Below, in pieces: positions 1 to 64,000 of a stretch of 64,000 nt of DNA. The position numbers and the translations under genes were made by a program. Position 1 is the first letter of the stretch, and every line of letters begins with the position of its first letter. The notes beneath the pieces are model-generated. The model had not been told where the DNA came from. It was given only the letters and a program-made list of their open reading frames with translations, and searched no databases. The stretch comes from Cytophagales bacterium (GTDB lineage: Bacteria; Bacteroidota; Bacteroidia; Cytophagales; 172606-1): assembly GCA_030446715.1 (NCBI GenBank), contig JAUJMU010000002.1, positions 401,854 to 465,853 on the forward strand. Direction: 5' to 3'.

Positions 1-847
1 CATAGAAGCGGGTGCTTACGATCATGTCGTTCTGCCGGGTCAGGTGCGTGTACTGATAGATTGGGTTTAAGGCACCGGCTGTGGTCGTAAAGCTGATCAC
101 AAAGTTGTCGGCATTGGGGTTTGCCGGGCTGTTGCCAATGAAATTGTTTCCGGCGATCAGGGCATTGATGCCGGCAGTAGCTGCCGCCGGGTTCTTGTGC
201 CTTGACTGCAGGTAAAGCTTCAGTTTCAGTGAGTTGGCCGCCCGCACCCAGCGTTCTACGTTACCGGCGTAGATGATGTCGCCACTTGCGGCGGGCAGCA
301 CGCTGGTAGACTGCAGGTCGGCAATGCCCTGGTCAATCAGCGAAATCAGGTTTCCGTAGATCGTCTCCTGCGGGTCGTAGCCCGGCTGGGGAAATTGCAG
401 GAGATTCAGTGCCTGCGTCTGGGGCACATCGCCCCACATATCCGTAATCACTGCGTAGGTATAGGCCAGCAGCACCTCGGCCATGCCGGCGTGTACGTTG
501 TTACCTTCCGTTTTGCCTTTCTGAATGATCAGATTCAGGTCATCCAGCACGACCGCGTACAGTGAGTTCCAGTCATTCTGAAAATCGTTGGGCGTCACGT
601 TGTAGATGTCATAAGGCTGGGTCTGGGTGCCGGTACCGGCCTGGTGCTGAATCCAGAGCGAAGACACGATCTGGATGGTATTTCCCATGTTGAAGCCGAT
701 GCCCAGCTGAGCCCCGGGCAGCACATTGGGTATTGCCGCATCGGGCAGGTTGTTGGGGTCGGTATTTACGTCGAGGTAGTCCTTGCAGGCGCTTACCGAC
801 AGCAGGCCAAAGGCAACTACCAGGGCTTTTATGATAATTCTTTTCAT
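1..847 (-). CDS. SusD-like surface lipoprotein, C-terminus cut off by window edge
   Basis: The reading frame is open from the ATG at 847 down to base 2, so the gene continues beyond the window. The first 21 residues form a lipoprotein signal (basic start, hydrophobic core, lipobox ending VSAC with Cys21), followed by a KDYLDVNTDPNN stretch typical of the SusD-like_2 group. Further motifs of that group are visible: an ILP/VLPGAQ-like segment, a WGDVPQTQAL segment and a VERWVRAANSLKLKLYLQ segment, which are TPR-type helices. SusD proteins sit on the outer membrane as the lid of a SusC transporter and bind the nutrient. The start lies 22 bp past the stop of the susC at 870-4057, so the two form a pair. 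The substrate is unknown. Confidence 0.9.
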   Translation of the reverse strand, partial: MKRIIIKALVVAFGLLSVSACKDYLDVNTDPNNLPDAAIPNVLPGAQLGIGFNMGNTIQIVSSLWIQHQAGTGTQTQPYDIYNVTPNDFQNDWNSLYAVVLDDLNLIIQKGKTEGNNVHAGMAEVLLAYTYAVITDMWGDVPQTQALNLLQFPQPGYDPQETIYGNLISLIDQGIADLQSTSVLPAASGDIIYAGNVERWVRAANSLKLKLYLQSRHKNPAAATAGINALIAGNNFIGNSPANPNADNFVISFTTTAGALNPIYQYTHLTRQNDMIVSTRFY

Positions 848-869
848 TGTCATACTCTCCTTCTTTTGA

Positions 870-3800
870 TCAGAATGTAAATCGTAAGTTGACACCATAG
901 TTACGCACGCTGGGCGGCGAGTTGAACTCAAAGCCCCGGGTATTGCCCCCGAGCTGGTTAGACTCCGGATCGGCGTGCGGCAGGTTGGGGGCGTAGAAGA
1001 ACAGGTTACGGCCGGTAACCGAAACTCTGGCCGAACTGAACGGCGTGCGGTCCGTCACCGTTTTTGGCAGATCCCAGGCAAGCGAGATTTCCCGGAGGCG
1101 GAATACGCTGGCATCAAATACGGCTAGTTCAGCAGCATTGGTCATTGCAATCCAGTAATCGGCGGCAGTGATGGCCACGTTGTTGGGCTGATCGGTGGGT
1201 GTTCCGTCCGAGCCGGCCAGTACGCCCTCAAACATGTAAGGCCGTTCGCGGTCTACCTGCTCCTGCAGTACCCCTCTCAGGCGGGCAATCTGCGTCTGGC
1301 GGGAGTAGAAGTCGCCGCCGTGTACGTACTGCAGCAATACTTCCAGACTCAGTCCCTTCCATGAAAAGGTATTGCCGAGGCTGCCCCACCAGTTGGCGTT
1401 GGGGTCGCCGATCACCTCAATGTTCTGATCTACGACCGGCAGACCGGTGGCACCATTGATCACCAGTCTGCCCTGATCGTCTCTCAGGAATCTGGTGCCC
1501 TGCAACACCCCAAACGGCTGCCTGCGTCTTAACACCGGTCCGAGGCCGCCAAAGCCGGCACCACCGGTTCCGGTACCTGCACCGCCCTGTACGCCACCGG
1601 TCAGCAGGCTGAATTCCGTCAGGCCGGGAACCAGTTCGAGTACGGTGCTGCGGATCGTGGTAAAGTTGGCAAAAGCGGTCCAGCGGAAGTCACCCGACGA
1701 CATGACGGTTCCATTCAGCGAAGCTTCTACGCCCTTGTTCTCGATCCGGCCGCCGTTCTGGGTAAACGTGGTAAAGCCGGTGGAAGCGGGTACTGTGATG
1801 TTGAAGATCTGGTTGGTGGTGGTGTTGTGGAAGTAATTCAGGTCCAGGTTGAGCCTTCCGTTGAAGAAGCCCAGTTCGGCCCCGAATTCGTAGCTGCGCT
1901 TGAATTCAGGCTCCAGATTGATGTTGCCAAGGCGGTTGCCGCGGGTAACGGCGGCAGTAGCGCCGGCAAAGGGGAAGGTGAGTCCGGCCACGTTGTTGCC
2001 GTAGGTGGCCGTGCCAAACACCGTATTGGTGATGTAAACGGCTGCATCCTGCCCGACCAGTGCGTAATTGCCCCGCAGTTTGCCGTAAGACAGGATATTG
2101 CTATCCATAGTAAGGGCATCGGTAAACACCCAGCCCAGGCTGACTGCCGGATAGAAATAGCTGTTCCGGTCAGATGGCAGGGTACTTGACCAGTCATTGC
2201 GGCCGGCCAGTTCCAGAAAGAGCCAGTTCCGGAAACCAAAAGTCAGCTGTCCGTACAGACCTACCAGTCGCCTTTTGGTATCGGTATTGATGGAAGTGAT
2301 GTTGGTACTGGTGTGGTTTGACAGGTTGTAAAACTCCGGGGTAATCAGGTCCTGGGCATTGTTGGTTACCTGATTGGTCTTGATCTGGTTCAGCTGATTT
2401 CCCACTGTTACCCGCAGGTTCAGGTCAGTGCTCAGGTTGCGGCTGTAGACGGCAAACAGGTCCTGGTTGAACTGCTGGTACACGATGTTGTCGTAAATCT
2501 GGGAGCCCCGGCGGTTGGCAGCCGTGTTGCCATTGGCGTTGATGGAACCAAAGGCAACGGCTTCCAGCCGGTTATCGGAATACTGGTCAAGGCCCAGCCG
2601 GTAGGTAAAGGTAAGGCCTTTCAGGAATGACGGCTGGTAATTGAGCTGCCCGATGGTAATGGTGCGGTTTACATTACTGGTATAAAAGTTTTCGTTGGCG
2701 GTCCACAGGGGATTATCCCGGTTGATGGAACTGAAAAGCGACGGCACCTGTACTCCGGGAGCAGATTTGTAGGGATAATTCTGCAGATCAAAGCTTCTCG
2801 GCGTGAAGGGCAGGGTAAACCATGGGCTGGAACCCGAGTTGCCCTGCGGAATGCCTCTTTGCTGGGTATTGGCGTACAGAATAGATGACTCCAGTGACAA
2901 GCCGTGTCCTAATGTGGCCGTACCCGCAGCCCGCAGCGTAAGCCGGTCCAGGGAGGTGTTGGGGAATACCCCATCCTGGTTGGTACTGTTGGCACTGAAA
3001 AGGTAGGTAGCATTTTCGCCGCCGCCGCTCAGCGATACGCCGTTGTCGAAGATCTTACCGGTCCGGAAGAAGCTCTTCACGTTGTCGGGATACGCCTGGT
3101 ACTGGAGGTTTTCAATGAGGCTGCCGGTTACGGCAGGTACGGTCGTGATGCCCGGCGTGCCGAACCGGGGACCCCAGCTGTCGGTTACCCCGGCGTTGTA
3201 GCGGTAGTTCTGCCCCTGCCCGTACTCATTCTGGAACCTGGGCAGGCCGTACACTTCCTGTAAGTTGAAGGAGGAGGCCACGGCAATCTCAAACTTTTTG
3301 CCGGCTTCTACCTTACCCTTTTTAGTGGTCACGATCACCGCACCGTTGCCCGCCCGGGAGCCGTACAGAATGGCAGCAGCCGGTCCTTTCAGCACGTTGA
3401 TGGATTCAATGTCGTTGGGGTTCAGGTCGAGGGCCCGGTTGGAATAGGCCGCCCCGCCCACCGTGGGGTTAGAGGTGAAAATGGTGGAGTTGTCAATCGG
3501 CACGCCGTCTACTACAAACAGCGCCTGGTTGTTGCCGGTGATGGAAGACAGCCCGCGGATGAAAATCTGGGTGGAAGCGCCGGGAGCACCACTGGATGAA
3601 ATGATCTCCACGCCGGACAGTTTGCCCTGCAGAGCATTGATTACGTTGGGTTCTGACCGCTGGATCACCTGCTCGCCTTTGATCTGCTGCACCGCGTAGC
3701 CGATTTCCCGCTTTTGTCTTTCGATACCAACGGCGGTTACAATCACCTCGCCCAGCGCCTGCACATCCGATATCATCCGCACATCCACGGAAGAGCGGTT

Positions 3801-4057
3801 TCCCACGACTACCTCCTGCGTCTGCATGCCGATAAAGCTGAATACCAGCGTGGCATTCGCGGGGGCCGTTATGCTGTACCGGTCGTAACGCCGCTGGTGG
3901 TGCCTTTTACCACCACGTTTACGCCCGGAACCGGCGAACCATCTTCTTCAAGCGTGACCCTGCCGGTCACGTTTCGGTCCTGCGCATGAAGGGCAGAAAA
4001 AGCCCCGGTGAGTATCACCAGCATCCATGCAGAGAACAGTTGTAAAATCCTCTTCAT
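870..4057 (-). pseudogene. SusC/RagA TonB-dependent outer-membrane transporter, frameshifted in the N-terminal domain
   Basis: Two reading frames together make one SusC. The first, from the ATG at 4057, gives a signal peptide (MKRILQLFSAWML...LHAQ) and the start of a carboxypeptidase-regulatory-like beta-sandwich, and stops at 3869. The second resumes in another frame from about 3884 with DRYSITAPANATLVFSFIG and runs to 870 through the TonB plug (VVVTAVG-like segment, FIRGLSSITG, LFVVDGVPIDN, VLKGPAAAILYGSRAGNGAVIVTTKKG) and the barrel, ending in LRFTF. Compared with the intact copies at 6240-9425 and 12315-15536, about four residues (around TDG before RYS) are lost and the frame changes. The remaining 985 codons are clean, so the lesion is recent or a sequence error. 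The protein would work with the SusD that follows it. Confidence 0.88.
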
Positions 4058-4103
4058 ACTTTACTGTTTAGTTTAGGTTAAGGATTAGTTAAGGTTTTAT
4101 AAA

Positions 4104-4136
4104 CAAAGCTAGGACAGAGAGGAGAAGATGACCAAA
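4104..4136 (-). promoter_or_regulatory. Bacteroidota-type promoter of the susC at 870-4057
   Basis: On the minus strand TTTG (4133-4136) lies 21 bp before TAGCTTTG (4104-4111), which fits the Bacteroidota -33/-7 consensus TTTG...TAnnTTTG. The -7 box is 46 bp upstream of the ATG. Confidence 0.65.
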
Positions 4137-4286
4137 TTTTTTAATATAAAAATTATACTTTTTAAAGTATGTTGAAAATTATTCTGCAATAATCGCTTTA
4201 AACCAAAAATTATTCTCCCAAACAATAATTACGCTTAAAATCTTATTTTCCGGTATTTTAGCCTTAATGAATCCCATATCTTAACC

Positions 4287-4320
4287 TTGCCACAACAGAC
4301 TATCTACGCACTTAATTTTG
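4287..4320 (+). promoter_or_regulatory. Promoter pointing away from susC (plus strand)
   Basis: TTG (4287-4289) and TAATTTTG (4313-4320) are 23 bp apart and match the Bacteroidota consensus. Transcription would start near 4327. No large gene follows; see the small unit at 4327-4617. Confidence 0.45.
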
Positions 4321-4326
4321 AATTAT

Positions 4327-4617
4327 TTTTATAACATGCAACCGGTTATTCTGGTACCGGAACGTCCATGCCTGATGCTTCCGGATGCACCGGATACCAA
4401 AGGCACAAGGGGGCTGTACCCTCCATCCCGGCAGGAGTCATCCGTGGAGGTTATGGCCAGTTAGAGCGGCTCTCCGGGAGAAGAGTAAGGAGTAATGGGA
4501 CGGCACTGCCGGGCCGGGCGCGGCGGCAGGCCGAGGCATAGCAACTGCCCGAATAGGGAAGAATTTTTCTGTAAGGAAACAAAAAAAGCGGCTGCCTGAT
4601 ACAGACAGCCGCTTTTT
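4327..4617 (+). ncRNA. Candidate small transcript, about 290 nt, possibly with a 42-codon ORF
   Basis: This stretch has a promoter-like sequence just upstream (4287-4320) and a strong hairpin with a run of T at its end (4584-4617). Between them is a 42-codon frame, ATG at 4336 and stop at 4462-4464, beginning MQPVILVPERP, about 9 nt after the expected transcription start. Its base composition is richer in G and C than the AT-rich DNA just before it. I do not recognise the peptide. It could be a small RNA, a small protein gene, or chance. The hairpin also serves the minus-strand susD at 4633-6216. Confidence 0.3.
4584..4617 (-). terminator. Rho-independent terminator of susD 4633-6216 (usable both ways)
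   Basis: The arms 4584-4594 and 4606-4616 pair perfectly around an 11-nt loop. Runs of A on the left and T on the right give U-tracts in both directions. Confidence 0.75.
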
Positions 4618-4632
4618 AGAAGATATGATTTA

Positions 4633-6216
4633 TTATTGCTGGCCGGTAGTGCGCACATCCCAGTACACGGGCTTTTCGCTCAGGCTGGCCCGCTGTACCA
4701 GTTTCGGGTTGGCATCCACCTCCTGCTGAGGGTAAGGCAGCACCCTCGGAACCAGCCCGTTGTTGCCGGGGCTCAGCGTAGCAGGCAACAGGTTCAGCAA
4801 CGGATAACCCGTTCTCCGCCAGTCGTTCCAGGGCTCCACGGCTACCATGAAGTTGGCACCGTATTTCTCCTCGATCAGCTTTTTCAGCATCTCATTGGCG
4901 GGGCCGGTCAGCGTACCGGCACCATTTGCAAGGTAAGCATCAGCCTGGGCGGTGGTCAGGCCGGCATCGGCAAAGGAGGCCCGGATGCCAGCCTGATAGA
5001 AGGTCTGGGCATTTCCCGGTACGCCGTAACGCATCGCCATTTCGGCCCGGATGAAGTTATACTCCGAGAAGTTGAACATCCGGATCGGTGCACTGCCATC
5101 GTAGGCAAGGGCAGAAGCACCGCTGACGGTCAGCGCAGGGCCGGCCGGAATGGCACCCGGTGCAGTCGTAACCGCACCCCTTACGTAAGTGTGCAGGCGT
5201 GACAGGGTATTGTCTACCCCGGTACCACCCTGACCGCTGAGCAGACCCCGGTAGCCGGAATTGGTAGCAACCGGAGGAGCCGCCAGCAATGCCGGGCTGA
5301 ACGGAGCCGGCGTAAAGTAACTAGCCCGGCGCGGATCAGCCTTAGCGTTCATCAGGTTGACGATGGTTGCCCCTACCGCAATATCATCCGTTCTGTTCAG
5401 GATGAACTGGTGGATAGGGTTTTGTCGCTGGGCAAGGGCGGCAAAGGGCTGGCGGAAGTTATCCGCATTGGCCGTCATGAACTCAGTGGCCGGCGTAGCC
5501 GAGACAAAACCGGCAATCTGAGCCGTATTGAAGCCCGGAACGTTGGCCATGTGCAGATACAGGCGAAGCTTCAGGGAGTTGGCCAACCGGATCCAGCGGA
5601 TGATATTGGTCGTGCCGCCGTAGATAAAATCATCCGTAGAGGGGCCGGTCAGGGGCGAAGTTTGCTTCAGATCGGCCACGGCTTCATCCAGCAGCACCAC
5701 CAGAGCCGGATAGATATCCGAAGATGCGTCGGCAGCCGGCTGGAAGTTTCCTGTCCTTGCCCTGATCGCCTCGGTAAAGGGCACATCACCCCACAGGTCG
5801 GTGATGATCTGGTAGGTGAAGGCCTTCATCACCTTGGCGATGCCAAAATAATGCGGGTGGGTAACAGCCGGGTCCTTTCTCAGGATTTCCTCAATATCCG
5901 CCAGCACACCAGCGTACAGGTTGGTCCGGAAAGAAGTGTTCAATTCTGTAGGCGGTAGCCGGTACAAATCGTATTCTACCGTCTGACGCCCATTCTGCGC
6001 CGCCAGTTGCTGCACAAACAGGAGCGAATACCGGTGAATATCGCTGCCCATCGAGAAGCCAAGCGTGGATTGGGCGGAGGGCAGAATCAGGTTTGGCGGA
6101 TTTTCGGAGGTCAGGTTAGGGCTGACATTGATGTCAAGGTAATCGTCACTGCAACTGGTTGCCACCAGCAATGCTGCTGAAAGCAAAGCTCCTTTTATGA
6201 TTTTATTTATTTTCAT
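4633..6216 (-). CDS. SusD-like surface lipoprotein
   Basis: 527 residues. The N-terminus is a lipoprotein signal with Cys22 (VATSC), followed by SDDYLDINVSPN, the signature opening of SusD-like_2 proteins. Other visible family segments are NLILPSAQ, ITDLWGDVPFTEAI, DDFIYGGTTNIIRWIRLANSLKLRLYLHMA and, near the C-terminus, EPWNDWRRTGYP. It would cap the SusC encoded just upstream (6240-9425; 23-bp gap), so both come from one transcript that ends at the hairpin 4584-4617. No enzyme gene lies beside the pair, so the substrate cannot be inferred. Confidence 0.92.
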   Translation of the reverse strand: MKINKIIKGALLSAALLVATSCSDDYLDINVSPNLTSENPPNLILPSAQSTLGFSMGSDIHRYSLLFVQQLAAQNGRQTVEYDLYRLPPTELNTSFRTNLYAGVLADIEEILRKDPAVTHPHYFGIAKVMKAFTYQIITDLWGDVPFTEAIRARTGNFQPAADASSDIYPALVVLLDEAVADLKQTSPLTGPSTDDFIYGGTTNIIRWIRLANSLKLRLYLHMANVPGFNTAQIAGFVSATPATEFMTANADNFRQPFAALAQRQNPIHQFILNRTDDIAVGATIVNLMNAKADPRRASYFTPAPFSPALLAAPPVATNSGYRGLLSGQGGTGVDNTLSRLHTYVRGAVTTAPGAIPAGPALTVSGASALAYDGSAPIRMFNFSEYNFIRAEMAMRYGVPGNAQTFYQAGIRASFADAGLTTAQADAYLANGAGTLTGPANEMLKKLIEEKYGANFMVAVEPWNDWRRTGYPLLNLLPATLSPGNNGLVPRVLPYPQQEVDANPKLVQRASLSEKPVYWDVRTTGQQ

Positions 6217-6239
6217 TGTTTTTGCGCAATTAAATGGAA

Positions 6240-9200
6240 TTAAAAGGTGAAGCGGAGCACAGCGCCGTAGGTTCTGGTCTGGGGCAGGGAATTGAATTCC
6301 AGACCTTGTGAGTTGGAAGCTCCCGTCAGGTTTACCTCCGGGTCAATGTGCGGTACTTTGGTAAACAGCAGCAGATTGCGGCCGTTCAGTCCAACTTCTA
6401 CTTTGCCGAAGGGGGACCTTGACAGCAGACCCTGAGGCAGGCTGTAGAAGATACTTGCTTCACGCAACCGGACCCACGAGCCGTCGAGCACAAATTCGCC
6501 GGGGTTGCTGAAGTTGTAAAGGGTGCTCCAGTATTCCTGAACGGTTACGGGCATCGCATTTTCCTGACCGTCCGACTGCCTTACCCCGCTGATCACGTAC
6601 GGACGCGTCGGGTTGCCGTCTCCATCAAAGCGCGGAAATTCAGCCGTCTCGGCAACAGTTCCCGTTCTTCGCAGGTCACCGATGTTGCGGGAAAGGATAT
6701 CACCGCCCTGACGGATGTCCAGCAGGAAAGTAGCCGTAATGCCTCTGTAAGACAGAGTATTGGTGATGCCGGCCAGCCAGTCAGGGTTCGGATCACCTAC
6801 TCGTTTCACGCCGGTGCCGTCCCCGATGGGAAGACCCAGATCGTTGAGTACCAGCCGGCCCTCTTCATTGCGGAGCAATATGTTGCCATACAGTACGCCG
6901 TAGGGCGAACCGGCCTCAACCCGGCTCTGCGCCGTGGTAAATCCGCCAAGGAAAACATTCTGCACGCCCGGGGCAAGGGACACAACGTTGTTGCGGATGC
7001 GGGTCCAGTTGGCGGCTATGTTCCATGAGAAAGAGGCCGTCTTGATGGGCGTGATGTCAAGGGCAAGTTCAATGCCATTGGACTCCAGCTTGCCGGCATT
7101 CCGGATCTGGGAGGTAAAGCCGGAAGCGCCGGCTACCGGAACATTCAAAATAATATCCGTGCTGACTGTTCTGAAAACACCAAGGTCAATGCCTACCCGG
7201 TTGTTAAAAAACCGTAAATCAGTTCCCACTTCGTAGCTGGCCGTAAACTCCGGACCAAGCTCAGGGTTGCCGGCCGCATTGGCCAGGGTACGTCCCTGCA
7301 GACCGAGGAAAGGAAATACCAGTTGCGGGCCGAATCCGTCGGAAGGATTGTTGGCTTCGTAATAGGTATTGGTTTCATAAACAGTTGCTTCCCGGCCCAC
7401 TTTGGCATAGTTCGCCCTAATCTTGGCAAATGACAGGATGTTGTTGCCCTGCAACGCCGGAATCATATCCGACACGACTAAACTGCCCGTAACGGAAGGA
7501 TAGAAATAAGAACGCTTATCGGGGTTGAAGGTAGAGGACCAGTCGTTACGGCCGGTGAAGCCCAGAAACGCCCACTCCTTGTAGTTCAGTTGCAGGTCGG
7601 CATACACCCCTACCAGGCGGCGGCGGGTGATGTCGTTGGTGGGCACGAAGTTGGTCGCGTTCCGCATGTTGTCGTATCCGCGGGTGACGAGGGTATTGCC
7701 GACCAGCAGGTTGTCAGTATTCGTCCGGATGTTGGTCTCGTTACCAACCAGCAGCGTAGCGCCGAAGTCTTCGGTGAACTTGCGGGAAGCCCGCAGGTTG
7801 AGGTAAGAACTCGTTTCCTGGTTGTAGATGTGGCGGTCACCAATGGCACCCACCCCCTGTACGGCGTGGTTGGCCTGGCCCCTTGCGCCGATGGCATCCA
7901 CCGTTTTGATATTCAGGGTGTAAGCGTCCGTACCGATCCGGTAGTTTACGTTCAGCCAGTCGAGGATGTCGTAGCTGAGGTTCACGTTGCCGATGATGCG
8001 GTTCACTTCATCGTTGTACTTGTTGTTGCTCAGGCTCCAGAAAGGGTTATCGGTATTATTGTTGAAGAAAACCTGTGATCCGTCCGGGCGCTGGGAAGGA
8101 GCATTTCTCAGATCAATATTTCTGGGTGTAAACCAGCCGCGGAAGAACGGATTGGACAACTGGTTACCGATCTGGCTCCGGCTGGAAGTATTGTTTACGT
8201 AAGTGATGTTGGTTCCCACGTTCAGCTTGGTGGTCAGCTGAGAGCTGGCGTTCGCCGTGAAAGTATGCCTGGTGAGCTCGTTGTTCTGCAACACGCCTGA
8301 TTCATTCAGAATGTTGTAGGAGAAGTAGTAGTTGGTTTTGTCACCGGCACCCTGAAAAGCCACCGTATGCTGCATGTTGCTGCCCCTGCGGAAAACGTCC
8401 CGCACGTTGTCCGGATAAGCCGTCAGCGTTTCTTCGTCCGGCAGGCCGAACAGGGCCCGGTCAGCGGCAGAGTAGGCGCTGGGGACGGTCTGGCCGGCGA
8501 TTCTTGGTCCCCAGTTGCTCTGGTCGGCATTAGCCTGAAAAACGGGAGCCTGCGGCACCCCGGCAGGGGTCAGCGAAGTGCCCTGGGCGTACTCGTTCTG
8601 GTAATCCGGAAAGCGGTTTACTTCGGCAACGTTGTAAGAGCCGGTATAGGAAACCGTGTTCTTGCGGTTGGCACCGGCCTTGCCTTTTTTGGTGGTGATC
8701 AGGATCGCACCGGCCGCGGCCCGTGATCCGTACAGTACAGCGGCAGCCGGTCCTTTCAGGATGGACACTGATTCGATGTCATCCTGGTTGAGGTCAATGG
8801 CCCGGTTGGAACTGGATACCCCCGTTTGCGTGGCGTTGGCCCCGCCGCCGTTGTTGATCGGAATACCGTCTACCACGAACAGGGGCTGGTTGCTGCCGGT
8901 AAAGGTGGTGAAGCCCCGGATGAAGATAGCCGATGAAGAACCCACCATCCCGTTTGAGCCCGAAATACGGACCCCGGCCACCTTGCCGGTCAGGGCGTTG
9001 ACCACGTTGGTAGTGCGGCCCACCGTAAGCTGCTCATTCTCAACCTGAGCAACTGAAAAGCCAAGGGCTTTGGTTTCCCGCTCTACCCCAAGCGCCGTTA
9101 CTACCACTTCGCTCAGCGCCTTCACATCGGAAGCCAGTTGAACATCAATTGTACTGCGGTTGCCAACTTCGACTTCCTGCGCCTGCAGGCCGATAAAGCT

Positions 9201-9425
9201 GAATACCAGAGTCGCGTTTGCCGGAACCGACAGACTATAGCGGCCATCCGTGCCGGTATTGGTACCGCTGGTAGTACCCTTAACCACAATGTTTACTCCC
9301 GGAATGGCGGAGCCATCCTCGGCAGACGTAACCCTTCCGGTTACGGTTCTGTCCTGGGCGGCAAGGGTCATACTGAACCCCAGCATCAGTGCCAGCACAG
9401 AGAAAAAGCGTAATATTTTCATCAT
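6240..9425 (-). CDS. SusC/RagA TonB-dependent outer-membrane transporter
   Basis: 1061 residues, a normal SusC length. Domains in order: signal peptide (to about residue 23, ending LAAQ), carboxypeptidase-like beta-sandwich (about 25-110, GVNIVVKGTTSGTNTGTDG and VFSFIGLQ), plug (about 115-240 with VVVTALGV, FIRGFTTFTG, LFVVDGIPINN and ILKGPAAAVLYGSRA), then the 22-strand barrel ending in VLRFTF. SusC proteins import substrates across the outer membrane with TonB energy. It is the first gene of a two-gene unit with the susD at 4633-6216 and has its own promoter at 9470-9500. This intact copy is the best local reference for the frameshifted susC at 870-4057. Confidence 0.95.
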   Translation of the reverse strand: MMKILRFFSVLALMLGFSMTLAAQDRTVTGRVTSAEDGSAIPGVNIVVKGTTSGTNTGTDGRYSLSVPANATLVFSFIGLQAQEVEVGNRSTIDVQLASDVKALSEVVVTALGVERETKALGFSVAQVENEQLTVGRTTNVVNALTGKVAGVRISGSNGMVGSSSAIFIRGFTTFTGSNQPLFVVDGIPINNGGGANATQTGVSSSNRAIDLNQDDIESVSILKGPAAAVLYGSRAAAGAILITTKKGKAGANRKNTVSYTGSYNVAEVNRFPDYQNEYAQGTSLTPAGVPQAPVFQANADQSNWGPRIAGQTVPSAYSAADRALFGLPDEETLTAYPDNVRDVFRRGSNMQHTVAFQGAGDKTNYYFSYNILNESGVLQNNELTRHTFTANASSQLTTKLNVGTNITYVNNTSSRSQIGNQLSNPFFRGWFTPRNIDLRNAPSQRPDGSQVFFNNNTDNPFWSLSNNKYNDEVNRIIGNVNLSYDILDWLNVNYRIGTDAYTLNIKTVDAIGARGQANHAVQGVGAIGDRHIYNQETSSYLNLRASRKFTEDFGATLLVGNETNIRTNTDNLLVGNTLVTRGYDNMRNATNFVPTNDITRRRLVGVYADLQLNYKEWAFLGFTGRNDWSSTFNPDKRSYFYPSVTGSLVVSDMIPALQGNNILSFAKIRANYAKVGREATVYETNTYYEANNPSDGFGPQLVFPFLGLQGRTLANAAGNPELGPEFTASYEVGTDLRFFNNRVGIDLGVFRTVSTDIILNVPVAGASGFTSQIRNAGKLESNGIELALDITPIKTASFSWNIAANWTRIRNNVVSLAPGVQNVFLGGFTTAQSRVEAGSPYGVLYGNILLRNEEGRLVLNDLGLPIGDGTGVKRVGDPNPDWLAGITNTLSYRGITATFLLDIRQGGDILSRNIGDLRRTGTVAETAEFPRFDGDGNPTRPYVISGVRQSDGQENAMPVTVQEYWSTLYNFSNPGEFVLDGSWVRLREASIFYSLPQGLLSRSPFGKVEVGLNGRNLLLFTKVPHIDPEVNLTGASNSQGLEFNSLPQTRTYGAVLRFTF

Positions 9426-9469
9426 ACTTGCTCTTTACTTTTGGTTAAGATGGATTGGAACATTAGGGA

Positions 9470-9500
9470 CAAATTTATTACATGGGCAGGGATACGCCAA
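9470..9500 (-). promoter_or_regulatory. Bacteroidota-type promoter of the susC at 6240-9425
   Basis: On the minus strand TTG (9498-9500) is 20 bp from TAAATTTG (9470-9477), an exact TAnnTTTG box, 44 bp before the ATG. Confidence 0.65.
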
Positions 9501-9650
9501 TTTTATGGGCAGAAATAATTTTACATAAACTGTTTCAGTCAGAAAATTATTTTGTCATACGGCTTTATTTGTGAAAATTGAACTGAGTTCAGTGGATATT
9601 GTCAGATAGTCTGTTGCAAGAATGCATGTAATTACCGTCAGGGATAAAAC

Positions 9651-9680
9651 AAAAAGCTGCCCCGGTGAGGAGGCAGCTTC
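9651..9680 (-). terminator. Rho-independent terminator of the 15536-9703 unit
   Basis: Read on the minus strand, arms 9672-9679 and 9654-9661 form an 8-bp stem with a 10-nt loop, followed by TTTGTTTTA. It lies 23 bp past the stop of the lipoprotein gene at 9703. Confidence 0.75.
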
Positions 9681-9702
9681 TGACAAAGGGCTTAACAATT
9701 TT

Positions 9703-10668
9703 TTAATCTCCGGTCCGGACGTAGGTAGTCGTACCGAATACAGTGGCCGCGCCATTGGCAGCACCGTCCCGCCACGTAAGGGTAAGTGTATTGGCACCCG
9801 CATTCCATGAACCGCCGGTAATGGTAAACGTACGCTGCGGATTAGGGCTGGGCAGGGTAAGCAAAGCGTTATTAAACAGGCTGAAGATACCACCGCACGC
9901 TTCCCGGATACCGATGGGCTGATTGCCGGCGGTATTGGGAAATGCAGGGTTGCCCTCATAAAAACCACCCGACAAGTCGGTGATGGTGTAAATATCCGGC
10001 AGGAAGTTGAGCCAGGTGTTGGCATCAAGCGTGATCACCTGACGGTTGATTTGCACCTCGTTGGTGTAGCTGGCAGGCTGGCCGTTGGGGCCGACCCGCA
10101 CACTGGCCGTGGCCGTATACCGGCCCGGCAAAACGGTGCTCTGGCAACCAATGAAGAAACGGCGACGGAAAGTACCTAATTGGTAAATGGTGTTTACGCC
10201 GGCATTGTTATTGGAAGCCGCCGAGTAGGTAACGCCATTGGAAGCCCTCACCTCAAAATTGACGTCAATGGCATTGGCGGCCAGAATGGAGTTGACATTG
10301 ACGTTGAGCAGGCGGGCCACCTCGGCCAGCCGGATCGTAACCGTGCCCGGAAATTCAGTGACGGTAGTATACACCCGGGCAGTGGCGGCAGCCGGGTTAG
10401 ACTCCACCGCGTTGATTGTCGCTACGCGGGTTACCTTCACCACAATGGCTTCGGCCCGCAGATTGCCACCGAAGTTATTGTAGTTCAGATCAAAGGCAAT
10501 CTCGGCATTAGCCTTGTTGGTACTGTCAAATACCTCCCGGCCCGGCTGTACGCTGATGGTCGGAATAATGCCGAGGGTGGTCTGGGGAAGCCTGATTTTC
10601 TCCTCTTCCCGGCAACCGGCAAAGTACAGGCTGCTGACTGCCAGCAGCGATATCAGATTTTTTTTCAT
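9703..10668 (-). CDS. Surface lipoprotein of a SusCD unit, unknown substrate
   Basis: 321 residues with a lipoprotein signal (MKKNLISLL...YFAGC, Cys19). After the Cys follow acidic residues and then beta-rich sequence (TTVTEFPGTVTIRLAEVARLLNV, RYTATASVRVGPNG, FTITGGSWNAGANTLTLTW) with no catalytic motif that I can see. It is the third gene of the unit susC 12315-15536, susD 10687-12291, this gene (18-bp gap), ending at the hairpin 9651-9680. By position it resembles the extra surface lipoproteins (SusE/F-like) found in many SusCD units, but the sequence does not let me assign it to that family. The two halves may be immunoglobulin-like domains. Confidence 0.8.
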   Translation of the reverse strand: MKKNLISLLAVSSLYFAGCREEEKIRLPQTTLGIIPTISVQPGREVFDSTNKANAEIAFDLNYNNFGGNLRAEAIVVKVTRVATINAVESNPAAATARVYTTVTEFPGTVTIRLAEVARLLNVNVNSILAANAIDVNFEVRASNGVTYSAASNNNAGVNTIYQLGTFRRRFFIGCQSTVLPGRYTATASVRVGPNGQPASYTNEVQINRQVITLDANTWLNFLPDIYTITDLSGGFYEGNPAFPNTAGNQPIGIREACGGIFSLFNNALLTLPSPNPQRTFTITGGSWNAGANTLTLTWRDGAANGAATVFGTTTYVRTGD

Positions 10669-10686
10669 TTTTGTCAGATCAGTTAA

Positions 10687-12291
10687 TTAGTTTACATCCC
10701 AGAAAATTCGATCCGTGTACACGTTTGCCTGCTCAGGCGCGTTGGGATTGGTGACAAGGTCCACTACCCGATAAGGGAACTTCAGCGGGAATGGATTGAC
10801 AGAAAGTGTATTGTCAGCGGCATTCGGCTGGTACAGTCTCGGATACCCCGTGCGGCGGTAATCAGTGTAGCTGTCTATGCCGAATCCGTAGCTGGCAATC
10901 CACTTCTGGGTAATGATGATTTCCAGTCTCCGCTCATTGGTGGCAGCCCGGTCATAGAGAGCCAGCACCTTGTTGGTATACTTGGTGATTTCGGCAGCCG
11001 GAATCTGCGGAACCGTCTGAACGGCACTCGGTGTGGCAGCCGCAATCTGGTTTACCTTGGCAAAAGCCGCGCGTACGCCATCCTGAAGGGCAGTTCTGGC
11101 ACCACCCGCAACCGGGGCACCAGTGGTCAGTGCCAGTTCCGCTTCAATGAATTTTCTGCTGAAGTAAGGCAGCAGTCGCTGAGCTACGTTACCAGGACCA
11201 GAAGTTCCGCGACCCGGACCACCAAGCCCGTCGTCGTACCGGCCACCGATGGGATACAGGCCGTGCAGCGTCTGGAGGTCAGTTACGTTGGCGTTACCAA
11301 TTCCAGGCTCTGTGCCAAACCGGCGGGTGATAAACCGGCCGATCTGCACGGCAGCGTTTGCTTCGGTTGTGGTATTGGCTTTCTGATTGTAAAAATAGTA
11401 AGGAATACGCGGATCAAGTGAATCCGGCACGGGAATCACCGGATTTACAGCCCGCATGGTATTATAGAACCACTCGCTGACGAAAGATTCACGGCTGCCA
11501 CCGGCGTATTCAGCAAGGAATGCCGGATTGCGGTTAGGTGGTTGGGTAGAAGTTCCGTAAGGCAGTTCGAAGTCTTCCCCGGTAGCGGCAAGCAGATCGC
11601 CTTCACTGATCAGGGCTGAAACCTGAGCCCTTACGTCGCGCTCCAGACGGATCTGATTGTACATTTTAAGCTTCAGGGTTTTGGCAAACCGACGCCATTT
11701 TCCCAGGTCACCGCCGTAAATGATGTCATCTGCGCCGGCTACCAGACCACCACCTCTTGCCAGATCGGCGATACCTTCATCAATCAGTTCGAAGAGAGAC
11801 TCATAAATTTCGCGGTCATTGTCAAACCGTGGAGCAATAATGGCGTTCCCCTGCAGGGCTTCACTGTAAGGTATATTCCCCCACAGGTCTACCATGATGC
11901 TGAAGGTATACGCCTTCATGATCTTGGCTATCCCAACGTACTGGAAATCACCGGCAGCAGTTCCCTTGCGGATGATAATCTCCAGATTATTCAGTCCGTT
12001 GGCATAGAGGCCAAACCAAACGTTGTTCACGTAGTCACCGGTGATGTTGTATTGATCCACCCGGAAACTGACTATCTGATGCACAAAGGTAGAGGCGGCA
12101 TTACTCAAACCTCCGGTTACCGTACCGAGGTTATAGCCGATGGCTACCTGGGCAGCGGGCAAAATCTGACTCACCGGTACATCTATCGGGTTGTTGGGAT
12201 CAGTATTGATATCAAGCCCGTCTTTGCAACTGCCCAGAATCAGAAAGGACAGCAAGGCCACGTATAATCTGATGTTTCGAAGCATTTTCAT
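10687..12291 (-). CDS. SusD-like surface lipoprotein
   Basis: 534 residues from the ATG at 12291 (an ATG at 12300 is also possible; the later one gives a normal lipoprotein signal, MKMLRNIRL...LGSC with Cys22). The mature start KDGLDINTDPNNP, then ILPAAQ, MVDLWGNIPYSEAL, DDIIYGGDLGKWRRFAKTLKLKMYNQ and the C-terminal DSYTDYRRTGYPRLY are SusD-like_2 signatures. It follows susC 12315-15536 after about 20 bp and precedes the lipoprotein gene at 9703. Confidence 0.92.
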   Translation of the reverse strand: MKMLRNIRLYVALLSFLILGSCKDGLDINTDPNNPIDVPVSQILPAAQVAIGYNLGTVTGGLSNAASTFVHQIVSFRVDQYNITGDYVNNVWFGLYANGLNNLEIIIRKGTAAGDFQYVGIAKIMKAYTFSIMVDLWGNIPYSEALQGNAIIAPRFDNDREIYESLFELIDEGIADLARGGGLVAGADDIIYGGDLGKWRRFAKTLKLKMYNQIRLERDVRAQVSALISEGDLLAATGEDFELPYGTSTQPPNRNPAFLAEYAGGSRESFVSEWFYNTMRAVNPVIPVPDSLDPRIPYYFYNQKANTTTEANAAVQIGRFITRRFGTEPGIGNANVTDLQTLHGLYPIGGRYDDGLGGPGRGTSGPGNVAQRLLPYFSRKFIEAELALTTGAPVAGGARTALQDGVRAAFAKVNQIAAATPSAVQTVPQIPAAEITKYTNKVLALYDRAATNERRLEIIITQKWIASYGFGIDSYTDYRRTGYPRLYQPNAADNTLSVNPFPLKFPYRVVDLVTNPNAPEQANVYTDRIFWDVN

Positions 12292-12314
12292 ATTAAACAT
12301 GAATCGGAAATAAA

Positions 12315-15300
12315 TTAGAAGGAAATCAAAAGGTTCACACCATATCTGCGGGAAGTAGGTGCATTGGTAAACTCAAAGCCCTGAATATTGCCAGCCCCGA
12401 AGGTGCTGGTCTCAGGGTCAAAGCGGGTGCCTTTCGGAATGTGCGGGGTGTACAGGAAAAGATTACGGCCGGAAAACTGAATCCGGGCGGTTCTTATCGG
12501 GGTGCGGCCCAGCCAGTTGGCCGGCAGATTGTATCCAATGGTAACTTCGCGCAATCTCAGCCAGGTAGCGTCAAACACAGTAAACTCTTCAGAATTGATA
12601 GCACCGAAATAGTAGTTGTTTACTGTGATCTGGGTGGTGTTGGGAATGGTATTTCCATCACCGTCCCGGAGAGGCTCCAGTGTGGTGGTATTGCCCAGCA
12701 CTCCGTCAATGATCACCAGCTTATCCCGGTCTTCGGTATCAGTAGTGGTTCCGCGGAACAGCATGTTCTGCACGGTAGTGGAGTAAATATCGCCGCCATA
12801 TTTGTAATCAAGGAGCGCAGAGAGGGTAAGGCCTTTGAAGCTGAAGGTATTGGTTACACCAAGCAGCCACTGCGGATTGGGATCACCGAGCATCTTCCGG
12901 TTGATGTTATCATTGAAGGGATAGCCGGTGGCGGCATTAATCAGCAGTTTGCCGCTCTCCGGGTCACGGGCCATGCCTGGCCCGTAGATCACACCGTAAG
13001 GCAAACCCGGACGGTGTACTGCCTGGGCACTGCCAAAGTTGGCACCAATGATGATCTGCTCCACACCCTCGGTCAGCGACTGTATGATGTTGCGGTTGCG
13101 GGTAAATACCGATAAAATATTCCAGGAGAAATCACCCGCTTTTACCGGAGTCAGGTCCAGCGATGCTTCCACACCACGGTTGGTCACCTCTCCGAAGTTA
13201 GTGAATTTGGAAGTATAACCCGTTGCCGCCGGCACGGTCACAAAACCAAGCTGGTTGACGGTGCTGCGGTTGTAGTAGGCAAAATCAAGACCTATCCGGT
13301 CGTTGAGGAATCTTAATTCAGTACCCAGTTCGTATTCTGAAGTAAACTCCGGTTTCAGGTTCGGATCAGCAATGGTGGTGCTGATCAGGGCACCCGGCTG
13401 GTTGATAAACGGGAACTGTACACCCAGACCCTGACCTACGTTGCCAAAACCTGGATTCACGTTATAGGTTGGAATGAGGTTATAGGGTCCGGGGGCATTG
13501 CCCACTCTTGCCCAGCTGGCCCGGATCTTTCCAAGGTTCAGCACGTCAGGTGAGATGTTGAAGGCGTCGCTGAATACAAAGGAAGCACCAACGGAAGGAT
13601 AGAAGAAACTGTTGCCACCCTTTGGCAGGGTTGACGCCCAGTCGTTGCGGGCAGTCAGGGTCAGGTACAGGTAGTTGTTGAAACCCAGTTGCACATCGCC
13701 GAAAATACCCATGATCCGCTGTCTGGAGTAAGTGCTCTGAACAGAACGGACGTTCTTGGTATTATTCAGGTTATCAATGCCAAAAGCAATAATTTCTGTT
13801 CCTTCCACTACATTCCGGTCACTGGTCCGCTGGTTGTAGTTCTGACCAACGGTAGCCCGGATGTCAAACTTATCACTGAATTTATGGGTAGCCGTGGCAA
13901 TCAGGTTTGATTCAATTTCCTGCCACCAGAAGTAGTCTTCCAGTATGCCGCCCTGTCCGCTGCCGACAGCAGATACGGAGCCCGGGCGGATGGTAGTCCG
14001 GCGGCGGTCATTGTAGGTGTTGATACCTACCTTGTAATTGAAATCCAGCCAATCAAAAGCGTTGTAGCCCAGACCCACGTACCCGTTCAGCCGGTCCACA
14101 TTGTTGGTATACAGGTTGTTTGCAGTTGACCAGATCGGATTATCAATCTGACCGGTCAGCCAGCCAGCCAGTGAACCATTGGTTACCGGGTTAGTGTTTG
14201 GCCAGCCCTGAAGATCAAAGTTTCTGGGCAGCCACAGGGTACGGCCGAAGGCAGAAGCGGAACCAACGGCGTTGTTGGCACCAAGGATCGGACCTATCTG
14301 ATTGGTATTGGTATAGGTCAGGTTACCGTTGGCAGACAAGCGGTTAGAAAGGCTGGTATTGCCACCCACGGAAATGGAAGTACGGTCAAAGGAGGTATTG
14401 GGGATCATTCCTTCCTGATCCGTTCGGGAGACTACCGAATTGATGGATGACTTTTCGTTGCCTCCGGTGATGGTGATGGCATTTTCCCACAGGTGGCCGG
14501 TCTGAAAGAAGCTTTTCACATTGTCCGGATAAGCCTGATATGGCACCCTCACCCCTTGTAGTTCGGGGAATACAGTGGTGTACTGGGAACCCCAGTAAGG
14601 ATGCGGAATGGAGGAAAACTGTCCGCCGAAAGCCGGACCCCACGAGCCGTTGGCGGCGCTGTAGTGAAAATTGGCCCCGGCTCCGTACGTGTTCTGCAGA
14701 TCGGGCAGGTTGGCAATTCTTTCCAGAGAATAACCGGAGGAAAAGGATAATCCCAGTCCTTTTCTAGCCTTGGTACTGCCCGACTTGGTCGTGATCAAAA
14801 TCACACCATTGGCTGCCCGGGTGCCATAAAGAGCAGCGGCGGCTGCCCCTTTCAGGATAGTATAGGATTCAATGTTGTTTGGATCAATATCCACACCCCG
14901 GTTGGAGAAGCCTGAACCACCCACCAGACTTGACTGTGTTGCCGAGGTGTTGAAGGAGTTGTCGAACGGAATACCGTCTACTACCAGCAGGGGTTGGTTC
15001 TGTCCGGTAAGGGAAGAATTGCCCCGGATGGTAATCCGGCTGGAGCTACCTGGTGCGCCGCTGGAGCCGATTACATTCACCCCAGCCACCTTGCCCTGAA
15101 TGGCCCGCAAAGGATCAGGTTCGGAGATTTGGGTTACCCGGTCAGCCCCAACTTCGCCGACTGAATAGCCAAGAGCTTTTCTCTCGCGCTGAATACCGAA
15201 AGGGGCTGCTACAACCACCTCACTGAGTGCCTTCACATCGGACACCATGCGGATGTCAATGGAACTCTGGTTGCCAACTGCCACTTCCTGCGTCACAAGG

Positions 15301-15536
15301 CCGATAAAACTGTACACCAGCGTAGCATTTTCGGGCACCGCCAGGCTGTAACGCCCGGTGCCGTCGGTGGTGGCTCCCGTAGTGGTTCCTTTTACCAATA
15401 CGTTCACTCCCGGAATGGCGGAGCCATCTTCGGCGGACGTAACCCTGCCGGTCACGGTTCTGTCCTGGGCGTGCAGGGTAAGGTTTACCCCGATGATTAG
15501 CCCCAAAACAGTTAATAATTGTAAAATCCTCTTCAT
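12315..15536 (-). CDS. SusC/RagA TonB-dependent outer-membrane transporter
   Basis: 1073 residues: signal peptide ending LHAQ (about residue 24), beta-sandwich domain with GVNVLVKGTTTGATTDGTG, plug with VVVAAPFG, ITIRGNSSLTG, LLVVDGIPFDN and ILKGAAAAALYGTRAANG, then barrel ending NLLISF. First gene of a three-gene unit with susD 10687-12291 and the lipoprotein 9703-10668. Its signal peptide start (MKRILQLL) is nearly the same as that of the susC at 870-4057 (MKRILQLF), which suggests that the tandem units arose by old duplication. Substrate unknown. Confidence 0.95.
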   Translation of the reverse strand: MKRILQLLTVLGLIIGVNLTLHAQDRTVTGRVTSAEDGSAIPGVNVLVKGTTTGATTDGTGRYSLAVPENATLVYSFIGLVTQEVAVGNQSSIDIRMVSDVKALSEVVVAAPFGIQRERKALGYSVGEVGADRVTQISEPDPLRAIQGKVAGVNVIGSSGAPGSSSRITIRGNSSLTGQNQPLLVVDGIPFDNSFNTSATQSSLVGGSGFSNRGVDIDPNNIESYTILKGAAAAALYGTRAANGVILITTKSGSTKARKGLGLSFSSGYSLERIANLPDLQNTYGAGANFHYSAANGSWGPAFGGQFSSIPHPYWGSQYTTVFPELQGVRVPYQAYPDNVKSFFQTGHLWENAITITGGNEKSSINSVVSRTDQEGMIPNTSFDRTSISVGGNTSLSNRLSANGNLTYTNTNQIGPILGANNAVGSASAFGRTLWLPRNFDLQGWPNTNPVTNGSLAGWLTGQIDNPIWSTANNLYTNNVDRLNGYVGLGYNAFDWLDFNYKVGINTYNDRRRTTIRPGSVSAVGSGQGGILEDYFWWQEIESNLIATATHKFSDKFDIRATVGQNYNQRTSDRNVVEGTEIIAFGIDNLNNTKNVRSVQSTYSRQRIMGIFGDVQLGFNNYLYLTLTARNDWASTLPKGGNSFFYPSVGASFVFSDAFNISPDVLNLGKIRASWARVGNAPGPYNLIPTYNVNPGFGNVGQGLGVQFPFINQPGALISTTIADPNLKPEFTSEYELGTELRFLNDRIGLDFAYYNRSTVNQLGFVTVPAATGYTSKFTNFGEVTNRGVEASLDLTPVKAGDFSWNILSVFTRNRNIIQSLTEGVEQIIIGANFGSAQAVHRPGLPYGVIYGPGMARDPESGKLLINAATGYPFNDNINRKMLGDPNPQWLLGVTNTFSFKGLTLSALLDYKYGGDIYSTTVQNMLFRGTTTDTEDRDKLVIIDGVLGNTTTLEPLRDGDGNTIPNTTQITVNNYYFGAINSEEFTVFDATWLRLREVTIGYNLPANWLGRTPIRTARIQFSGRNLFLYTPHIPKGTRFDPETSTFGAGNIQGFEFTNAPTSRRYGVNLLISF

Positions 15537-15579
15537 ACAATACGGGCTGTTGTTAAGTTTGGTTTTAAGTAAGAACTAA

Positions 15580-15610
15580 CAAATCTACGCCCTGCGGAGA
15601 GTTGCACCAA
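15580..15610 (-). promoter_or_regulatory. Bacteroidota-type promoter of the susC at 12315-15536
   Basis: On the minus strand TTG (15608-15610, within TTTGG) is 20 bp from TAGATTTG (15580-15587), an exact consensus, 43 bp before the ATG. Confidence 0.65.
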
Positions 15611-15830
15611 ACCACCTGATGAAAAAAATATCAGGTTTTGTGCACTTTGCCTTATAAAATTTGCCGGCAAGGTAAATTCACAAAGTAATCTGAATACAGA
15701 TGGCACCAAAAGGGAAAAAACAGCTCCCGGTTTAGTCATTTTAGCCGAAGGCAGACAAAGCTGAAGTGTCCCTGAATTTCAGGTACCCTGCCAGGCAGAA
15801 AGAATCAGACAGTAAGCAGAAAAAAGGCGG

Positions 15831-15873
15831 TTACATCCGGGCCTATCTCTATGCCCGGATGTAATTTTTTTGG
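15831..15873 (+). terminator. Strong terminator with no gene in front of it
   Basis: A perfect 12-bp stem (15831-15842 with 15853-15864) and a run of seven T. It lies on the plus strand between the divergent susC promoter and the lipoprotein gene at 15957, so it would end a transcript that starts in 15611-15830. No ORF of note lies there. It could end a small RNA or attenuate the lipoprotein gene. Confidence 0.6.
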
Positions 15874-15956
15874 ATTTTTATTTCTCTCTGACCGTAAATA
15901 TCAATACATTGCCCTGACAGTCCAACGTTGGGATTTGTTTAAACCATTCAATCCGC

Positions 15957-16418
15957 ATGAAAAAGAATTTTCTGCTCCTTGCCTTATTTTTTGCCTTCTC
16001 CCTGGTACTGTCTTCCTGTAAAAAGGACGATGATCCCGCTCCTCCTCCGGTAGTAGGCAGGTGGACTGCTGACCGGATTGTGTTGAGCGGATTATCGGGC
16101 GATTTTCAAGTTTACAACAACAGTTTTGAACCTGCGTTTCTTGGTTTCACCTCCACCCTGAATCTAAGCGCGGATAAAAAATTCACCTACCGCAACAGCA
16201 CTGGTGCTACAATAACTTCCGGCAATGGCACCTGGGAATACAGCGGAACCACCCTTACCCTTAACTACGAAGATGACACCGAAACACTTACTTATGACCA
16301 GGCAAAGCAGGAGTTAGCCAGCCCGGCAGAGGCGGTAACACTCACATTACCTCATCCTACTACTGAGGTCAATACCCGGGTAAATGGTCAGTTTCAACTT
16401 TTTTACGCCAAGCAATAA
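15957..16418 (+). CDS. Small lipocalin-like lipoprotein
   Basis: 153 residues. Lipoprotein signal with Cys21 (LVLSSC) followed by KKDDDPAPPP, then VVGRWTADRIVL, a STLNLSADKKFTYRNS hairpin and NGTWEYSGTTLTLNYEDD. The order GxW...F..NG.W...GN/T.L.L is the pattern of the lipocalin-like lipoproteins common in Bacteroidota. No known ligand. It stands alone on the plus strand and has its own terminator at 16431-16474. Envelope location is inferred from the signal. Confidence 0.85.
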   Translation: MKKNFLLLALFFAFSLVLSSCKKDDDPAPPPVVGRWTADRIVLSGLSGDFQVYNNSFEPAFLGFTSTLNLSADKKFTYRNSTGATITSGNGTWEYSGTTLTLNYEDDTETLTYDQAKQELASPAEAVTLTLPHPTTEVNTRVNGQFQLFYAKQ

Positions 16419-16430
16419 CTTTCTGGCACC

Positions 16431-16474
16431 AATCAAAAAGCGTGTTCCCTGCCGGATACACGCTTTTTGATTTT
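16431..16474 (+). terminator. Terminator of the lipoprotein gene
   Basis: Arms 16431-16445 and 16458-16472 pair perfectly over 15 bp around a 12-nt loop, starting 12 bp after the stop codon. Confidence 0.8.
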
Positions 16475-16684
16475 CCTGTCCATACTCAATAAAAAACCCA
16501 AGTATTCTTGCTCTTTCCACTCACGGCTGAAGCATGCCTTCGTTGCTGATATACGGGCAGTTATTAATGCCTGACTAACTGCCTAGCAGTCTTGATCAGA
16601 TGGCCATATAAAACCTGACTCCTTTTGCTCAGTTCTTAAAACGGCCATAGATGGCATTGACCCCGGCACCGCACTTCATGGGCA

Positions 16685-16982
16685 TTCCCCGATAGCGCGA
16701 AGCTGTGCTTCGTGCTTTGCATTCTACCCGCCTCCGGCGGCTTTACAAAGCTGCGGCAATACCACCTCTGATTGAGGCATCCGCCTGAACCATGTCTTTA
16801 CCCGGCTCGTCTTTTATCCATCCCGCCTCCGGCGGCTTTACCAGCCTGCGGCAAACTACAGGCGCAGAAAAACTGTATGTTCACAAACCGGAGGCTTGAA
16901 AACAAGAAGCACGAAGCAGTGCTTTGCGCTATCAGGTCCAGGCGGACGCCTGAACCAGCGGGAGCTTTGCGCTATCGGGGAA
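16685..16982. repeat. Gene-free region with direct and inverted repeats
   Basis: The region 16475-17082 has no convincing gene. A 33-nt sequence at 16727-16759 recurs at 16822-16854 with three differences (both start CCCGCCTCCGGCGGCTTTAC). A 14-nt sequence at 16685-16698 (TTCCCCGATAGCGC) recurs inverted at 16969-16982. A hairpin pairs 17022-17032 with 17059-17069. The mixture looks like stacked copies of short intergenic repeats. Confidence 0.6.
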
Positions 16983-17082
16983 CAAGGAAGGATGAATGTC
17001 GAATATCGAACAAGAAATGTCGAATGTTGAAGCAGTAATACTGAAGTAGCGTAATTTCCTTCAACATTCATCATTCCCTAGC

Positions 17083-19467
17083 CTACAGCTTCACAATCTT
17101 CTTCCGCACGGTCATCTCGCCGATGGTAAATTCCACGAAGTAAACACCTCCCGGTAAAGGGCTCAGATCCATCACTTTCTGGAAGGATTCTCCGGCTTTG
17201 ACATCCCGTTCCCGGTGAACCAGCCGCCCGGCAGCCGTATGAACGGCAATGTCCACGCTGCCAGTCAGGTTGTTGGCCAGATCAAGTACAAACCTGCCAC
17301 TGCCGGGGTTCGGGTAAATGCTCAGCTGACGGCTCAGCACCTCGGGAGAAAGCGCAGTCGGGTTGCGCACATACACCGTGATCCGGGCCGAGGCGTTGCA
17401 GAGGTCTCCCCCACCGGTTACGGTATAGGTGGTGGTTTGCGTCGGCTGGGCGGTCACCTGCGGCCCGAGCGTGGCGTTCAGGTCATTGGCGGGAGACTGC
17501 CAGGTGAAGATACTGGCCCCGCGGGCATTCAGGGTCACGCTCTGACCGGCATCCACAAATACTGAGGAAGTAGCCACCTGCACCGATGATTTCATGCCCA
17601 CCACCGGGAAAATGGCGTGCGCCACATTCTGTCCGCGGTTGATGGTGTACCTTTCCCAGCGTCCATCGGAATTCTGCTCCCAGGCAGTGCCCAGCGTCCA
17701 TTCTCCGTCGCGGGTCGTCACGATGGCTACGGTGTCGCCCTCGTATTTCAACTCAATCCCGACGTGAAAACCAAGCCCGTTGGTGGGCACGTTGCGGTCA
17801 AAAGTAACCTCAGTCGGGCGGTTATTGGCCACATCCTGCAAGATGGTGCGCAGCGGGATTTCCTTCCGTTCCAGCACCGGAGCAGGAGCGCCCTGGAAGC
17901 CCCGGGCTCCCCATACCAGCACTGTCACCGTAGACTCGGTGGCGGCACCGTTGGCGGCGTAGGCGTAGCCGAACCGGATGGAAGCCCCGCTTAAGTTGGT
18001 ATAGCCCAGTTGGTTCTGAAAAAATTCTGATTTGGCAAGGTGCCTCAGACTGTTCTGACCGGAGGAGTAACCCCGCTCCGGTGAATTTAACCGCAATACC
18101 GAAGGCGTACCATTGAAGTTGGACAGGGAGGAGCACAAGCCGGCATCCACTACTTCGATGTATTCGCGCCGCACCAGCGGTGCAGAAGCCCCGACGCGGT
18201 TGGTAGCGACCAGGGTAACTGTAAACTTACCGGGGTTTTCGTAAACGACTTCCGGATTCTGGGCATTGGAAGTATTGGGTACACCACCTTCGAAAGTCCA
18301 TTGCCATCCGGTCGGGAAGTTGGTGGAAAGATCGGTGAACCGCACGGTAGCCCCTCTGAGCACCACCCGGCGGTCGGCCCGGAAGTCCGGATTGGGTACG
18401 GTTGCCACCTGGGTGCCGCACACCCCGGAGTTGACCAGTTCGCGGCGGCGGGGGCTGATTTCCATCACGGCCCGCATGCGGTTTTTCTGGCAGATGGTAA
18501 AAATATTCATGCACCGGTCATCGGAGTAGTCCATGTAGTTCTGCACCATGTTTACGCTTCCGCACGAAATCCGTCCTGTCGGGCAGCCGCGGCTTTCTGA
18601 TTCCTGCGGTGGCGTATCGCCGCAGAAGTCATCGGCGCTGCACGGACCGTCGCCCCAGATGTGGCGCAGGCCCAGCCAGTGCCCGGTTTCGTGGGTAAGG
18701 GTACGGCCCTGGTTGTAGGGTGCCTGCAAAATGGGAAAGTTCCCTTTGGCGGCAGAGCCAAAGCTGGTGTACCGGACGACCACACCGTCGGTGTTGGCGG
18801 AACCGGCATTGGTCGGCAATCCCGGCAAACTTGAATTGTCCGGAAACTGGGCGTAGCCCACCAGTCGTTCGTCCCCGGCCGTAAAGTCAAGCACCCAGAT
18901 GTTGTAGTAGCGGTTGGGGTCCCAGACGGTGGTTGGCTTGAGTTCCCCTTCGATCTGGTCGCGGGTCCAGGAGGCACGGTTGCCCCTCACCCGCCGGATT
19001 CCCCTTTCGGCCATGGTCTGCCCCTGCGGGTCAAGGGCCGACAGGCAGAACTCAACTTCGATATCCGCCCCGACCGGGTTGTCGTTGAAGCCCGGCGTAC
19101 CGGGCCGGCGGCGGAAATCTTCGTTGAGCACTTCCAGTTGTGACTGTACCTGGGCAACACTCAGGTTCCGGCCGGATCCGACCGGTTCGCCGTTGTGCAC
19201 CACATGCACCACCACTGGAATCGTAATCACAGTAGCGGTCGTACGTCCGGAACGTTTGCGCAGTTCGATTTCCACCATCCGCTCCTGAATGCTCTTCTCC
19301 AGCTCCGTCAGGCTGCCCGATTGCGGGTAGAGCATGCGCCGGATGCTGTCCTGCTCCATGGTGGCGCACTTGTCAACTGTTTTTACGGACTGACCGGCGA
19401 CCGGGAAGATACCTCCCGCCGCAGTAGCCAGTACCAGCATTTTTATGTAGTGTAATACTCTTTTCAT
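17083..19467 (-). CDS. Secreted M43 (pappalysin-like) zinc metalloprotease with PKD and T9SS sorting domains
   Basis: 794 residues from the ATG at 19467, which gives a proper signal peptide (MKRVLHYIKMLVL...VAG); an upstream ATG at 19500 is less likely. The catalytic motif HETGHWLGLRH (from residue 259, HExxHxxGxxH) and the Met-turn NYMDYSDDRCM mark an M43 metzincin. A PKD domain follows (about 365-450, GWQWTFEGGVPNTS and NPGKFTVTLVATN). The C-terminal 75 residues (YPNPGSGRF ... LPGGVYFVEF ... RKKIVKL) are a type A T9SS sorting domain, so the protein is exported by T9SS and fixed to the surface or released. It is the last gene of the unit starting at susC 25416, which suggests that this unit handles peptides or proteins; that link is inferred. 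Confidence 0.93.
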   Translation of the reverse strand: MKRVLHYIKMLVLATAAGGIFPVAGQSVKTVDKCATMEQDSIRRMLYPQSGSLTELEKSIQERMVEIELRKRSGRTTATVITIPVVVHVVHNGEPVGSGRNLSVAQVQSQLEVLNEDFRRRPGTPGFNDNPVGADIEVEFCLSALDPQGQTMAERGIRRVRGNRASWTRDQIEGELKPTTVWDPNRYYNIWVLDFTAGDERLVGYAQFPDNSSLPGLPTNAGSANTDGVVVRYTSFGSAAKGNFPILQAPYNQGRTLTHETGHWLGLRHIWGDGPCSADDFCGDTPPQESESRGCPTGRISCGSVNMVQNYMDYSDDRCMNIFTICQKNRMRAVMEISPRRRELVNSGVCGTQVATVPNPDFRADRRVVLRGATVRFTDLSTNFPTGWQWTFEGGVPNTSNAQNPEVVYENPGKFTVTLVATNRVGASAPLVRREYIEVVDAGLCSSLSNFNGTPSVLRLNSPERGYSSGQNSLRHLAKSEFFQNQLGYTNLSGASIRFGYAYAANGAATESTVTVLVWGARGFQGAPAPVLERKEIPLRTILQDVANNRPTEVTFDRNVPTNGLGFHVGIELKYEGDTVAIVTTRDGEWTLGTAWEQNSDGRWERYTINRGQNVAHAIFPVVGMKSSVQVATSSVFVDAGQSVTLNARGASIFTWQSPANDLNATLGPQVTAQPTQTTTYTVTGGGDLCNASARITVYVRNPTALSPEVLSRQLSIYPNPGSGRFVLDLANNLTGSVDIAVHTAAGRLVHRERDVKAGESFQKVMDLSPLPGGVYFVEFTIGEMTVRKKIVKL

Positions 19468-19590
19468 GATTAAGTCTCCTCTGGAATCGGGGATGGGCAA
19501 GGCACTAAAAAGACAACCACCGGGCGCAGCAGGTTATCACTCTTTGGTCTTGCTTTGGTCTTGCATCTCCTGTCTTACATCTTGAATCTA

Positions 19591-20097
19591 TTACCCATTC
19601 TGGGCGGTGAAGGTAAAGCGGTAACTCAGGTTTATATCTTCAAAAAAGTACTCAACCGTCAGGGTTGTTTCACTTAAGTTCCGGATAATAAAAGGCAGGG
19701 CAAACTGATCCGTCAGCAGAGGCACCACGAAGCTGACGGTGGCCGTGGCGTTTACCACCGACCAGCTGTCCTCCACGTACACATCCGGATCTTCGGGTCT
19801 GCATTTGCTGGCTCCCTCCTTCACTTCAAACGTTTTGACATCATTGTTGTAAAAAACGTAAAGATCATCGGCAATGCACGGATTGAATTGCTGCCGGACA
19901 TTGATCGGACCGGAATCTTCGCCGTCATCAATGATGCGGATGGTGGTCAGCCGCCACGATTTGCTTTGCTTACCCGCCAGCAGTCGGGAATAGGTATAGG
20001 GAATGGGCTTTACTTCCTCCGTACAGCCGCCAGACCCCAGCAGGGAGAGGATGGCCAGCACGGGAAGGATAAACCGGTATCTGTAAAATGCTTTCAT
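19591..20097 (-). CDS. Lipoprotein of the SusCD-protease unit, unknown function
   Basis: 168 residues with a lipoprotein signal (Cys25 after LLGSGG). The mature part has KQSKSWRLTTIRIIDDGED, CIADDLYVFYNNDVKTFEVKEG and SWSVVNATATVSFVVP, a pattern like other lipocalin-like lipoproteins of Bacteroidota (KSWxL, D...F..ng.f...G...C.p). It starts 16 bp after the gene at 20114 and is followed, after about 120 bp, by the protease gene at 17083. No enzyme motif is visible. Confidence 0.82.
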   Translation of the reverse strand: MKAFYRYRFILPVLAILSLLGSGGCTEEVKPIPYTYSRLLAGKQSKSWRLTTIRIIDDGEDSGPINVRQQFNPCIADDLYVFYNNDVKTFEVKEGASKCRPEDPDVYVEDSWSVVNATATVSFVVPLLTDQFALPFIIRNLSETTLTVEYFFEDINLSYRFTFTAQNG

Positions 20098-20113
20098 GCC
20101 TGGTATAAATTAA

Positions 20114-20986
20114 TCACCTTTCGGGGGTGTATTTGAGATTGAGAATAACGGTTGAATCCCGCCGGCTCCGGGTCAGTACTTTCAGCCTCAGGTTGAAGGT
20201 GATGCTCTGGTCGAGCGGATTGAAAAACCCGTCGCCGTCAATGGTATCCCTGGGAGCGGATAGCTGCGCCTCAATCTGCTTTGGAATGGTAATGGAGTTG
20301 TCGCCGTTGTCAATAAACGTAAGATCGGGCTTGATGGCATTAAAGGGAAAATAGGGGGAAACCCGCAGGTTCTGCAAATAAGGGTAAATCTCCAGATTCC
20401 AGTTGGAGAGGGTGTATTCCCGGCAATCGGTGCTGGTGATCGTAATTTCCTGATACGTCCGGGGCCGGGAAACGGCCAGGTTGACGGCCGAGTATGGTCC
20501 ACTCAGGAAGCATTCATCCTGAATGGTAAACCGCATCGTTTTGCCGATTTCTCCCGATCCGAAGCCGGTGCGCAGGCTGGCCGGCGCTACTTCCGTAATG
20601 GTAAACAGAATATCCTGCGATTCCAGGATATTGTTGGCGTTGTTGATCAGTTCCAGCCCGATATAGCCGAAACTCTGATTGGCCGGAATGACCATGGTGC
20701 CTTTTCTTCCCGTAAACCGGTAATCAATTCCCTCCCGGGCATTGCCGCCCACGGCATAGGTGATGGTGATGGGCATGGACAACTGCGGCCCGCCGTTGTG
20801 TACGGCAATCCGCAGCGGTCCCGTGTGGCTTTCCCTTACCGTCGTATCCGTGCGGGTAAACCGCACGAAATAAGGCCCTTCAAAAATGGTCTTCTCAGGT
20901 TCGCAGGAAAATACAGTTGCCAATAACAGCAGAAACACCAGCGTGTTTCCGGCAACCTGCTTTATGACCGGATAAAAATTCTTCAT
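20114..20986 (-). CDS. Calx-beta-like surface lipoprotein
   Basis: 290 residues. Lipoprotein signal with Cys28 (ATVFSC), then EPEKTIFEGPYFVRFTRTD. Residues of about 35-150 read like a Calx-beta domain: ITYAVGGNAREGIDYRF, KGTMVIPANQSFGYIGLELINNAN, ESQDILFTI. The second half (DECFLSGPYSAV to the end) is beta-rich and unassigned. Genes of this kind often follow a susCD pair in Bacteroidota. It lies 30 bp after susD 21017-22372. Confidence 0.82.
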   Translation of the reverse strand: MKNFYPVIKQVAGNTLVFLLLLATVFSCEPEKTIFEGPYFVRFTRTDTTVRESHTGPLRIAVHNGGPQLSMPITITYAVGGNAREGIDYRFTGRKGTMVIPANQSFGYIGLELINNANNILESQDILFTITEVAPASLRTGFGSGEIGKTMRFTIQDECFLSGPYSAVNLAVSRPRTYQEITITSTDCREYTLSNWNLEIYPYLQNLRVSPYFPFNAIKPDLTFIDNGDNSITIPKQIEAQLSAPRDTIDGDGFFNPLDQSITFNLRLKVLTRSRRDSTVILNLKYTPER

Positions 20987-21016
20987 CTATAATTCAACAT
21001 TCAACATTCAACATTT

Positions 21017-22372
21017 CTAATACCCCGGGTTCTGCGCGTTTCTCAGCGATGGGTTCCGCTGGGTTTCGCTCAGCGGAATCGGCCATACCTCGTAAGTGCT
21101 GCTCCAGTTGGGCGAAAAAGCAGATAAAACAGGCTGAGCCCGGCCCGTCCGCACCAGGTCGTACCAGCGGTGGCCTTCGTAGGCAAGTTCATACAACCGC
21201 TCCTGCTCAATCAGCGTCAGCATGGCGGCAGGTGTACCTACGCCGCTGACAAGGCCGGCCTTTGCCCGCGCCCGGAGCACGTTGATGTCTTCGGTGGCGC
21301 TGTTGGCCCCGGCTACCCGGCCGAGGTTAGCCCTTGCCTCCGCCCGGATCAGGTACATTTCGGCCAGCCGGAATATGTAAATATTGTTATTATCCTCGTC
21401 GCCGGTACCGTATTTGCGCACCGACCAGCCGTTGTCGGTACCGCCCTGCTGGCCGGGATTGAACCCAATCGTCCGGATCCGCTCTCCCGATTGGGCGGAA
21501 AGCAGGGCCAGAATGGCCTGATTGGATGGAATCACTTCCCGGCGGCCCACAAAGAGGTTATTGAGGCCGAAAGTGGCAGTACCCGGATCATCGGCAAGGG
21601 TATAGCCCATTTCAAAAATGGATTCAGCAGGGAAATCCCGCAGAACCACATCTTCAAAAGCCGGATCGAGCCGGTACTGTCCGGAGCCAATTACCTGCGA
21701 AGCATATTGCTCGGCGCTGGCCCACTCACGCTGGTAAAGAAAATAGCGGGCAAGGGCAGCCCGTACGGCATTTTTACCGGCAAAACCGGGGCCAGCCGGC
21801 CGTTCGGGCAGGTCGGCCAGTGCCGCAAGGTAATCTTCCAGCACGAAAGCCAGCACCTGCTCTTTTGTGCTGCGGCCAATGGTACGGTTGGCAGCTACAT
21901 TCGGAGTGGTTACCAGGGGAATGCCGCCGTAAGTGTGCGCCCCGATAAAATAAGCGTATCCCCGCAGGAAGCGGGCAGTAGCGGTTACCTCGCGGCGCTG
22001 CTGAGCCGGAACGCCGGCGATTCCGGGCAAACGGTCCAGAATAAAATTGGCCGAGTATGCTACATTGTAAATACTGCCCCAGAGTGCGGATACCGCCCCG
22101 TTGGAGGGCCGGATCTGCTTGGTGACCAGTTCGCGGAAAAGCGTAAAGGTGCCCCGGTGCAGCACCAGGTCAGCGGTAAAATCTCCCGCTACCACCACCG
22201 GCGCAGCCATGCCCCGGAAAGCATTGTAGAGCCCGATCTGCACGTTGGCTACGTCGGCGGGAGCGTTCAGGGCCACTTCATCTATCTCCAGATCAACCGG
22301 CTTCGGCTCAAGCACTTCCCGGCAAGAAACCGCCGGCAGCAGAAATATCAGTATCCAGAGTATCTTTTTCAT
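21017..22372 (-). CDS. SusD/RagB-family surface lipoprotein
   Basis: 451 residues, lipoprotein signal with Cys17 (PAVSC). Unlike the other SusD proteins here it belongs to the classical SusD/RagB group: YNVAYSANFILDRLPG, RFLRGYAYFIGAHTYGGIPLV in the N-terminal half and FRLAEMYLIRAEARANLGRV with a tail of RLYELAYEGHRWYDLVRTG in the C-terminal half. It follows susC 22384-25416 after 11 bp. Confidence 0.94.
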   Translation of the reverse strand: MKKILWILIFLLPAVSCREVLEPKPVDLEIDEVALNAPADVANVQIGLYNAFRGMAAPVVVAGDFTADLVLHRGTFTLFRELVTKQIRPSNGAVSALWGSIYNVAYSANFILDRLPGIAGVPAQQRREVTATARFLRGYAYFIGAHTYGGIPLVTTPNVAANRTIGRSTKEQVLAFVLEDYLAALADLPERPAGPGFAGKNAVRAALARYFLYQREWASAEQYASQVIGSGQYRLDPAFEDVVLRDFPAESIFEMGYTLADDPGTATFGLNNLFVGRREVIPSNQAILALLSAQSGERIRTIGFNPGQQGGTDNGWSVRKYGTGDEDNNNIYIFRLAEMYLIRAEARANLGRVAGANSATEDINVLRARAKAGLVSGVGTPAAMLTLIEQERLYELAYEGHRWYDLVRTGRAQPVLSAFSPNWSSTYEVWPIPLSETQRNPSLRNAQNPGY

Positions 22373-22383
22373 TGATCAGACCA

Positions 22384-25300
22384 TTAAAAACCTACCGTGA
22401 GTCCCAGGATGACCGTACGCACCTGCGGCAGGGTGAAAAAATCAATTCCCTGCGCCGTGGTGGAGCCGTCCAGCGTACTCACTTCCGGATCAGGACCTGA
22501 GTACCGGGTCAGGGTCCAGAGATTGGTGCCCGATGCGTACACCCGGATACTGCTTACTTTGTACCGGGTCAGCAAATCAGCGGGCAGATTGTACCCGAGG
22601 GTTAAATTCTTGAGCCGCAGGTAAGACCCGTCTTCCAGAAACCGGCTGCTCTGCTGGTTGTTATACGTATCGCCGGATACATAACGGGGCACGTGGGTGA
22701 TGTCACCGGGCCGGCGCCAGCGCTGGAGGGCTTCCCGCATCTGGTTGGTGTTCAGGTCTTCGCCCGCGTTAAGCAGGCCCGTCTTGCTCAGGTTCAGCAT
22801 CTCGTTTCCGTAAGAAAACTGAAAGAAGCCGCTCAGTTCAAAGCCCCGCCAGGAAACTTTATTGGTAATGCCGCCTATGAAGTCGGGCTGGGCGTTGCCG
22901 ATTACTTGGGCATCATCCGGGCCAATTACTCCGTCGCCGTTCAGGTCCTGGTAGATGGCATCGCCGGTGGCGGCATCCACGCCAAGGAACCGGAGGCCCC
23001 AGAAGGTGCCCAGCGGCTGGCTGGGTACCACCACGTTTGTAGAACCCACGCCGGTGGCATCGTATCCCCGGAAAAGGGGATCATCAGTAGCAAGGACTAC
23101 GACTGTATTAACGTTTCGGGATATGTTAAAATCTGTAGTCCATTTAACTGTCCTGTCAAGATTAACCGTTTTAACAGAGAGTTCCACACCCTGATTAGCA
23201 ATGTTGCCGATGTTGCCCTGCACGCTGCCAAAGCCGGTCGTCAGCGGAATGGGTTCCGCAAAGAGCAGTTTGCTGGTGTAATTGTCGTACACATCGGCCG
23301 TAAAGCTGAGTCGTCCGTTCCAGAAGGAAGCATCAAGCCCAATGTTGGCTTCCCGGGTACTTTCCCACTGCAACAGTGCATTACCCAGCCTGGACGGACC
23401 AGTACCTGATGACCCGTTGTAAGTGGCAGCTGAGAAAGTGCCGAGAAACTGGAACTCGGGAATGCCTTGGTTGCCGCTGAAACCATAACTGACCCGTAAT
23501 TTCAGATCATCCAGAAATCCGCTGAACCGTTCCATGAAAGGTTCAGATGAAATACGCCAGCCGGCCGACGCGGAGGGAAAAAAGCCGAACCGTCTGTTTT
23601 CACCAAAACGCGATGAACCGTCAGTGCGGGCTGTTAACCGTACCAGATACCTGTCACTGTAGCTGTAGTTAAAATCCCCGAAAACGGAAGCAAGTCCGCT
23701 CCGCAGCAGAAATGAACTCCCTGCATCCACGATACCGGCCGAAGTAATGTAGGTAAAGTCGTCACTCGGGAAAAGGCGGCCCTGCACGCTGGAGGTCCGG
23801 TCAATACGGGGAATTATCTCAGTTCCAGCCACACCAATCAGATTATGTTTATCACCGATAGTCCTAGAAAAAGTAAGGGTGTTCGTGTTGATAAAAATTG
23901 CGTACACACCAGTGCTGTATATTCCGTAACCTCTTCCCCCTACACTCGGAAGATAGCCTCCAATGGCCGTTGCCGAACTTTCAAACTGATCTTCAATTAC
24001 ATCGTTGAAGTCAGTACCAAGCTGGGCACGGAATTTAAGGGATGGGGTAATGTTATAGCTGGCATATAGATTTCCCAGAATCTTGGTGGCAAACGTCTGA
24101 AAGCGGGGCAGCAGTGCCTGCGCCACCGGATTGAAATTTGGAAAGCCAGCGTAGCCGGGTGCATCCGGGCCTATCAGTTTTCCCTGCTCATCGTAGGGTG
24201 CGTAATACGGCAAACTTTTAATGGCTCCCGAGTATACACCGTCCAGAAAGTTATCGCCCTTGACACGGTCATTGCGCAACCGGCTGATGGTGATGTTGGT
24301 ACCAAAAGCCAGTCTGGGGGTGGCGTTGTGGTCCAGATTCAATGTGCCGGAAAACCGCAGAAAACGGTTGTTCAGCTGCACACCTTCTTCATCGCGGAAA
24401 TTACCGCTCAGGTAAAATCTGGTGCGGTCCGTGCCTCCGGAAGCTGACACCTGATACTGCTGGTAAACGCCCCGCCGCAATATGGCATCTACCCAGTCGG
24501 TATCAACGGCGTCGGTCACGCCGGGAATCAGTCCCTGCCGGATCGGATCGTCGCCGGCATTGATGACTGCTTCCCGCTGTAGTTCCAGCAGTTCCCGGGA
24601 ATTGAGCAGATCGGGTTTCCTGATAATTTCCGTCAGGCCCCGTTCTACGTTGGCCGAGATACTGGTCCGGCCGCTTTTGCCGCGTTTTGTGGTAACCAGC
24701 ACAACGCCGTTGGCACCCCGGGAGCCGTAAATGGCCTTGGCGTTGGCATCTTTCAGGATTACGTAAGATTCAATGTCTTTGGGGTTGAGCATGGCGAGGG
24801 CGTTGTCGTTCTGCCCGCCGAATTCACGCAGGGCCAGTTGGCCATCCTCTACCGGCACCCCATCTACCACAAAAAGCGGCCGGTTGGAAGCCGAAATGGA
24901 GGTACTGCCCCGCACGCGGACCGAGATGCCGCCGCCCGGCGTACCCGATGACTGGGTAACCTGCACACCGGCTGCCTGCCCCTGCAGTGCCTGATCAATG
25001 CCAACAACCGGTATGTCTTTCACCCGGTCAGCCGAAACAGTGGTGATGGAACCAATCACATCCCGCGCCTGCTGGGTATTGTAGCCGGTCACCACTACCT
25101 GGTTGAGTTCGGTCACAAGCGCCGTCAGCTGCACGTTGATGGTGGTCTGGTTGCCGACCCTGACCTCGTAAGGCGCGAAACCGATAAAACTGAATACCAG
25201 CACCGCATCGGGTTCGGCCGAAATAGTATAATTACCTTCCACGTCTGCAAGGGCTCCCGTAGCGGAGCCCCTGACCAGAACGTTAACGCCCGGCAACGGC

Positions 25301-25416
25301 GAGTTGTCTTCAGACTGAGTAACTTTGCCCGTTACCGTTCGGCTCTGGGAATAGGCGGATCCGGTGAAGCCAGCCAATACAATAAGCGTGACAACCAGTG
25401 ATAAAAGTTTATGCAT
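22384..25416 (-). CDS. SusC/RagA TonB-dependent outer-membrane transporter
   Basis: 1010 residues: signal peptide ending AYSQ (about residue 24), beta-sandwich domain (GVNVLVRGSATGALADVEG), plug (VVVTGYNTQ, VRVRGSTSISAS, LFVVDGVPVED, ILKDANAKAIYGSRGANGVVLVTTKRG) and barrel ending LGLTVGF. The VVTGYxTQ plug start and ILKDANAxAIYGSRGANG segment are the common SusC form and differ from the KGPAAAxLYG form of the other four copies. It heads the five-gene unit susC-susD-lipoprotein-lipoprotein-protease. I found no clean promoter between it and the divergent methyltransferase gene. Confidence 0.95.
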   Translation of the reverse strand: MHKLLSLVVTLIVLAGFTGSAYSQSRTVTGKVTQSEDNSPLPGVNVLVRGSATGALADVEGNYTISAEPDAVLVFSFIGFAPYEVRVGNQTTINVQLTALVTELNQVVVTGYNTQQARDVIGSITTVSADRVKDIPVVGIDQALQGQAAGVQVTQSSGTPGGGISVRVRGSTSISASNRPLFVVDGVPVEDGQLALREFGGQNDNALAMLNPKDIESYVILKDANAKAIYGSRGANGVVLVTTKRGKSGRTSISANVERGLTEIIRKPDLLNSRELLELQREAVINAGDDPIRQGLIPGVTDAVDTDWVDAILRRGVYQQYQVSASGGTDRTRFYLSGNFRDEEGVQLNNRFLRFSGTLNLDHNATPRLAFGTNITISRLRNDRVKGDNFLDGVYSGAIKSLPYYAPYDEQGKLIGPDAPGYAGFPNFNPVAQALLPRFQTFATKILGNLYASYNITPSLKFRAQLGTDFNDVIEDQFESSATAIGGYLPSVGGRGYGIYSTGVYAIFINTNTLTFSRTIGDKHNLIGVAGTEIIPRIDRTSSVQGRLFPSDDFTYITSAGIVDAGSSFLLRSGLASVFGDFNYSYSDRYLVRLTARTDGSSRFGENRRFGFFPSASAGWRISSEPFMERFSGFLDDLKLRVSYGFSGNQGIPEFQFLGTFSAATYNGSSGTGPSRLGNALLQWESTREANIGLDASFWNGRLSFTADVYDNYTSKLLFAEPIPLTTGFGSVQGNIGNIANQGVELSVKTVNLDRTVKWTTDFNISRNVNTVVVLATDDPLFRGYDATGVGSTNVVVPSQPLGTFWGLRFLGVDAATGDAIYQDLNGDGVIGPDDAQVIGNAQPDFIGGITNKVSWRGFELSGFFQFSYGNEMLNLSKTGLLNAGEDLNTNQMREALQRWRRPGDITHVPRYVSGDTYNNQQSSRFLEDGSYLRLKNLTLGYNLPADLLTRYKVSSIRVYASGTNLWTLTRYSGPDPEVSTLDGSTTAQGIDFFTLPQVRTVILGLTVGF

Positions 25417-25634
25417 GCAGAGAGGAAATGGCTTTACTGAAATAATGTATGATCAGATCGTAATATAATGATATTTTTTTCTATTCTTTCCGCCCGATGT
25501 TGTACCAGAAACCGGCAGGGAGCAAATGTTGCGCAGGCACAAGAGCAGACCGCCACGGGGAAAGTAATGTAGATAACGATGAGAATACTACATTTTGTAA
25601 AGAAAAGTCAAGTTTTTAAGACAAATTCTCACAT

Positions 25635-26180
25635 TTGAAAAAACTATCCATGGATGAGCTGAACCGCCTGACGGTGGAGGCTTACCAGCAGGCCCCGAAG
25701 TTTCCGGTAGTGGTGCTGCTTGATGACATCCGGAGTGCCCACAATGTAGGCTCCGCTTTCCGGACCGCCGATGCCTTTCTGATTGAAAAGATTGTGCTTT
25801 GCGGCATTACGGGCCGGCCTCCCCACCGCGAGATTACCAAAACGGCCCTTGGAGCCGACGAATCCGTGGCGTGGGCGTATTACCCCACCGCTGCCGAAGC
25901 CGTGGCAGCTCTTCGCGGCCAGGGCTACCGGATCGTGGCCGTAGAACAGACCACCGGCAGCACGTCACTCCAGCAGATGGAATTTTCCGGCGATGACAGA
26001 TACTGCTTCATTTTCGGCAACGAAGTATTCGGCGTGAAAGAAGAACTGCTGGCCCTTGCCGACGCCTGCGTGGAAATTCCTCAGTTTGGCACCAAACACT
26101 CCCTGAATGTTTCGGTGACCATCGGCATTGTACTCTGGGAAGTAATAGTTAAACTAAAACTACTTCGCAAAGCCGTTTAG
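25635..26180 (+). CDS. TrmH/SpoU-family RNA methyltransferase
   Basis: 181 residues. SPOUT-fold motifs are clear: DDIRSAHNVGSAFRTADAF (motif 1 with the conserved N and R), FIFGNEVFGVKEELL (motif 2) and IPQFGTKHSLNVSVTIGIVLWE (motif 3, knot with the cofactor). These enzymes use S-adenosylmethionine to methylate a ribose 2'-OH in tRNA or rRNA; the target here is unknown. The start is probably the TTG at 25635, because the extra KKLS before MDELNRL resembles the N-terminus of relatives as I recall it; the first ATG is at 25650. Confidence 0.88.
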   Translation: MKKLSMDELNRLTVEAYQQAPKFPVVVLLDDIRSAHNVGSAFRTADAFLIEKIVLCGITGRPPHREITKTALGADESVAWAYYPTAAEAVAALRGQGYRIVAVEQTTGSTSLQQMEFSGDDRYCFIFGNEVFGVKEELLALADACVEIPQFGTKHSLNVSVTIGIVLWEVIVKLKLLRKAV

Positions 26181-26295
26181 CCTGCTGATTGTTAAAAGTT
26201 TATATTACTTCTCGTTAATAATGAGTTAACATTTGGATAATATAGCCGCACTGTGGTATATTCGGTCCGGATTTGAACCCATAACCCATTCAGCA

Positions 26296-26643
26296 ATGAC
26301 CGCCCAGAAAATATCCCGCAAAGAACTTGCCGCCAGAATCGCAGATAAAATACAGGAAGCTTTGGGAGAAGTAAACCCCACCGCCGCCGGCAAAGTCAAA
26401 AAATCAACTGTCAACGCGGCGGATAAACTGGCAAAAAAATTCGGCAGCAACATGAAAAAGGCCGAAAAGCGGGAGAAAGCCACTGGCCTGAAGGCGGAAA
26501 AGGAAGCAGGTAAGGCGAAGCGGGCAGCAAAAGAACTCATTGCAAAGGCTGAGAAAAAAGCAAAAGCTACTGCCGGCAAGATGGAAAAGACAGCCAGTCC
26601 TATGAAGAAGGACCTGGTGATCAGCGCCGGCGGCAAGGCTTAA
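26296..26643 (+). CDS. Lys/Ala-rich histone H1-like DNA-binding protein
   Basis: 115 residues from the ATG at 26296. The N-terminal 25 residues (MTAQKISRKELAARIADKI) look like a short folded or helical segment; the rest is rich in Lys and Ala with repeated AEKKAKAT, AGKAKRAAK and KMEKTAS-like elements and almost no hydrophobic residues. This is the composition of bacterial histone H1-like (Hc1-type) nucleoid proteins, so a DNA-binding role is inferred from composition only. It follows the methyltransferase gene by about 115 bp. Confidence 0.65.
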   Translation: MTAQKISRKELAARIADKIQEALGEVNPTAAGKVKKSTVNAADKLAKKFGSNMKKAEKREKATGLKAEKEAGKAKRAAKELIAKAEKKAKATAGKMEKTASPMKKDLVISAGGKA

Positions 26644-26792
26644 GCAAGACGGGAGACCGGAGCCCCAAACAGACTTTGTCCCGCCTGCTGCCCCGTTAAG
26701 CAGCTGCGCAACAGATTTTGAATTTTGAATTACGGAAGTTCAGATTACAGCCTGCTGCCCCGATCCTTTTCTACTTCACAAATTCTCCCTCA

Positions 26793-26970
26793 GAAACCCG
26801 GCCTCATGTCCGGGTTTCGGTTTCATACAGCAGGGCATTGCCCTGAACTTATTGTAAACCATGGATTACGTACCCGTGCAAGCGTGGACGCTTGCACCAG
26901 CAGGTAGTTTGTTTTTCAAAATTGCAGGCATAGACTCCTTGCTGGTTCAAGCGTCCACGCTTGAACCAGC
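26793..26970. repeat. Three hairpins in the gap 26644-27007, two sharing a core
   Basis: A hairpin at 26793-26818 has 9-bp arms. A perfect hairpin at 26876-26897 (arms GTGCAAGCG and CGCTTGCAC, loop TGGA) and another at 26941-26970 (13-bp arms, loop TCCA) share the core CAAGCG-TGGA-CGCTTG, the second being its reverse complement with longer arms. No gene is visible in this gap. They look like short palindromic intergenic repeats. Confidence 0.65.
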
Positions 26971-27007
26971 AAGGAAAAGCACGATGTTTCAACCCTTGAT
27001 TCACATC

Positions 27008-27517
27008 CTAAATATCCGTTGTAAACTTGTTCAGCCACGAGTTGAGCATCCAGACGGTCTTTTCGTGGCTGCCGATAAATTCCTCCAGCATGTTGGTGGT
27101 TCCGACATCCTCATTGCCATTCGCCGCTTCCCAGGCGTGGCGCAGTTTGGTAATGATCTTGTGATAATCCTGCACGGTAAACTTCACGATTTCCACGTCC
27201 TTGAAAATATTCTTTGCTTCTTCCATTCCGGAAATTGAAAGAAAATCGGTCATGGTGTGGTACGGTGTATAGCCCAGGGTAAGAATCCGCTCGGCGGCCA
27301 GGTCAATGTATTCCTTGGCCTGCTCATACAACTCTTCGTACTTCTGGTGCAGCTCGAAGAACCGGTGTCCCTTCACGTTCCAGTGAAAACCGCGGAGGTT
27401 CTGGTACAATACGTGGTAGGCAGCGAGTACTTCGTTCAGCGCATTGGCGGTAGACTCCACTTTATCGGCGTCTAATCCTATCTGATTGGTTTGTGCTTGA
27501 TCTTGTGCTACTTTCAT
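27008..27517 (-). CDS. dps: Dps-family ferritin-like DNA-protection protein
   Basis: 169 residues, the usual length for Dps. The ferroxidase-site segments are present: NLRGFHWNVKGHRFFELHQKYEELYEQ (His and Asp/Glu ligands of the inter-subunit site) and the second segment IDLAAERILTLG. Dps forms 12-subunit shells that oxidise and store iron and protect DNA under oxidative stress or starvation. It is divergent from haaO at 27802 and probably monocistronic. Confidence 0.92.
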   Translation of the reverse strand: MKVAQDQAQTNQIGLDADKVESTANALNEVLAAYHVLYQNLRGFHWNVKGHRFFELHQKYEELYEQAKEYIDLAAERILTLGYTPYHTMTDFLSISGMEEAKNIFKDVEIVKFTVQDYHKIITKLRHAWEAANGNEDVGTTNMLEEFIGSHEKTVWMLNSWLNKFTTDI

Positions 27518-27683
27518 ATAATAGATATTTGCCCTTTAGTACGTGTACCGGGCCAAAAAGTTGAATTTTTACAGGTTACCGGTAGTCTGACCGGGCTATT
27601 TCCGTTTCCGGAAACCGGATGCAGAAAAATATCTGAACCTTCAGGGCTTATTGTAAGTTTTACACAGTACTGAATAAATTATT

Positions 27684-27691
27684 TACCTTTG
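27684..27691 (+). promoter_or_regulatory. Possible -7 box of the kynurenine gene cluster
   Basis: TACCTTTG fits TAnnTTTG exactly and lies 110 bp before haaO, but no TTG is found at the right distance upstream. The rest of the gap 27518-27801 shows no gene. Confidence 0.3.
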
Positions 27692-27801
27692 GCGCCCCCG
27701 GAGCGGAGCAGATTTTAAGGCTGATTTTTAAATGCTCAATGCTGCAAAGCGGGCACCGCTCATTCAGAATTTAAAATTCAGCATTTAAAATTTCCAGAAG
27801 C

Positions 27802-28314
27802 ATGGCTGTTCAGCGACCTTTCAACTTACAGAACTGGATCGGAGAAAACCGGCACCTGCTCAAGCCGCCGGTCGGTAACCAGCAGGTATACAAGGGCAAT
27901 GATGATTTTATCGTGATGGTGGTCGGCGGGCCCAACTCCCGCAAGGATTTTCACATCGATGACGGCGAGGAGCTGTTTTACCAGCTGGAAGGCGAAATCG
28001 TGTTGAAAATTGTGGAAGACGGCCAGATCGTGGACATTCCCCTGAAGGCCGGCGATATGTTTCTGCTGCCGCCGAAAGTGCCCCACTCCCCCCGCCGTCC
28101 GGCCGGCTCCATTGGTTTGGTGGTGGAACGTTACCGCAAGCCCGGTGAACAGGACGGCTTTGTGTGGTTCTGCGAAAACTGCGGCAATAAGCTGCACGAA
28201 GAATTCATACCGGTATCCGACATTGTCACCCAGCTGCCCGTGGTCATGAACGGCTTTTTTGATTCGGTCGAAAAACGCACCTGCCGCCGCTGCGGCACGG
28301 TGATGGACAGATGA
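27802..28314 (+). CDS. haaO: 3-hydroxyanthranilate 3,4-dioxygenase
   Basis: 170 residues, a cupin. The iron ligands His51, Glu57 and His95 are at the positions known for the bacterial enzyme (FHIDDGEE and PHSPRRP), and the C-terminal rubredoxin-like metal site is present as CENC (124, 127) and CRRC (161, 164). The enzyme opens the ring of 3-hydroxyanthranilate to give the precursor of quinolinate in the kynurenine route from tryptophan to NAD. Two further genes of the route, kynU and kmo, follow on the same strand. Confidence 0.95.
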   Translation: MAVQRPFNLQNWIGENRHLLKPPVGNQQVYKGNDDFIVMVVGGPNSRKDFHIDDGEELFYQLEGEIVLKIVEDGQIVDIPLKAGDMFLLPPKVPHSPRRPAGSIGLVVERYRKPGEQDGFVWFCENCGNKLHEEFIPVSDIVTQLPVVMNGFFDSVEKRTCRRCGTVMDR

Positions 28315-28331
28315 CAGATATCAAATAGTAC

Positions 28332-28351
28332 AGACGCCATGCATGGCGTCT
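28332..28351. repeat. 20-bp perfect palindrome between haaO and kynU
   Basis: AGACGCCATGCATGGCGTCT reads the same on both strands. It lies in the 73-bp gap between the two genes. It may be an intergenic palindromic repeat or a binding site for a dimeric regulator; in RNA it would form a hairpin without a U-tract. Confidence 0.6.
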
Positions 28352-28387
28352 CTTCCCACTCACGACTTTTGCACTTACAACTTCTCT

Positions 28388-29686
28388 ATGACTTACGAAA
28401 ACAGCCTTTCCTTTGCCCGGCAGCTGGATGCGGAAGATCCCCTGAGGGAGTTCCGGAGCCGGTTCTTTATTCCGGAAGTGGAAGGCAAAGAGGCCATTTA
28501 CCTGTGCGGCAATTCGCTGGGGCTGCAGCCAAAGTCCGCCAGGGATGCCGTGGAACGGGAACTGGAGCACTGGCAGAAGCTGGCCGTGGAAGGGCATTTT
28601 GAGGGCCGGCAGCCCTGGCTCACTTACCACAAACAGTTTAAGGAGCCCATCGGCCAACTGGTGGGTGCCCTGCCGCACGAGACCGTAGTCATGAACAATC
28701 TGACGGCCAACCTGCACCTGCTGATGACCTCCTTTTACCAGCCCACGCCGGATCGGTACAAGGTGCTGATGGAAGGCGGTGCTTTTCCTTCGGATCAGTA
28801 CGCGGTGGAGAGTCAGGCAGCCCTGCACGGATTCAGTCCGGAAGAGGCAATCGTTGAAGTTCACCCAAGACCCGGCGAGTACACCCTCCGGACGGAAGAC
28901 ATCACGCGGACCATTGAGGAGCACGCCGGTTCGCTGGCCCTGGTGCTGTTCGGGGGAATCAACTACTACACGGGCCAGGTATTCGACATGGAAGCCATTG
29001 CCAAAGCCGCTCACCGGGCGGGTGCCAGAGTGGGCTTCGACCTTGCCCACGCCATCGGCAACGTGCCGGTGCACCTGCACGACTGGGAGGCCGATTTTGC
29101 AGTGTGGTGTTCCTACAAATACCTGAATTCTGGTCCGGGAGGTGTGGCAGGTGCTTTTGTGCACGAAAAACACGCCGACAGCCGGTTACCCCGGCTGGCC
29201 GGCTGGTGGGGCTACGATGAGGAGTCGCGTTTTCAGATGCAGAAAGGCTTCAGACCCATGTACGGCGCTGACGGCTGGCAATTGTCCAACGGCCCGATCC
29301 TGCTGATGGCTCCCCACCAAGCCGCCCTTGCTATTTTTCAGGAGGCCGGAATGGAGAATCTGAGGGCAAAAAGCAAAAAACTTACCGGCTACCTCGAGTT
29401 TATCCTGACCTCCGGTTCGCTTTTAAAAGAATATATTCAGATCATCACACCGGCTCAGCCTGAGTGGCGCGGCTGCCAGTTATCCCTGCTCCTGCCCCGG
29501 ATCGGCAAAAAGGTATTTGAGCAGATCAGTAAGGCAGGCGTAACCGGCGACTGGCGCGAACCGGACGTGATCCGGCTGTCACCGATACCGCTGTACAACA
29601 GCTTTGAAGACGTTTTCCGCTGCGGGCAGATATTGTCCCAAGGCATCAGGGCGGTGGAAGGAGAAGGGACGAGCCATGAGATTTAA
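28388..29686 (+). CDS. kynU: Kynureninase
   Basis: 432 residues from the ATG at 28388 (MTYENSLSFARQLD); an upstream ATG at 28343 would add 15 residues including the palindrome-derived sequence and is less likely. Family motifs: YLCGNSLGLQPKSA, the PLP-site segment FDLAHAIGN and the lysine in CSYKYLNSGPGG (Lys244), and LAGWWGYDE. Kynureninase is a PLP enzyme that splits (3-hydroxy)kynurenine into (3-hydroxy)anthranilate and alanine. It sits between haaO and kmo, so the three cover kynurenine to 2-amino-3-carboxymuconate semialdehyde. Confidence 0.96.
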   Translation: MTYENSLSFARQLDAEDPLREFRSRFFIPEVEGKEAIYLCGNSLGLQPKSARDAVERELEHWQKLAVEGHFEGRQPWLTYHKQFKEPIGQLVGALPHETVVMNNLTANLHLLMTSFYQPTPDRYKVLMEGGAFPSDQYAVESQAALHGFSPEEAIVEVHPRPGEYTLRTEDITRTIEEHAGSLALVLFGGINYYTGQVFDMEAIAKAAHRAGARVGFDLAHAIGNVPVHLHDWEADFAVWCSYKYLNSGPGGVAGAFVHEKHADSRLPRLAGWWGYDEESRFQMQKGFRPMYGADGWQLSNGPILLMAPHQAALAIFQEAGMENLRAKSKKLTGYLEFILTSGSLLKEYIQIITPAQPEWRGCQLSLLLPRIGKKVFEQISKAGVTGDWREPDVIRLSPIPLYNSFEDVFRCGQILSQGIRAVEGEGTSHEI

Positions 29687-29747
29687 AACTGAACTCATCC
29701 GATACCTGATCAGGAAGGCGTCCGGATCATTTTCATTATTGAAAAAA

Positions 29748-29900
29748 GCTAACCGCTAAGCAGTCAACTGTACCGACAAATGAGGTTGTTAATTATTCAG
29801 TAAACAAAAACCCACCCCTAACCCCTCCAGGGAGGGGAACCTGTTGCAACAACCTTACTTGTCAGTACAGCTAACCGCTAACCGCTAACCGCTAACCGCT
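29748..29900. repeat. Composite repeat: inverted arms flanked by GCTAACCGCTAA and a 7-bp tandem array
   Basis: Between kynU and kmo, arms 29768-29790 and 29848-29870 are inverted copies with three differences in 23. They enclose a C-rich segment (CCCACCCCTAACCCCTCC, with a CCCCTCC/GGAGGGG hairpin). GCTAACCGCTAA occurs on both sides (29748-29759, 29870-29881), and on the right the unit GCTAACC is repeated 4.4 times (29870-29900). The array ends 7 bp before the kmo ATG. Confidence 0.65.
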
Positions 29901-29907
29901 TTTTATT

Positions 29908-31272
29908 ATGAACATAACCGTCATGGGCGCGGGACTCGTAGGGTCGCTGTTGTCCGTTTTACTGGCCCGGCGCGGACACCGGGTTAACCTCTTCGAAAAA
30001 CGCCCCGATCTGCGGGTTTCGCAGTGGGAAGACGGCCGCACGATCAACCTGGCGATGAGTGAGCGGGGCTGGCGGGCTCTGCGTCTGGTGGGGCTTGAAG
30101 ATGCCGCCAAAGAATTTGCCATTCCCATGCGCGGAAGGATGATGCATGACCCCGCCGGCAAACTTACCTTCCAGCCCTACGGCACCAACAACGAGTGCAT
30201 CTACTCCGTTTCGCGGAGTCTGCTCAACCGCCTCCTGATGAATCTGGCGGAAGAAAGCGGCGTACACCTGCACTTTGAAAAGAAATGCACCGGCGTGGAC
30301 CTCGCTGATGCCTCCGTGCAGATCACTGACCTGCATACGAATGCGACCCGTACGGTACACGCCGATTTTCTTTTCGGTTCCGACGGCGCTTTTTCGGCCG
30401 TGCGGGCCGCCATGATGCGGCACAACCGTTTCAATTACGAGCAGTATTTTATCGAACACGGCTACAAGGAACTGACCATTCCGGCCCGGCCCGACGGCAC
30501 CTGGGACATTGACAAACACGCCCTGCACATCTGGCCCCGGGGCCATTACATGCTCATTGCGCTGCCCAACCCCGACGGCACCTTTACCTGCACGCTGTTT
30601 TTCCCCTTCAGCGGTGATCCCTCGTTTGCCTCCATCCGGACCCGCGAAGATCTGCTCCGGTTTTTCCGGCAGAACTTCCCCGACGTGCTCCCGCTCATGC
30701 CGGACGTAGCGGAGGAATATTTCCGGAACCCGCTGTCGTCACTGGTGACGGTACGCTGCTGGCCGTGGGTGTACCAGAACCGGGCAATTCTGATCGGCGA
30801 TGCAGCCCACGCGGTGGTGCCTTTTTATGGTCAGGGCATGAATGCCGGATTTGAGGATTGCGTCATTCTTGATCAACTGCTCGGAGAACACCCCGGCGAG
30901 TGGGCCCGCATTTTTGACCAGTACCAGCGGACCCGCAAACCGAACGCGGATGCCATTGCGGAACTAGCGTTGCAGAACTTTACCGAAATGCGCGACAAAG
31001 TGGCCGACCCGGCATTTCTGCTCCGCAAAAAGATTGAGGCCCACCTCCACCGGCACTACCCCGACCTGTGGACTCCCCTCTATACAATGATTGCCTTTAC
31101 CAACATTCCGTACGCTGAGGCAATGGCCCTTGGCCGCCAACAAGACCGGTTCATGAACAGCATTATGGCCATTCCCGATATCCACAGCCAGTGGCCGGAA
31201 TTGGATTACGAATCAATCCTGAAGGAAAATCTGGTCCACCACTCCCCGGCGCAGAGTATACTGAATTACTGA
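29908..31272 (+). CDS. kmo: Kynurenine 3-monooxygenase
   Basis: 454 residues, a flavoprotein hydroxylase. The FAD dinucleotide fold is at the start (VMGAGLVGS, Gly7/9/12), a WEDGRTINLAMSERGWRAL substrate-site segment follows, and the second FAD motif GDAAHAVVPFYGQGMNAGFED is near residue 297. The C-terminal quarter (from about 370) with hydrophobic stretches is present as in other KMOs. The enzyme uses NADPH and O2 to make 3-hydroxykynurenine, the substrate of kynU. It is the third gene of the cluster, separated by a repeat-filled gap of 221 bp. Confidence 0.95.
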   Translation: MNITVMGAGLVGSLLSVLLARRGHRVNLFEKRPDLRVSQWEDGRTINLAMSERGWRALRLVGLEDAAKEFAIPMRGRMMHDPAGKLTFQPYGTNNECIYSVSRSLLNRLLMNLAEESGVHLHFEKKCTGVDLADASVQITDLHTNATRTVHADFLFGSDGAFSAVRAAMMRHNRFNYEQYFIEHGYKELTIPARPDGTWDIDKHALHIWPRGHYMLIALPNPDGTFTCTLFFPFSGDPSFASIRTREDLLRFFRQNFPDVLPLMPDVAEEYFRNPLSSLVTVRCWPWVYQNRAILIGDAAHAVVPFYGQGMNAGFEDCVILDQLLGEHPGEWARIFDQYQRTRKPNADAIAELALQNFTEMRDKVADPAFLLRKKIEAHLHRHYPDLWTPLYTMIAFTNIPYAEAMALGRQQDRFMNSIMAIPDIHSQWPELDYESILKENLVHHSPAQSILNY

Positions 31273-31321
31273 AGGATTGAGGGACTGAATTATTGAAAAT
31301 TTGATATTTGATATTTGAATT

Positions 31322-32026
31322 TCAGTCCTGTCCGAGCAGCACTTCCGAAACGTTCGGTATACTGCCGATTTCGCGGAAGAGTGGCTTGAGGGCAATCACG
31401 TCAGGCATCTTCACCGAAAACCTGACCTGACTCTTGTTCTCATCCAGCATTTGCTTCACGCTGAGCGTCAGGTACCGGATTTTGTACCTGTGCAGAATCT
31501 GAACCACTGCATCAGTTTCAAAATCAGCCGATTTAAAGTGTACCCGCAGCACTTTATTGCTGATGTCCGGAAAGTACTTCCTCTCCACCCGGCTCAGCAC
31601 GATCAGTACGAACAGCACCACCATAGCACCCAGCAAGGCGCCCCAGTACAGCCCCGCTCCTACCGCCAGTCCGATAGCCGCCGATATCCAGATGGTTGCC
31701 GCCGTGGTGAGGCCGCGCACATTGGCGCCGAGCCGGAAAATAGCCCCGGCCCCGAGAAAGCCGATTCCGGAAACGACCTGAGCGGCCAGCCGGCCGGGGT
31801 CGCCATTGGGAAAGTTGGTGAAAGTCTGGGGAATGTAGATGGAAACCAGCATGATCAGGGTGCTGCCGAGGGTGATCAGGATGTGCGTCCGCAGACCGGC
31901 CGGCTGATAGCGGCTTTCCCGTTCCAGTCCGATTGCCCCGCCCAGGATCAGGCTGAGGATCAGCCGCAGCAGGACAGACTCCAGATTGATCTGGGTATTG
32001 GTAAATATTTCGTAAATCCAATTCAT
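31322..32026 (-). CDS. MgtC/SapB-family inner-membrane protein
   Basis: 234 residues from the ATG at 32026 (MNWIYEIFTN); the frame extends upstream but the added part is not typical. Signature sequences: LILSLILGGAIGLERESRYQPAGLRTHILITLGSTLIML, VVSGIGFLGAGAIFRLG and GLTTAATIWISAAIGLAVGAG, giving four to five membrane segments. Residues of about 150-234 form an ACT-like cytosolic domain (VLRVHFKS ... VRFSVKMPDVIALKPLFREIGSIPNVSEV). The family is tied to magnesium or acid stress in other bacteria; the role here is not known. It converges on kmo. Confidence 0.9.
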   Translation of the reverse strand: MNWIYEIFTNTQINLESVLLRLILSLILGGAIGLERESRYQPAGLRTHILITLGSTLIMLVSIYIPQTFTNFPNGDPGRLAAQVVSGIGFLGAGAIFRLGANVRGLTTAATIWISAAIGLAVGAGLYWGALLGAMVVLFVLIVLSRVERKYFPDISNKVLRVHFKSADFETDAVVQILHRYKIRYLTLSVKQMLDENKSQVRFSVKMPDVIALKPLFREIGSIPNVSEVLLGQD

Positions 32027-32148
32027 CAGGTTGCCAGTTAGCAAAATCCAGGAGCCGCACCTTTCGGGTAAACTTTTGGCAAAAATACGGAGATCCGGCC
32101 GGGCATGTTTGAAAGGAAGCAGAAGCTTGCCTATATTCACCGGCGCAC

Positions 32149-33096
32149 ATGATTGAAGTCCGGAACGTCAGCAAATCTTTTGGTTCACTCAGGGCAGTGG
32201 ATAACTTGTCGTTTACGGTAGCGGAAGGCGAAAAGCTGGTTTTGCTCGGCACCAGTGGATGCGGTAAAACCACCACCCTCAAAATGCTCAACCGGCTGAC
32301 TGAAGCCGACAGCGGCCAGATTCTGATCAACGGCGTCAGCATCCGCGAAAGCCCCCCCGAGATGCTTCGCCGGGGAATCGGCTACGTGATTCAGCAGGCC
32401 GGGCTTTTCCCCCATTATACCGTTTTTGAAAACATTGCGATGGTCCCGCGGCTGCTTGGCTGGCCTGAAGATCAGATCAGGGAAAGAGTAATCAACCTCC
32501 TGACGGTGATGGGGCTTCCGCCGGAAGGTTTCGCCGCCAAACGACCCGCCCAACTCAGCGGCGGCCAGGCGCAGCGGGTAGGCCTTGCCCGGGCCATGGC
32601 TGCCAATCCGCCGGTAATTCTGATGGATGAACCCTTCGGTGCACTTGACGGCGTAACCCGCAGCCGCCTCCGCGATGAGTTTACAGGCCTCAGGGAGTGG
32701 CAGGAGAAAACCATTGTGCTGGTAACGCACGACGTAACGGAAGCCTTCCTGCTGGCCGACCGCATTGCCCTCATGGACCGGGGCACCGTTCAGCAAATTG
32801 GCGTGCCCGAAAAACTGCTGCTTTATCCCGCCAGCGATTTCGTCCGGAAGTTTTTTGACCACCAGCGGCTTCAGCTCACCCTGATGGTAAAATCCCTGCG
32901 CGAACTGATGTCCGGACTTTCGTGGCTGCCGGAATCCGGTCCGGAAGCGCCGGTTGTGGAGGCTTCGGCCAGCCTGTGGGAAGTACTGGAAACGCTTCAG
33001 GGCTCCGGTGCCCAGACAGTGGGAATCCGGGACGTGGAAGGCATCCGGTACATTCACCGGCGGGACTTGCTGGCGGCGGCTTTTGATCCGGCCTAA
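32149..33096 (+). CDS. ABC transporter ATPase, OpuCA/ProV-like, with shortened C-terminal domain
   Basis: 315 residues. Walker A GTSGCGKTT (about 34-42), Q-loop QQAGLFPHYTV, signature LSGGQAQRVGLARA, Walker B VILMDEPFGALD and switch VLVTHD are intact. The sequence is closest to the ATPases of betaine/choline/carnitine-type importers (VTHDVTEAFLLADRIALMDRG, PEKLLLYPASDFVRKFF). These normally end in two CBS domains; here only about 65 residues remain after the ATPase core, with one CBS-like stretch (ASLWEVLETLQGSGAQTVGIRDVEG). No permease or binding protein lies next to it. Its end overlaps the convergent acyl-CoA reductase gene by 4 bp. Confidence 0.88.
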   Translation: MIEVRNVSKSFGSLRAVDNLSFTVAEGEKLVLLGTSGCGKTTTLKMLNRLTEADSGQILINGVSIRESPPEMLRRGIGYVIQQAGLFPHYTVFENIAMVPRLLGWPEDQIRERVINLLTVMGLPPEGFAAKRPAQLSGGQAQRVGLARAMAANPPVILMDEPFGALDGVTRSRLRDEFTGLREWQEKTIVLVTHDVTEAFLLADRIALMDRGTVQQIGVPEKLLLYPASDFVRKFFDHQRLQLTLMVKSLRELMSGLSWLPESGPEAPVVEASASLWEVLETLQGSGAQTVGIRDVEGIRYIHRRDLLAAAFDPA

Positions 33097-34100
33097 AGCG
33101 AAAGCAGAAACGCAATTGTATCCACCCGGTCGGCGTAATCCCAGAGGTGCGGCCGCTGGGCCTGGCCAAAGTCTACTCCCCCGTACACCCCGCCGCCGGA
33201 CACCACGCACTGGATTTTGGGCGCAGCCGCATCCAGTTTCTGCTGCAGTTCTGCCGGATTACGCCAGGTTTCGTAGTACACCACCGACACCGGCGACACA
33301 AGGGCTTCACTTTCGTGCAGGAGCAAAAACCCGCTGTCGAGGTGAGGCAGTGAATTGATCAGGTAGATGGACTTGTTGTAATCGTAGTTGTTGACGTATT
33401 TGTTGTGGTGAATCACCTGGGCAAATTCACCCTGATTTTCAAAAAAGAGGTCAAAATCGTAGCCCTCCGGCACGAACAGCTTGGAAACATTGCGGCACCC
33501 CAACCCAAAATACTGAAAAATGTCCCGGCCCAGCGCAGCCAGTTGGTGCGCCGTTTCTTCTCCGGTCAGCACGGCGCAGGACGTGCGGTTCTGGCGGATG
33601 ATGTGGGGCTTTTTGCCGAAATAGTAGTGGAAATACCGGGCCGAGTTGTCGCTGCCGGTGGCGATGACCGCATCGGCGTCGTTGAGCCGATCGGCAAACA
33701 CCAGAAACGGGGCAAAAGCCGGTTCCACTTCCAGCAGCAGCCCTCCGATGGCATTGAGCAGGAATGGGTCCTGCGAACTGAGTTTGGCGTGCAGGATGTG
33801 TCCGCTGATCAGCACGGAAAGCATGTCGTGAAAGCCCGCTGCCGGAATATTACCCGCCATGACTACCCCGACTTTGCGGGGCTGGACCTCCCCGAATGAA
33901 TACCGCCCTACCCATTGCCGCAACTCGTCGGGTTGAAGGTACTTCCGGATTCCCTCCAGTGCCAACTGCACGTTTTCCGGAGTGAGCCAGTTGTTCCGGG
34001 CTCTGGCCAGCGTGTACCATTCGTAGCGGGTCTCTTCGGGTAAGGTTTCTATTCTGGTCCCCAGTTGGGTGAATGCGTTTATTCTCTCTTCTGTATTCAT
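33093..34100 (-). CDS. LuxC-type acyl-CoA reductase
   Basis: 335 residues. The N-terminal helical part (NAFTQLGTRIETLP ... NWLTPENVQLALEGI) and the NAD(P)-binding and catalytic parts (VGVVMAGNIPAAGFHDMLSVLISGH, VIATGSDNSARYFHYYFGKKPHIIRQNRTSCAVL, FGLGCRNVSKLFVP with catalytic Cys202) match the acyl-CoA reductase family that includes LuxC. Such enzymes reduce acyl-CoA to aldehyde. In Bacteroidota the family often sits beside a ferredoxin gene, as here (34910-35257), but the true substrate is not established. It has no luxD/luxE/luxAB neighbours. Confidence 0.9.
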   Translation of the reverse strand: MNTEERINAFTQLGTRIETLPEETRYEWYTLARARNNWLTPENVQLALEGIRKYLQPDELRQWVGRYSFGEVQPRKVGVVMAGNIPAAGFHDMLSVLISGHILHAKLSSQDPFLLNAIGGLLLEVEPAFAPFLVFADRLNDADAVIATGSDNSARYFHYYFGKKPHIIRQNRTSCAVLTGEETAHQLAALGRDIFQYFGLGCRNVSKLFVPEGYDFDLFFENQGEFAQVIHHNKYVNNYDYNKSIYLINSLPHLDSGFLLLHESEALVSPVSVVYYETWRNPAELQQKLDAAAPKIQCVVSGGGVYGGVDFGQAQRPHLWDYADRVDTIAFLLSL

Positions 34101-34310
34101 ACCTCAATCAACAGCATACCGGAATAAAAAGTGTTGGTGCCGCTGCCTTTCTGGCGCAAATGAACGAATATTTCCGGGGTCCGTGGCTTTACCCTTGCCT
34201 GAATGCCGGGAAATCAACAAAATGATCTGATTGGGGACGGATCTCCCGAACGCTTCTCCCCTCTCTTCCGTATATCTCCAAAATTTTAGTACTTCTTTTC
34301 TCCGCCGCCC

Positions 34311-34532
34311 ATGAAAGCCTGGTGTTTCCTGAACCGCTCTTTTCCGAACCTCAAGCTTATTGAGGGCCAGATTTACGAGATAACCTTTGACCTGCTCCCC
34401 GAAAACAGCCAGATTCTGATCGAAACTCCGGAAGGACGGGTACTGGTCAATAACTGGGATGAATTCCACAAACACTGGAAGGTAGACAGGATCACGGACG
34501 AAAAGGCCGTACCCAAAAGCAGTCAATCCTGA
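34311..34532 (+). CDS. Small protein of unknown function
   Basis: 73 residues, MKAWCFLNRSFPNLKLIEGQ then YEITFDLLPENSQILIETPEGRVLVNNWDEFHKHWKV. The alternation of short strands and the WDEFHKHWKV end suggest a small beta-rich fold. It lies alone between the divergent acyl-CoA reductase and the ferredoxin. I do not recognise the family. No signal peptide. Confidence 0.5.
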   Translation: MKAWCFLNRSFPNLKLIEGQIYEITFDLLPENSQILIETPEGRVLVNNWDEFHKHWKVDRITDEKAVPKSSQS

Positions 34533-34676
34533 TCAGACACCGGGACTCTGAAAGATTACCCGAATGGGCGCACCAACTCTGCAAGGACAGTTTTCCCGGT
34601 TCGGCTACGGACACGGCTTGGATGCCAGCTTAAACTATACTATGTATATAGGAATTAAAATATAAAATCCTGATGC

Positions 34677-34708
34677 TTTGACTTATGTCCTGAGTACTAT
34701 TACCTTTG
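34677..34708 (+). promoter_or_regulatory. Consensus promoter upstream of the ferredoxin region
   Basis: TTTG (34677-34680) and TACCTTTG (34701-34708) are 20 bp apart, a perfect Bacteroidota consensus. Transcription would start near 34715. A 30-codon frame follows (ATG 34745, stop 34835-34837; starts MNYDFKTFQVRG) before the ferredoxin's own promoter. Otherwise the gap 34533-34909 shows no gene. Confidence 0.5.
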
Positions 34709-34744
34709 CCGGAACGTCGTATCCCTTCTACTTGTTTTATAAAA

Positions 34745-34837
34745 ATGAATTATGACTTCAAAACCTTTCAGGTTAGGGGGAATAGCAGAACAGGTGGTTT
34801 GATGGGCACTTATCCGGGGATGCTTTGCGCCTTTTAA
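34745..34837 (+). CDS. Possible 30-residue small ORF behind a consensus promoter
   Basis: The frame starts about 30 nt after the expected start of transcription from 34677-34708 and encodes MNYDFKTFQVRG...GTYPGMLCAF. I do not recognise it. It may be a leader peptide or only a piece of a longer ferredoxin leader. Confidence 0.2.
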   Translation: MNYDFKTFQVRGNSRTGGLMGTYPGMLCAF

Positions 34838-34857
34838 ACTTTCTATCCGTATTTTTG
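34824..34857 (+). promoter_or_regulatory. Promoter of the ferredoxin gene
   Basis: TTTG (34824-34827) and TATTTTTG (34850-34857) are 22 bp apart; the ferredoxin ATG follows 53 bp later. Confidence 0.55.
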
Positions 34858-34909
34858 TTTTTCGGGTAAAACCTTTTACAACAGATAAATACAAAAAAGC
34901 TAAGTTCAC

Positions 34910-35257
34910 ATGGCTATAATGATCACTGATGAATGCATCAACTGCGGTGCATGCGAACCTGAATGCCCCAATACGGCCATCTACGAAGGTGGCGTGGAAT
35001 GGACCTGGGCAGGCGGGACGAAACTGAAAGAAGTAGAACTGGCTGACGGAGCCACCATTGACGGCAAAACACCTCAGGACCCGTTGTCCAACGAATATTA
35101 CTATATCGTATCCGATAAATGTACTGAGTGCATGGGTTTTCACGAAGAACCGCAGTGCGCTGCCGTTTGTCCGGTGGATTGCTGCGTGGATGATCCTGAT
35201 TACCGCGAAACGGAGGAAGAACTGCTGGGCAAGAAGGCGTGGATGCACGGGGAATAA
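34910..35257 (+). CDS. 2[4Fe-4S] ferredoxin
   Basis: 115 residues. First cluster motif Cys9, 12, 15 and 19-Pro ([12 protein letters not shown]); second motif Cys71, 74, 83 and 87-Pro ([18 protein letters not shown]), with eight residues between the second and third Cys as in the Allochromatium-type ferredoxins. A 50-residue insertion lies between the two motifs. A short acidic tail follows. The protein carries electrons at low potential in the cytoplasm. It is near and divergent from the acyl-CoA reductase gene, which may be functionally linked. Its own promoter is at 34824-34857 and a hairpin follows at 35274. Confidence 0.95.
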
Positions 35258-35273
35258 AACATCGGTAAGCAAA

Positions 35274-35304
35274 AAAATCCGTGGCTGTGCCCGGCCCGGA
35301 TTTT
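35274..35304 (+). terminator. Probable terminator of the ferredoxin gene
   Basis: Arms 35274-35281 and 35297-35304 (AAAATCCG/CGGATTTT) around a 15-nt GC-rich loop, ending in TTTT, 17 bp after the stop codon. Confidence 0.5.
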
Positions 35305-35327
35305 CCGCCAAAATTTTGATTGGGGTA

Positions 35328-35358
35328 TTTGCATAATCAGCCGGAAACCTTACTTTTG
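35328..35358 (+). promoter_or_regulatory. Promoter of tRNA-Glu
   Basis: TTTG (35328-35331), 19 bp, TACTTTTG (35351-35358): an exact consensus, 18 bp before the tRNA. Confidence 0.65.
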
Positions 35359-35375
35359 CATCACAATTCAAAAAT

Positions 35376-35447
35376 GGCCCGTTAGTGCAGCGGTTATCAC
35401 GCCTCCCTTTCACGGAGGAAACACGGGTTCGAGTCCCGTACGGGCTA
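35376..35447 (+). tRNA. tRNA-Glu (UUC)
   Basis: 72 nt including the discriminator A. The acceptor arms GGCCCGU/ACGGGCU pair (first pair G-U), the anticodon stem CCTCC/GGAGG encloses the loop CTTTCAC with anticodon TTC, and the T arm ACGGG TTCGAGT CCCGT is intact. CCA is not encoded. A terminator follows, and mobile DNA lies directly downstream. Confidence 0.95.
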
Positions 35448-35461
35448 CGAAAATGAATGAG

Positions 35462-35490
35462 AGCACGCTAAAAACGTGCTTTTTTTGTTT
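35462..35490 (+). terminator. Terminator of the tRNA gene
   Basis: AGCACG (35462-35467) pairs with CGTGCT (35475-35480), followed by a T-run. Confidence 0.7.
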
Positions 35491-35502
35491 CTGGTAGTGC
35501 GC

Positions 35503-35676
35503 TGATGCCCAAATTTCAACAATTAGTCAGAAATGTTTTACCATTTCTGGAAAAGATATACAGCCCTTTTTGCTACCAGATTGATACCGGCTTTATTGCC
35601 TCTGAAAAACGAACTTCAGCAGGCAATGAGAGCAAAATACGACCTTGTTTACAACCGGAAGGGCATTCAACTTAGG
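35503..35676 (+). CDS. Doubtful 57-residue ORF ending at the MITE
   Basis: The frame starts MPKFQQLVRNVLPFLEKIY and ends in the first bases of the MITE. Without the MITE it would stop at nearly the same place (TAA formed by the target site). I do not recognise it; it may be a remnant of an element integrated next to the tRNA. Confidence 0.2.
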
Positions 35677-35785
35677 TAGTGCTACAAATAGGGTGCTACC
35701 TGAATTTGAAAACTTGGTTCAATGTGGTATTAAGGGTGGTTTTGAACTTGGAGCAGCACCCTATTTGTAGCACTACCTCAACTTA
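35667..35785. mobile_element. MITE with perfect 23-bp terminal inverted repeats and 8-bp target duplication
   Basis: The element itself is 35675-35777 (103 bp). Its ends 35675-35697 and 35755-35777 are exact inverted copies (GGTAGTGCTACAAATAGGGT... and reverse). TCAACTTA is directly repeated on both outer sides (35667-35674 and 35778-35785), which is the mark of transposition. The 57-bp centre has no coding capacity. GG ends with an 8-bp duplication fit several transposase families (IS6, ISL3, IS1595 groups), so the parent element is not identified; the IS next to it has different ends. Confidence 0.88.
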
Positions 35786-35814
35786 AACCTTCAGATAAAG
35801 CGTTGATCCAAATT

Positions 35815-37216
35815 CAGCAATTCCCGGTTTGGCTTATTCAAGTTGGACTTGATACATATTGGCAACGTGCTGCCAGGCTTCTTTCATGGCAAGACAAGGC
35901 AGAAGTTTAAAGACGGCCCGGAGAGATTCCCACATCCTGGCTTTGGTTTTCAAGCTGGCAAGAATAGCCCGAAAGGTTTTACAAGCCCCTTGTTGAATCT
36001 GGTCGAGGGTAAAAGCCAGCAGCATCAGATACGCTGGCACGGTGGAGAGTTGGTCCTTGCCATGGCCGTAGTTATGCTCAAAGTGATAGCCCTGGTTCTT
36101 GAGCGTATTGAACGTCTCGTTCTCATCACCTACGGTGGCAATGTTCGCCTCCCGGCTCCATTGTCCAGCGGCTACGGCCGGCTTTAGCCAAAAGCAAGAC
36201 ATTGCCTTTGTGCAAAGTAAGGTCGGTAATCCAGGTAAATTCTGTGAGCAGATTGCCTTTGAAATCTACCTGTTGGTAGCGCAAGAAATTGACCCGTATC
36301 TGGGACTGACTGCTGCATAAAGGCAGGTTATTGTGCCATTCCAAGTGATGGGTGATGTTTTTCTCCTCAAAACGGTAGTGATTGGATTGCTCGCGGGAGT
36401 CTACCTGTTTGAAAAGAGCTTTATGGGAATCGGGCTTTACTCCAATCAGGTAGTGATACCGGGCCTCAGGAATCTGCTCGATATGAGCAGCATTGGCATA
36501 CAGGGCATCTTCTGCCAGCAGCGCTTTGAGCTTGGGATAGCGCTCTTTCAAATGCTTTACCAAGCGTTTGGCCGCGTTGCGTTCACAATCATTCTTCTCT
36601 TGTCCGTCCTGTCGAAGGATGGCTTCAGCGTCCAGGGGCAATACCTCTCGTTTATGAGGATGTACCATCACGGCTGCCAGCATTGAATGAGAATAAGTGA
36701 CTTGCCCGGATTTATGTTCTTTAGTAAGGCAGTGCTCACAATGCACCTTCTGAGAAGAAAAATGCTCTGCCCCATCAATGCTTACCACCACCATCTGCTT
36801 GAAGTAACGGTAAGAAGCAAAAACCCGCTCTTTTTCACCTTGCCCATCACTTTGCCAGACAGGTCTCTTACTTTAGCGGCCTGGACTTTGTCAAGTACTT
36901 CCCGCATCTGGGTGTCGGAACACAACTTACTGATCTTATAGACTTCCATCAGATTCTTATCCTCCTGCCGACTGCGCAGGCTGAAGTTGAGTAAAGACGG
37001 ACTCTTCAAGGAAAACATGGCAAAAGCCGCTGAAACAATGTCTCCCAATGAGGGACTACTGTTACTGCGCCGGTGATCCTCTAACTGACCAAAACCCTTG
37101 TGCAACTCCCCGTACATACTATCGAAACTTAGCTGATCTTCACTTGCCCTTTGTATCTTGCTCATCGGGCAAACTTACCCCTATTACCCCTTCCATTGCC
37201 AAACCGGGAATTGCTG
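35815..37216 (-). mobile_element. Insertion sequence with 19-bp terminal inverted repeats, decayed
   Basis: The ends 35815-35833 and 37198-37216 are exact inverted copies (CAGCAATTCCCGGTTTGGC and reverse). They enclose 1402 bp filled by one transposase on the minus strand, which is broken into three frames. TCCAA occurs 3 bp outside the left end and directly outside the right end, so a 5-bp target duplication with uneven ends is possible but not proven. The left end lies 29 bp from the MITE. Confidence 0.88.
35834..37165 (-). pseudogene. DDE transposase, broken by two frame changes
   Basis: Three frames together make one transposase: 37165-36782 (MSKIQRASEDQLSFDSM..., N-terminal helical part), about 36820-36126 (VVVSIDGAEHFSSQKVHCEHCL with the first Asp, SHSMLAAVMVHPHKREVLPL, QDGQEKNDCERNAAKR, LLAEDALYANAAHIEQI with the second Asp) and 36202-35834 (ENETFNTLKNQGYHFEHNYGHG, the region of the last Glu). 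The first change is at GAAAAAG near 36829, where a one-base loss or -1 slippage joins the frames. The second is caused by 34 extra bases (36122-36155) placed inside the expected WTMEN...ETFN segment. A functional enzyme is unlikely. Confidence 0.85.
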
Positions 37217-37320
37217 TCCAAGAACCCTATAAAATAGTAAACATATTGAAATACAGACAGTTATATCCTAAAAACAATTTATTGGGAATAAACTGAAAGC
37301 TGCCAATTAAGCAGATAATA

Positions 37321-37370
37321 TAAAAGCAGAAAGGCTCCTGTGAATACTCACAGGGGCCTTTCTGCTTTTA
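37321..37370 (-). terminator. Long terminator hairpin
   Basis: Arms 37322-37343 and 37348-37369 pair over 22 bp with one G-U pair, loop ATAC, with A/T runs on both sides so that it works in either direction. It lies downstream of the minus-strand gene at 37468. Confidence 0.8.
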
Positions 37371-37467
37371 TCACAGCTATGAAAACATAGTGCGTATCCG
37401 GAGAAAACCAGTCTGAGGTTGAGGACATAAATTGCCACAAAAGTGAATTCAGCCTGTATCTTATGGC

Positions 37468-37815
37468 TTAATGATCCGGTAGCCGTAAATATCGGTTGAT
37501 AATGCCCTTACCCCATTCGGCACGAATGATATTAATAATCGTGTACAGCAGGAAGCTTAGGGTGGGTAACCACCAGTGCTGCAGGGCAATGACGGACAGG
37601 TTGTCGTGTTCGAGCAAACGTGCTTCAGAATAAAACAATGGCCCGGTCAGGCACCAATAAACGGCGGCTGTCACGTAGGCAACCACAATACCGAAAAGTG
37701 CCCATAAGATTATTTTTGCTCTCCGGCTTTCTTTTACAGCTGTCATAAAGAAGATCGCCCAGAATAGCCCTCCGAATATAAGCCCAATCTTAAGCACGAA
37801 GAGTGAAAGATCCAT
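37468..37815 (-). CDS. Small membrane protein of unknown function
   Basis: 115 residues with three hydrophobic segments (about 5-25 LFVLKIGLIFGGLFWAIFF, 33-55 AKIILWALFGIVVAYVTAAVYW and 80-98 WWLPTLSFLLYTIINII). I do not recognise the family. It stands alone. A TAAATTTG box on the minus strand (37848-37855) could be its -7 element, without a good -33 partner. The 330 bp upstream (37816-38146) hold no convincing gene. Confidence 0.65.
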   Translation of the reverse strand: MDLSLFVLKIGLIFGGLFWAIFFMTAVKESRRAKIILWALFGIVVAYVTAAVYWCLTGPLFYSEARLLEHDNLSVIALQHWWLPTLSFLLYTIINIIRAEWGKGIINRYLRLPDH

Positions 37816-38020
37816 TGAAAAGTGAACGTTCTGTAATTTTGTCTACACAAATTTATAAAATACGATTACAAATTATATTTTTTTTGACAAAAGTCCAGTT
37901 CTCAGGAATGAACTATCGTTGCGACCCACTGGGCCCGCTGAAGACTTGCTACCAGCGTACCGGAAGAGCAGAACGCGGAATGGATTATGGCTCGTGCTGA
38001 AATGGTTTCCAAACGGACTA

Positions 38021-38056
38021 AAAAAGCCGGATTGGTAAGTTACCAACCCGGTTTGG
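38021..38056 (-). terminator. Terminator of the gene at 38147
   Basis: Arms 38023-38038 and 38040-38054 pair imperfectly; read on the minus strand the hairpin is followed by GGCTTTTTTAG. Confidence 0.55.
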
Positions 38057-38146
38057 GGCGAAGACCTGTCAGGCTGCGGCTAGATAAAGTTACCGATGAG
38101 GCAAACCATCCGGTGGAACACTGCTCGCTCAAAATCGCGCAGCTAC

Positions 38147-38623
38147 TTAATCACCGGCCCTGCTGATCTGGGACAACTGATGCAATGATTTCAGCCTCGT
38201 CAAGGCTGGGTTTTCCGAACTGATCCGGAAGACATCGTCGAATTCCCGCACCCGCAGGATGATTCCGGAGCCATTGCCCATGCTGCTGCTCCTGAAACCG
38301 GTTACGTGCCGCAGATTCAGGTAAGCGATGCAGGATGCATTGTTTTCTACCTGAACCCAATCATTGCTTTGCTCCAGATACTCCGGTAAAATGACTGCGC
38401 TTTTGTACCCCTGCTTTGCTTCGAACACCTTGGTTCGGATGCCGCCCTGACCGAACAGAAAAAACTCTATCTGGTTCCCCCCATTCTTGATCTGAACCAT
38501 GTCGACCCGGTTCAGGTTGCCAGACTGGCTTTCGTCCCGTGAACTGACCCATACATCTTTGGTCTGCCCGAAGACAGAAACAGCAGCCAGGAAAACGCAT
38601 AAAAAAAGTAGATTTCTGATCAT
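38147..38623 (-). CDS. Secreted protein of unknown function
   Basis: 158 residues with a clear signal peptide (MIRNLLFLCVFLAAVSVFG, cleavage near residue 19-20). The mature part is hydrophilic and beta-rich (VDMVQIKNGGNQIEFFLFG, IRTKVFEAKQGYKSAVILP, ASCIAYLNLRHVTGF, GIILRVREFDDVFRI). No lipobox, no catalytic motif. I do not recognise it. Probably periplasmic; transcribed alone. Confidence 0.7.
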   Translation of the reverse strand: MIRNLLFLCVFLAAVSVFGQTKDVWVSSRDESQSGNLNRVDMVQIKNGGNQIEFFLFGQGGIRTKVFEAKQGYKSAVILPEYLEQSNDWVQVENNASCIAYLNLRHVTGFRSSSMGNGSGIILRVREFDDVFRISSENPALTRLKSLHQLSQISRAGD

Positions 38624-38980
38624 AATAATAAGGTAGTTTAAAAAGAACAGTTCAAATCAAGTTTACAGCTGCAAATGGGCAGCAGTTGTCTTCTATTTTC
38701 CGGAGGATAAACAGACACTGTAAATACGTCTGACTTTATAATGGTAATCTTCCGATAAGGCTTACAGGTACAAGATCGGGTTGGAAAATGAGAGGATAAT
38801 GGTTATCTGATTGCTGACCAGGACATACCAGAGAACCTGTTGCTCCGGCAAGACGGCTATCCGGGCGATGTAAACCATAATTTTACACCAGATTGAAACC
38901 TGCCGGTAACAGTGGCCGTACATATACCCACAATGCAACAATAATAACTACGATAACAAGTGGTTTTTAAGGTTGTTTAA

Positions 38981-39037
38981 AGCATTACAATGCGTCGGAA
39001 AGGAGAAATCGTTCGAAGACCATTGTAATGCTTTTTT
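38981..39037 (+). terminator. Terminator-like hairpin with no assigned gene
   Basis: AGCATTACAATG (38981-38992) pairs perfectly with 39021-39032 across a 28-nt loop, followed by seven T. The U-tract is on the plus strand only, where no gene precedes it. Confidence 0.5.
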
Positions 39038-39130
39038 TGTGCCTTCTCCCAATCATTATTGCCCAAGCTTGCCATCCGGCTTTGAGGATTGTAAATTTTT
39101 TAAGCCCTCTTCAAGATCTTGAACCGTATA

Positions 39131-39172
39131 AAAACAAGAAGTCCTTACCAGATGGCAAGGACTTCTTGTTTG
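39131..39172 (-). terminator. Terminator of the susC-susD-lipoprotein unit 44367-39203
   Basis: Arms 39132-39146 and 39157-39171 pair perfectly; on the minus strand they are followed by a T-run. Confidence 0.75.
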
Positions 39173-39202
39173 ATAGCACCTTAAAACAGAACGGTTTAAC
39201 GC

Positions 39203-39631
39203 TTACTGGCCTACAGTCAGTGTCAATGTCCGGTTGCCCACCAAGTCGTTTGTAGTCACTGCTTCCACCTCCAGTACAATTCTGGTATTCCTGGGAGTAC
39301 CGACAGGAACTGTATAAGAAAACGTATCTACATAAGAGTTTTGAGTATTGAATTCACTGACCGCTTTTGATGTAATTGCTCTCTTCTGCGCGGTTCCGAG
39401 GGTCTCATTCAGCCGCAGTTCTTTCACTGCCACGTTAGGTGAATAATACCGGACGGAAAGATTGATTGTTTCACCAGCAGTTGGTGCCGTTCTGGAAGCA
39501 GTAAATACCGGAATTGTAGCCACCGGGCCGACAACATTGTATAGACCTTCCTTTTCTTCCAAACACCCGCTTATTCCAAAGGGGGTGACAGTTATGATGG
39601 CAAGCAGGAAATATCTTTTTATCAAATGCAT
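39203..39631 (-). CDS. Small lipoprotein of a SusCD unit
   Basis: 142 residues from the ATG at 39631 (or 145 from 39640). Lipoprotein signal with Cys23 (FGISGC), then LEEKEGLYNVVGPVATIPVF and a single immunoglobulin-like domain (TAPTAGETINLSVRYYSPNVAVKELRL ... DTFSYTVPVGTPRNTRIVLEVEAVTTN). It follows susD 39657 by 25 bp and ends the unit. A role in binding or surface assembly is only inferred from position. Confidence 0.78.
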   Translation of the reverse strand: MHLIKRYFLLAIITVTPFGISGCLEEKEGLYNVVGPVATIPVFTASRTAPTAGETINLSVRYYSPNVAVKELRLNETLGTAQKRAITSKAVSEFNTQNSYVDTFSYTVPVGTPRNTRIVLEVEAVTTNDLVGNRTLTLTVGQ

Positions 39632-39656
39632 GATTTTCAAGGTTAAAATTTAAAAT

Positions 39657-41156
39657 TTACCTGTCCCAGAATACCCGGTCAGTAATCGACTTGTTAGGCA
39701 CATTAGCAGCATTATTCACCAGTTCGGTCTGCGGATACAGAAATCTTCTGGGAAAAACTCCGCCGGTTTCGTTGTTGGGAGCAGGAGTCAACCGCGGAAT
39801 ACCACTCACATTGCCAGCTGCACCGGCAGGGATACTCCGTCGCCAGTCGGTCCAGGCTTCGGCCTCAAGGAACAGCGCAATGTATTTCTCAGTAAATAAT
39901 TTTTCCATACCATCAATCCGAATGGTTACGGCAGTTTCGCTGGCAAATTTGGCTTCATAAGCAGGATCTGTCGCCCCGGTTACCCGCATAATGGATGATT
40001 TTACAGCCGTATTGAACGCAGTGGCTGCGGCAGCAAAATTGCTTAACCGCAGATTAGCTTCGGCTTCAATGAACTTCACCTCAGTATAGGTGATGATATT
40101 GGTAGGAGCATCGGGCCGGTTCACGTAAGGTCCCAGCCGCGATGCATTAGCCGTTGCGGCAGTAGCTCCGTAAGGGGTGCCACGGTAATTACCGTCGGCA
40201 TCCTTCTGGGCTACGTTATTTACAATATTATCTGTAATGTAGTAAGGCAACCTCGGATCATCCACTCCGGGGGCCACACGGTTTTTCAGAAAATCAATGA
40301 ATGGCTGGGAAGTTGAAATATTGTTCAGGCCGAAAGTGCTTTGCAGGAAGCCGTACCACGGGCCAGCCTGATCATTGGTGGTGCCAAATACCACTCTTGC
40401 ATCGTCAGCGTTGCTGGTAAAGGTACCGGCTGCTATCTGCGCCAGTGCATCCTGAGCCGACTGAGCTGGATTTACCTTACTCAAATGGTTGTAATACCTT
40501 GCCTTTAGGGCACGGGCCATTCTGATCCAACGGGGTGCTGAGTTAGCTACCCATGCAGTTTCGCTGCTCTGAGGAAAGTACAGGTCATTGCGGCTGGGTG
40601 AAGTTGTACTGGTGGTCTGCAGATCGGCAATGCCCTCATCCAAAAGAATCTGAAGCTGTTCATAAAGCTGCTCTCCGCTGTCGAAGGTTGGTTGCGGGTA
40701 CCTGACCAGGTCAAACGCAGTGGAATAGGGAGCATCGCCCCAGAAATCAACCAAGTAGCCTAATGCCATGGCCATCTGAATTTTAGCTACTCCCCGGTAA
40801 TGCGTAGCGCCGATGTCAGTTGATTTCTGAATAACCGTGTTCAGGTCCTTCATGGAACCGGCGTAGAACTTTTCATTCCATGGCTCATCGTAAAAGCGGG
40901 GCAGATAATTGTAATTGGCGGTGTTCTGCCAGTTCAGCAATACGCCGGTGATCTGCTGCAGCAAAACACTGGTGGTCTGGGCTGTGTAATCACTGATTCC
41001 CCAGATCAGATTGGCCTGAGCCACCGGCAGGATAAATCCTACGGTAGCATCGGTGGCGGCGTCGGGGTTAACGTTGGCTTCCTGCAAGTCGCAGGAGCAC
41101 AAAAACAGCAACGTCAGAAAAAACGGCACCTTTATATGTCGGTTGAATAACTTCAT
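39657..41156 (-). CDS. SusD-like surface lipoprotein
   Basis: 499 residues from the ATG at 41156, which gives the lipoprotein signal MKLFNRHIKVPFFLTLL...CSC (Cys22); an upstream start at 41204 would overlap susC. Family segments: ANVNPDAATDATVGFILPVAQ, LVDFWGDAPYSTAF, APRWIRMARALKARYYNHL and the C-terminal EAWTDWRRSIP. It belongs to the SusD-like_2 group, like those at 4633 and 10687. It lies 34 bp after susC 41191-44367. Confidence 0.92.
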   Translation of the reverse strand: MKLFNRHIKVPFFLTLLFLCSCDLQEANVNPDAATDATVGFILPVAQANLIWGISDYTAQTTSVLLQQITGVLLNWQNTANYNYLPRFYDEPWNEKFYAGSMKDLNTVIQKSTDIGATHYRGVAKIQMAMALGYLVDFWGDAPYSTAFDLVRYPQPTFDSGEQLYEQLQILLDEGIADLQTTSTTSPSRNDLYFPQSSETAWVANSAPRWIRMARALKARYYNHLSKVNPAQSAQDALAQIAAGTFTSNADDARVVFGTTNDQAGPWYGFLQSTFGLNNISTSQPFIDFLKNRVAPGVDDPRLPYYITDNIVNNVAQKDADGNYRGTPYGATAATANASRLGPYVNRPDAPTNIITYTEVKFIEAEANLRLSNFAAAATAFNTAVKSSIMRVTGATDPAYEAKFASETAVTIRIDGMEKLFTEKYIALFLEAEAWTDWRRSIPAGAAGNVSGIPRLTPAPNNETGGVFPRRFLYPQTELVNNAANVPNKSITDRVFWDR

Positions 41157-41190
41157 TGGTAGTGGATAGTTGAATGAAAAAAAGTTGATC

Positions 41191-44100
41191 CTAGAAAGTA
41201 ACATTAAGGCTTACCCCGTAGCTCTTGGTGTTGGGTGTACCAAAGGCATCAATCCCAATTGAGTTGTTGGGCCCGTACAGGTTCGTTTCCGGATCAATGC
41301 CCGTATAGTTTGTTATCAGAATTAAATTCCGGCCATATACACCCAGGTCAAGACCGGTAAGCTTAATTCTGTTGATGAATGTTTTAGGAAAAGCGTAAGA
41401 AAGGGTCAGGTCTCTCAGTCTGATCCATGAGCCGTCTTCAATGAAACGTTCGGCAATGTTGCGGTTACCGGGAGTGCCTGAATAATACGCATCGTTTAAC
41501 AATACCGGAGTAGTATTTACCTGACCGTCTGATTCTATGATACCTTTGAAAATTACCAGGTGCCCGCGGTCTTCACTGTTTTTCGGAATGCCTTGGGCGT
41601 TCATCCAGTTGCCGGTTACATTGGCTACATCACCGCCTTTGCGGATATCCCACAGGAAGGACAAGGACAGTCCCTGGTAGCCGAAAGTATTGCGGATGCC
41701 CATCAGCCAGTCGGGCTGGGGATTGCCAATTCTCAGTTCACCGGTTGGATTGGTAGCGGAAGCAGGATTTTGCTGCGGAAAACCAGCATTACTCAGGAGT
41801 AACTGCCCCGCCTCATTACGTTTGAAAGCAGTTCCGTAAAACACCCCGAAAGGTTCGCCTTCCCGCAGCGTTGGTGCCAGGTTACCGTATCCACCCAGCC
41901 GGATCTCGTCCACCGGCAATTCTTTCACTATATTCCGGTTTCGGGTAAAATTAATCATGGCATCCCACCGGAACCTTGGGGTCTGCAGCGGCACTCCGGT
42001 CAGCACCAGTTCTATCCCTTTATTTTCGATCACTCCGGAATTGATGCGCTGATTGGTAAAGCCGGAGGAGCCGGGTATGCTCACGTTTACGATCTGGTCT
42101 GCGTTCAGGGAACGGTACCAGGTAAAGTCGGCAGTCAGTCGGTTACGGAAGAAATTCAGGTCAGTACCGAATTCAATGGTCGTATTCTTTTCTGGCCGGA
42201 GCTGGTTGTTGCCCGCTACATTACTCAGTTCTACGCCACCCAATCCGGTTGCAGGCAATGGGAACCGAAGCACTCCACCGTATGCGCCCGATACACTGCC
42301 CCGGTTGTAGAAAGTTTCAGTAGCATAAATGGGGGCATCGCGTCCTACCTGAGCCCACGAACCTCTCACTTTTCCAAACGTGAAAATATCCTGATTGAGG
42401 CCCAGCAGTTCGGTGAAGGCAAAACCAAGGTTGGTAGATCCGTACAGGAACGAACTGTTTTCGGGAGGCAGCGTAGAAGACCATTCGTTCCGGGCATTCA
42501 GTTCAAGAAAAATCGTATTCCGCCAGTTGGCACTGAATCTGGAGAAAGCAGCCACAGTTTTTTTCCGGAATGTATTCTGAATCGGATTTATGTTCTCCGT
42601 CGCGTTGCTGATGTTGTACAGGCCAGGAATAAGCAGGTTGGTTCCGCTGATGTAGTTCCGCTGGTTGGATGAGTAAAAGTGGTTATGCCCCACCATCCAA
42701 CTCAGGTCAAATTCACCAAATTGCTTGTGGGCCGTTACAAAAAGATCTGAGTTGATGGTAAAATCAGTGTAAATATCCTCCAGCACCCGACCAAAACGTC
42801 CGTCGCCACCAGTGGTGCCCCTGGCCCATTGCTGTGTCCGGTTATCATTGGCGTAGTCAGATCCCAGGCGGTACATGATATCCAGCCATGACAATACCTG
42901 ATAATTTGCCTGCACGTAGCCGATCAACCGGTTTACGTTGTCGTTGAAGGGGTTGTTGTTAAGGGTCCAGTACGGATTATCGGGCGAACCAGCATCGGGG
43001 TTGTTAGGCAGATAGCGGAAACTCCGCTGGTGTCCGTTGGGCAGTACATAGCCTTCGGTATTATTGAAACTGCGCGGAGTACGGAATGTGCCCTGCACCA
43101 CGTCGGCAAAATTGTCGCCCCTGCCAAAGCGGGTACCGGCACTGTTGGTGTAACTCACCGAACCAGTCAGACGAATCTTTTCGGTAAGGGAAGACTCTGC
43201 GGTCAGTTTCACGGCTGTACGGCGGTAGGTGTTCTTCGGAATGATGCCGGTCTGGTTGAGATTGCCGACTGACAGGTAAAAACTGCCATTTTTGTTTCCG
43301 CTGGAAATGTTGATGTTGTTATCAAGCGTAACTCCCGTCTGGAAGAACTCCCGCTGATTGTCTATGTTGGGCACGAAAGCATCGGAAACAGCATTTGGGT
43401 CGTTCATATCCACAATGTTGCCCCTGAAGTTCTTGGGGTTATTGGTAGCGCCGTCAAAACGCAGCGTCGAAACCGGCGGTCCGAAGTGGCTGAAGGTTTG
43501 GTCACCGAAAAGGCCGTTATCCCCCTGCGCATACACCTCCTGCTGGGGAAAATAATTGATGATCCGGTCGAAAGAAGTATTGGAAGACACGTTCACTCTG
43601 GTATTTCTTCCCTCCGAGCGACTGCCCTTCTTGGTCGTAATGACCACTACACCACTCCCCGCCTGAATCCCGTACAGGGCCGTTGCAGCCGGGCCTTTGA
43701 GCACACTAATGGATTCAATGTCATTCGGATTGATGTCTATTGCCCGGTTGGGTACATCAACTCCGGCAGTACGGTCAGTAGAAGTTCTGAAGCTATTGTT
43801 GATTGGAATACCATCCACCACAAATAATGGCTGGTTGTTGCCACTGATGGACGAATTACCCCTGATGGTAATGGATGAGCCGGCCCCCGCAGCGCCCCCC
43901 TGGCGTACTACCTGTACACCGGCTACCTTGGCGTTGATTGCATCTACAATGTTGGGCTCACGGGCTTTCACTATCTCGTCACTTTTAATCTCCTGAACCG
44001 CATAGGCCAAAGCTCTCTTCTCCTGCGCAATCCCAAAGGCAGTTACTACCACCTCATCCAGCGACTTTACATCTTCCTGCAGGGTCACGTTTATAGTTGA

Positions 44101-44367
44101 CGAGTTTCCCACCGCTACTTCCTGCGTCAGGAACCCGATAAAACTGAATACCAGCGTGTTACCGGGCGAAGCCTGAATGGAGTAATTTCCGTTTGCATCC
44201 GAAATGGCTCCCGTATTGGTACCTTTCACCAGCACATTCACGCCAGGCAAAGGTCCTGAAGCGGAAGTAACCCGGCCAGAAACCGGCTGGGCATTTACAA
44301 ACCCCACGCAGGCGATTACCGCCGTCAGCGTGAGGATGCATCTTTGTAGGGCTTGCATCATAAGCAT
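41191..44367 (-). CDS. SusC/RagA TonB-dependent outer-membrane transporter
   Basis: 1058 residues; MLMMQ at the start leaves the choice between ATGs at 44367, 44361 and 44358 open. Signal peptide ending FVNAQ, beta-sandwich (GVNVLVKGTNTGAISDANG, VFSFIGFL), plug (VVVTAFGIAQ, ITIRGNSSISG, LFVVDGIPINN, VLKGPAATALYGIQAGSGVVVITTKKG), barrel ending SLNVTF. First gene of a three-gene unit with 39657 and 39203, ended by the hairpin at 39131. Substrate unknown. Confidence 0.94.
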   Translation of the reverse strand: MLMMQALQRCILTLTAVIACVGFVNAQPVSGRVTSASGPLPGVNVLVKGTNTGAISDANGNYSIQASPGNTLVFSFIGFLTQEVAVGNSSTINVTLQEDVKSLDEVVVTAFGIAQEKRALAYAVQEIKSDEIVKAREPNIVDAINAKVAGVQVVRQGGAAGAGSSITIRGNSSISGNNQPLFVVDGIPINNSFRTSTDRTAGVDVPNRAIDINPNDIESISVLKGPAATALYGIQAGSGVVVITTKKGSRSEGRNTRVNVSSNTSFDRIINYFPQQEVYAQGDNGLFGDQTFSHFGPPVSTLRFDGATNNPKNFRGNIVDMNDPNAVSDAFVPNIDNQREFFQTGVTLDNNINISSGNKNGSFYLSVGNLNQTGIIPKNTYRRTAVKLTAESSLTEKIRLTGSVSYTNSAGTRFGRGDNFADVVQGTFRTPRSFNNTEGYVLPNGHQRSFRYLPNNPDAGSPDNPYWTLNNNPFNDNVNRLIGYVQANYQVLSWLDIMYRLGSDYANDNRTQQWARGTTGGDGRFGRVLEDIYTDFTINSDLFVTAHKQFGEFDLSWMVGHNHFYSSNQRNYISGTNLLIPGLYNISNATENINPIQNTFRKKTVAAFSRFSANWRNTIFLELNARNEWSSTLPPENSSFLYGSTNLGFAFTELLGLNQDIFTFGKVRGSWAQVGRDAPIYATETFYNRGSVSGAYGGVLRFPLPATGLGGVELSNVAGNNQLRPEKNTTIEFGTDLNFFRNRLTADFTWYRSLNADQIVNVSIPGSSGFTNQRINSGVIENKGIELVLTGVPLQTPRFRWDAMINFTRNRNIVKELPVDEIRLGGYGNLAPTLREGEPFGVFYGTAFKRNEAGQLLLSNAGFPQQNPASATNPTGELRIGNPQPDWLMGIRNTFGYQGLSLSFLWDIRKGGDVANVTGNWMNAQGIPKNSEDRGHLVIFKGIIESDGQVNTTPVLLNDAYYSGTPGNRNIAERFIEDGSWIRLRDLTLSYAFPKTFINRIKLTGLDLGVYGRNLILITNYTGIDPETNLYGPNNSIGIDAFGTPNTKSYGVSLNVTF

Positions 44368-44700
44368 TCTGTTATAATTGGTTGTAGGGCAAAATACTCA
44401 GCAGAATTGGTTTTTGGAATGAATTATGGTTATAATATTTGATTTGATATAATCAATGTCCATTAAGCATTCCTCCAGCCTGTTTCACTTAGAATAAAAT
44501 TTTGAAATGCCATGCTTTTGCCGTTTTAAATACTGTTTCCTGTTTTCATTTACCTGACCGGTACATTCAAAGCAGGTGTAGCCTTGCCCGGGCAGGGTAG
44601 TCATCCGGTGAATGGAGATTGAGATTGTAACTTCTGACCCCGTCTGCCGTTCTTTTCGTTCTCCCCTTCCAGATTTCACGTCATTCTTCTCAATCAGCCC
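44368..44700. other. Divergent intergenic region, no gene seen
   Basis: 333 bp between susC and the Ldh2-family gene. AT-rich near 44420-44460. No promoter pair of good quality was found for either gene. Confidence 0.4.
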
Positions 44701-45723
44701 ATGACTACCGAAACCGTCCGTATCTCCTTCCACCAGTTGCAGGAAACTTTGCAGCGTATCCTCCAGAAAAAAGGGTTTTCGCCCGAAAGAGCCGGTCTGA
44801 GTGCCCGGCTTTTTGCCGAAACGACCCGGGACGGTATTTATTCTCATGGTGTCAACCGGTTTCCCCGGTTTCTGGAGTACCTCGACAAGGCCTACGTAGA
44901 CCCATCGGCGGAGCCGCAACCGGTCAGTTCGATGGGGGCGCTGGAAAGATGGGATGGCCAACAGGGCCCCGGTAACCTGAATGCCTGGACCTGCATGGAA
45001 CGCACCATCGCGCTGGCCCGGCAACACGGCATGGGCGGAGTGGCCCTTCGCAACACCAACCACTGGATGCGGGGCGGCACCTACGGCTGGCAGGCCGCCG
45101 ATGCCGGCTGCATCGGCATCTGTTTTACCAACACAATTCCCAATTTACCGCCGTGGGGCGGTAAGGAGCCCCGATTGGGGAACAACCCACTGGTAATTGC
45201 CATTCCCCGGGACGGGGGGCACATAGTGTTAGATACAGCCATGTCGCTGTACTCATACGGAAAAATGGAGGTGGCGCGACAAGAGGGCAAACTATTGCCC
45301 TACGAAGGGGGGTTCGACAATGGCGGCAACCTCACCCGCGACCCATCGGAAATTCTGAAGACGGAAAGGCCCCTGCCTATTGGCTACTGGAAGGGTGCCG
45401 GCCTTTCGCTGGCCCTTGATCTGATGGCGGCGGTGTTGTCGGAGGGACTGGGCACGGCGGGCATCGGTGAACTGGGCACGGAATATCGCGTTTCGCAGGT
45501 GTTTATCTGCGTTGATGTGTCCTCTCCGGCGCATTTCGGGCTGCGGCAGTCGCTGGTGCAGTCGGCTTTGGATTTTATTCACAGCTCTGCTCCCGCCGGC
45601 GGGGACGAAAAGATTTTTTATCCCGGCGAAAAAACGCTCCGGACGCGGCAGGAAAACCAAACCCAAGGCGTACCGGTAGAGTTAAAGCTCTGGCAATCCC
45701 TTCAGCAACTGGTTACTGATTAA
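44701..45723 (+). CDS. Ldh2/YiaK-family NAD(P)-dependent 2-oxoacid reductase
   Basis: 340 residues, the usual length of the malate/L-lactate dehydrogenase (Ldh2) family, which has its own fold unrelated to the Rossmann dehydrogenases. Conserved segments: RDGIYSHGVNRFPRFLEYL (His at the active site), GPGNLNAWTCMERTIALARQHGMGGVALRNTNHWMRGGTYGWQAADAG, FTNTIPNLPPWGGKEPRLGNNPLVIAIPR and YWKGAGLSLALDLMAAVLSEG. The NTNHW and GGKEP...GNNP pattern points to the 2,3-diketo-L-gulonate reductase branch (YiaK/DlgD), so a sugar-acid substrate is possible. No catabolic genes accompany it. Confidence 0.9.
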   Translation: MTTETVRISFHQLQETLQRILQKKGFSPERAGLSARLFAETTRDGIYSHGVNRFPRFLEYLDKAYVDPSAEPQPVSSMGALERWDGQQGPGNLNAWTCMERTIALARQHGMGGVALRNTNHWMRGGTYGWQAADAGCIGICFTNTIPNLPPWGGKEPRLGNNPLVIAIPRDGGHIVLDTAMSLYSYGKMEVARQEGKLLPYEGGFDNGGNLTRDPSEILKTERPLPIGYWKGAGLSLALDLMAAVLSEGLGTAGIGELGTEYRVSQVFICVDVSSPAHFGLRQSLVQSALDFIHSSAPAGGDEKIFYPGEKTLRTRQENQTQGVPVELKLWQSLQQLVTD

Positions 45724-45821
45724 TTTTTCGGTGTTGGTTATTCGTTGTTCGATGTTTGATATTCGATACCAAAAAGGCATTCAGGGAAAAAGTAATTCGT
45801 AATTCGTAATCAATCAAAAGC

Positions 45822-46868
45822 ATGGACTACCAGAAAGGCCGGGGTGCTCAGTTGAATACTGCCAACCCGTTCAGCCAGACGCAGCTTACTACGGAGCATG
45901 TGGAAGGAATTGACGAGGAGATTCCGTCGGCTCCTCAGACGGAGGTATTTCTGGAGACGCCGAAGAAAATACTGAGCAAGGTAGACAGCCCCGACATTCC
46001 GGTTTCCTTTTCCATCAATCCCTATCAGGGCTGTGAACACGGCTGCGTGTACTGCTACGCCCGCAACTCGCACGAATACTGGGGCTTCAGCGCCGGGCTT
46101 GACTTTGAGCAGAAGATCATGATCAAACCGGATGCTCCTAAACTGCTCGAAAAGGAGTTTTTGAAGAAAAGCTGGCAACCCGTTCCCATAGCACTATCAG
46201 GCAATACCGATTGCTACCAGCCGCAGGAACGGAAACTGCGCATCACCCGCAACCTGCTGAAGGTTTTCGTAAAGTACGCCAATCCAGTCAGCATCATTAC
46301 CAAAAACAGCCTTGTCACCCGCGACCTTGACCTGCTGCAGGACCTTGCCAGTCAGCGGCTGGTACATGTATATATTTCCATCACTACCCTTGACGAATCC
46401 CTGCGCCTCCGGCTTGAACCGCGTACGGCTGCCATCGGTAGCCGTCTCCGGACGGTGCGTACCCTTGCTGATGCGGGGATACCAGTCGGGGTGATGATCG
46501 CCCCGGTCATTCCCGGACTCAATGATTCGCACCTGCCGGCTATTCTGCAGGCAGCTGCCGAAAACGGGGCTACTTCGGCGGGCTATTCGCTGGTCAGGCT
46601 GAATGGATCGGTGGGCGAACTCTTCGAAGACTGGCTGCGGAAAAACTTTCCCGACCGGTTTCATAAAGTCATGAACGGAATAAAGGCCCTGCACGGCGGC
46701 CGGGTAAACGACAGCCGCTTCGGTATACGCATGAGCGGTGAAGGCAATACGGCAAAGATCATCTCCCAACTCTTTAAAGTTGCTTACCAGAAGCATTTTG
46801 CCGGCCGCGCCATGCCTGCTTACGACCTTACGCGGTTCCGCCGCGGAGGAAACCTGAGTCTTTTCTGA
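45822..46868 (+). CDS. Radical SAM protein, PA0069/SPL-like family
   Basis: 348 residues. The radical SAM cluster motif is CEHGCVYC (Cys71, 75, 78; CxxxCxxC), preceded by SINPYQG and followed by YARNSHEYWGFSAGLDFEQKIMIK, the signature of the family related to spore photoproduct lyase that is found also outside spore formers. SAM-binding and barrel elements follow (ALSGNTDCYQPQERKLRITRNLL, ITKNSLVTRDLDLL, VGVMIAPVIPGLND). The reaction is not known. The flanking gap 45724-45821 contains AT-rich repeated phrases. It converges on the cupin gene. Confidence 0.9.
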   Translation: MDYQKGRGAQLNTANPFSQTQLTTEHVEGIDEEIPSAPQTEVFLETPKKILSKVDSPDIPVSFSINPYQGCEHGCVYCYARNSHEYWGFSAGLDFEQKIMIKPDAPKLLEKEFLKKSWQPVPIALSGNTDCYQPQERKLRITRNLLKVFVKYANPVSIITKNSLVTRDLDLLQDLASQRLVHVYISITTLDESLRLRLEPRTAAIGSRLRTVRTLADAGIPVGVMIAPVIPGLNDSHLPAILQAAAENGATSAGYSLVRLNGSVGELFEDWLRKNFPDRFHKVMNGIKALHGGRVNDSRFGIRMSGEGNTAKIISQLFKVAYQKHFAGRAMPAYDLTRFRRGGNLSLF

Positions 46869-46881
46869 GGGCTGCCCCGGA

Positions 46882-47244
46882 CTATTGATCGCGGTGTACG
46901 GTTTCCGGCGAAAACGCGGGCAGGCACACGGCCATGTAATCGGCACCAGCGGCTTCCGGACTGCTGTAACGAATCCACTCTCCCGGATGGGCAACCACCG
47001 CTTGTCCGGCCCTTACTTCCATGGAGCCACCTTCGTATTCTACAAGCAACATTCCATTCAATACTACTGTGATTTCCTCAAACTCAGGCCGCTGTCCCGG
47101 TTCCTGCCAGCCTGCCGGCGAAATCATGTGAGCTACACTTACATGACGGTGTCCGGTGTTTACGCGGCCGGCGTATTCTTCTATGATTTTGGGCTTGTTG
47201 CCGGCAGCTTTTACAAGGGTAGGTTGAGGGATCAGCGTGGGCAT
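46882..47244 (-). CDS. Small cupin-domain protein
   Basis: 120 residues, one cupin barrel. Motif 1 is partly kept as GQRPEFEEITVVLNGMLLVEYEGG (E-rich, the usual His replaced), and motif 2 as GQAVVAHPGEWIRYSS. The HRHVSVAHMISPAGW segment may give metal ligands. Function unknown; similar small cupins include sensor and ethanolamine-ammonia-lyase-like proteins. It is divergent from the dehydrogenase gene at 47424. Confidence 0.8.
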   Translation of the reverse strand: MPTLIPQPTLVKAAGNKPKIIEEYAGRVNTGHRHVSVAHMISPAGWQEPGQRPEFEEITVVLNGMLLVEYEGGSMEVRAGQAVVAHPGEWIRYSSPEAAGADYMAVCLPAFSPETVHRDQ

Positions 47245-47423
47245 ATACGATGCAGATGGTTAACCGGCTCAAGATAAAGGATCCGTCACCAAGCCCAAAT
47301 TCCATGCTTGCCTTTCTTTCCTCAATTAATCTTACACCTCACGCTATTTCGGGATTCTGTCCTGAAATAAAATGGGGCACAAAATGGGGAAAGGTTAATT
47401 TTGCCCCGCTTCAACCTATTTTT

Positions 47424-48653
47424 ATGAAAGAATTACTGAAAAAATTTGAAAACAAGCGGGCTGAAATCGTTTTTGAGTGGAAAGATGCCGAAACGGAGGC
47501 TGAGGGCTGGGTTGTAATCAATTCCCTGCGTAACGGGGCGGCTGGTGGTGGAACCCGCATGCGCAAGGGACTCGACCGGAGGGAGGTAGAGTCGCTGGCC
47601 AAAACCATGGAAGTGAAGTTTACCGTGTCGGGCCCTCCCATCGGCGGCGCAAAATCAGGCATTAACTTTGATCCTGCCGATCCCCGCAAACACGGCGTGC
47701 TGGAACGCTGGTTTAAGGCAGTGTACCCGCTGCTGAAAAGTTACTACGGTACGGGCGGCGACCTCAACGTAGACGAAATCCACGAGGTAATTCCGATTAC
47801 GGAGGAATACGGGCTGTGGCACCCGCAGGAGGGCATCGTGAACGGACACTTTAAGGCCTCCAAGCCCCAGAAAATTCATAAGATTGGTCACCTGCGGCAG
47901 GGGGTTTCCAAAGTAATAGAAGATTATAATTATACGCCCACTACAGGCGGCAAACGGTACACGGTCTCCGACCTGATTACCGGTTTTGGGGTGGCCGAGG
48001 CAGTACGTCATTATTATAGCCTGTGGGGCGGCGACATCACGCAGAAGCGGGCCGTCATTCAGGGCTGGGGCAACGTGGGGGCGGCGGCAGCGCTTTATCT
48101 GGCCAAGTACGGCGTAAAAATAGCCGGCATTATTGACCGCAACGGTGGCATTATTTCCGAAAAAGGACTGGAGCTGGAAGAGACCAAAAAGCTTTTCTTC
48201 GATAAAACGTCCAATCAGCTGGTGGCACCGGACCTGCTTTCCTTTGCCGAAGTGAATGAGCGGATCTGGTCAGTACCCGCCGAAATATTCGTGCCGGCGG
48301 CGGCCTCCCGGCTGGTCAGGGCCGATCAGGTCGGGGCTATGATCGGCAGCGGGCTGGAGGTGATCTCCTGCGGAGCCAATGTGCCCTTTGCCGATGCGGA
48401 AATCTTCTTCGGCCCTACCACCGGACTGGCTGACGCACAGGTATCACTGCTACCAGATTTTGTGGCCAACTGCGGCATGGCCCGGGTATTTGCCTACCTG
48501 ATGCAGCCAGACGCTGAGATTACGGATGAAGCAATCTTCAACGATATATCCCGTACTATCGGGACTGCCCTCCAGCGGGGTTTTGCGGCTCACCCCGGCA
48601 AACAGAAAATCGGTCAGGCATTGTTCCGGATTGCCCTGGAGCAGCTGGTGTAG
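47424..48653 (+). CDS. Glu/Leu/Phe/Val dehydrogenase
   Basis: 409 residues from the ATG at 47424 (MKELLKKFENKRAEIVFEW). The frame is open upstream to 47250, but a promoter-like TAATTTTG (47396-47403) lies just before 47424, so the later start is chosen. Conserved parts: GGGTRMRKGL, KFTVSGPPIGGAKSGINFDP (catalytic Lys in GGAKSG), YYGTGGDLNVDEIHEV, and the NAD-binding VIQGWGNVGAAAALYLAKYG. The enzyme deaminates an amino acid to a 2-oxoacid; which amino acid cannot be said, though the length is closer to glutamate dehydrogenase. Confidence 0.9.
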   Translation: MKELLKKFENKRAEIVFEWKDAETEAEGWVVINSLRNGAAGGGTRMRKGLDRREVESLAKTMEVKFTVSGPPIGGAKSGINFDPADPRKHGVLERWFKAVYPLLKSYYGTGGDLNVDEIHEVIPITEEYGLWHPQEGIVNGHFKASKPQKIHKIGHLRQGVSKVIEDYNYTPTTGGKRYTVSDLITGFGVAEAVRHYYSLWGGDITQKRAVIQGWGNVGAAAALYLAKYGVKIAGIIDRNGGIISEKGLELEETKKLFFDKTSNQLVAPDLLSFAEVNERIWSVPAEIFVPAAASRLVRADQVGAMIGSGLEVISCGANVPFADAEIFFGPTTGLADAQVSLLPDFVANCGMARVFAYLMQPDAEITDEAIFNDISRTIGTALQRGFAAHPGKQKIGQALFRIALEQLV

Positions 48654-48705
48654 TGTTTCAATAGAACAGGCAACATTTTATATAAGCATTTCTTTAGTTC
48701 CTTCT

Positions 48706-49839
48706 ATGGATTTCGGGCAATTTCTCAATCAGCGCATTCTGGGTAACCGGGTAGAAAACATCCTGTGGTGCGTCGGCATCCTGCTGTTTGGTTTTCTGCT
48801 CAAACGAATCGCCTCGCTTTTAATCAGCCGTCTGCTTTTCCGGCTGGTGAAAAAAGAATCGGAAAATCTGCCGGTCAATGATTTTATGATCCTCCTGCGC
48901 CGGCCCGTGGAGATGCTGATTACACTTATCTTCTTGTACACGGCGTTTTCTTTTCTGCGTTTTCCACCCGGATGGAACATGGCGCCCAGAGGCCAGTTTG
49001 GCCTGCGGATGGTGATGCTGCGGCTTTACCAGGTGATGATGATATTTACCATTACCTGGATTGTGATGCGTTTCGTGGATTTCTTTGCCATGGTATTTAC
49101 CCGGCGTGCTGAACTCAATGAATCGGCCCTTGCCATTCAGCTGATCCCTTTTACCCGGGAGGTAGCCAAGGTGTTCATTGTACTTTGCTCCACTTTTATT
49201 GTACTGGGCGTAATTTTCAACCTTGATGTAGGCTCCATTGTGGCCGGTCTGGGCATCGGTGGTCTGGCGGTGGCGCTGGCCGGCAAGGAGAGTCTGGAGA
49301 ACCTGTTTGCCTCCTTCACGATTTTCCTCGACCGGCCCTTTACGGTGGGAGAAATCGTGCAGGTGGGAGGTTTATCGGGTAAGGTAGAAAAAGTGGGCTT
49401 CCGGAGTACGCGCATCCGCACCCTCGACAAAAGCACCCTCACCATCCCCAACAAGATGCTCATTGACCAGCCACTCGACAACCTGACGCAGCGGCGCTTC
49501 CGGCGGGCCAATATGCAGATTTGCCTCACCTACGAAACGCCCATTCCGGTGATGCAGACCATATCTGAAGAAGTGCGGCTGGCAATTTCCGGGAAGGAAC
49601 TCACCAAAAGCGAACCGGCGGTGGTGCATTTTACTGACTTCGGGGAAAGTTCGCTGAACATTACCGTTATCTACTTTGTTGAAACGGCTGACTGGATGGA
49701 GTTTACCAAAGTGCGGGAAGAAATCAATTACCGGATCATTGAGATTGTCAATCAGAATGGCGCACGATTTGCGTTCCCGACCCGTACCGTGCATGTGGAG
49801 GAAATAGAAAGAACGTTTCTGGTATGTGATAAAGAATAA
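48706..49839 (+). CDS. MscS-family mechanosensitive channel
   Basis: 377 residues from the ATG at 48706 (MDFGQFLNQRIL); the frame is open upstream into the dehydrogenase gene but that part is not typical. Three or four membrane helices (about 17-37, 65-87, 103-128, 143-165) lead to the pore helix VGSIVAGLGIGGLAVALAGKESLENL and the beta domain FTIFLDRPFTVGEIVQVGGLSGKVEKVGFRSTRIRTLDKSTLTIPN, which are diagnostic for MscS. It releases solutes under osmotic downshock. It follows the dehydrogenase by 52 bp. Confidence 0.93.
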   Translation: MDFGQFLNQRILGNRVENILWCVGILLFGFLLKRIASLLISRLLFRLVKKESENLPVNDFMILLRRPVEMLITLIFLYTAFSFLRFPPGWNMAPRGQFGLRMVMLRLYQVMMIFTITWIVMRFVDFFAMVFTRRAELNESALAIQLIPFTREVAKVFIVLCSTFIVLGVIFNLDVGSIVAGLGIGGLAVALAGKESLENLFASFTIFLDRPFTVGEIVQVGGLSGKVEKVGFRSTRIRTLDKSTLTIPNKMLIDQPLDNLTQRRFRRANMQICLTYETPIPVMQTISEEVRLAISGKELTKSEPAVVHFTDFGESSLNITVIYFVETADWMEFTKVREEINYRIIEIVNQNGARFAFPTRTVHVEEIERTFLVCDKE

Positions 49840-50331
49840 TCGGGTCCGCTGTTTCGTTTTCTGAGTGATTGGTTGTAAGTGCCGGCAATGCATTTTGATT
49901 TTGCCTGCCGTAACTGGTCCCGGATACCGGTTTTGAGTGGGTAGAGTCAGAAAAACACTAAAAAAGTTTAGTTGCCGGCTTTTAGATTGCGGGTGAGTAT
50001 ATGGATTTTTACTGAAAAAATAATATATTTGTCCTGTCAGTTCAGGCCTATCCGCTTTTTAACCTTCTGATAAGCCTTTTTCCTGTCCTGTAGCCATCAG
50101 CCACTAGTTTTGGGCCCTTACAGCGCACAGAAAAATCTCAGTTTATTTGAATCATTTGAGAAGTATTACCGTAAAATCAAAGTATTACGGACATCAGGCA
50201 TATTTGCATCTTTTGCTTCGCCCGGTCCTGAGCTTTCCTTTCGGCATCGATCCAGTCTGTCACCCATTCCATGCACCAAGCGATTTTTATTTGTATCCAA
50301 ACGGCCATCCGTACCTTTTGAAATTTAATCT
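49840..50331 (+). promoter_or_regulatory. Leader region of rho with a possible promoter near 50024
   Basis: No gene is visible. TATATTTG (50024-50031) fits TAnnTTTG, though no TTG lies at the right distance; if used, the rho mRNA would have a leader of nearly 300 nt. A second, imperfect match (TTTG at 50290-50293, TACCTTTTG at 50312-50320) lies too close to the ATG. Long leaders of rho are known sites of autoregulation in other bacteria. Confidence 0.35.
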
Positions 50332-52164
50332 ATGTATAACATTGAGGAATTGAACCTGAAACTCCTTTCCGAGTTGCGCGAAATCGCGGAGCAAATTGGA
50401 GTAAAGAACCACAAAAAACTTGCAAAGAAAGAGCTCATCTATAAAATTCTTGATCAGCAGGCAATCATGCCAGAAGTAGAAGTGGTTCCGGAAGCACCAC
50501 CCGTGCAGGCCCATGCGCCTGCTCCTGCCCCCAAAGCCATCCCCGAAGACCGCAGACAGCGCCACCGCGTGAAAAGAGAAAATGTGGAACCCGTCCTGCC
50601 CGCTGAGCCTGCCGGAAACGATAACAATGGACACAATGGCACCAACGGCCACGTACTCACCGATGACCTTCCCCCGATTGTGCAGTTGCCGGTTGATGCT
50701 CCCCTTCCCGTTTTTGAGCAACCCGTGCCGGAAACTCCGGTAAACCGGCGTGAGCCTGCCCCCAAAGAAGGCCGTGAGCATAATGCCAATGTACGGGAGC
50801 CCAATGGCCGCGAAAACCGCGAACCACGGGAAAATCGTGAGCCCAGAGAAAACCGCGAACCGCGTGACAGTCAGCCCCGGGATGTGCAGGCCCGGGATTC
50901 ACAACCCCGCGAACCGCGTGATGCGCAGCCCAGAGACGGACAACCCCGTGATGCCCAGCCGCGTGACGGACAACCGCGTGATGGTCAGAATAACCAGAAC
51001 CGTCCGCAGAATCGCAAACCCGAAAAGGAAAAATACAGCGTCAAGGAATTTGACGGCCTGATCGAAAATGAAGGCGTACTTGAAATCATGCAGGACGGTT
51101 ACGGTTTTCTGCGTTCAGCTGATTACAACTACCTGGCCAGTCCTGACGATATTTACGTTTCACCTTCCCAAATCAAATTATTTGGCCTGAAAACCGGTGA
51201 CACGGTGAAAGGTGCCATCCGGCCGCCGAAGGAAGGTGAAAAATACTTTGCCCTGCTGCGCGTTGAGACTGTCAACGGCAAAACCACCGAGGAAATCCGT
51301 GACCGGATTCCGTTTGAATACCTGACGCCCCTTTTCCCGGAAGAACGGCTGAACCTCAGTACCCGTGGCGATATGTTCTCCACCCGTATTCTGGACCTGT
51401 TTGCCCCGATTGGAAAAGGACAGCGGGGAATGATCGTGGCTCAGCCAAAAACCGGTAAAACGGTCCTGCTGCAGCAGATAGCCAACGCCATTGCCGAAAA
51501 CCATCCCGAAGTATACCTGATCATTCTGCTCATCGACGAACGTCCGGAAGAAGTAACCGATATGGCCCGCAACGTAAGGGCGGAAGTGGTTTCGTCTACC
51601 TTTGATGAACAGGCCGAACGGCACGTGAAGGTATCCAGCATTGTGCTGGAAAAAGCCAAGCGCATGGTGGAATGCGGGCACGATGTGGTGATTCTGCTCG
51701 ACTCCATTACGCGTCTGGCCCGGGCCTACAACACAGTAGTACCTTCCTCCGGTAAGATTCTTTCCGGCGGTGTGGACGCCAACGCGCTGCACAAGCCCAA
51801 GCGTTTCTTCGGTGCAGCCCGTAACGTGGAAAACGGCGGCTCGCTGACCATCATTGCCACGGCCCTGATTGAAACCGGTTCCAAGATGGACGAGGTTATC
51901 TTTGAGGAATTCAAGGGTACCGGCAACATGGAACTCCAGTTGGATCGTAAGCTGGCCAACAAGCGGGTTTACCCGGCGATTGACGTACCGGCATCCGGCA
52001 CCCGCCGCGAGGATCTGCTCATGAGCCACGAAGAACTCGGCCGCGTGTGGATTCTCCGCAAGCACATGTCTGACATGACTTCCGTGGAAGCCATGGAATT
52101 CCTCCTTGACCGCATGAAGGGAACCCGCAATAACGATGAGTTTCTGGTTTCGATGAACCGTTAA
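50332..52164 (+). CDS. rho: Transcription termination factor Rho
   Basis: 610 residues, far longer than the roughly 420 of E. coli Rho. An N-terminal helical domain (about 1-45, [32 protein letters not shown]) is followed by a disordered insertion (about 47-235) with tandem ENREPR, then DxQPRD units, then the RNA-binding OSB fold ([21 protein letters not shown]), Walker A ([11 protein letters not shown], near 371-379), Q-loop and Walker B regions ([15 protein letters not shown]) and C-terminal [10 protein letters not shown]. Long Asn/Arg-rich insertions are a feature of Bacteroidota Rho. A second, truncated 3' end of a rho gene lies at 56342-56515. Confidence 0.97.
50806..50997 (+). repeat. 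In-frame tandem repeats in the Rho insertion
   Basis: The DNA repeats units that encode ENREPR (about three copies) and then D(S/A/G)QPRD (about seven copies), all multiples of three, so changes in copy number keep the frame. The product is a charged, disordered segment of residues of about 160-220. Confidence 0.75.
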
Positions 52165-52176
52165 ATTTTATCAATT

Positions 52177-52226
52177 GCACCAGATGCAAAAGCCCCGGCA
52201 ACCGTCGGGGCTTTTGCATCTGGTGC
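52177..52226 (+). terminator. Very long terminator hairpin after rho
   Basis: The arms 52177-52197 and 52206-52226 pair perfectly over 21 bp around an 8-nt loop, starting 12 bp after the rho stop. There is a TTTT inside the right arm but no U-tract after it, so it may also act as an mRNA end-protecting hairpin. Confidence 0.65.
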
Positions 52227-52310
52227 ATTCCGGGATCAGAGACAAACAGCGTTACGCCTCTACTCGGTGCTTCCTTCTGCGGGCAACACGATGGTTAGCA
52301 GAAGTACTCT

Positions 52311-53003
52311 TTATTCCTCTGAAAGCTTTTTTATTACTTCATTCAATGTTCTTTCCTCCGTCAAGGGGCTATAGCCAAACTTTAATGCAGTTAAATTCCA
52401 CATTTCCCTTGCAATACCCGTCCCGTACACGTCTCCTGTTTTCGTAATCCGCAACTGTTCAGCAACTTTGTCACTTAACTCGTTCTGCATGTATTCCCGC
52501 ATCTGCACGAACTCCTCCTTTGTAAGGCCGTGAATACTTTTCAGCTTTTTCATTTCGCTCAAACGCTTCTCTGAGTGATACGAGAAGCTGAATTTGGCGT
52601 AGAAATTCATCTCTTCGTACCTGATGGCATCCACAGCAGGGAAAAAAACGGCTTCTTCCACCAACTGAAAGCCGTTCCGGTCCAGTTCTTTAATGGCTAG
52701 TACTTTGTACTTATCCCCTTTCCACGGAAAAGACGGGGAGGGCAACTGCTCCACCAGCAAAATGTGCAAGTCTCCCTGATTGATGTACCGTTGCACCAGG
52801 AAGTGCCGTTTAAATGCCTCGTAGCACTGCAAATTATAGCGGCAACCGGAAAATACTACGGTATCCCGGGAGACAGTCAGTTTCTGAGGACCGTCCGGGG
52901 TGATGGCATAAAATGCACCGGGCAATTTAAAACCACTGTCGCGGGAATATTCCGGTAGAAAGGAGCCAAGAATACCAAGGCTGATTAGGATTTTCAGCAG
53001 CAT
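52311..53003 (-). CDS. Unknown protein with N-terminal hydrophobic segment
   Basis: 230 residues from the ATG at 53003 (MLLKILISLGILGSFLPEYS), which gives a signal-like start; an ATG at 53042 adds 13 residues. The body is soluble-looking, with a helical C-terminal half (SEKRLSEMKKLKSIHGLTKEEFVQMREYMQNELSDKVAEQL). I do not recognise the family. It is the last gene of the AT-richer minus-strand group 55837-52311 and follows the small membrane protein at 53064 by 60 bp or 21 bp, depending on the start. Confidence 0.65.
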   Translation of the reverse strand: MLLKILISLGILGSFLPEYSRDSGFKLPGAFYAITPDGPQKLTVSRDTVVFSGCRYNLQCYEAFKRHFLVQRYINQGDLHILLVEQLPSPSFPWKGDKYKVLAIKELDRNGFQLVEEAVFFPAVDAIRYEEMNFYAKFSFSYHSEKRLSEMKKLKSIHGLTKEEFVQMREYMQNELSDKVAEQLRITKTGDVYGTGIAREMWNLTALKFGYSPLTEERTLNEVIKKLSEE

Positions 53004-53063
53004 ACCAGTTAGATTCTCGGGTCGTGATAAAATTTTTGGCAATTATTTTGGTTCCGAAGTTCG

Positions 53064-53507
53064 TTAAGGCTTGGCTTTTTCCTTAGCTATCCAATAGCGG
53101 TAGAGTATTCCATACACTGCTCCGACAATCCCAAAGCTAAGTACTTCGTACCAGGCCACACCGAGAGCAGGCCCCTTTACCAACAGTAAAATAGGCAAAG
53201 CATATACTGCTCCAATTAATGCACACAGTACTATGTAAAAAACGTTTCTATTGCTCTCTTTTAAATGCGGTGCCCCAAAAACCGGATTAAGTGCAATCAA
53301 GTTGAACAAAAGTATCGGTGGTATGTAAAACAGCCAATATCCATATATCAGAATGATTAGTAGCGCGTTTAGGGCAGTTTTGCAATACGTTACGAAAACG
53401 GATTGGTGAGAAACTCTTAAATTATCTGAATAAATACCAATTAACAATGCACTGAGTAGAACGCATATGAACAGGGATGCCACGGTTCTAAAAAACAACT
53501 TCCTCAT
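53064..53507 (-). CDS. Four-helix small membrane protein, paralogue of 53594-54055
   Basis: 147 residues with four hydrophobic segments (about 6-26, 44-75, 88-110, 116-136). It matches the neighbouring gene along its whole length: FFRTVASLFICVLLSALLIGIYSD versus SSFRTVASFFISILIGAVLIGVYSD, LLIILIYGYWLF versus LLIILFYGYWLF, NVFYIVL versus DVFYIGL, and a common end VGAxYxxLYRYWIAxEKxx. The pair arose by tandem duplication and then diverged. Function unknown. Base composition is lower in G+C than the flanking housekeeping genes. Confidence 0.75.
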   Translation of the reverse strand: MRKLFFRTVASLFICVLLSALLIGIYSDNLRVSHQSVFVTYCKTALNALLIILIYGYWLFYIPPILLFNLIALNPVFGAPHLKESNRNVFYIVLCALIGAVYALPILLLVKGPALGVAWYEVLSFGIVGAVYGILYRYWIAKEKAKP

Positions 53508-53593
53508 AGATCAACCAACTTCTATTACCAATCATTTGCATTACGGGCAGGGAACTGCTGAGCGGGTTCTTTTCCGGCAAATGGTCAGGCTCT

Positions 53594-54055
53594 CTATCTG
53601 TCCGAAGCTCCGTCAAGTCTTGGCTTTTCCCCCGCGATCCAATAGCGGTAAAGCGTTTCGTATGCCGCTCCTACCAGGCTACAGGCAAGCACTTCGTCCC
53701 AGGCAATTCTTCTAGGGACGCCTCTCGTCATAAACAGAACAGGTATACTGTACACTGTTCCGATAACCAGCCCCAACCCAATGTAAAAAACGTCTCTAAT
53801 GCGTCCTTTCACGTGAGGCGCCAGGGTACTAAGGCCAGGCGCTATCACGTGAAATAAAAACACTGCTGGTATGGCGAATAGCCAGTACCCGTAAAATAAA
53901 ATGATTAGTAGCGCAAGCAGGATAGCGTTGAGATATATTACGAGACCGGATCGGTGAGGAACCTTGAAGTAGTCCGAATAAACCCCTATCAGCACGGCAC
54001 CGATGAGGATGCTTATGAAAAAAGATGCTACAGTTCTGAAAGAAGAGTTCCCCAT
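53594..54055 (-). CDS. Four-helix small membrane protein, paralogue of 53064-53507
   Basis: 153 residues, same four-helix layout as its neighbour 86 bp downstream, and the same C-terminal LYRYWIAGEKPRL. It starts 34 bp after the end of the large lipoprotein gene at 54090, so the two are probably cotranscribed. Such an order (large secreted protein, then small membrane proteins in tandem copies) is seen in effector/immunity loci, but no sequence motif here proves it. Confidence 0.75.
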   Translation of the reverse strand: MGNSSFRTVASFFISILIGAVLIGVYSDYFKVPHRSGLVIYLNAILLALLIILFYGYWLFAIPAVFLFHVIAPGLSTLAPHVKGRIRDVFYIGLGLVIGTVYSIPVLFMTRGVPRRIAWDEVLACSLVGAAYETLYRYWIAGEKPRLDGASDR

Positions 54056-54089
54056 ATATAAACCAAGTGCATATTATTACTCTTTCATG

Positions 54090-55837
54090 TTACGGGCAGG
54101 GAACAGTGCTTAACGACAGATTATTCTCGAGAGCTTCTTTTACTTTTTGCCAATCAGGGCGATTGGTAACGGGGGTACGCACTTCGGCAGTATTTACTCC
54201 AGAAATTCCGTCATTCTCGTTAAGAAACTGGGCAATCTTCGCCTGGAAGTTCTTCCACATTTCATCAGATTTGGCAAATTGGAGTTCCTGACCATTCATT
54301 GCCTTTGTCACAATTCCTAATAAACTGTCAAAGTAACCCGTTAACCTGTCGGCTCCTTGTGTGTAAAACACCCACCCGTTTCCGGATTCGTAAATTCCAA
54401 ACGTACGGTTACCACTAACGGGATGGTTATTATTGTAAGGATCGTGAATAGTGCTGAAAGTCCAACTCGCGGATTGATAACCCGGACTGTACTGAGAACA
54501 AATCACTGAACCTTGGTCAACAGGAATCGCAATGGATAAGACGGCTCCTACCGGATTGCTGCTATTCCAAATGGCTCCTTCATCGGTTCCAGTAGCGGAA
54601 TGCGGCGAAAATGAGCCGTGATCGGGACTAACAAAATCATTTATGTTAGTACGTACATAGTCCATTAGTCCGTTCATGTCTACCCTTTGGCCGTTTATAA
54701 CTGGGAATTCCGTGAAATATACAGAGAAATTATCCACGTTGATGGCAATACCCTCGGCGTTTTTGATGGATTGTACAAACCAAGAATTAGGTAAATTTTC
54801 AATAGGCCGATCCATGCTATTCATGAAAGCGACGTCTTGCGCTAACTGTTCTAACTTATTGATTACTGACTGCGGAGGTTTGAAATTGATTTGATAACGC
54901 CATGAATCTGTTAGTCCGGGGCATGGTCCATAAAGAGAGGTGTTGTCAGCTTTCAGTTCTTCAATCGCTATGGGGTATACGGGCTCCGGGGCAGGCCCGC
55001 CACCACCTCCGCCATCATCCCCGCCGCCATCATCGTAACAATGCTGTTCCTGCGTGGAGTAATCAATTGACCAATTACTGCAATAATAAGGATCGCCATC
55101 GGCACTAACTGGAGGTGGAGGCATAATAAGCGGTTCTTGGTCTCTCACCATTACGGAAGTTCCATATACAATTATAAGACCTCTTTCAATGCAGGTACCG
55201 CTTAAATGATAAGTGGTATAAGTAGTACACCATCCTGCAGTTCGACCGTTACTATCCTTGCTTTTAAGCCGAATACTTCCTGCTCTTTTTCCGTTTTTAT
55301 AAAAGTAACCGTACAATAGCTCACCCTCCCAATTCTTGATGAGTTGCGCCCCGGAATAACTCTCCTTCTCAATAAAACCACTGGATTTCTTTTGATACCC
55401 TTCCTCCGGCAGCAATTCCATCACCTGAAGTTGTTTGTGTCCATCTTTATCATTGAACACAATCAGTTGGGGCAATGGCCGGTCAATTAAACGTTCTTTA
55501 GGTTCATTTGCCTTTTTCCCTCCCGTTGCACATAACCATACCGTTTCATCTTCTCTTTAAACTGCAAAGGCACCTGGACGTAGGTCTTTCCGTCGGAAAA
55601 CCGCTTTTCTTTTGCAAACTTCCACTGAGGTTCCGTATTAGAGTAAGTAGTATTGTTGAGCCTGGCTTGAGGCTGTTTTTGCAGTATTTGCTCAAACCAT
55701 ACTTTTGCCTCGGCAACAGTAATATTGCGCGGTGTGAGTTGAGTGGGCCCTACCTCCTGCTCTTCTTTACGGCAGCCGAGTGGGAACAACAGTAATACGA
55801 GTAAAAGAAGGACTTTTAATCGGTTAAGATGTTTCAT
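54090..55837 (-). pseudogene. Large lipoprotein of unknown function split by a one-base frameshift
   Basis: Two frames belong together. The first (55837-55487) gives a lipoprotein signal (Cys22, LFPLGC) and NITVAEAKVWFEQIL ... QVPLQFKEKMKRYGYVQREGK, then runs out. The second is open upstream of its first apparent start: it reads KANEPKERLIDRPLPQLIVFNDKDG directly across the junction and continues to 54090, with a start codon absent at its beginning. The frames meet at GGGAAAAAGG (55511-55520); one more A would restore a protein of about 580 residues. Parts: N-terminal domain (to about 270), a Gly/Asp linker (DDGGGDDGGGGGG), and a C-terminal domain of about 280 residues with HDPYNNNHPVSGNRTFGIY and VFYTQGADRLTG. 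Function unknown. Confidence 0.82.
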
Positions 55838-56052
55838 ATTATTAATGAATTAAGGTTTTCTCAAAATTAGCATAACTTTCATAACTGCCTGATTAAATAT
55901 TTGTTAACTGTAGGTTACTCTCTGCCACCTTTAAGAATGGAATTTATTTTTGCGTCAAAAAGCCCTCTGCGTCAGGATAAAGCTATTCTCAAGTCAAAGG
56001 AATTCCAGTCTCTCACGGTGAAGGAGTCATCCTGCTTACCATTAGCCACTTG

Positions 56053-56336
56053 TCACTTGATCTTTACCGCCGTGGTGCCGTAGCCGAATTTTTCTTTCCG
56101 GGCGCCCTGGTAAAATTTCACGTTGGGGTGTTTGCCCAGCCACCGGTGCAGTTCGGTGCGCAGTACGCCCACGCCATGAATGCAAACAATTTCGACTATA
56201 CCCGTCGCAATGGCGTTTTTGAGGGATTTCCCGAACGTTTGCAGTTGCAGTTTCAGCATGTCCGGGCGGCTCATCTGCGCGTAGTTGTCGGCTAGCTGCT
56301 CGATGTGCAAGTCTACCTCGGAAGGGGGCCGGGCAA
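56053..56336 (-). pseudogene. Remnant: C-terminal end of an Smr-domain protein
   Basis: The last 94 codons of an Smr-type gene, ending at the stop 56053-56055. Readable sequence: [42 protein letters not shown] and VLRTELHRWLGKHPNVKFYQG; HGVG...LR is the Smr core (usually HGxGxGxLR), and the DLHIE motif precedes it. The gene's 5' part is missing: upstream of about 56336 the DNA changes to the rho remnant. It resembles the C-terminal domain of DUF2027-type proteins. Confidence 0.8.
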
Positions 56337-56341
56337 TGGCG

Positions 56342-56515
56342 GCTTCGGGTACGCGCCGCGAAGACCTGCTCATGAGCCAGGAAGAACTTGGCCGCGTGTG
56401 GATTTTCCGCAAGCACATGTCTGACATGACTTCTGTGGAAGCCATGGAATTCCTCCTTGACCGCATGAAGGGAACCCGCAATAACGATGAGTTTCTGGTT
56501 TCGATGAACCGCTGA
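56342..56515 (+). pseudogene. Remnant: 3' end of a second rho gene
   Basis: 174 bp align without gaps with 51991-52164 of rho, stop codon included. There are 12 base differences; only two change the protein (His to Gln in MSHEEL, Leu to Phe in WILRK). The last 90 bases are almost identical. Because most differences are silent, the source was once a working rho. The 5' part is gone: the homology ends at about 56340, where the Smr remnant begins in the opposite direction. A terminator-like hairpin follows, as after intact rho. Confidence 0.9.
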
Positions 56516-56536
56516 GCAGCCGGACTGAAGCCATAT

Positions 56537-56575
56537 GAAAAAGCCCTGCAACATTTCGTTCCGGGGCTTTTTCCT
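56537..56575 (+). terminator. Terminator after the rho remnant
   Basis: GAAAAAGCCC (56537-56546) pairs with 56564-56573; the GCCC/GGGGC core resembles that of the hairpin after intact rho. Confidence 0.65.
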
Positions 56576-56741
56576 TGTATCGTCAGCTTAGTGATGTAAT
56601 TTAGTGATGTAATATATATAGAAGGTAACATTTCACTGAATCAATACTTTTTTCGGCCTGATCAGGTTACCCGCCGGCCATTTTTGCATAAAGCCGTAAA
56701 AAGCTGAAAGAACAAACACCCTTCAACTAATTTCATAAACT

Positions 56742-57794
56742 ATGCGTCGCTTAACCCCATTTGGAAGATTAACCATTGTAATACTGATACTCGCTGCCCT
56801 TTACGGCGGGTACCGGGTTTTGCAGAATCAGGGCATTATCGGCAAAGGCACCCAAACCGCCCGTACCGAGGGTACTGACCTGGGCGCCGGTCGTGATGAG
56901 GCCACTGCCAGCCCGGCGGACCAGTCAGCCCAGACCAGCCCCGATTCGGCAACATCGCCGGCTACTCCCGTCAATAACCAGCCGCAGGCCTTTAACTATA
57001 CGCCGCCTGCCCCTGAGGGCGGCAAACTGAAAGGCGTGGTAGAACTGGGTGCCAGCGGTTTCAACTCCTTTATTGTCCGGGTGGATGAGCAAAAGAACTG
57101 GAAGCTTGAGAAAGCTGAATTTGGCAACAGCCTCGTGCTGGAAAATATGGCTTCCGACGAAGACATAAGGGCTGGCCTGAAGAAATACATCGGCGGCATG
57201 CTCGACTACGGCGTAAGCGGCCGCGACATCCACTTTGTGGTAAGCTCGGGAGCCGACAAAGCCGAAAACACGCAGAAGATCAAACGCGCCCTGAAGCAAC
57301 TGGGCTATGTAGTCAATCAGGTAACGCCCGAACAGGAAGGCACGCTCGGCCTGAGGTCGGTACTGCCGGAGGACTACGAGAACAATTCCTTCGTGGTAGA
57401 CATTGGTTCAGGTAACACCAAAATATCCTGGAAGGAAAGCGGCACACTCAAGGCGCTTGAAACGTACGGCTCCAAATATTTCCAGGACAACATCGCTGAC
57501 CAGAAAGTGTACCAGGAAGTAAAGGCTAAAGCCAGCCAGATTCCGCAGAGTCACCGCAAAACCTGCTTCATCATCGGCGGAGTACCTTTTGAAATGGCCA
57601 AGGCCGTGCGGCAGGGCAAGGAGCGGTACACAGTACTGAACGCCCCTGATGAATACAATCTGGACAACGCCAAATCAAAGGCGGGCGTCAACATTTACCG
57701 GGCCATCAAGGATGCAACCGGCTGCGATCAGTTTGTGTTTGACTGGGACGCCAACTTTACCATCGGTTTCCTGCTGAATCTGCCCCAAGAGTAA
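56742..57794 (+). CDS. Membrane-anchored protein with an ASKHA (Ppx/GppA-like) fold
   Basis: 350 residues. An N-terminal membrane helix (about 9-27, after MRRLTPFGR) is followed by a Thr/Ser/Pro/Gln-rich linker (about 35-95) and then a domain of about 250 residues. It has two phosphate-loop-like motifs of the actin/exopolyphosphatase superfamily, VELGASGFNSFIVRVD (about 102) and FVVDIGSGNTKISW (about 220), with CFIIGGVPFEMAKAV later. The positive charge before the helix predicts that this domain is outside the cytoplasm, which is odd for a nucleotide-binding fold. Function unknown. It follows the rho remnant. Confidence 0.75.
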   Translation: MRRLTPFGRLTIVILILAALYGGYRVLQNQGIIGKGTQTARTEGTDLGAGRDEATASPADQSAQTSPDSATSPATPVNNQPQAFNYTPPAPEGGKLKGVVELGASGFNSFIVRVDEQKNWKLEKAEFGNSLVLENMASDEDIRAGLKKYIGGMLDYGVSGRDIHFVVSSGADKAENTQKIKRALKQLGYVVNQVTPEQEGTLGLRSVLPEDYENNSFVVDIGSGNTKISWKESGTLKALETYGSKYFQDNIADQKVYQEVKAKASQIPQSHRKTCFIIGGVPFEMAKAVRQGKERYTVLNAPDEYNLDNAKSKAGVNIYRAIKDATGCDQFVFDWDANFTIGFLLNLPQE

Positions 57795-57825
57795 GCAGGG
57801 GCTCCCGATACATTTTAATCCAAAG

Positions 57826-57858
57826 AAAAGGCAGACTCAGGAGTCTGCCTTTTCTTTT
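57826..57858 (+). terminator. Terminator of the gene at 56742 (usable both ways)
   Basis: AAAAGGCAGACT (57826-57837) pairs with AGTCTGCCTTTT (57842-57853), followed by CTTTTAC; the A-run on the left also gives a U-tract for the minus strand gene at 57880. Confidence 0.75.
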
Positions 57859-57879
57859 ACTTTGTTAGTACAATATTGA

Positions 57880-58128
57880 CTACCCAGCTACCCGGTCGGG
57901 CCATTTGTGATTTGCCGTAGTTGAGTTTGGCCGGAATACCAGCCAGACTACCAGACTAAGCGGCCACGACAATAAAGCGACCAGCAGTGCCACCAATCCG
58001 GCCGGTTTTCCGCGTCGTCTGGCGTCGCGGTATGCCCATATGATACTCCAGATATAAAGCCCGATTCCCGCCAGGGCTAGTGCCACTCCAGCTATTCCCC
58101 ATCCTATAAAAACCTCATCATTTTCCAT
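57880..58128 (-). CDS. Small two-helix membrane protein
   Basis: 82 residues from the ATG at 58128 (MENDEVFIGWGIAG). Two membrane helices (about 8-30 and 44-63) separated by a short basic loop YRDARRRGKPAG, then a hydrophilic tail. The layout is like the small PLDc_N-type or DUF-type membrane proteins, but no exact match is recognised. Convergent with the gene at 56742. Confidence 0.65.
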   Translation of the reverse strand: MENDEVFIGWGIAGVALALAGIGLYIWSIIWAYRDARRRGKPAGLVALLVALLSWPLSLVVWLVFRPNSTTANHKWPDRVAG

Positions 58129-58255
58129 AATGCTTACCTTTATTTGGGACAACCTTCCTATTGCCTTTACGCAAAACAGTACCGGATGTTAACCTTATCG
58201 CCTGATTACTTCTGTTTCGGTACCATTTTTCCGAAGGAGGTTACTTGCCCCGCCA

Positions 58256-59047
58256 ATGCTCATAAAACACGGATCACCTGATGACAGCACCCCGATGATA
58301 GTACCCTATAATTACGAAGAAACGGCACGGCAGGAACTGCTCCTGTGGCAGGAAAAGATGGTCCGGGAACCTTCCTTTGCCAGTCAGCTTACCAAAGGCC
58401 TGCAGGACAAGATGAACAGTTGGATTCCCGAAAAAGCGCATCAGGCTATTACAACGGCTATTAAAGGAATGGTCAGAGGTGTACTGACCGGCTCCGGATT
58501 CATCTCCGGCACTCCGCTGGAGGGTGCACTTCTGGAAGAACGGGAAAGGCTCGTGCGGGAAAAAATCAGTACTTACAAAAAAATGGGAGCCGCCAGCGGA
58601 GCCGTCACCGGAGCCGGTGGCATCCTGCTTGGGTTAGCTGATTTTCCGGTGCTGCTGAGCCTCAAAATGAAAATGCTCTTTGACATTGCCGGCCTCTATG
58701 GATTCGGCACTGGTCAATTTTCGGAAAGGCTGTACATTCTCCATATTTTTCAGCTTGCCTTCTGCTCTCGGGAGAAAAGGATTGAAACCTACGGCAGAAT
58801 ACTCCGGTGGGATGAACAGGTCACAGTCTTACCTGAGGATATTCATCAGTTCGACTGGCGCAGCTTCCAGCAGGAGTACCGCGACTACATAGATATAGTC
58901 AAACTGCTGCAACTCGTTCCTGGCATTGGTGCGGTGATCGGAGCGGTAGCCAATCACCGGCTGGTAGATAAGCTCGGGGAAACCGCCATGCAAGCTTACC
59001 GGCTCAGGCTGTTCGGGCAGCGCCAGCTGGATTCAGGCGGCGGGTAA
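58256..59047 (+). CDS. EcsC-family protein
   Basis: 263 residues. EcsC features: an N-terminal helical segment NYEETARQELLLWQEKM, a glycine-rich amphipathic middle (GMVRGVLTGSGFISG, AASGAVTGAGGILLGLADFPVLLSLKMKMLFDIAGLYGF) and the C-terminal LLQLVPGIGAVIGAVANHRLVDKLGETAMQAYRLRLF. EcsC is known from the ecs locus of Bacillus, but the family's biochemical role is unsettled. It stands alone here. Confidence 0.88.
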   Translation: MLIKHGSPDDSTPMIVPYNYEETARQELLLWQEKMVREPSFASQLTKGLQDKMNSWIPEKAHQAITTAIKGMVRGVLTGSGFISGTPLEGALLEERERLVREKISTYKKMGAASGAVTGAGGILLGLADFPVLLSLKMKMLFDIAGLYGFGTGQFSERLYILHIFQLAFCSREKRIETYGRILRWDEQVTVLPEDIHQFDWRSFQQEYRDYIDIVKLLQLVPGIGAVIGAVANHRLVDKLGETAMQAYRLRLFGQRQLDSGGG

Positions 59048-59205
59048 GGATTGCTGCTGCTGGAATTTAACACATTTCGCGAAATTTAGGTCTTTGTGCC
59101 CGAACACAAACACCGCGTATATTTGTTCTTCCTGTGTGAAGTATAGAGCCCCGATCCCCTGACTTTGCTTGAAATTCAGGGGATTTTGCTTAAAATAAAG
59201 TTTAC

Positions 59206-60504
59206 ATGAATACACTGAAGGCTTTTTTAAAGCGCTTTTTGATTATCCTGCTTTCACTTACCGGCCTGGTTCTGCTGGCTTTTGGGGTCTATGTACTGAT
59301 CAGCCAGGGCACCGAAAGTGATTCTCATCAGGCTTATCTGAAAAAGAATATGGAGCAGATTGCGCTTGACTCCTCCCCTTCTTTCCAGATTTTCGATCAG
59401 GAGTTTTACCAGAACCAGGTGATTCTGCTGGGTGAAACGCACGGCTACCAGGCGCCTCAGGAACTGGACTTTATCATATTGAAGCATCTCAATGCCCGGG
59501 CGGGGGTGAGAAATTACCTGGCGGAAGTAGATTATTGCCAGGCCTGGTTTCTGAACAAGTACCTGCGGACCGGCGATGAAAATTTTCTGAAAATAGTTTT
59601 TGAGCCCTGGATCAATCAGGCACAATGGGGCAGCGAGGAGTTCTACAACAAGATCAAAAAAATTCATGCACTGAACGCTTCCTTGCCGGCCGGCCGGCAG
59701 ATCCGGTTTCTGGGCATCGACAAAATCCACTCCATTGCCACGGTGAAAGCTTTTCTCGGGGAATTTCTGGACGAAGTCAACTATCAGCCTACTCCGGGCA
59801 GCCAGATTGATTCGCTGCGGGCTTACCTGCTCGGGGAGGCCGCTCCCAAAGAAGCAATCGGCCGGGTGGCCGGCAAGGTGCTGGAAGACATAGATCAGAA
59901 AGAAGCTTTTTACCGGGATCTGCTGGGCGAACACTGTCCTTCCTTCCGGCATTTCATTCAGAATGTGGCGTACCTTGATTCGAATACGCCCACTGATTCG
60001 CTGATGCTGAGCAACCTCACTTTCCTGACGAACCAGTTGGGTCTGGCCCGCGAGAAGATGTATGGTCTTTGGGGCTATTACCATACCCTGCAGTCGCCCC
60101 TCCGGATCGGTGTTCCGTTTGCCGCACTCGTTAAAAGGTCGGATCTGCCTTTCCGCGACAAGGTAGTTTCCCTGAATATTCTGTCGCTGGGCAGTGATAT
60201 GATGATTCCTCCCGGCTTCAAACCGCAGCCGCCTGACGGCAAGGTTGGCTATTTCAATAATAACGGGCCTTTTGTATTTGTTGATGGCATCAAAGACCTG
60301 AAGGCCGTGACGGAAGACAATTCAGTGACTATTTTTAAACTGGATGAACCCGGTTCGCCTTACCGGCAGTCGCAGAAGCTGGCCCGCGTAAAAACGTGGG
60401 TAGCCAGAAGCTTCATACCGGAGGACGATGTCGTTACGACTGATCTTTTTCAGTACGCTGTGCTGGTGCGGGATTCCGAAGCACTTACGCCACTCCGGAA
60501 TTAA
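59206..60504 (+). CDS. Erythromycin-esterase-like (EreA/ChaN-like fold) membrane-anchored protein
   Basis: 432 residues. One N-terminal membrane helix (about 12-33), then a domain opening with VILLGETHGYQAPQELDFIILKHLNARAGVRNYLAEVDY, the Glu/His-containing motif of the erythromycin-esterase-like and related families. Further elements: LRTGDENFLKIVFEPW, GRQIRFLGIDKIHS, YGLWGYYHTLQSPLRIGVPFAALVKR (second His region). The family includes hydrolases of uncertain physiological substrate; true macrolide esterase activity cannot be inferred. It is followed by the zinc-ribbon gene 37 bp later. Confidence 0.82.
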   Translation: MNTLKAFLKRFLIILLSLTGLVLLAFGVYVLISQGTESDSHQAYLKKNMEQIALDSSPSFQIFDQEFYQNQVILLGETHGYQAPQELDFIILKHLNARAGVRNYLAEVDYCQAWFLNKYLRTGDENFLKIVFEPWINQAQWGSEEFYNKIKKIHALNASLPAGRQIRFLGIDKIHSIATVKAFLGEFLDEVNYQPTPGSQIDSLRAYLLGEAAPKEAIGRVAGKVLEDIDQKEAFYRDLLGEHCPSFRHFIQNVAYLDSNTPTDSLMLSNLTFLTNQLGLAREKMYGLWGYYHTLQSPLRIGVPFAALVKRSDLPFRDKVVSLNILSLGSDMMIPPGFKPQPPDGKVGYFNNNGPFVFVDGIKDLKAVTEDNSVTIFKLDEPGSPYRQSQKLARVKTWVARSFIPEDDVVTTDLFQYAVLVRDSEALTPLRN

Positions 60505-60541
60505 ACAGTCGCGTTTTATTGCCCATTTTCAATCACTACTT

Positions 60542-61183
60542 ATGCAAATTCCCTATAACAGCCGGGAACGGGAACTGATCAAAGCCGCCAACCAATTCAG
60601 GAAGCGGGCTGAAAATCTGGTGAAAGCCGGAAAGTTGGGTGAAGAACACCTGAAGGTGATCAGCGCCTGCGATCAGTTGACGGAGCAGATACGGGTTCAC
60701 GCCGGCAAGCGCAGCCTCATTGAGCAGCAGCACGACCAGTTGAAAAAACTGGTACAGGACCATGCGCAGTGCCCCCGCTGTAAAACCAACGTTCAGTTGA
60801 AGCTGGCCGGCGTATTTACCAATGAGCAGGGCTGGAAAATGAACAAGTACCGCTGCCGCCGCTGCAACATTGAGTTTGTCTGGAACCGCCCCAATAATCC
60901 GTGGCATATGCTGGAATTTATTGATCAGATGCTCCGGCAACTGGACCAGACGCTGGAAGCGGAAGACATGGAACCTACCCACCGGGAGCAGAACCTGCTG
61001 ATGAGGGAACAGATTATGCAGAACCTGCAAAAGCTGAAACCCGTGGTGGAAGACGCCGATGAAAACCTGCGCGACATCCGGCAGAAAGACCAGGAAATGG
61101 CCCGGATGCTGCACGAATTCAAAAACTACCTGCTCATTGAAACCATCCGGCTGGACACCTGGGAAAGCAAGAATACTACGTAA
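60542..61183 (+). CDS. Coiled-coil protein with a central zinc ribbon
   Basis: 213 residues from the ATG at 60542 (MQIPYNSRERELIKAANQF); an earlier in-frame ATG at 60428 overlaps the previous gene. Helical flanks (about 5-75 and 130-213, rich in Glu/Lys/Gln/Leu) enclose a zinc ribbon with CPRC and CRRC pairs (about 80-115), followed by EFVWNRPNNPWHMLEFID. No enzyme motif. The layout suggests a structural or nucleic-acid-related protein; the family is not recognised. Confidence 0.75.
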   Translation: MQIPYNSRERELIKAANQFRKRAENLVKAGKLGEEHLKVISACDQLTEQIRVHAGKRSLIEQQHDQLKKLVQDHAQCPRCKTNVQLKLAGVFTNEQGWKMNKYRCRRCNIEFVWNRPNNPWHMLEFIDQMLRQLDQTLEAEDMEPTHREQNLLMREQIMQNLQKLKPVVEDADENLRDIRQKDQEMARMLHEFKNYLLIETIRLDTWESKNTT

Positions 61184-61494
61184 GTTACGGCTTACCAGCG
61201 GGTAACTTCCCGTGAGCTGTTTAGTCCGGCAGAGCCATCCATGTCCCGGTAACCTTCCATTTCCTTTTGGTTTTTATGAATCTACTGCAACAGAAGGTAG
61301 CTCTTCTCCAGGCATACCCTGTTTATCAAGTCTTTGAGCAAAATCACTTCCCTGGTCAGTGAGCATTCATTTGCCTGTTGACCAGGCAGCCCTGCCCGGA
61401 TAACCGGCAACGGTCAACCAACCACTATTTGCAACTACGGGGCTGAAAGAAAAATGTTATCGGAAACAAGTCTCCCAATGATGCCAAAACCCTG
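61184..61494. other. Intergenic region, nothing recognised
   Basis: 311 bp between convergent genes. A small stem (AAGTTAC/GTAACTT near 61183-61210) is present, without a U-tract. No ORF with coding character. Confidence 0.4.
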
Positions 61495-62589
61495 TTAATC
61501 AGGCGTAACAGAAGATTCTACCCGGCGGGCCATTGACTGCGCAATGATGCTGGCGACGAGGAGTTGGAGCGCGTGATACAGCAGGATGGGCAGCAGGATC
61601 ACGCCGGCGGCATTGGCATCCGGAAACAACACCCGCAACATTACGGTGCCCTGCACCAGCGATTTTTTGGAACCGCAGAACAACGCGGTAATCCGGTCTT
61701 CGCGGTTAAAGCTGAGCAGGCGGCTCAGCAGGTGAATAATGCCGTAAACGCCGAAAAACAGAGCCAGCATAGTCCCTCCCAGCAGAAGCAGGTCGGTAAT
61801 GCTGTAGCCGGCAAAAAGCTTGCGGGCAAATGACTCAGCGAAGGAAGTGTATACAATGAGCAGAATGATGGACTGATCGAAGAAGCGCAGCGGCGTACGG
61901 TTCCGCTCCGCAAATGCTCCAAGCCACCGGTGCAGCAAGATGCCCAGCCCCACCGGCACGATCACCTGCAGGGTTAGCTTGCCGATTACACTCCACAGGT
62001 TATAATCAGCGCTGGCTTTCAGGAATAAGCCCATCCAGAGAGGCGTAATAAATACTCCCAGCAGGCTGGATATACTGGCGTTGAAAATGGCCCCGGCCAT
62101 ATTGCCACCGGCAATGGAAACCATCACCACGGATGAGGAAACCGTAGACGGCAGGGCCGCCACGTAAAAAGCACCTAACCACAGCAACTGGGTGTCAGAG
62201 CCGGAAAAAGCCCCGTAAACTCCCAGTACCAGCAACGGAAAAACTACAAAAGTAGCCAGTTGCACCACCAGGTGAAGACGCCAGTTGCCAAGACCTTCCC
62301 GCATTTTTCCGGGACTGAGTCTCAGGCCGTAGAAAAAGAAAATCAGTGAAACACCGTAATTGGCAATTTCTTTCAGGGGCAGCGGCCCTTCTTCGGTGCC
62401 AAACCAGGGTTGCCACCACGCCAGCAGCGTAACGCCGGTCAGGGCCAGCAGAAAATAGTCAAAGCCAGCCCGGGCCAGCAGTACGCTCAGCCGGCGCCTT
62501 CCGGCCACTTTTTGTACTTTCGCCCCAGGGGATGTCTGCACGGGTAGTCCTTTTTGGTGGAAGTCCAAAATTACCAATGTTCCGGTCAT
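61495..62589 (-). CDS. SBF-type (bile acid:sodium symporter-like) transporter
   Basis: 364 residues with nine to ten membrane helices. Family segments: YGVSLIFFFYGLRLSPGKMREGL, LGAFYVAALPSTVSSSVVMVSIAGGNMAGAIFNASISSLLGVFITPLWM and FCGSKKSLVQGTVMLRVLFPDANAAGVILLPILLYHALQLLVASIIAQ. These belong to the SBF-like branch that includes YfeH. The substrate is not bile acid with any certainty; organic anions are likely in general. Stands alone; about 130 bp downstream of the gene at 62717. Confidence 0.92.
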   Translation of the reverse strand: MTGTLVILDFHQKGLPVQTSPGAKVQKVAGRRRLSVLLARAGFDYFLLALTGVTLLAWWQPWFGTEEGPLPLKEIANYGVSLIFFFYGLRLSPGKMREGLGNWRLHLVVQLATFVVFPLLVLGVYGAFSGSDTQLLWLGAFYVAALPSTVSSSVVMVSIAGGNMAGAIFNASISSLLGVFITPLWMGLFLKASADYNLWSVIGKLTLQVIVPVGLGILLHRWLGAFAERNRTPLRFFDQSIILLIVYTSFAESFARKLFAGYSITDLLLLGGTMLALFFGVYGIIHLLSRLLSFNREDRITALFCGSKKSLVQGTVMLRVLFPDANAAGVILLPILLYHALQLLVASIIAQSMARRVESSVTPD

Positions 62590-62643
62590 TCGCCTGGGTT
62601 AAAGAGAATATCTGTCGGTCCGGTTTTCTTTTACCTCATTCAT

Positions 62644-62677
62644 GAAAAAGGCCTCCCGCAGTGGGAAGCCTTTACTA
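62644..62677 (-). terminator. Terminator of the gene at 62717
   Basis: Arms 62647-62657 and 62663-62673 pair with one mismatch; on the minus strand five T follow. Confidence 0.65.
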
Positions 62678-62716
62678 AAGTATCAAGATCTGTGTCTTCT
62701 GGATTGAATATCCGGA

Positions 62717-63004
62717 TCAGGCGTAGCCGTGCAGCACCCTGGCCTTTTGCCGCTCAAATTCAGACCAGGTCAGCACGCCTTCTTTGTGCAGATGGTCAAG
62801 CCGCATCAGTTCTTCCGAAGCAGTCCGCTGCCCTTGACCCTCAGCCGGACTGGCGGCCAGTGCCCAGATCAGGGCGATAATGTACCCGATAAACGTCCAG
62901 CCCAGAAAGAAGTTGAGCAGGAATATACCCGTTACGCCCTGCTTATCGCGGGCAATAATGGTGGGAAGAAAATAAAGAGCCAGCAGAATCAATAAAGTCA
63001 TCAT
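62717..63004 (-). CDS. Superinfection-immunity-like membrane protein with SHOCT tail
   Basis: 95 residues. The N-terminal two helices (ALYFLPTIIARDKQ and IFLLNFFLGWTFIGYIIALIWAL) are typical of the superinfection-immunity (T4 Imm-like) domain family, widespread in bacteria and not proof of phage origin. The C-terminus (ASEELMRLDHLHKEGVLTWSEFERQKARVL) is a SHOCT motif. Function unknown. Alone on its strand. Confidence 0.85.
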   Translation of the reverse strand: MMTLLILLALYFLPTIIARDKQGVTGIFLLNFFLGWTFIGYIIALIWALAASPAEGQGQRTASEELMRLDHLHKEGVLTWSEFERQKARVLHGYA

Positions 63005-63537
63005 AACATCAGGAGGTTAATAAATAGATAAAAAAGATTCGCTTCCCGGAACCCGGTTGCAAAATTTCCGGAACCACTATTTACCGGTAAAGCCTGATTC
63101 CATACACAGGTTCGCGTTACAGTACTTTATGGTAAACCAGAACCCAGGTAACCCGGATTTTCCTATCTTTTATACCGATCGGGGCGGCGGCAGTGCCAGA
63201 ACTTTGCGGCCTGCAATGCGGGCATATGAATCGGGAACCTTATCATTCCGGCTACGGAGATACAGTATTTATAGCCAGTAAATAAGTTTGCCGTTCCTGC
63301 GGCCAGCTACTGCCCGCCCTGCCTCAGAACAAGAATTTGCACTTAGCCAGCACCCTAAAGCAGAGGTAATGGCCGGCGCTTCAGCCTTGGGATGAAAACA
63401 TTTTTTTAAATATCAGGCCATTTTTCATCTATTTAAGGGTTTCCCAAAAACTGCTGCAACTAATACCCATCGATCTTCGTACGTTTTTCCATCAAACAGA
63501 TGGGAAGCATATGATATTTTTGCAGGAATTTACGGGT
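63005..63537. other. Intergenic region, possible -7 box only
   Basis: No gene is recognised. TATTTTTG at 63515-63522 is an exact TAnnTTTG box 15 bp before the ATG at 63538; no TTG lies at the right distance. Confidence 0.4.
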
Positions 63538-63762
63538 ATGCCCACTCATGAACAGGTGAAGTTTGTACGGCAGCAGGGACGGTATCTTATGCATCGCCTC
63601 GGACAAAGCTGTTTTTGTACGCTTTACGCAGTGGGCAACTTCTTTGTGGAGCTTCGGTATGACTCAACAAGCTATAACATGGTCGGCATTGTCTGCATTG
63701 GTAATCCGGGAAAACTAGACTCTTATCTGAGCACAATTTCTATCAACGAATTATTCAGATAG
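63538..63762 (+). CDS. Small protein of unknown function
   Basis: 74 residues from the ATG at 63538 (MPTHEQVKFVRQQGRYL). An ATG at 63511 would add nine residues, but the -7 box at 63515-63522 overlaps it, so the later start is preferred. Sequence features: QGRYLMHRLGQSCFCTLYAVGNFFVELRYDSTS, which looks like a small alpha/beta fold. I do not recognise the family. It has its own terminator. Confidence 0.6.
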   Translation: MPTHEQVKFVRQQGRYLMHRLGQSCFCTLYAVGNFFVELRYDSTSYNMVGIVCIGNPGKLDSYLSTISINELFR

Positions 63763-63796
63763 GCCTCAGATTACTGTCGCCTTCACAGACATCGGT

Positions 63797-63834
63797 ACAC
63801 ATCTCATTACCTGATAATGGGATGTGTTTTTTTT
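63797..63834 (+). terminator. Terminator of the small gene
   Basis: Arms 63797-63809 and 63815-63827 pair with one G-U pair, followed by a run of T. Confidence 0.8.
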
Positions 63835-63876
63835 GCCTTTTCTTTACCTTTGCAGGGATTTTTTAACTTCAGCCAA

Positions 63877-64000
63877 ATGATCCGGATAATTACCTTCTGC
63901 CTGCTCCCCGTTTTACTGCTTACCATGGGTGCCGCCTTGCCGCCCAAAGACGACCGTTACTATGAAATGCGAATCTACTATGCAGCTCCCGGTAAGCTGG
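63877..64000 (+). CDS. NIPSNAP-family protein, 5' end only
   Basis: The frame is open from the ATG at 63877 to the window edge (41 codons). A signal peptide (MIRIITFCLLPVLLLTMGAA) precedes KDDRYYEMRIYYAAPGKL, which matches the opening of NIPSNAP domains (YE.R.Y....GKLD). A TACCTTTG box lies at 63845-63852. NIPSNAP domains are small ferredoxin-like folds of uncertain role, found in secreted form in many Bacteroidota. Confidence 0.78.
   Translation, partial: MIRIITFCLLPVLLLTMGAALPPKDDRYYEMRIYYAAPGKL

Follow-up and report, generated by a model that had tools for sequence, protein, structure and literature searches.

A 103-bp element in the window, the 64,000-nucleotide stretch of a Cytophagales bacterium that we analysed, is a real mobile element without an enzyme of its own. 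Two IS1-type ends enclose its short core, which shows no clear similarity to IS1, and the element is very probably moved in trans by an IS1-family transposase from another source in the cell. The parent kind of this MITE, left unnamed in the preliminary description, is the IS1 family. The DNA itself shows unrelated insertion sites, target duplications, one empty site, IS1-like ends, and ends of left and right type in the older copies. Because of the ends and the duplications, we infer transposition in trans, the mover being an IS1 transposase that fits such ends.

Structure of the MITE in the window

The features of the element are listed in Table 1. Its description as 103 bp between TCAACTTA repeats with exact 23-bp inverted ends was confirmed. 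The two ends, GGTAGTGCTACAAATAGGGTGCT, are identical at 23 of 23 positions. This end occurs twice in the window, a count equalled in none of 100 dinucleotide shuffles (up to three mismatches); as the largest count in any shuffle was 0, chance was excluded. No third copy of the 23-bp end was found in the window; elsewhere in it, sequences weakly resembling the first 14 bases of the end were no more than chance level (six found, 4.29 expected). The inverted repeat extends imperfectly to 40-nt arms that are 85% complementary, and the GC content is 43% in the element versus 52% in the window. The predicted single-strand fold has an energy of −49.6 kcal/mol (z −6.75), and none of 200 shuffles was as stable.

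Table 1 Features of the MITE (positions in the window).
Feature	Position	Strand
Left target-site duplication TCAACTTA	35667..35674	.
103-bp MITE, identical to five further copies in the genome	35675..35777	+	
Terminal inverted repeat, 23 bp; the side of the IRR-type arm in older copies	35675..35697	+	
Core, 57 bp, without clear similarity to the IS1 elements; the palindrome continues imperfectly	35698..35754	.	
Terminal inverted repeat, 23 bp; the side of the IRL-type arm in older copies	35755..35777	-	
Right target-site duplication TCAACTTA	35778..35785	.

The preliminary description had also denied the element any coding capacity. As regards a transposase, this is correct; of the six reading frames, one stays open from end to end, as is visible in the read-through ORFs of the copies L003 and L005. 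The frames in these two copies, at most putative genes, were the longest MITE read-throughs seen. The element and one duplication together measure 111 bp, or 37 codons, with one frame open throughout; therefore, an element inserted in the matching phase would lengthen the protein and not break the gene.

A second IS (window positions 35815–37216) starts 37 bp past the MITE and has 19-bp perfect inverted ends (CAGCAATTCCCGGTTTGGC). Its DDE transposase, in pieces over several frames of the minus strand, resembles the IS1380, ISAs1 and IS1634 models no more than weakly, and three relatives at approximately 75% identity are present in genome G001. A 24-nt inverted repeat (37320–37371; 96% complementary, 4-nt gap) is probably a terminator.

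Copies, insertion sites and an empty site

As checks, the preliminary description had proposed further copies, a longer IS with similar ends, and an empty site. A DNA search placed the MITE at 10 sites in the genome of the window (G000; 6.43 Mb, 25 contigs, assembly rated 98.15% complete), with 19 matches in all because the near-palindrome also matches in reverse. Six of the 10 copies, including that in the window, are identical over 103/103 bases, which supports the earlier impression that the element looks recent. The L007 copy matches this type at 97 of 103 positions, L008 and L009 are 89% and 85% identical to it, and L010 is decayed, with an internal duplication seen by eye. Exact 8-bp target duplications of seven different sequences flank 7 of the 10 copies. 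The duplication is 7 bp in L005 and 6/7 bp in L006, and L010 has none. The older copy L052, additional to these 10, lacks one too.

Outside this genome, one diverged copy was found in the same-genus genome G002, so that two of the eight family genomes searched (G000 itself counted) carry the element. The matches in G002 coincide, coordinates included, with those in the genome of the IS1 element L059, an uncultured Cytophagales MAG. A class-wide search, which scored only two candidates per genome and is thus a weak negative, matched 4 of 395 genomes, G000 among them. The matches in the other three were 24–35 bases long; the outer ends of the element were absent in the two inspected. The exact 23-bp end was not found in viral contigs, the element had no match in plasmids, and the search of Rfam families gave no match except a nearby tRNA.

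Three copies lie inside reading frames, and the insertion sites are unrelated to one another. In L007, the insertion interrupts a resolvase gene, whose two pieces, scanned apart, match positions 2–69 and 75–144 of the Pfam Resolvase model. In G003, which belongs to the same family but to a different genus, this gene is uninterrupted and the target occurs once (GTCATTTG vs GTTATTTG); the L007 gene also has a frame-shifting one-base difference just past the insertion. The L003 copy adjoins a piece with a weak response-regulator domain match (E 0.011, under the cut-off), and the L004 copy sits in a 139-codon frame without a Pfam match. The remaining copies are between genes or in undetermined sequence. 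One identical copy (L002:1502-1604) lies between two genes that resemble susC and susD of one operon; its hairpin would be part of the joint transcript of these two genes.

The search for an empty site covered the window copy, L004 and L007. One was found for L007 but not for the copy in the window, where comparison of positions 34600–38800 with six family genomes gave no match across the site. This region did match the family genomes at a ferredoxin-like gene, a tRNA and the neighbouring IS. The flanks of L004 gave no spanning match in six relatives, and Pfam scans of the sequence on either side of the window copy, taken apart, gave no match.

IS1-type ends and the candidate parent

The end search with three mismatches returned one match belonging to a longer element. 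This IS1-type element (G000:C10:252944-253802) is 859 bp long and has the 8-bp duplication TGCTGCTG on both sides, the same length as in 7 of the 10 MITEs. It and an 866-bp relative (L059) in a same-genus genome are the longer elements with similar ends that had been proposed for a check. Against the window end, the C10 element matches at 20/23 positions on the left and 17/23 on the right, and L059 matches at 19/23 and 19/23. We used the IS1 family models NCBIfam NF033558 and Pfam PF03400. The C10 gene matches DDE_Tnp_IS1 with 49.8 bits and is broken by an internal TAA stop and by frame breaks; compared with L059, single bases have been added and approximately eight are missing where L059 reads FHTDDWESY. 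This stretch probably holds the second catalytic aspartate of the IS1 type. L059 has one open 256-aa frame, identified as an NCBIfam IS1 family transposase (171.2 bits, cut-off 100). The second base of its left end is changed, and no target duplication could be seen around it.

No intact transposase with matching ends was found in the 98.15% complete G000 assembly. The end pattern with up to two mismatches matched 22 times in G000 and five times in G002, and the backward control gave 0 matches in all four genomes searched. Partial relics with the same kind of right end are present at G000:C7:400673 and G002:C355:6787. A scrambled IS1 relic on the latter contig (L112, approximately 988–1240) consists of transposase-gene pieces joined to a piece like the end of the other IS (GGGAATTGCTG).

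We compared the arms of the MITE copies with the ends of the two IS1 elements, which are themselves identical, left to right, at 17/23 and 18/23 positions. Arm-to-arm identity is 23 of 23 in the window type, 22 in L007 and 21 in L009, and falls to 19, 15 and 16 in the older copies L008, L010 and L052. In these three, arm 1 is nearer to the IS1 left end (21, 21 and 21 positions) than to the right end (18, 16 and 16). Arm 2 is nearer to the right end, both in the C10 element (21, 18 and 19 vs 19, 17 and 18 for the left) and in L059 (21, 19 and 20 vs 18, 16 and 17); the margin in L010 and L052 is one position against C10 and three against L059. By eye, the arms of the MITE and those of the IS1 elements show no likeness past base 23. 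The window core had a best score of 22 against the two IS1 elements, a value that 12 of 300 shuffles reached in one case and 15 in the other. For the other cores against C10, better strand, the score was reached by 6 (L052), 27 (L008) and 127 (L010) of 300 shuffles. Descent by internal deletion (type I MITE) is not established, as the core lacks clear homology to the IS.

Perfect arms would also be expected if selection on the palindrome maintained the element for its hairpin, in RNA or in DNA (a terminator, an mRNA stabiliser or a REP-like repeat). The strong predicted fold (z −6.75) and the identical copy between the two genes presumed to be susC and susD agree with such a role. However, pairing of the arms is not kept in the copies L010, L008 and L052, where it is about as low as in the IS1 elements, the sites are unrelated and three lie within reading frames. 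Rfam offered nothing beyond the nearby tRNA, no promoter-like site was found, and both terminator-like sites are outside the element; we consider retention as a hairpin very improbable. A rather unlikely variant of the mobile-element reading is that the MITE is mobilised by one of the other IS1-family elements of the genome, and that a relative of the C10 copy, lost or missing from the assembly, is not the mover. There are 14 IS1-transposase matches in G000, and two of these elements (L038 and L040) are flanked by clean 8-bp duplications and begin with GGTAGTG or GGTAATG, but each of their ends has 12 mismatches to the 23-bp window end, compared with three and six for C10.

Under the preferred reading, a MITE moved in trans, an IS1-family transposase supplied from elsewhere in the cell would bind the 23-bp ends and join the element to a new site, where an 8-bp duplication would be left. 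The identical copies imply the recent presence of a functional transposase; none with matching ends was seen in the assembly. The simplest order of events would be two different IS1 ends, then arms made equal, then the latest burst, and the two identical ends may have helped this last expansion. More tentatively, the MITE line possibly started with a left and a right IS1 end, both later converted to the same 23-bp sequence, for which template switching inside the hairpin is one conceivable route, and this symmetry might have let the MITE outspread a parent that is now dead in this genome. Hairpin-directed template switching as the route to equal arms is a guess.

Comparison with known elements

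The element is a fresh example of a well-known type, and the finding is ordinary genome biology, well supported. It documents in detail a MITE family with a nameable IS1 parent, in which old copies keep the two different ends of the parent and young copies have equal ends. It also illustrates how a MITE can outlast its parent within a genome.

The MITE shares with the IS1 family the GGTAGTG-type ends and the 8-bp target duplication, and the full-length elements nearest to it code for an IS1 transposase. It differs in being 103 bp long, in lacking a transposase gene and in having two identical ends, whereas the ends of the IS1 elements differ (17 and 18 of 23). ISAba3-like IS1 elements have 24-bp ends starting with GGTGGTG and 8-bp duplications (PMC6382973).

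We searched for a description of an IS1-derived MITE in Bacteroidota and found none, in a limited look by titles and abstract openings that covered few subscription journals and is not proof of absence. Porphyromonas and Cardinium, both Bacteroidota, have MITEs. Porphyromonas is named in PMC10969869. As defined there, type II MITEs of prokaryotes are shorter than 500 bp and AT-richer, with inverted ends of up to approximately 30 bp, direct repeats and a stem-loop, and their likeness to an IS is confined to the ends (PMC10969869). By these definitions, the present element is a type II MITE, presumably mobilised in trans; all those traits are common to both, with no difference in kind. Its parent family is IS1 and its host belongs to Bacteroidota.

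MITECca01 of Cardinium is approximately 240 bp long and has a parent of the IS982 family with intact copies present (PMC9769881). It resembles the present element as a MITE spread by a parental IS and found between genes, in other mobile elements and, more rarely, in protein-coding genes (PMC9769881). The two differ in parent family and size, the present MITE being 103 bp, and in the state of the parent, as MITECca01 has intact IS982-family copies beside it, whereas the C10 IS1 gene is broken.
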